A program made the translations under genes and the position numbers. From a candidate division Zixibacteria bacterium SM23_81 (GTDB taxonomy: Bacteria; SM23-81): a stretch of 15,637 nucleotides of DNA. The first letter of the stretch is position 1, and each line of letters opens with the position of its first letter. The stretch spans positions 1 through 15,637 of the forward strand of contig LJUY01000062.1 in NCBI GenBank assembly GCA_001304015.1, in the 5' to 3' direction. The notes beneath the pieces are model-generated. The model was not told where the DNA came from. It searched no databases and was given only the letters and a program-made list of their open reading frames with translations. Of the stretch, positions 1-15,637 are shown in pieces.

Positions 1-49
1 TTAGCCCGGAGGATAAGAGTTCCTCGTGAGGCTGTTGGTCAGTTTTCTA

Positions 50-78
50 TTGACAACGCATATTTTATTATATATAAT
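50..78 (+). promoter_or_regulatory. Consensus sigma-70 promoter
   Basis: TTGACA at 50-55 and TATAAT at 73-78 are separated by exactly 17 bp, a full match to the sigma-70 consensus. Transcription would start near 84-86 and run towards the outer-membrane protein gene at 396, about 310 nt away. No better promoter is visible between 349 and that gene. Confidence 0.8.
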
Positions 79-83
79 GGCTT

Positions 84-349
84 TTCAATTTTGGGAATAG
101 GTGCTGAGAAGCTTTCCTGCTGGGTGAAGATTTCCTCCATATACCCATATGGGAGGAAACATACGGACGCTGTACTCGTATAAATTTTATGTCGCAACCG
201 CGCGAACCATTTCGTTTTTATCCCGCATTTGTGGACCCACGTGCCTGGTTCGTCAACATCGTTGATCAGCAACTGTCATAAAAAATTGCCACAGAGGTAA
301 GAAAAGGGGGTGGTTGTTATGCTGGTATGCAGTAACTAACCACTTTTTT
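84..349 (+). ncRNA. Terminator-capped leader or small RNA
   Basis: This is the stretch between the consensus promoter at 50-78 and an intrinsic terminator at 310-349. It would give a transcript of about 265 nt. A strong hairpin lies near its 5' end: TTTCCTCC at 131-138 pairs with GGAGGAAA at 152-159, and an inner ATAT/ATAT helix adds four pairs around a G bulge. A small TCAAC-atc-GTTGA hairpin lies near 250-265. It matches no RNA family I can recognise (not tmRNA, 6S, SRP or RNase P RNA). The gene at 396 starts 47 nt after the T-run, so the element may be an attenuator or riboswitch-like leader, or an independent small RNA. The RNA itself is inferred; only promoter, hairpins and terminator are seen. 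Confidence 0.4.
310..349 (+). terminator. Intrinsic terminator upstream of the first OMP gene
   Basis: GTGGTTGTTATGC at 310-322 pairs with GCA-g-TAAC-t-AACCAC at 329-343. That gives about 13 pairs with two single-base bulges and a 6-nt loop, followed directly by six T (344-349). It lies between a consensus promoter and the gene's ribosome binding site, which is the layout of transcription attenuation. Confidence 0.75.
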
Positions 350-395
350 GTTGTACTAAAAGAGGTTACCCGATTTAACAAAAGGGAGGATGACA

Positions 396-1046
396 ATGAA
401 ACGGCTTATCATACTCACAGTGGCCTTTGTGCTCATGTTCGCCATGTCTTCTTTCGCCTTTGAGCCAGGGCTCACAGGATACGGCCTGAAGGCTGGGGTG
501 AACATGGCTAACTTCAGCGGTGATGATGTTGACATTGAAGGTGCTGATAAAAAAATGAGACTTGGCTTTTCTGCTGGCGGTTTTGTCACATACAGTATCA
601 GCGAGATGTTCGCTCTACAGCCCGAAGTTTTTTATACGATGAAAGGAGCGAAATACGAGGCGGAAGATGGAGACGTCACCTTCAAATATGATTACTTGGA
701 AATACCAGTCTTGGCCAAGGTCACAATACCAACCGAGGGTAATATTGCGCCCAACTTGTTTATCGGTCCTGCGCTTGCTATTAATTTGAGTGCTAAAGCG
801 AAGGCGGATGTGGATATAGGGGGTTATGAAGCTGGGGTGGAGTTAGATGTAAAAGACTGGACAAAGAGCACTGACTTCGGGTTAGTTTTCGGCGCCGGTG
901 TCGATATCGGAATGCCTCACTCGGCAATCACGGTTGACGGCCGGTATGTTTTGGGACTGGCAACAACTCATGAGGCCGAAGAAGGAGAGGAAGAAGAGGA
1001 CATAAAGAACGGAGTGATTTCATTCATGGTTGGATATACCTTCTAA
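396..1046 (+). CDS. Outer-membrane beta-barrel protein (PorT/OMP_b-brl-like)
   Basis: A 216-residue secreted barrel protein. Residues 1-21 form a Sec signal peptide (basic MKR, hydrophobic core, SSFA cleavage site). The rest has alternating amphipathic strands, with phrases typical of small PorT-like barrels: GLKAGVNMANFSG near the mature N terminus, ALQPEVFYTMKGAKYE, YLEIPVLAKV, FGLVFGAGVDI, and a terminal strand ending VGYTF with the aromatic last residue used for BAM recognition. An acidic stretch (EEGEEEED) before the last strand is probably an extracellular loop. ATG 396 is chosen over the in-frame ATG 390 because the AGGGAGG site at 383-389 abuts 390 but lies about six bases from 396. 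Exact role unknown; likely a structural or small-solute barrel. Confidence 0.85.
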   Translation: MKRLIILTVAFVLMFAMSSFAFEPGLTGYGLKAGVNMANFSGDDVDIEGADKKMRLGFSAGGFVTYSISEMFALQPEVFYTMKGAKYEAEDGDVTFKYDYLEIPVLAKVTIPTEGNIAPNLFIGPALAINLSAKAKADVDIGGYEAGVELDVKDWTKSTDFGLVFGAGVDIGMPHSAITVDGRYVLGLATTHEAEEGEEEEDIKNGVISFMVGYTF

Positions 1047-1068
1047 TCATGATGTTGCGCTCGCTCAA

Positions 1069-1109
1069 ATCCGGGGTTGCCGATTCCCAAGGGCTCGGCA
1101 ACCCTGGAT
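1069..1109 (+). terminator. Terminator-like hairpin after the first OMP gene
   Basis: A 15-bp stem with one G-U pair joins 1069-1083 and 1095-1109 (core GGGTTGCCGA / TCGGCAACCC) around an 11-nt loop. It starts 22 nt after the stop codon. The T-tract that follows is weak (CTTTAATCTCTTC), so it may be a leaky terminator or a 3' stabilising hairpin. Confidence 0.6.
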
Positions 1110-1414
1110 CTTTAATCTCTTCTCCCTAAACTGAGCCTGCCGTCGGCATCTCGTTCACGCAGGGGAACGTCAGGGCGAAATCCAACGCAAGACAGTACCA
1201 CCTTCAGGCGACCTCTCATTTGGTCGCTTTTTTTATATCTGGATGCGCAGCACCATTGATCTGCAGAGAGCTCTGATGCATTCAGTTCTGGAGAAAAGCC
1301 CCTTATGGGGGGATAAATAGAAGGGGGTTTTGCATTGAATATCCATTCTGCGCAGAGAGAGTGAATTCGAAATCAGGCTTAGCGGATATTTCGGAGCTAA
1401 TAAAGAAATTTCTG
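1110..1414. other. Intergenic stretch without a supported gene
   Basis: No credible coding region is seen. At 1130-1207 there are small potential hairpins, TGCC-gtc-GGCA and CGTTC...GAACG, leading into the strong terminator at 1208-1234. Further on, AAAAGCCCC at 1294-1302 and GGGGGTTTT at 1323-1331 can pair with one mismatch, which could act as a weak bidirectional terminator. An antisense open frame at 1233-1421 shows no domain or ribosome binding site. Confidence 0.5.
1208..1234 (+). terminator. Intrinsic terminator
   Basis: GCGACC (1208-1213) pairs with GGTCGC (1222-1227) around an 8-nt loop, followed directly by seven T (1228-1234). It is a textbook rho-independent terminator. It is about 160 nt past the first OMP gene and 100 nt after another hairpin, so it either backs that one up or ends a separate short transcript. 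Confidence 0.8.
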
Positions 1415-1443
1415 TTGACAAACGCGATTAAAATAACTATAAT
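1415..1443 (+). promoter_or_regulatory. Consensus sigma-70 promoter for the second OMP gene
   Basis: TTGACA at 1415-1420 and TATAAT at 1438-1443 are separated by exactly 17 bp, again a full consensus match. The predicted start near 1450 gives a leader of about 215 nt before the ATG at 1666. Confidence 0.8.
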
Positions 1444-1449
1444 GCCCAA

Positions 1450-1665
1450 GGATTTTTTTACTTACTAAAAAATCTTTAGGATACTATTCAAGGACCTTTG
1501 AAAACCATAAACGGTTTCAAAGTACATATTCACCTATCGCGAGGAAATGAGAAGTACCAAGACCAGAAGCAAACAAGTTCGCACCGCCCATAGGACAATA
1601 TTTCTGCGGCTTCGAAAGTGCTGAAGCCGTCGCCTATTTGGTTTCGTAAAAAGGAGGGACGGGTC
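1450..1665 (+). promoter_or_regulatory. Structured 5' leader of the second OMP gene
   Basis: Three hairpins are visible: GATTTTTT / AAAAAATC (1451-1458 / 1467-1474); CTTTGAAAACC / GGTTTCAAAG (1496-1506 / 1513-1522, one A bulge, 6-nt loop); and CGGCTTC / GAAGCCG (1607-1613 / 1623-1629). The last ends 22 nt before the AAGGAGG ribosome binding site at 1651-1657. A 25-codon open frame (1547-1624) encodes a very basic peptide, but its GAGGA motif lies too close to its ATG. No internal terminator is seen. A regulatory role is inferred from leader length and structure. Confidence 0.4.
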
Positions 1666-2214
1666 ATGAAAAGCTTTTTGAGAGTACTCATAGGACTTTT
1701 AACCGTTCTTATGGCGGTTGAAACCGTTTTTGCTCAGACTGAAAAAGGAGATAAAGAGTTATCAATTGCAGCTTCATTCATGTCACGGAAAGAAGAGGGT
1801 GAAAGTGAAGCCTGGACCGCATTTAATATTCCGGTTCGTTTAGGATTTTTTGTAACCGAAAATGTGGAGGTAGAGCCAGAAATACTATTGACGAAATATG
1901 AGGAAGAAGATGCCGGCTATGTTCTCTCCGGGAATCTAGCTTACAATATTACTCTTTCAGATCCAGAGTCTAAGACAATGCCATTTTTCCTTGGTGGTTT
2001 CGGATTTTCCAATACCATCATATATTTGCCTAATTTCGCCTGGCCTGGCTCAGAAGATGAGACCTGGACTGTAGTGAATTTGGGAGGGGGTTTCAAATTC
2101 TTCATGGCAAAACAGGCTGCTCTCCGTTTTGAATATCGGTTTCAGCAATTCTCTGGTGACTGGGATTTTACTTACCATAATATATTCCTCGGTGTTTCAG
2201 CATTTTTTGAATAA
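1666..2214 (+). CDS. Small outer-membrane beta-barrel protein
   Basis: A 182-residue secreted protein. Residues 1-23 form a signal peptide (MKSFLRV, hydrophobic core, VFA cleavage before Q24). The mature part alternates polar and hydrophobic residues, as in eight-stranded OmpA/OmpX-like or OMP_b-brl barrels: FNIPVRLGFFVTENVEVEPE, YVLSGNLAYNITL, FFLGGFGFSN, VVNLGGGFKFFMAKQAALR, and a last strand NIFLGVSAFFE. ATG 1666 follows AAGGAGG at 1651-1657 with eight bases between; the upstream in-frame TTG at 1618 lacks such a site and would put 16 non-signal residues ahead of the signal peptide. It is not a recognisable duplicate of the barrel at 396. Its own consensus promoter indicates a separate unit. 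Function beyond an envelope barrel is unknown. Confidence 0.8.
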   Translation: MKSFLRVLIGLLTVLMAVETVFAQTEKGDKELSIAASFMSRKEEGESEAWTAFNIPVRLGFFVTENVEVEPEILLTKYEEEDAGYVLSGNLAYNITLSDPESKTMPFFLGGFGFSNTIIYLPNFAWPGSEDETWTVVNLGGGFKFFMAKQAALRFEYRFQQFSGDWDFTYHNIFLGVSAFFE

Positions 2215-2407
2215 CCGATGCCTTAAGTTCTATGGCTTTAAGAAAATGTAGCTCCGGCTAAGTTCTTTATTTTACTCGCTTTGCCCAAGGGAAGTTTCTA
2301 GATGAAAGTCCGAGCTTGGTCGAGCAATTCATCCTACTAAGTGTCAACTAGGATTCTCTCCTCCCCAGAGAGCATTCACCGGTGGTTATTTACCTCTCTC
2401 CACCGGC

Positions 2408-3304
2408 CTACCTCGCCACCTTCAAAACCCCTTCCTCCCTCCTGACCGCTAGGTAGATGCCCCCCAGAACCATGACCCCGCCGACCAGCGTCAGCTCAGG
2501 CGGCACTTCACTAAAAACGAAATAAGCCAGCACCGAGGCCCCGATGGGCTCGCCCAGCAGGCTCACGCTGATGATATAGGCCCGTAAATATTTCAAGGCC
2601 CAGTTGAACATGGTGTGTCCCAAGTGAGTGGGGACCAGGGCCAGGAGGATTAGCCACAGGTAAGTCTGTCCGGGATATCCCGCCATCTTGACTCGAAAAG
2701 CCAGACAGCAGACTCCCAGCAGAACAGCCGCGGTGCTGTAGGCCAGGAAGATGTAGGGCAATAAAGGCAGCTCCTGGCGCACCTTGCGACCGGTGACCAT
2801 GTACAGGGCGGCCAGCAGCCCCCCGGCCAGGGCAAGTCCGTTGCCGGTCAGGGTCTCGCGCCCCACCCGCAGGTCGCCTCCACCGATGATGAGGCTGCCC
2901 AGCAGAGCGATGACCACGGCAAGCAGAACGACCCTGGAGACCCTCTCTTTGATGCCGAAGTGGGACAGCAGGACGGCGAAGATCGACTGAGTGGACACCA
3001 GGATCATGGAGCTAGCCACGGAGGTGTAGGACAGGGACGCCACCCAGGTGCCCATGTGAATGCCGAGAAAAAGACCGGCCAGCACGGCTCGCATCAGAAG
3101 AGCCTTGCTCAAGCCGGTCAACTGGGTCCATCCGCGCCATGCTATCAAGGGCACAAGCACCAGGGAGGCCAGGGCCATCCGGTAAAAGGCCACCGCCAGC
3201 GGAGGGGCTTGACACAGCCGGATGAAGATGGCCGCGAAGGAGACGGCGGCGATACCCAGCCCAACAGCAAAATATGGGGGAATCCGAGGTGCCGATTCTT
3301 TCAT
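2408..3304 (-). CDS. EamA/DMT-family inner-membrane transporter
   Basis: A 298-residue, very hydrophobic protein with about ten membrane segments arranged as two EamA repeats. Repeat one includes GIAAVSFAAIFIRLCQAPP, then ALASLVLVPLIAWRG and SLSYTSVASSMILVSTQSIF. Repeat two includes GGLLAALYMVTGRKVRQ, then ALKYLRAYIISVSLLGEP and VGGVMVLGGIYLAVR. The YTSVASS...STQSIF and SVSLLGEPIGASVLAY phrases are typical of drug/metabolite transporters of the RhaT/YdcZ type, which export amino acids or small metabolites. The ATG at 3304 overlaps the TGA of the upstream GNAT gene (ATGA), indicating translational coupling; a TTG two codons earlier is a less likely start. The substrate cannot be told; linkage to two acetyltransferases allows, but does not show, export of an acetylated compound. 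Confidence 0.9.
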   Translation of the reverse strand: MKESAPRIPPYFAVGLGIAAVSFAAIFIRLCQAPPLAVAFYRMALASLVLVPLIAWRGWTQLTGLSKALLMRAVLAGLFLGIHMGTWVASLSYTSVASSMILVSTQSIFAVLLSHFGIKERVSRVVLLAVVIALLGSLIIGGGDLRVGRETLTGNGLALAGGLLAALYMVTGRKVRQELPLLPYIFLAYSTAAVLLGVCCLAFRVKMAGYPGQTYLWLILLALVPTHLGHTMFNWALKYLRAYIISVSLLGEPIGASVLAYFVFSEVPPELTLVGGVMVLGGIYLAVRREEGVLKVAR

Positions 3305-4215
3305 TCCCAAGATCCCGGAATGGTTATATCCCCTCCCACCCGAACAGCCCTCTCCAACGTCTCGCCGCTGAGCTCATAGACCACCACCCGGGTCGGCTCC
3401 TCTAACCGAAATCCCGCTGCCAGCAGGAGCGGTGCCGAGCTCTCCGGCACCATGGAGATGAGTTCCCTGAATCCCAGACGCTCGGCGGCGATTCTGAACT
3501 GTCCGGCCAAAGCCGTTATAGTCCGATCATCTCCGTCTATAACGCCCAGAGCGGCCTTGGGCCCATGGCGCTGCTTCAGGAAAAGGGCCAGCCCGCTGAT
3601 CTTTCCCAGGCTGCGGGCCACCAAAGCCCCTCCTTCAGCCACAACCCGCTCCACAAACGGGCGGTCTAGAGCCTTGAAGATCCAGCCCCAGGCGAAAAGC
3701 CCCTTCATCTGCCGGAAATTTGATGATTTTTCGAGAAGAGCCAGGATTTTATCCACGTCTTCCATCCCACCCTGAGCCTCGCGGGGGAGGTCACCCTTCT
3801 TGGACTGGGCCAATAACCGCCGGCACGGAAAGAGAAACCGAAAGCCGCCCTGTTCTCCCATATGCCTGCTGGCTTGATTGTCGAATACGGTGGAGAACCG
3901 AACGGTGGTTGGTTTCAGTTTTTTCACTATCTCCATAGCCCTCTGGTTCAGAGCCCAGGCGATCCCCTTGGACTGCTGGAGGGGGTCGACTCGCAACCCC
4001 TCCAGCCACACCTCTCCGGGCGCCAGCACCGTGACCTTATTCGTTCCCACAGTTCGGCCATCTAACTCGGCCACCAAGAGAGCCCCGAAAGGCTCTTCCA
4101 GCCACTGATCCCAGACTCGGGGGAGATAGTCGTGACCCTCCCAGATCTTGGCGCTGAAGGAGACGACGGCTTTTCGGTCTGAGGGCCGGGCCTCTCTGAT
4201 GATTAATTTTCCCAC
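3301..4215 (-). CDS. GNAT-family N-acetyltransferase
   Basis: A 304-residue protein with an N-terminal GNAT fold (about residues 3-130): LIIREARPSDRKAV opening, GALLVAELDGRTVGTNKVTVL strands, then motif A LEGLRVDPLQQSKGIAWAL (72-90), where QQSKGIA replaces the usual Q/R-x-x-G-x-G/A acetyl-CoA loop. The HDYLPRVWDQWL segment near residue 28 and this layout recall histidine N-acetyltransferase (NAT16-like) proteins, but that is only a resemblance. The C-terminal half (about 150-300) looks like a second, degenerate GNAT-like half with GGALVARSLGKISGLALF. Start: GTG 4215, preceded by GAGGAG six bases upstream. It lies 125 bp after the Eis-like gene and is coupled to the EamA transporter. Substrate unknown. 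Confidence 0.85.
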   Translation of the reverse strand: MGKLIIREARPSDRKAVVSFSAKIWEGHDYLPRVWDQWLEEPFGALLVAELDGRTVGTNKVTVLAPGEVWLEGLRVDPLQQSKGIAWALNQRAMEIVKKLKPTTVRFSTVFDNQASRHMGEQGGFRFLFPCRRLLAQSKKGDLPREAQGGMEDVDKILALLEKSSNFRQMKGLFAWGWIFKALDRPFVERVVAEGGALVARSLGKISGLALFLKQRHGPKAALGVIDGDDRTITALAGQFRIAAERLGFRELISMVPESSAPLLLAAGFRLEEPTRVVVYELSGETLERAVRVGGDITIPGSWE

Positions 4216-4267
4216 AGGGGACTCCTCACCGAACGAATAGACTTGGACTCTCTTGTTTCACAGAAAT

Positions 4268-4327
4268 TCACTTGCCTGGGGACGATATCGGAGGGGCGCA
4301 CTGGCAGTCGATCCAATTGGCGTTCAT
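4268..4327 (-). CDS. Possible 19-codon small ORF
   Basis: The gap between the Eis-like gene and the GNAT gene holds a 19-codon frame reading MNANWIDCQCAPPISSPGK. Its ATG is five bases after a GGGAG site (within 4331-4340) that directly follows the upstream stop codon. There is no recognisable family. Frames this short arise easily by chance, so only the well-placed ribosome binding site supports it. Confidence 0.15.
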   Translation of the reverse strand: MNANWIDCQCAPPISSPGK

Positions 4328-4340
4328 CGACTCTCCCTTC

Positions 4341-5519
4341 TCAGAAGATGTCGTTCATGTAGGGTCGGGATTCGCGGAAGATCTCATGGGCCAGCTCCAG
4401 AGCTCGTGAATCGTGAATCTGCACCCGGCCAATGGCCACCGCCTCTTCGAAATTTAAATAGCCGCAGTAAATCTGGGTAAGGGTAAGGATGTCACAGGAC
4501 AGGTCAACAGGATCCTGAGTTTCTTCCAACTTGCCTTGGCCATTGGACACGCTGAGGCGAAAAGTCCCTTTGTTCCAGGACGCCAGAGAGTCCTCGAGCT
4601 GGAAGACCATCTCTCCCCGGGCCTCTGGCCAGTAGTCCTTACTCTCCCAGGCCGATTTGAGGTCCACGATGCGAGCCATGAAGGAGGGCTTGATCCTGAC
4701 CTCCATGCGGGGATTGTTCAGATAGCAGATGGTCAGATCGTCAATCGGGACGGTCAAAATAACCTTCTGGGCTTGAGAGCGGTGATTGAAAAGAAAGTTG
4801 AGAAGCCCGCAACGCGCCTCATGGTCCAATGCAATCAGTTCTCTCACCTGGACGGTCCGTTTGAACTCCCCGTGATCGACGATTTCGTAGATGATGTATC
4901 CTCGGATGTTCCCCCTGGATTGCCACAGGTAGGAGTGCCTTTTCCGCTCAGCCCCCATCATTACCCATTTCCGCCAGTATTGCTCATCCCGGACCAAGGA
5001 GCAGGTTCGCCCTTTAGAAAAGGTCTCGTATATTTCATTGATGATGGCGATCTTTTCGGGGCCTGCGGGCACCATTTCTCCCGGAGGCGTCGGGATTCCG
5101 GAGAGGGCTGATAGGTCAAGGGTATAGATCTTCCAATCTCCAGCATGTTCGTACCCAAACCTGCGGTAGTACTCGAAAGAGAAGGGGAAGAGAATGGAGA
5201 TGGGAAATTCTCTCTGGCGCATCTCCTCGATACAGTGTTCCATGAGATGACGCACATACCCGCGACGTCGTTCCTCCGGAGGGGTGGCCACCCAGGCGAT
5301 CCTACCCATGGGGATGGCTTTTTGGTTGAACCAAACCTTCCCGGGAAGGAGCTGCAAGCCCGACTTCATCTTACCATCGCGGAACAAAGCCCTGGTGGCA
5401 GACAGGTCCAGGTCATCTCCGAGATAATGCTTCACTTGGTTGGGAGCAAGCACGAAGGCTTGGGTGATAATCTCGCGGAAACGGCTCAGTTCTGCGCGCC
5501 GTATTTTTCGTATTTCCAC
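4341..5519 (-). CDS. Eis-type GNAT acetyltransferase with SCP2-like C-terminal domain
   Basis: A 392-residue protein of the Eis (enhanced intracellular survival) family, which acetylates amines such as aminoglycosides or lysines using acetyl-CoA. Motif A reads VATPPEERRRGY (about 77-88), the R-R-x-G-Y/x acetyl-CoA loop. The family-specific ISILFPFSFEYYRRFGYE follows at about 107-124. A second GNAT-like region sits mid-protein. The C terminus (about 280-392) matches the SCP2-like domain: ARIVDLKSAW, then GTFRLSVSNGQGKLEE, and an end of RPYMNDIF. The length suits the family. I chose GTG 5519 because AAGGAA lies six bases upstream and the protein then starts MEIRKIRRAEL, like relatives; ATG 5546 (GGAG touching it) and TTG 5552 are alternatives. 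Not closely mycobacterial; substrate unknown. Confidence 0.9.
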   Translation of the reverse strand: MEIRKIRRAELSRFREIITQAFVLAPNQVKHYLGDDLDLSATRALFRDGKMKSGLQLLPGKVWFNQKAIPMGRIAWVATPPEERRRGYVRHLMEHCIEEMRQREFPISILFPFSFEYYRRFGYEHAGDWKIYTLDLSALSGIPTPPGEMVPAGPEKIAIINEIYETFSKGRTCSLVRDEQYWRKWVMMGAERKRHSYLWQSRGNIRGYIIYEIVDHGEFKRTVQVRELIALDHEARCGLLNFLFNHRSQAQKVILTVPIDDLTICYLNNPRMEVRIKPSFMARIVDLKSAWESKDYWPEARGEMVFQLEDSLASWNKGTFRLSVSNGQGKLEETQDPVDLSCDILTLTQIYCGYLNFEEAVAIGRVQIHDSRALELAHEIFRESRPYMNDIF

Positions 5520-5630
5520 ACCGAGTTCCTTCTGTAGGTACTTCATCTCCAACGCATTCGCAGCGCGTGGTGACAGTGACCATCTTCTGAAGGCAAAAGG
5601 TGGCTGATGTGCCCAAGCACCTAGAACAGG

Positions 5631-6254
5631 TCACCTGGATAACTTTTGCCAGTGCAATGCTGGTGCTTTTCTCCGGACCATCTCTTTCCACTCATGTAAA
5701 AGAGAAAGGGACTTTTTGGCATTGTCCGCGTTGTAAATAAATGCTTTTTCTGGCATCATCTCCGCCAACAGCTCCGGCCTATGCTGCGAGGCCCATTCAA
5801 TAAGAGGGTCGAGTATTTTCCCAATGGCTTGCTCCGTCTCGGGAGCCAGCTCTGCTCTCACAGACTGTATCAGACCGTTTCGGACCATAAAAGTTGCCAT
5901 GTAGCGAGCTCTCTGAATGCCGGAAGCCTTGAGCCAATCGTTTGTCTCCTCCAACTGACACATCACCGAATCGCCCCTGGTTCTGAATTGGTCACAAGAC
6001 ATATGGATGTTCAGGACAAAATCATATTCTGTCAACTCTCGGACTTGCTTTTTGCCCTGAAGCGAAACTTGTCCAATTATCTCAAAGCTTGCATCTTCTG
6101 CGTACAAGGCCAGCACTCCATCCAGATCGTGATTATTGTAAGCCTCCTGGTAAGATTTGACGATGCTGGCAGGCTTCGGTGAACAGGATAGGGCAGCGAA
6201 GATCAACAAGGACAGAACGGAGAGAAAGACATCCCAGTTTCTCTTCTCTCTCAT
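5631..6254 (-). CDS. Putative lipoprotein with NTF2/SnoaL-like domain
   Basis: A 207-residue protein. Residues 1-24 form a signal sequence (REKR, hydrophobic core LSVLSLLIFAALS) ending at Cys24. The lipobox AALSC is loose, so lipidation is likely but not certain. Residues about 28-140 read as an NTF2/SnoaL-like fold: SIVKSYQEAYNNHDLDGVL, LYAEDASFEIIG, then LQGKKQVREL and a final strand FMVRNGLIQSVRAE. Such domains bind small ligands or act as loose isomerase-like scaffolds; no catalytic residues can be assigned. The C-terminal helix-rich tail (145-207) is unassigned. The start is secure: AAGGAGG lies nine bases before ATG 6254. It starts 33 bp after the mutY stop, so the two are probably co-transcribed, though no functional link is evident. 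Confidence 0.75.
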   Translation of the reverse strand: MREKRNWDVFLSVLSLLIFAALSCSPKPASIVKSYQEAYNNHDLDGVLALYAEDASFEIIGQVSLQGKKQVRELTEYDFVLNIHMSCDQFRTRGDSVMCQLEETNDWLKASGIQRARYMATFMVRNGLIQSVRAELAPETEQAIGKILDPLIEWASQHRPELLAEMMPEKAFIYNADNAKKSLSLLHEWKEMVRRKAPALHWQKLSR

Positions 6255-6287
6255 GGTGAACCACCTCCTTCTGTGATGAAGAGATCC

Positions 6288-7400
6288 TTAGCAGCCAACT
6301 TGAGCTCTCAAGGCCGCGGCCAACTTCTGATCAGCCCGAGGGAGGGCATAACGTTGGAGCTCGGGGATCTGAATCCACTTAAAGGCAGCACAGCCCAGGG
6401 GCCGAGGTCTCCCTTTCAGATAGGTGCAGTGAAAGGCATGCAGGGTGAACCGAAAATGTGAATAGCCATGCTTTAAGCTCATGAAGGGTTCCTCCACCCG
6501 AATGTGGATGCCCAGCTCCTCCCGGATCTCTCGACGCAGACATTGCTCTAGGGTCTCTTCCTTTTCCTGCTTGCCGCCGGGGAATTCCCACAGCCCACCC
6601 AGCAGTTTATCGTGTTGGCGCTGAGCGATGAGGAAGTGCTTCCCCCTCCAGATGATCCCAGCGGTGATATCAAAGTGAGGTCTGGGTGGGCGGGGGGTGA
6701 GGCGTGGCAGGCTTTCAGGATCCCCAGACGCATACCCCGCACAGAGAGCGGAGAGGGGACAGCGGGCACATTGTGGATTTGTGGAACGACAGATCAGGGC
6801 GCCGAGATCCATCAGGGCCTGATTGAAGGGGCCGGCCCATTTCGCTGGCTGCAAGGTTTTCGCCAAGTCTAGAAGGCGCTTGTGTTGAGCGCGGATTCGT
6901 GGATCACCCTGCAGCAGAAAGGCGCGACACAAAATCCGAATGGCGTTGCCATCTAGGACGGGCCAAGCCCCTTGGTAGGCAAAGCTTGCTACGGAAGCTG
7001 CTGTGTTGTAGCCCACGCCTGGCAGAGCTTGCAGGGTTGACAGCTCGGACGGGACCCGGCCCCCGTGTTCTGTGAGAATGATCTGAGCGGCCCGGTGAAG
7101 ATTTCGAGCTCGAGCGTAATACCCCATACCTTCCCATAACTTAAGAACTCGATCCAGGGGAGCCTCCGCCAGAACCTTGAGCTCTGGAAAGGTCTCCAGA
7201 AAGCACGGATAATAACGCAGGACTCGCTCCACCTGGGTCTGTTGCAGCATGATCTCTGAGACCAAAATATGATAGGGATCCTGGGTATGTCGCCAGGGCA
7301 GATCTCGTCCATGTTCTTTATACCAGTCCAAGAGCCTGCGCGCAAACTGTCTGGCTACGCGGGAAGTGGGTATGATATCCAACTGTTTTTCTTCGATCAT
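6288..7400 (-). CDS. mutY: A/G-specific adenine DNA glycosylase MutY
   Basis: Base-excision repair enzyme that removes adenine mispaired with 8-oxoguanine. All family hallmarks are present (numbering from ATG 7400): catalytic Glu in SEIMLQQTQ (48-56); the helix-hairpin-helix LPGVGYNTAASV (126-137); catalytic Asp150 in VLDGNAIRI; and the [4Fe-4S] loop Cys204-X6-Cys211-X2-Cys214-X5-Cys220. A C-terminal NUDIX-like 8-oxoG recognition domain carries LWEFPGGK, a complete-looking Nudix box ending REIREELGI, and HGYSHFRFTLHAF. The usual K/R after VLDGN-V is I here (NAIR). Start: ATG 7400 has AAAGGG nine bases upstream; GTG 7442 and ATG 7436 are in-frame alternatives lacking a ribosome binding site, and relatives begin close to the DWYKEHGR segment. 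Head of the minus-strand gene run. Confidence 0.95.
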   Translation of the reverse strand: MIEEKQLDIIPTSRVARQFARRLLDWYKEHGRDLPWRHTQDPYHILVSEIMLQQTQVERVLRYYPCFLETFPELKVLAEAPLDRVLKLWEGMGYYARARNLHRAAQIILTEHGGRVPSELSTLQALPGVGYNTAASVASFAYQGAWPVLDGNAIRILCRAFLLQGDPRIRAQHKRLLDLAKTLQPAKWAGPFNQALMDLGALICRSTNPQCARCPLSALCAGYASGDPESLPRLTPRPPRPHFDITAGIIWRGKHFLIAQRQHDKLLGGLWEFPGGKQEKEETLEQCLRREIREELGIHIRVEEPFMSLKHGYSHFRFTLHAFHCTYLKGRPRPLGCAAFKWIQIPELQRYALPRADQKLAAALRAQVGC

Positions 7401-7442
7401 CTTCCCCAGCCCTTTGATCTCTGCAGACGCTTTCATCTTCAC

Positions 7443-7654
7443 ATATACAAATATGTGATTTTGTGACCAGAAATCAAGTCCAATTCAATTTTGGTGGTGT
7501 TTTTAAGCTCGTTTGGGAGACTTTTTATGGGCCAAGGAGCAGAAGACCGTTGAGCCGACAATGGTGGATTTGCAGAAGTCAAAGGCGTTTTTGCGAATAC
7601 GAGGTTGAGCTTTCCCCGAAAAGAAAAAAATTTTTTGCTCTCGAAAAAAAGCTG
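7443..7654. other. Divergent intergenic region between mutY and purA
   Basis: This AT-rich stretch separates divergently transcribed genes. It contains the palindrome AAAAAATTTTTT at 7625-7636, set between GAGC and GCTC (around 7608-7640), which could form an A/T-rich hairpin. I see no convincing minus-strand promoter for mutY; TTGATT near 7470-7490 lacks a good -10. An open frame at 7463-7726 shows no family features and runs through the purA promoter, so it is not called. Confidence 0.4.
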
Positions 7655-7683
7655 TTGATTCTTGTGAAAGCATCTTATAATAT
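7655..7683 (+). promoter_or_regulatory. Probable sigma-70 promoter of the purine cluster
   Basis: TTGATT at 7655-7660 is followed 17 bp later by TAATAT (7678-7683); the overlapping TATAAT at 7676-7681 gives a 15-bp spacer. Start would fall near 7689-7691, leaving a leader of about 190 nt before the preferred purA start at 7882. Confidence 0.55.
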
Positions 7684-7690
7684 AACCGAA

Positions 7691-7770
7691 GGCATTTGGC
7701 GTATCTCAAACCAGAAAGTCCTTTAATTCGTTGTAATGTAAGTTATTGTGCCCACCAGAACCCAAATGCC
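7691..7770 (+). promoter_or_regulatory. Possible long-range helix in the purA leader
   Basis: GGCATTTGG at 7691-7699, at the predicted transcription start, is perfectly complementary to CCAAATGCC at 7762-7770. Pairing would close a 62-nt domain, similar in size to compact riboswitch domains. The interior does not match the purine, ZTP, PRPP or ppGpp riboswitch cores I know. A nine-base match over this distance could be chance. Confidence 0.25.
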
Positions 7771-7881
7771 CAAGGAGCTTCTTCAAGGCTCGGTTTAGAA
7801 AAAGTTCCTGATGAATTTCTTCCCTTTTTGAGCCAACCAGCTTATTCCTTTTCCCATTTTACAAAACAAGGTAGGTTTGGC

Positions 7882-9333
7882 GTGTCCTTGGGTCGACTTC
7901 TCGACGGGGTCCAGACAATAGCCATTCTCTGCAATCAATGGGGAGATACCGGGAAGGGTAAGTTCTCAGATTACTTCGCATCCCAATGGGCGGATGTCAT
8001 CGCTCGAGGAACTGGAGGAAACAATGCTGGTCACACCGTTGTGAACGATGGAAAAGAAAAAGTCTTTCGATCACTGCCAGCTGGGATCGCTTATGACCAT
8101 CTGGGGAAAATAAATGTTCTGGGAAACGGCATGGTTCTCGACCTTCAGGTGTTATCTGAGGAACTCGATGAGCTCCAAAAAGAGGGCATGAGCTACAACA
8201 ACCTTCTCATCAGCGAGGATGCGCACGTCGTTATGCCCTATCACATCTCCAGAGATAAGGCCTGGAACCAGACGCAGAAGGACGGAGGCATCGGTTCAAC
8301 GGGAAATGGAATCGGCCCTTGTTATGCCGACAAAATCGCCCGGCGCGGAGTGAGGATAGGCGACTTATTTGACAAAGATCTCCTGGCAAATAAGATAAAA
8401 AGGGCATCGGCTTTTTACCCAGAACACAAATTGGACCTTGAGGAGGTCTTGAGTCGTATCTTACCTCTGGCGGAGAAAATAAGACCTCTGGTGAAGGATA
8501 CGGTTGTTCACATGCAAGGCTTTCTGAAACGGGGGAAAAAGATCCTTCTGGAAGGTGCCCAAGGCTTGTTGCTCAGCATAGAACACGGAACGTATCCGTA
8601 TGTGACCTCATCTGACTCTTCGCTTAACGGCACAGCCGCAGGAGTGGGCCTTTCGGCCAAGGTCGTCGATCTACCTCTGGGCACCATCAAATTCCCTTTC
8701 ATGACCCGGGTCGGTGGTGGCCCCTTCCCCACGGAACTGGGTTCGACCACGGCAGAAGAGTACTGCGGAGGGGAGGGGATCACCAAGCTATTTGAGCTCA
8801 AGAAATATCGAATACCTTATGTGAAGAGGGATGGAGGGATTCACTACGATTGCCATCATCGGACAATTCTAAATTTGATGAATTCAAAAGATCCCTTCGA
8901 ACAGGGCGTTGGGATCAGACTTGCGGCCTCTGAATACGGCGCCGTGACTGGCAGACCGCGAAGAATCGGTTGGACGGACGCCGTGGCCGCCAGGTATGCC
9001 ATCGAGGCGAATGCCACCTTTAATATAATCTTGACCAAAACGGATGCTGTCGCGGGTGCCGAGCATTTTCGTGTCTGTTACGGGTATAAGCAGGGTCCAT
9101 CTACATTAACCACCTTTCGCAGAGCCCCACAGTTCTTGAGAAGTGTGCGCCCATCTTATTCCCAGTATGAGGGATATGGAGACATCAATTCCCTCAGGGA
9201 CGAGGCCAACCTGCCCCAGAGCCTGCGAGGTGCTATCGGGGATTTCGAGAAATTCACAGGATCTTCGGTCGCTATTGTCTCGGTGGGCCCCCAGCCCGAT
9301 CAAACCATTGTGACAGGTGAGGCGGGAAGATGA
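7882..9333 (+). CDS. purA: Adenylosuccinate synthetase, divergent with large insertion
   Basis: Makes adenylosuccinate from IMP, aspartate and GTP, the first step to AMP. Numbering is from GTG 7882 (483 residues). The P-loop-like NQWGDTGKGK keeps the catalytic Asp22 but has T where GDEGKGK has E. NAGHT (48-52) supplies the catalytic His. STGNGIGPCYADKIARRG keeps the ARRG arginines but has N for the usual R in TGRGIGP. EGAQG and HGTYPYVTSS (235-244), GAVTGRPRR aspartate loop (353-361) and TKTD guanine motif (385-388) follow. Between GPFPTEL and that loop there are about 65 residues where E. coli has about 14. The frame extends upstream to TTG 7696 without an ATG; GTG 7882 follows AAGGTAGG by six bases and fits family N termini. 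The retained Asp argues against phage PurZ. Stop overlaps purC (ATGA). Confidence 0.9.
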   Translation: MSLGRLLDGVQTIAILCNQWGDTGKGKFSDYFASQWADVIARGTGGNNAGHTVVNDGKEKVFRSLPAGIAYDHLGKINVLGNGMVLDLQVLSEELDELQKEGMSYNNLLISEDAHVVMPYHISRDKAWNQTQKDGGIGSTGNGIGPCYADKIARRGVRIGDLFDKDLLANKIKRASAFYPEHKLDLEEVLSRILPLAEKIRPLVKDTVVHMQGFLKRGKKILLEGAQGLLLSIEHGTYPYVTSSDSSLNGTAAGVGLSAKVVDLPLGTIKFPFMTRVGGGPFPTELGSTTAEEYCGGEGITKLFELKKYRIPYVKRDGGIHYDCHHRTILNLMNSKDPFEQGVGIRLAASEYGAVTGRPRRIGWTDAVAARYAIEANATFNIILTKTDAVAGAEHFRVCYGYKQGPSTLTTFRRAPQFLRSVRPSYSQYEGYGDINSLRDEANLPQSLRGAIGDFEKFTGSSVAIVSVGPQPDQTIVTGEAGR

Positions 9334-10409
9334 CCAGAGGCGAGTTCATCCGAAAAAAGGTTTCGGAGAATTTACAGCACGCGATGAAGGATGCCGAAAT
9401 CCCTGAATTGGGTGGTGGAAAGAGAGGGAAGGTGCGGCATGTCTACAGCGCTGCAGATGCTCATGGCGAGGACATATTGATCATCTCGACATCTGATCGG
9501 GTCTCCGCCTTTGACGTTGTTCTAGATCGAGCCATCCCCTACAAAGGGGCTATTCTCAATGCCATTGCCAAATGGTCATTCGATCAGACACAAGACATCA
9601 TCCCCAACGCTTTGCTCCGAATGCCCTGTTCGCACATCATGATACAAAAGGAGCTGGTGAACATAGGATTTGAGTGCGTGATGCGCGGATACATGTGGGG
9701 CAGCTTGGCCACAGATTATGAAAAGGGAATGAGAGAAAAGTGCGGCCTCCCTTTGATGGAAGGGCTGTTAAGATATCAAAAACTGGCACCGCCCCTGTTC
9801 ACGCCGACCACGAAAGCCCGGAGGGGACATGATCGCGATGTGACTTTTGAGGAAATGGCGGTTTCCCTCCAGCAAACTCTCAACCCCCAGGGATCCGCTG
9901 TGAATGGTTGGATCCTGGCCCGAAAGGTAAGGGAGATCTCCCATCTGCTCTATCGACGAGGAGAACAGCTGGCTCGCAAGGTGGGATTGACCCTGGTGGA
10001 TACGAAATACGAGTTCGGCCTAGACAGCTCGGGAAACCTGTATTTGATCGACGAAATTCATACGCCGGATTCCTCACGATACGTGGTCTTTTCTGAGTGG
10101 AAACAAAAGTGGTCTGGCATCCAGACAACTATGGAAAGCGGAAAGTGGCCCAATGTGACCCAATTGCTGCAGGATCACCCAGAGTTCAAGGTCCAGGAGT
10201 TATCGAAACAGCTGGTCAGAGACCTGCTCATCGAGCGTGGCTATGACCCGAATTCAGGAGGCAGCGTTACCCTGCGCGATGAAGATGTCGTTGAGACCTC
10301 CGCCAGATACATCGAGCTGTACGAACGGCTGACCAGGCATGAGTTTGACTTTAAGGTCGATGTTCCTGATGGCAACGGCATCACCGCAACGGACGCCTCC
10401 CGTCCATAA
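9330..10409 (+). CDS. purC: SAICAR synthetase PurC, long form
   Basis: Ligates aspartate to CAIR with ATP to form SAICAR, step eight of purine synthesis. Signatures in order: GKVRHVY (33-39), STSDRVSAFDVV (53-64), IPYKGAILN, RGYMWGS (119-125), FTPTTKA (157-163), DTKYEFG (224-230), DEIHTPDSSR (241-250) and KQLVRDLL (293-300), ending near ARYIELYERLT. At 359 residues it is longer than E. coli PurC (237) and than the roughly 300-residue yeast/actinobacterial type it most resembles. The extra length lies in a segment around residues 258-290 that replaces the short loop before SKQLVRDLL, and in a tail of about 20 residues after YERLT. ATG 9330 overlaps the purA stop (ATGA), so translation is probably coupled. 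Product feeds PurB two genes downstream. Confidence 0.93.
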   Translation: MTRGEFIRKKVSENLQHAMKDAEIPELGGGKRGKVRHVYSAADAHGEDILIISTSDRVSAFDVVLDRAIPYKGAILNAIAKWSFDQTQDIIPNALLRMPCSHIMIQKELVNIGFECVMRGYMWGSLATDYEKGMREKCGLPLMEGLLRYQKLAPPLFTPTTKARRGHDRDVTFEEMAVSLQQTLNPQGSAVNGWILARKVREISHLLYRRGEQLARKVGLTLVDTKYEFGLDSSGNLYLIDEIHTPDSSRYVVFSEWKQKWSGIQTTMESGKWPNVTQLLQDHPEFKVQELSKQLVRDLLIERGYDPNSGGSVTLRDEDVVETSARYIELYERLTRHEFDFKVDVPDGNGITATDASRP

Positions 10410-10420
10410 GGACAGAACAC

Positions 10421-11941
10421 ATGATCAAAATTGTCGATTGTGGCAGCCAATTGACCCAGAACATCGCCAGAAGAGTTCGTGAGCTGGGAGTTTTTGCGGA
10501 GATCGTGCCCTTTCATACCAGCACAAGAGAGATCTTGAAGGATGGCTTGGAGGGGGTCATCATCTCCGGCGGACCCTTCAGTGTCCATGACGAAGGCGCT
10601 CCCATGTATGAGAGACAGATCTTGACCGCCGGGCTTCCCGTCCTGGGCATCTGCTACGGACAACAATCGCTGGCCCATCTTTTGGACGGGAAAGTGGTGT
10701 CCGCGGAAAATCGGGAGTACGGGGAGACTCAGATTCACATTCACAAGGAGAGTCGACTTTTTGAGGGAATACCCCGGGCGGAGTTTCGAGTTTGGATGAG
10801 TCACGGAGATGTGGTCCAGGGAGTCCCCGAGGGTTTTCGGGTCATCGCAAAATCGAAAAACAACCATATCGCTGCCATCCAGAAAGACCATATCTACGCG
10901 GTACAATTTCATCCAGAGGTTGATCATACCGAGTACGGAAGGAGCATGTTAGACAATTTTCTGAAAGTTTGTAATGCCCGTAGGGATTGGGAGCCGGAGA
11001 GAGAATATGACCGCATCGTGTCTGAGACGACAGAAAAGATAGGCGCAAAGGCAGGAGTTGGTGGTATAAGCGGCGGGGTAGATTCATCAACCCTCTCGGT
11101 TCTGTTGCGAAAGATCGCGGGAAGGCGGTATCATCCCATATTCGTCGATAATGGCCTGCTGAGGCTCAACGAGGTTGAACAGGTCAAGGCCAGCCTGGAA
11201 CCCTTTGATTTGGGCGTCACATATATCGATGCTCAGGCGAGGTTTCTTTCAAAATTAAGGGGTGTCGCCGATCCCGATGAAAAGAGAAAGATCATCGGCC
11301 ACGAGTTCATCCGTGTTTTTGAGGAACAGGCCCGAGATATTCCTCAGACGAAATACCTGGCCCAAGGAACCCTTTACCCGGACGTCATCGAAAGCGTTCC
11401 CGTGTATGGAGCTTCGTCCAAAATCAAAAGACACCACAATGTGGGCGGTCTCCCAGAGGACATGAAACTGGAGGTCGTGGAACCCTTTCGGCGCCTGTTT
11501 AAGGACGAGGTCAGGGCCATAGCGGAAAGCAAGTTGGGTTTGCCAAAGGAAATCGTCTGGCGGCATCCATTTCCGGGCCCGGGGCTGGCCGTGCGGATCG
11601 TTGGAGAAGTCACGGAGCAGAAATTGTCTATTCTCAGAAAGGCCGATGCCATATTTATCGAAGAGCTAAAGAAAATGGGCATCTATTATAAATTAAGTCA
11701 GGCGTTTGCCGTACTGACCAATGTCAGCTCCGTGGGGGTTATGGGGGATGAACAGACCTATCAGGGCGTCATTGCGCTGCGTGCGGTGACCACCAGCGAC
11801 TTCATGACCTCTGATTGGTATGACTTTCCAAAAGAACAGATGACCCACATCGCCAATCGAATGATCAATGAGGTCAACGGTGTCAATCGGGTCGTTTACG
11901 ATGTCAGCCAAAAGCCGCCCAGCACCATCGAATGGGAATGA
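10421..11941 (+). CDS. guaA: GMP synthase (glutamine-hydrolysing)
   Basis: Converts XMP to GMP using ATP and glutamine. The 506-residue protein has an N-terminal class I amidotransferase domain opening with IKIVDCGSQLTQNIARRV, and with nucleophile Cys78 in GICYGQQ and the His164/Glu166 pair in VQFHPEVDHT. The ATP-pyrophosphatase PP-loop SGGVDSS is at 217-223. The C-terminal dimerisation domain has HHNVGGLPE, then RHPFPGPGLAVRI, and ends KPPSTIEWE, nearly the canonical ending. FVDNGLLR follows the PP-loop as expected. The N-terminal GSQLTQ has L for the usual Y. An AGGA site overlaps the purC stop eight bases before ATG 10421, 11 nt after purC. Length is slightly below E. coli's 525. A guaA between purC and purB in one operon is an uncommon order. 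Confidence 0.95.
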   Translation: MIKIVDCGSQLTQNIARRVRELGVFAEIVPFHTSTREILKDGLEGVIISGGPFSVHDEGAPMYERQILTAGLPVLGICYGQQSLAHLLDGKVVSAENREYGETQIHIHKESRLFEGIPRAEFRVWMSHGDVVQGVPEGFRVIAKSKNNHIAAIQKDHIYAVQFHPEVDHTEYGRSMLDNFLKVCNARRDWEPEREYDRIVSETTEKIGAKAGVGGISGGVDSSTLSVLLRKIAGRRYHPIFVDNGLLRLNEVEQVKASLEPFDLGVTYIDAQARFLSKLRGVADPDEKRKIIGHEFIRVFEEQARDIPQTKYLAQGTLYPDVIESVPVYGASSKIKRHHNVGGLPEDMKLEVVEPFRRLFKDEVRAIAESKLGLPKEIVWRHPFPGPGLAVRIVGEVTEQKLSILRKADAIFIEELKKMGIYYKLSQAFAVLTNVSSVGVMGDEQTYQGVIALRAVTTSDFMTSDWYDFPKEQMTHIANRMINEVNGVNRVVYDVSQKPPSTIEWE

Positions 11942-11942
11942 C

Positions 11943-13370
11943 ATGGCCAATCCGAATATCCTGTCGGCAAGATACGCCACCCCGGAGATTAACGAGATCT
12001 TCTCGCCTCAGGGCAAGATAGTGGCAGAAAGAGATCTCTGGATCGCGGTGATGAAGGCGCAACGGGAGCTGGGCGTCGATATTCCGGCAGAGGTTATCGA
12101 GAAATATGAGGCCGCCAGATTAAACGTGAATATGGGGCTGATCGCCTCCATCGAGAGAAAAACGAAACACGATATCAAGGCCAGGATTGAGGCTTTTATA
12201 CAGGCCGCAGACACGGGAGAGCACATTCACAAGGGCATGACCAGCAGAGATCTGACAGACAATGTGGAGCAGATGCAGATTCTTCGGGCATCGAAGATCG
12301 TCTTTGGAAAGTATGTTTCGGTCTTGAGGCATTTTCTGGACAAAGCCCACCAGTATCGGGACATCATTCTGGCTGGGAGAACACATCATCAGCCGGCCCA
12401 ACCCACTCTTTTGGGCAGAAGGATAGCCATGTGGGCGGAAGAGCTGTATCACCATCTGGAAACCTACGAAGCCTTCATAGAGAGCTATCCCCTGCGGGGT
12501 GTGAAAGGCCCGGTGGGAACCCAGCTGGATATGTTGGCCCTTTTGGGAAGTGGAGACAAAGTCATCAGGTTAGAGGATATGGTGGCCAAGCAGCTCGGCT
12601 TTGGGCGTGTTCTCGAAGCGCCCGGCCAGGTATACCCCAGATCCATGGATTATGCTCTCCTGGTCAGCCTGGCCGCTTTGGGCTCGGCATGTGAGAATTT
12701 CGCCAAGGGCATGCGGTTGATGTCGGGATTCGAGTTGGTGACGGAGGGTTTTGGGGAAGGGCAGGTGGGCTCCAGTGCCATGCCCCACAAGATGAACACC
12801 AGGAATTGCGAGAGAATCTGTGGATTCGCCGAGCTGCTGAAGATGTACGCCGATGGCGCATCACGGCTGGCTGGCGACCAATGGGAGGAAGGGGATGTGT
12901 CCTGTTCCGTGGTCAGAAGGGCCATCATTCCCGATGCCTTTTACGTATCGGATGGATTGTGCGAGACGACCTTGACCGTCCTGAACGAGATGGGTCCTTA
13001 TCCAGTTATGCTGGAGGCAGAGGTGGACAGATATCTGCCCTTTCTGGCCACAACAGAGATCCTCAACGCTGCGGTAGTAGCGGGAATGGGTCGGGAGGCG
13101 GCCCACGAGATCATCAGGCAGCACGCGATTTCGGAGGCTCTGCGAATGAGACGAGAGGGGAAACCGCCCCGTCTGGCAGAGAAACTTGCCCAAGCCCCAG
13201 TTTTTAAAAAGGCGGGCATCACCGAGGAGAAAATAGAATCCCTGCTCCAGGACAAAAAGCATTTCGTGGGCAATGCGCAGCGGCAAATTGCAGCCGTCGT
13301 CAAAAAGGGTCGCGAGTTGATCGGGAAGTACGAAGCTCAGTCAAAATATGAGCCGCAAGGCATTCTCTGA
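11943..13370 (+). CDS. purB: Adenylosuccinate lyase
   Basis: Fumarate-releasing lyase used twice: SAICAR to AICAR and adenylosuccinate to AMP. From ATG 11943 it is 475 residues. Features: TKHDIKAR (74-81), MTSRDLTDNVEQ, the catalytic-His segment GRTHHQPAQPT (145-155), and the superfamily signature GSSAMPHKMNTRNCE (276-290) with the catalytic serine loop. The signature plus LAGDQWEEGDVSCSVVRR and RYLPFLATTEIL closely resembles the actinobacterial/mycobacterial PurB subtype rather than the E. coli or B. subtilis forms (KRNP). ATG 11943 begins one base after the guaA stop, with GGGA at 11934-11937 as a weak ribosome site; frames starting earlier would lie inside guaA. With PurA and PurC upstream, it supplies the shared lyase of both aspartate-transfer steps. 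Confidence 0.95.
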   Translation: MANPNILSARYATPEINEIFSPQGKIVAERDLWIAVMKAQRELGVDIPAEVIEKYEAARLNVNMGLIASIERKTKHDIKARIEAFIQAADTGEHIHKGMTSRDLTDNVEQMQILRASKIVFGKYVSVLRHFLDKAHQYRDIILAGRTHHQPAQPTLLGRRIAMWAEELYHHLETYEAFIESYPLRGVKGPVGTQLDMLALLGSGDKVIRLEDMVAKQLGFGRVLEAPGQVYPRSMDYALLVSLAALGSACENFAKGMRLMSGFELVTEGFGEGQVGSSAMPHKMNTRNCERICGFAELLKMYADGASRLAGDQWEEGDVSCSVVRRAIIPDAFYVSDGLCETTLTVLNEMGPYPVMLEAEVDRYLPFLATTEILNAAVVAGMGREAAHEIIRQHAISEALRMRREGKPPRLAEKLAQAPVFKKAGITEEKIESLLQDKKHFVGNAQRQIAAVVKKGRELIGKYEAQSKYEPQGIL

Positions 13371-13380
13371 CCCGAATTGT

Positions 13381-13427
13381 TTGTGGAAGGCGCCCGAGCC
13401 TTTAGCAGAAGCTGATGTCGTCCACAA
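13381..13427 (+). repeat. Small inverted repeat after purB
   Basis: TTGTGGA (13381-13387) is complementary to TCCACAA (13421-13427) across a 33-nt loop, starting 11 nt after the purB stop. No T-run follows, so it is not a standard terminator. Confidence 0.3.
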
Positions 13428-13442
13428 TATATCCTCTACGGA

Positions 13443-13587
13443 AGTCGGTTAACGGTATCGAGGCTCGTAACGGCATTCGTGTGTCGTCTATCGTCAATCG
13501 AATGAAAATAATCATGAACAAGGCGACTACGACATTCGCTATGCGATAAACGACGGACGTAACGAGCTTCGAAACCGCCAAACGATT
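13443..13587. repeat. Large imperfect palindrome between purB and purM
   Basis: Two arms of about 55-60 bp (13443-13504 and 13533-13587) are inverted copies of each other around a 28-nt centre. GGTATCGAGGCTCGTAACG (13454-13472) matches the reverse complement of 13558-13576 at 16 of 19 positions. The inner arms, 13483-13504 and 13533-13554, match at 17 of 22. About 7 extra bases in the left arm need a bulge. CGTCAATCG (13492-13500) also recurs inverted at 13583-13591. It could be a small MITE-like or REP-like element, or a folded mRNA element in the spacer before purM. Confidence 0.65.
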
Positions 13588-13653
13588 GACGAGTCATTTA
13601 TCCCTGATGGGCACAAAGCAACTTTATGAATCGATTAGGCTAAGAGAGGAAAC

Positions 13654-14823
13654 ATGAGCAGTCCAACTAGAAGGCACAACTCAGGGGATTACGAAAAAAG
13701 AGAACAGAAGGCCATCCACAACGGGAAGCGGGCTCTCTCCAAGGCGCCATGGCTGTTTAACAGAACCCCAGCCCGTTCAAAGAACTTTTTCTTCCAGCTC
13801 AAAGAAAACGACGCCGTTCATCCGGGCTATTACGCCGTGCATTGTGTGGATGGTGTGGGAACGAAATTGTTCCTCAGCGCCTGGTCCAGCAACTATTCCC
13901 TGCAGCCCATCGACGCCATCGCCATGAGCGCCAACGATCTGGCCACGGCGATTCACGCCCTGCCGGACACCGTGGATCTGTACTTCGCCGTTCAACATGG
14001 CGTTGAAGAGCATCATATGGAAGAGATCATGGGAGGGTTCGTCGATGCGCTGGAGAAGATTCGCATTCCAGGCGCTCCCTTCGGTCCCAATATGGGAAAA
14101 ATAGAAACCGCCTCTCACGACGAGATGGTCTCCCTGGGCGTGCCCGGCAAAGGCTGGGATGTGGGCGTCGTGGTCACCGGTTATATCCCCAAAGAGAAGG
14201 TTCCCAAACTGGATCCCCAACCGGGCCATTTCATCGTTGGTGTGGCGTCAAGCGGGGCGCACAGCAATGGGTATACCAGTGCCAGGCATGTTCTCTTTGG
14301 GCCAGATGTGGAATATCGGGAGGAATGGAAAAGCCAATATCGGGGCAGGTTCCAATTTGATGACCGGCCCGCCGTGTTAGAGGGTCTCACCGTGATGGAG
14401 GCCCTCCAAGTGCCCACGGCCATTTATCTGGCCGACGCGGCCGCCATCGGAGAGGCATTCGACGACCGAGACCTCTATGGTGTCAACATCACGGGCAACG
14501 GATTGGCCAATTTCAATCGCGCCGGCCAGGGAGTTTCCTTTGAGATCACCGAGCCTTTGGAGCCCCTGCCTATACACAAGCTGCTCATCCAGGAATCGGG
14601 ATGGAGCCCCCAGGAGGCGTATGGGAAGCAGAACATGGGCATGGGCTTCGCCTACCTGGTCCCCTCCCTGGAAATGGCCGAGGGCGTTGTGGAAATCCTT
14701 CGCCAGAGAGGCGAAAACAGGGCCAGGATCGTGGGCGAAGTGCGCAAGAATGAGGGAAAAACCCTGCGTACCACCATTCATAAGCCATATGAAGGACCAC
14801 CTGTGGACTTCGTGGGGTATTGA
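13654..14823 (+). CDS. purM: Divergent PurM-type AIR synthetase
   Basis: Probable phosphoribosylformylglycinamidine cyclo-ligase, the ATP-dependent step from FGAM to AIR. The 389-residue protein shows PurM order: VDGVGTKL (65-72), IDAIAMSANDLA (86-97, matching DLVAMCVNDI), VGVASSGAHSNGYTSARHVL (195-214), VNITGNGLANF (277-287, where HITGGGL is usual), and QNMGMGFAYLVP (326-337), ending IVGEV. It differs from ordinary PurM (about 345 residues) by a basic N terminus of about 30 residues, by lacking GGETAEMPG (the region reads MGKIETASHDEM), and by a changed first strand. It could have a different but related substrate within the PurM/SelD/HypE/ThiL superfamily; the DGVGTKL and SGxHSNGY motifs favour PurM. 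ATG 13654 follows AGAGAGG. It stands 283 bp from purB on the same strand. Confidence 0.75.
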   Translation: MSSPTRRHNSGDYEKREQKAIHNGKRALSKAPWLFNRTPARSKNFFFQLKENDAVHPGYYAVHCVDGVGTKLFLSAWSSNYSLQPIDAIAMSANDLATAIHALPDTVDLYFAVQHGVEEHHMEEIMGGFVDALEKIRIPGAPFGPNMGKIETASHDEMVSLGVPGKGWDVGVVVTGYIPKEKVPKLDPQPGHFIVGVASSGAHSNGYTSARHVLFGPDVEYREEWKSQYRGRFQFDDRPAVLEGLTVMEALQVPTAIYLADAAAIGEAFDDRDLYGVNITGNGLANFNRAGQGVSFEITEPLEPLPIHKLLIQESGWSPQEAYGKQNMGMGFAYLVPSLEMAEGVVEILRQRGENRARIVGEVRKNEGKTLRTTIHKPYEGPPVDFVGY

Positions 14824-14830
14824 AAGCCGG

Positions 14831-14858
14831 TGATCGGTAATCGGTAATCGTTGATCGT
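14831..14858. repeat. Heptamer tandem repeat, four units
   Basis: Four units in a row: TGATCGG, TAATCGG, TAATCGT, TGATCGT, beginning seven bases after the purM stop. They follow CCGG and are followed by GAAAA. A related two-unit copy lies at 14911-14934. Confidence 0.8.
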
Positions 14859-14910
14859 GAAAACCTAAGGCACAAAAACTCAATCGTTTGATTTTATCGA
14901 TTAAAGATTG

Positions 14911-14934
14911 CCGGGGATCGGGAATCGTGAAAGC
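14911..14934. repeat. Second copy of the CCGG/heptamer repeat
   Basis: CCGG, then GGATCGG and GAATCGT, then GAAAG repeats the plan of the block at 14827-14864 with two units instead of four, 84 bp further on. The shared flanks suggest a dispersed repeat family rather than simple slippage. Confidence 0.6.
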
Positions 14935-15015
14935 ATAGGTTTCAAGGGACCTCACTCCACCCCCAGATTCAGCGAGTTGGTTCCTAGAAAATAATCAAGC
15001 GTGACAACTAAAGAC

Positions 15016-15086
15016 TGTCATTCCCGCGGAGCTTGTCCCCGTGAAGCTTGTCCTCGCGAAAGCGGGGAGCGGGGGCGGGAATCCAG
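15016..15086. repeat. REP-like palindromic repeat
   Basis: TGTCATTCCCGC at the left and GCGGGAATCCAG at the right form an inverted repeat with a perfect 8-bp arm ATTCCCGC / GCGGGAAT (15020-15027 / 15075-15082). Inside are two tandem 15-mers, GGAGCTTGTCCCCGT and GAAGCTTGTCCTCGC, then GAAAGCGGGG. The outer arms resemble the ATTCCC(N)GGGAAT intergenic repeats known from many proteobacterial genomes, such as neisserial dRS3. Confidence 0.75.
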
Positions 15087-15183
15087 AGACTTTTGTTGGT
15101 GGTGTCAGGTCGACGTGCCTGATGATGTATAAAGTGAGTTAGCCGCAACCGAAGCTTTGCTTGAGTGACTCCGGGAGAGACTT

Positions 15184-15637
15184 GTGCAAATCATTGATTT
15201 CCCCGCTGACGACACAAAGGTAATTCACCATACGGCAGCCATGCTGGTGAAAGGATTCAAAGATCATTGGCCCGATGCATGGCCCGATCTGGATGCCGCC
15301 CTGGACGAAGTGCAAAAATCATTTGGGGCGGGTAGGATTAATCGCATCGCCATTGATGATAACGGTGCCGTCTTGGGGTGGGTTGGTGCGACTAGACAAT
15401 ACCATGGAAACTCTTGGGAATTGCACCCCATGGTTGTGAAGTTGGAGCATAGAGGAAAAGGTATCGGACGCGCCCTTGTTGCAGATCTTGAAGTACAAGT
15501 CAGGAAGCAGGGCGGCATTACCATCTATTTGGGCACCGATGACGAAGACCATATGACCAGTCTTGGGAATACAGATCTTTATCCTCATGTAGTGGAACAC
15601 ATCATCAATATCAGGAACTTAAGCCGGCACCCCTACG
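15184..15637 (+). CDS. AAC(6')-Ii-like aminoglycoside 6'-N-acetyltransferase homologue (3' end outside window)
   Basis: The frame stays open from GTG 15184 to the window edge (151 codons), so the 3' end is missing. The start has GGAG six bases upstream (15174-15177). GNAT motif A is RGKGIGRALVADLE (90-103). The family-specific parts match AAC(6')-Ii as I recall it: GWVGATRQYHGNSWELHP (65-82), GGITIYLGTDDEDHMTSL (110-127), NTDLYPHVVEHI, and NIRNLSRHPY (142-151), lacking only the tail that would begin EFYEKLG. Enzymes of this type transfer acetyl from acetyl-CoA to the 6'-amine of aminoglycosides, but chromosomal homologues often have other natural substrates. It is separated from the purine cluster by repeats and is probably an independent gene. 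Confidence 0.85.
   Translation, partial: MQIIDFPADDTKVIHHTAAMLVKGFKDHWPDAWPDLDAALDEVQKSFGAGRINRIAIDDNGAVLGWVGATRQYHGNSWELHPMVVKLEHRGKGIGRALVADLEVQVRKQGGITIYLGTDDEDHMTSLGNTDLYPHVVEHIINIRNLSRHPY

Follow-up and report, generated by a model that had tools for sequence, protein, structure and literature searches.

A divergent purine gene cluster in a Zixibacteria-related bacterium with probable ancestry in DPANN-type archaea

Introduction

Why should a compact cluster of purine synthesis genes in a bacterium encode enzymes that depart so far from their bacterial counterparts? The question is raised by the window, the stretch of DNA analysed here, which is the entire 15.6-kb contig G000:C95 of a metagenome-assembled genome (MAG; 3.07 Mb, 92.6% complete, 4.05% contamination) of a candidate division Zixibacteria bacterium. 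A sequence-only reading had left two answers side by side, namely a divergent lineage's housekeeping set or a duplicate set specialised for a modified purine. The analysis reported here points to the first of these and to a source for the divergence among DPANN archaea.

In most discussions DPANN archaea figure as reduced organisms that depend on a host, many of them without purine synthesis, and the usual view casts them not as donors but as receivers or dependants. The patchy distribution of archaeal purine genes, shaped by transfer, is already known (PMC3261824), as is gene sharing between DPANN symbionts and their hosts (PMC7414124), and nucleotide pathways have been annotated in about a third of Woesearchaeota (PMC8407392).

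Results

Family matches and spacing bore out a compact same-strand run of purA, purC, guaA and purB with purM further on (Table 1). The purA and purC genes overlap by 4 nt, the gaps between purC and guaA and between guaA and purB are 11 nt and 1 nt, and purM follows purB on the same strand after 283 nt. Homologues place the start of purA at the GTG at 7882 rather than near 7655. Upstream of purA, no RNA matched Rfam at the gathering threshold (0 matches; one chance-level hit, E 0.73), and no sigma-70-like promoter or terminator was found within 7300-8000.

Table 1. Features of the window, with positions, strands and remarks
Feature	Position	Strand	Remarks
Outer-membrane beta-barrel protein	390..1046	+	PF13568, 87 bits; bacterial context marker
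EamA-family transporter	2408..3310	-	PF00892 and synteny; belongs to the conserved bacterial flank
mutY	6288..7442	-	TIGR01084, 301 bits; divergent from purA; bacterial context marker
purA, adenylosuccinate synthetase	7882..9333	+	DPANN-archaeal type; ~50-residue insert ahead of the GAVTGRPRR motif
purC, SAICAR synthetase (PRK12607-like)	9330..10409	+	sole genome copy; PF01259
guaA, glutamine-hydrolysing GMP synthase	10421..11941	+	sole copy; 71% identity to a DPANN GuaA
purB, adenylosuccinate lyase	11943..13370	+	sole copy; ~50% identity to actinobacterial PurB, not DPANN-like
purM, AIR synthetase	13654..14823	+	DPANN-archaeal type

The cluster's enzymes had been described as divergent, which held for PurA, PurC and PurM, all below curated cut-offs, but not for GuaA and PurB, whose scores were ordinary (GuaA: NF000848, 703 bits vs cut-off 400; PurB: TIGR00928, 375 bits vs cut-off 326). 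PurA matched PF00709 over residues 77-538 of the long ORF (398 bits) and missed both NCBIfam equivalog cut-offs (385.5 bits vs 402; 369.4 bits vs 395.6), the NCBIfam alignment being interrupted by the insert; the PurZ model scored far lower (125 bits vs cut-off 300). The motifs QWGDTGKGK, NNAGHT and TGRPRR were intact when PurA was aligned to solved PurA. PurC scored 173 bits with its Pfam family, and PurM fell far short of TIGR00878 (99 bits vs cut-off 236). PurM contains the AIRS_C domain with conserved DGVGTK, HSNG and NMG motifs, and its identity is also backed by linkage to other pur genes in a sister genus and by the absence of a better candidate in the genome. AlphaFold models were too poor to use for PurM (5 sequences, mean pLDDT 35) and unusable for PurA (2 sequences, mean pLDDT 32).

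PurF, PurL, PurE, PurH and GuaB are absent from the window, as the sequence-only reading had stated, and their genes sit on contig C57 of the same genome in the order purE, purO (PF07826, 95 bits), purV (a PurH1-only AICAR formyltransferase), guaB, purF, purSL (992 aa) and purQ. The sister genus, represented by another MAG of the same family (Candidatus Zixiibacteriota CSMAG_1598, G001), has this operon headed by purM (purM-purE-purO-purV-guaB-purF-purSL-purQ) and carries purA-purC-guaA opposite mutY on a different contig. Judged by the families to which the enzymes belong and the motifs they conserve, PurM is predicted to convert FGAM to AIR, PurE, PurC and PurB to lead from AIR to AICAR, PurV and PurO to carry the pathway through ring closure to IMP, PurA and PurB to yield AMP, and GuaB and GuaA to yield GMP. 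The window would thus supply the AMP/GMP end, the PurC and PurB steps and purM, and the operon on C57 the remaining genes; the two loci together are predicted to form the de novo purine pathway, with purD, GAR transformylase and purK outside the search.

The PurM sequences closest to that of the window came from DPANN archaea, at 57-70% identity overall. A peptide-pattern scan over one genome per species, which required short exact peptide matches and was not exhaustive, returned four loci, namely the sister genus and three DPANN archaea (61-70% identity), one of the latter on a 1.3-Mb contig. In the DPANN phylum to which genome G042 belongs, 6 of 371 genomes encoded PurM at 57-69% identity and about 20 more a largely full-length PurM at 37-41%. 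Among 386 genomes of relatives (384 outside the family), the non-family maximum was 37% identity and 111 bits. A larger quick tree was made alongside a careful tree of 44 sequences (two from the bacterial family), in which the family was sister to DPANN genome G041 (100/99) and nested in a DPANN clade, with further DPANN clades lying outside its position. A DPANN-only clade without the family was rejected (AU p = 0.008), as was grouping of the family's PurM with bacteria (AU p = 1.9e-46, at a cost of 97 log units); both hypotheses were framed with the first tree already in view, and the p-values therefore err somewhat on the optimistic side. The purM-purE adjacency of the sister genus is shared with a DPANN locus (L049).

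PurA gave a similar picture. Twelve DPANN genomes carried a full-length PurA at 55-63% identity, and the best full-length identity to sampled bacteria was ~37%. A PurA was present in 307 of the 386 relatives genomes, none outside the family exceeding 241 bits, and the alignments broke at the insert. The segment from GPFPTEL to GAVTGRPRR measures 66 residues in the family and 45-95 in insert-bearing DPANN sequences, and 15-17 residues in all 29 other bacteria compared; five DPANN PurAs that clustered with bacteria in the tree have a 15-residue segment and no insert. In the quick tree, the three family sequences and 20 DPANN rows formed a 23-row clade with support 100, and grouping with bacteria was rejected (AU p = 6.9e-51, quick tree).

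Searches of mobile elements led to the rejection of two possible vehicles. IMG/VR gave no PurM relative and a single PurA match, at 25% identity, against a viral vehicle; the plasmid collection gave 28% at best for PurM and 36-37% for PurA, against a plasmid one, and no PurM of the DPANN type was found on the Saprospira plasmids that carry a purine cluster (PurSL 40% identical).

The remaining enzymes were of mixed affinity. In a small, 11-sequence tree, GuaA formed a group with a pair of DPANN sequences (support 100/100), the only two close DPANN relatives known for it, and the bacterial family did not resolve as one clade; its identity to the pair was 68-71%, against at most 50.8% among the best bacterial records listed. 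Best DPANN identities were 60% for GuaB and 61% for PurSL, for which the plasmid collection supplied bacterial controls (34% and 41%, respectively), and, without such controls, 65% for PurE, 53% for PurQ, 48% for PurV and 44-45% for PurO. PurB was at most 31% identical to DPANN sequences, and PurF and PurC were no nearer to DPANN than to bacteria. By sequence comparison, then, the best matches of GuaA, PurE, PurSL and GuaB are DPANN proteins and those of PurB, PurC and PurF are not, so the pathway would not be a wholesale import. The nearest DPANN matches of different genes fell in different DPANN genomes, and no single donor operon was seen; this implies either an unsampled donor or several transfers.

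These results make it likely that, in an ancestor of the Zixibacteria-related family, much of the purine pathway gave way to genes transferred from DPANN-type archaea. The family's PurM and PurA are nested in supported DPANN clades, and its PurA shares a rare indel with them. The ancestor would have taken PurM and PurA from Woesearchaeota-like DPANN archaea, replacing the bacterial enzymes; GuaA, PurE, GuaB, PurSL, PurQ, PurV and PurO probably came from DPANN as well, and bacterial-type PurB and perhaps PurF would have been kept. The broader statement that the lineage swapped most of an essential de novo pathway for a DPANN-derived mosaic is one we favour with less assurance. The direction of transfer is well supported for PurM and less supported for the other genes, where we infer it. 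Presence in two genera, both known from metagenome assemblies as are all family genomes, implies that the transfer predates the split between the genera of G000 and G001. Archaeal sampling comprised the DPANN phylum of G042 and solved structures; the genes could have come directly from some other group of archaea, and the claim is at its weakest on who the donor was.

We consider it improbable that the set instead belonged to the bacterial family, or to a broader unsampled bacterial group, and was acquired from there by DPANN archaea. Such a history would suit the mosaic state of the DPANN genomes, whose pur genes are patchy and in some cases include a quite different PurA, GuaB or PurM, and it would suit the GuaA tree, in which the DPANN pair adjoins a family sequence. 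However, the family's PurM is a twig within DPANN diversity, as the rejection of a DPANN clade without it (p = 0.008) indicates, the 20 DPANN rows of the PurA clade are more diverse than the three bacterial ones, and no other bacterium among the 386 relatives genomes has a PurM or PurA of this kind.

A second purA in the bin bears both on a possible artefact and on copy number. The genome gave two purA matches, of which the second is truncated by the end of its contig, C48 (7.6 kb). There it lies opposite mutY, followed by genes for SnoaL-like, GNAT, EamA and outer-membrane proteins, as in the window, and the C48 proteins share 55-74% identity with their window counterparts, a distance similar to that of the sister genus. 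This purA has the divergent type and the insert of the window's purA and lies on a syntenic contig, and its reading as an ordinary housekeeping copy was rejected; judged from sequence and synteny, it is evidently the same locus from another family member, most simply a bin contaminant. Comparison of neighbourhoods, which the sequence-only reading had called for, placed both this locus and that of the sister genus in the window's purA-mutY setting.

That archaeal contigs were mis-binned into a bacterial genome is unlikely, and in our estimate highly so. The bin does have 4% contamination and at least one foreign-looking contig (C48), but purA stands beside mutY, SnoaL-like, GNAT and EamA genes on three contigs from two MAGs (mutY adjoining it in 3 of 3 family loci), the GC content of the pur genes (52-59%) equals that of their neighbours, against ~31-47% around most DPANN homologues, and outer-membrane beta-barrel genes occur in the window. 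Because of its flank of mutY, EamA and outer-membrane genes, we place the locus in a bacterial chromosome.

Searches of the genome found one copy each of purC, guaA and purB, all in the window, and of eight AIR-synthase C-terminal domain matches (window purM, two in PurL, HypE, SelD, ThiL and two unassigned HypE/ThiL-like genes) none was a second PurM, so that the proposed check for further copies of the five genes turned up no ordinary second set. Because the copies are single and the rest of the pathway lies on C57, the window cluster is best read, from its gene content, as ordinary housekeeping machinery for AMP and GMP. The other reading on offer, a second set specialised for a modified nucleoside, has a negligible probability: PurC/PurB-like enzymes are reused in formycin/coformycin-type pathways and a second purA is present in the bin, but that purA is a relative's version of the same locus, purC, guaA and purB are single-copy (in an assembly that lacks ~7% of the genome), motifs are intact, GuaA and PurB exceed their equivalog cut-offs, and no tailoring genes lie within the window.

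Discussion

The answer to the opening question would be that these pur sequences are odd because the family's ancestor took enzymes from DPANN archaea, and this affiliation would explain why the genes look unusual to automated annotation. The placement of the bacterium's only purM and guaA, plus its purA, in clades shared with DPANN suggests that DPANN archaea can donate central metabolism. If replacement by a DPANN mosaic is true, it implies that such archaea lived in prolonged, intimate association with bacterial partners. The PurA insert and the PurM clade offer concrete markers in the search for bacterial partners of DPANN. A limited search of the open literature found no report of DPANN-to-bacterium purine transfer or of Zixibacteria purine genes in connection with archaea; what appears to be new is that a bacterium is the recipient, and how many enzymes are involved.

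Among known systems, formycin/coformycin-type clusters have PurC/PurB-like enzymes in common with the window and nothing else; unlike them, the window shows neither duplication nor tailoring genes, and its other pathway genes lie elsewhere in the genome. Canonical bacterial PurA and PurM (E. coli 1ade and 1cli) belong to the same families as the window's enzymes and share their motifs (QWGDxGKGK, AGHT and TGRxRR; DGVGTK, HSNG and NMG). The window's PurA differs from the canonical form in its insert and in reaching ~37% at best to sampled bacteria, and its PurM in reaching at most 37% to bacteria and scoring far below the curated cut-off.

The closest comparison is with DPANN (Nanobdellota/Woesearchaeota) purine enzymes and clusters, of which L049 (NIOZ-UU113), L050 (PL23a_bin.96), L051 and L199 (G168; order guaA-guaB-purA-purN-purO-purV) are examples. 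The likeness lies in PurM (57-70%), PurA (at most 63%, with an insert of the same kind), GuaA (71%), PurE (65%), GuaB (60%) and PurSL (61%). The differences are that the complete set, arranged as in the bacterium, was seen in no single DPANN genome, that the family's PurB, PurF and PurC differ, and that the GC content of the genes is the bacterium's. PurO-like genes were reported in just 22 of 1266 bacteria (PMC6797443), and completing the final two steps with PurO and a PurH1-only enzyme has been described in archaea, as in Halobacteria (PMC3261824); the same combination of PurO and a separate PurH1 is present here, but in a bacterium.

Flanking genes and a diverged counterpart of the locus

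The flank around mutY is conserved in the family; features of the window and of other loci are listed in the table below. The SnoaL-like gene next to mutY was kept in all three family loci. The window's Eis-like gene separates flank genes that adjoin each other in the other two family loci, and it was absent from L014 (G000:C48:1-7591). This 7.6-kb contig, assigned to the same bin as the window, is a diverged counterpart of the window's left part, with 55–74% identity between the proteins. L014 appears to represent this locus in a third family member, and its contig is probably a contamination of the bin. At the other end of the window, the AAC(6')-like GNAT gene is incomplete and continues past the contig end.

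Features identified in the window and in other loci
Feature	Locus	Coordinates	Remark
Eis-like GNAT/SCP2 acetyltransferase	window	4341-5552	inserted within the family's conserved flank
SnoaL-like gene	window	5631-6254	lipoprotein-type start; beside mutY
GNAT protein, AAC(6')-type aminoglycoside acetyltransferase-like	window	15184-15636	114 bits, far under the resistance-gene cut-off of 265
PurE	L015	3329-3871	72 bits vs cut-off of 150
AIR-synthase-family protein	L016	9065-10072	matches HypE, ThiL and SelD models, all under cut-off
AIR-synthase-family protein	L018	6842-7957	matches HypE, ThiL and SelD models, all under cut-off

Purine genes of the family and of other lineages

The family PurE was 65% identical to a DPANN PurE and may represent a distinct PurE subtype. 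For GuaB, many DPANN genomes (among loci L191-L209) carried a quite different protein (26–31% identical), encoded directly upstream of the insert-bearing PurA, while in three DPANN loci (L049, L131 and L209) GuaB was of the same type as in the window's genome (57–60%). The DPANN phylum contains two kinds of GuaB side by side. Separately, a near-complete purine cluster comprising guaA, guaB, a PurSL-like gene, purQ, purH, purC, purB, purD, purN and purF was observed on a 55-kb plasmid of Saprospira grandis (L212; NC_016936.1 1-27907).
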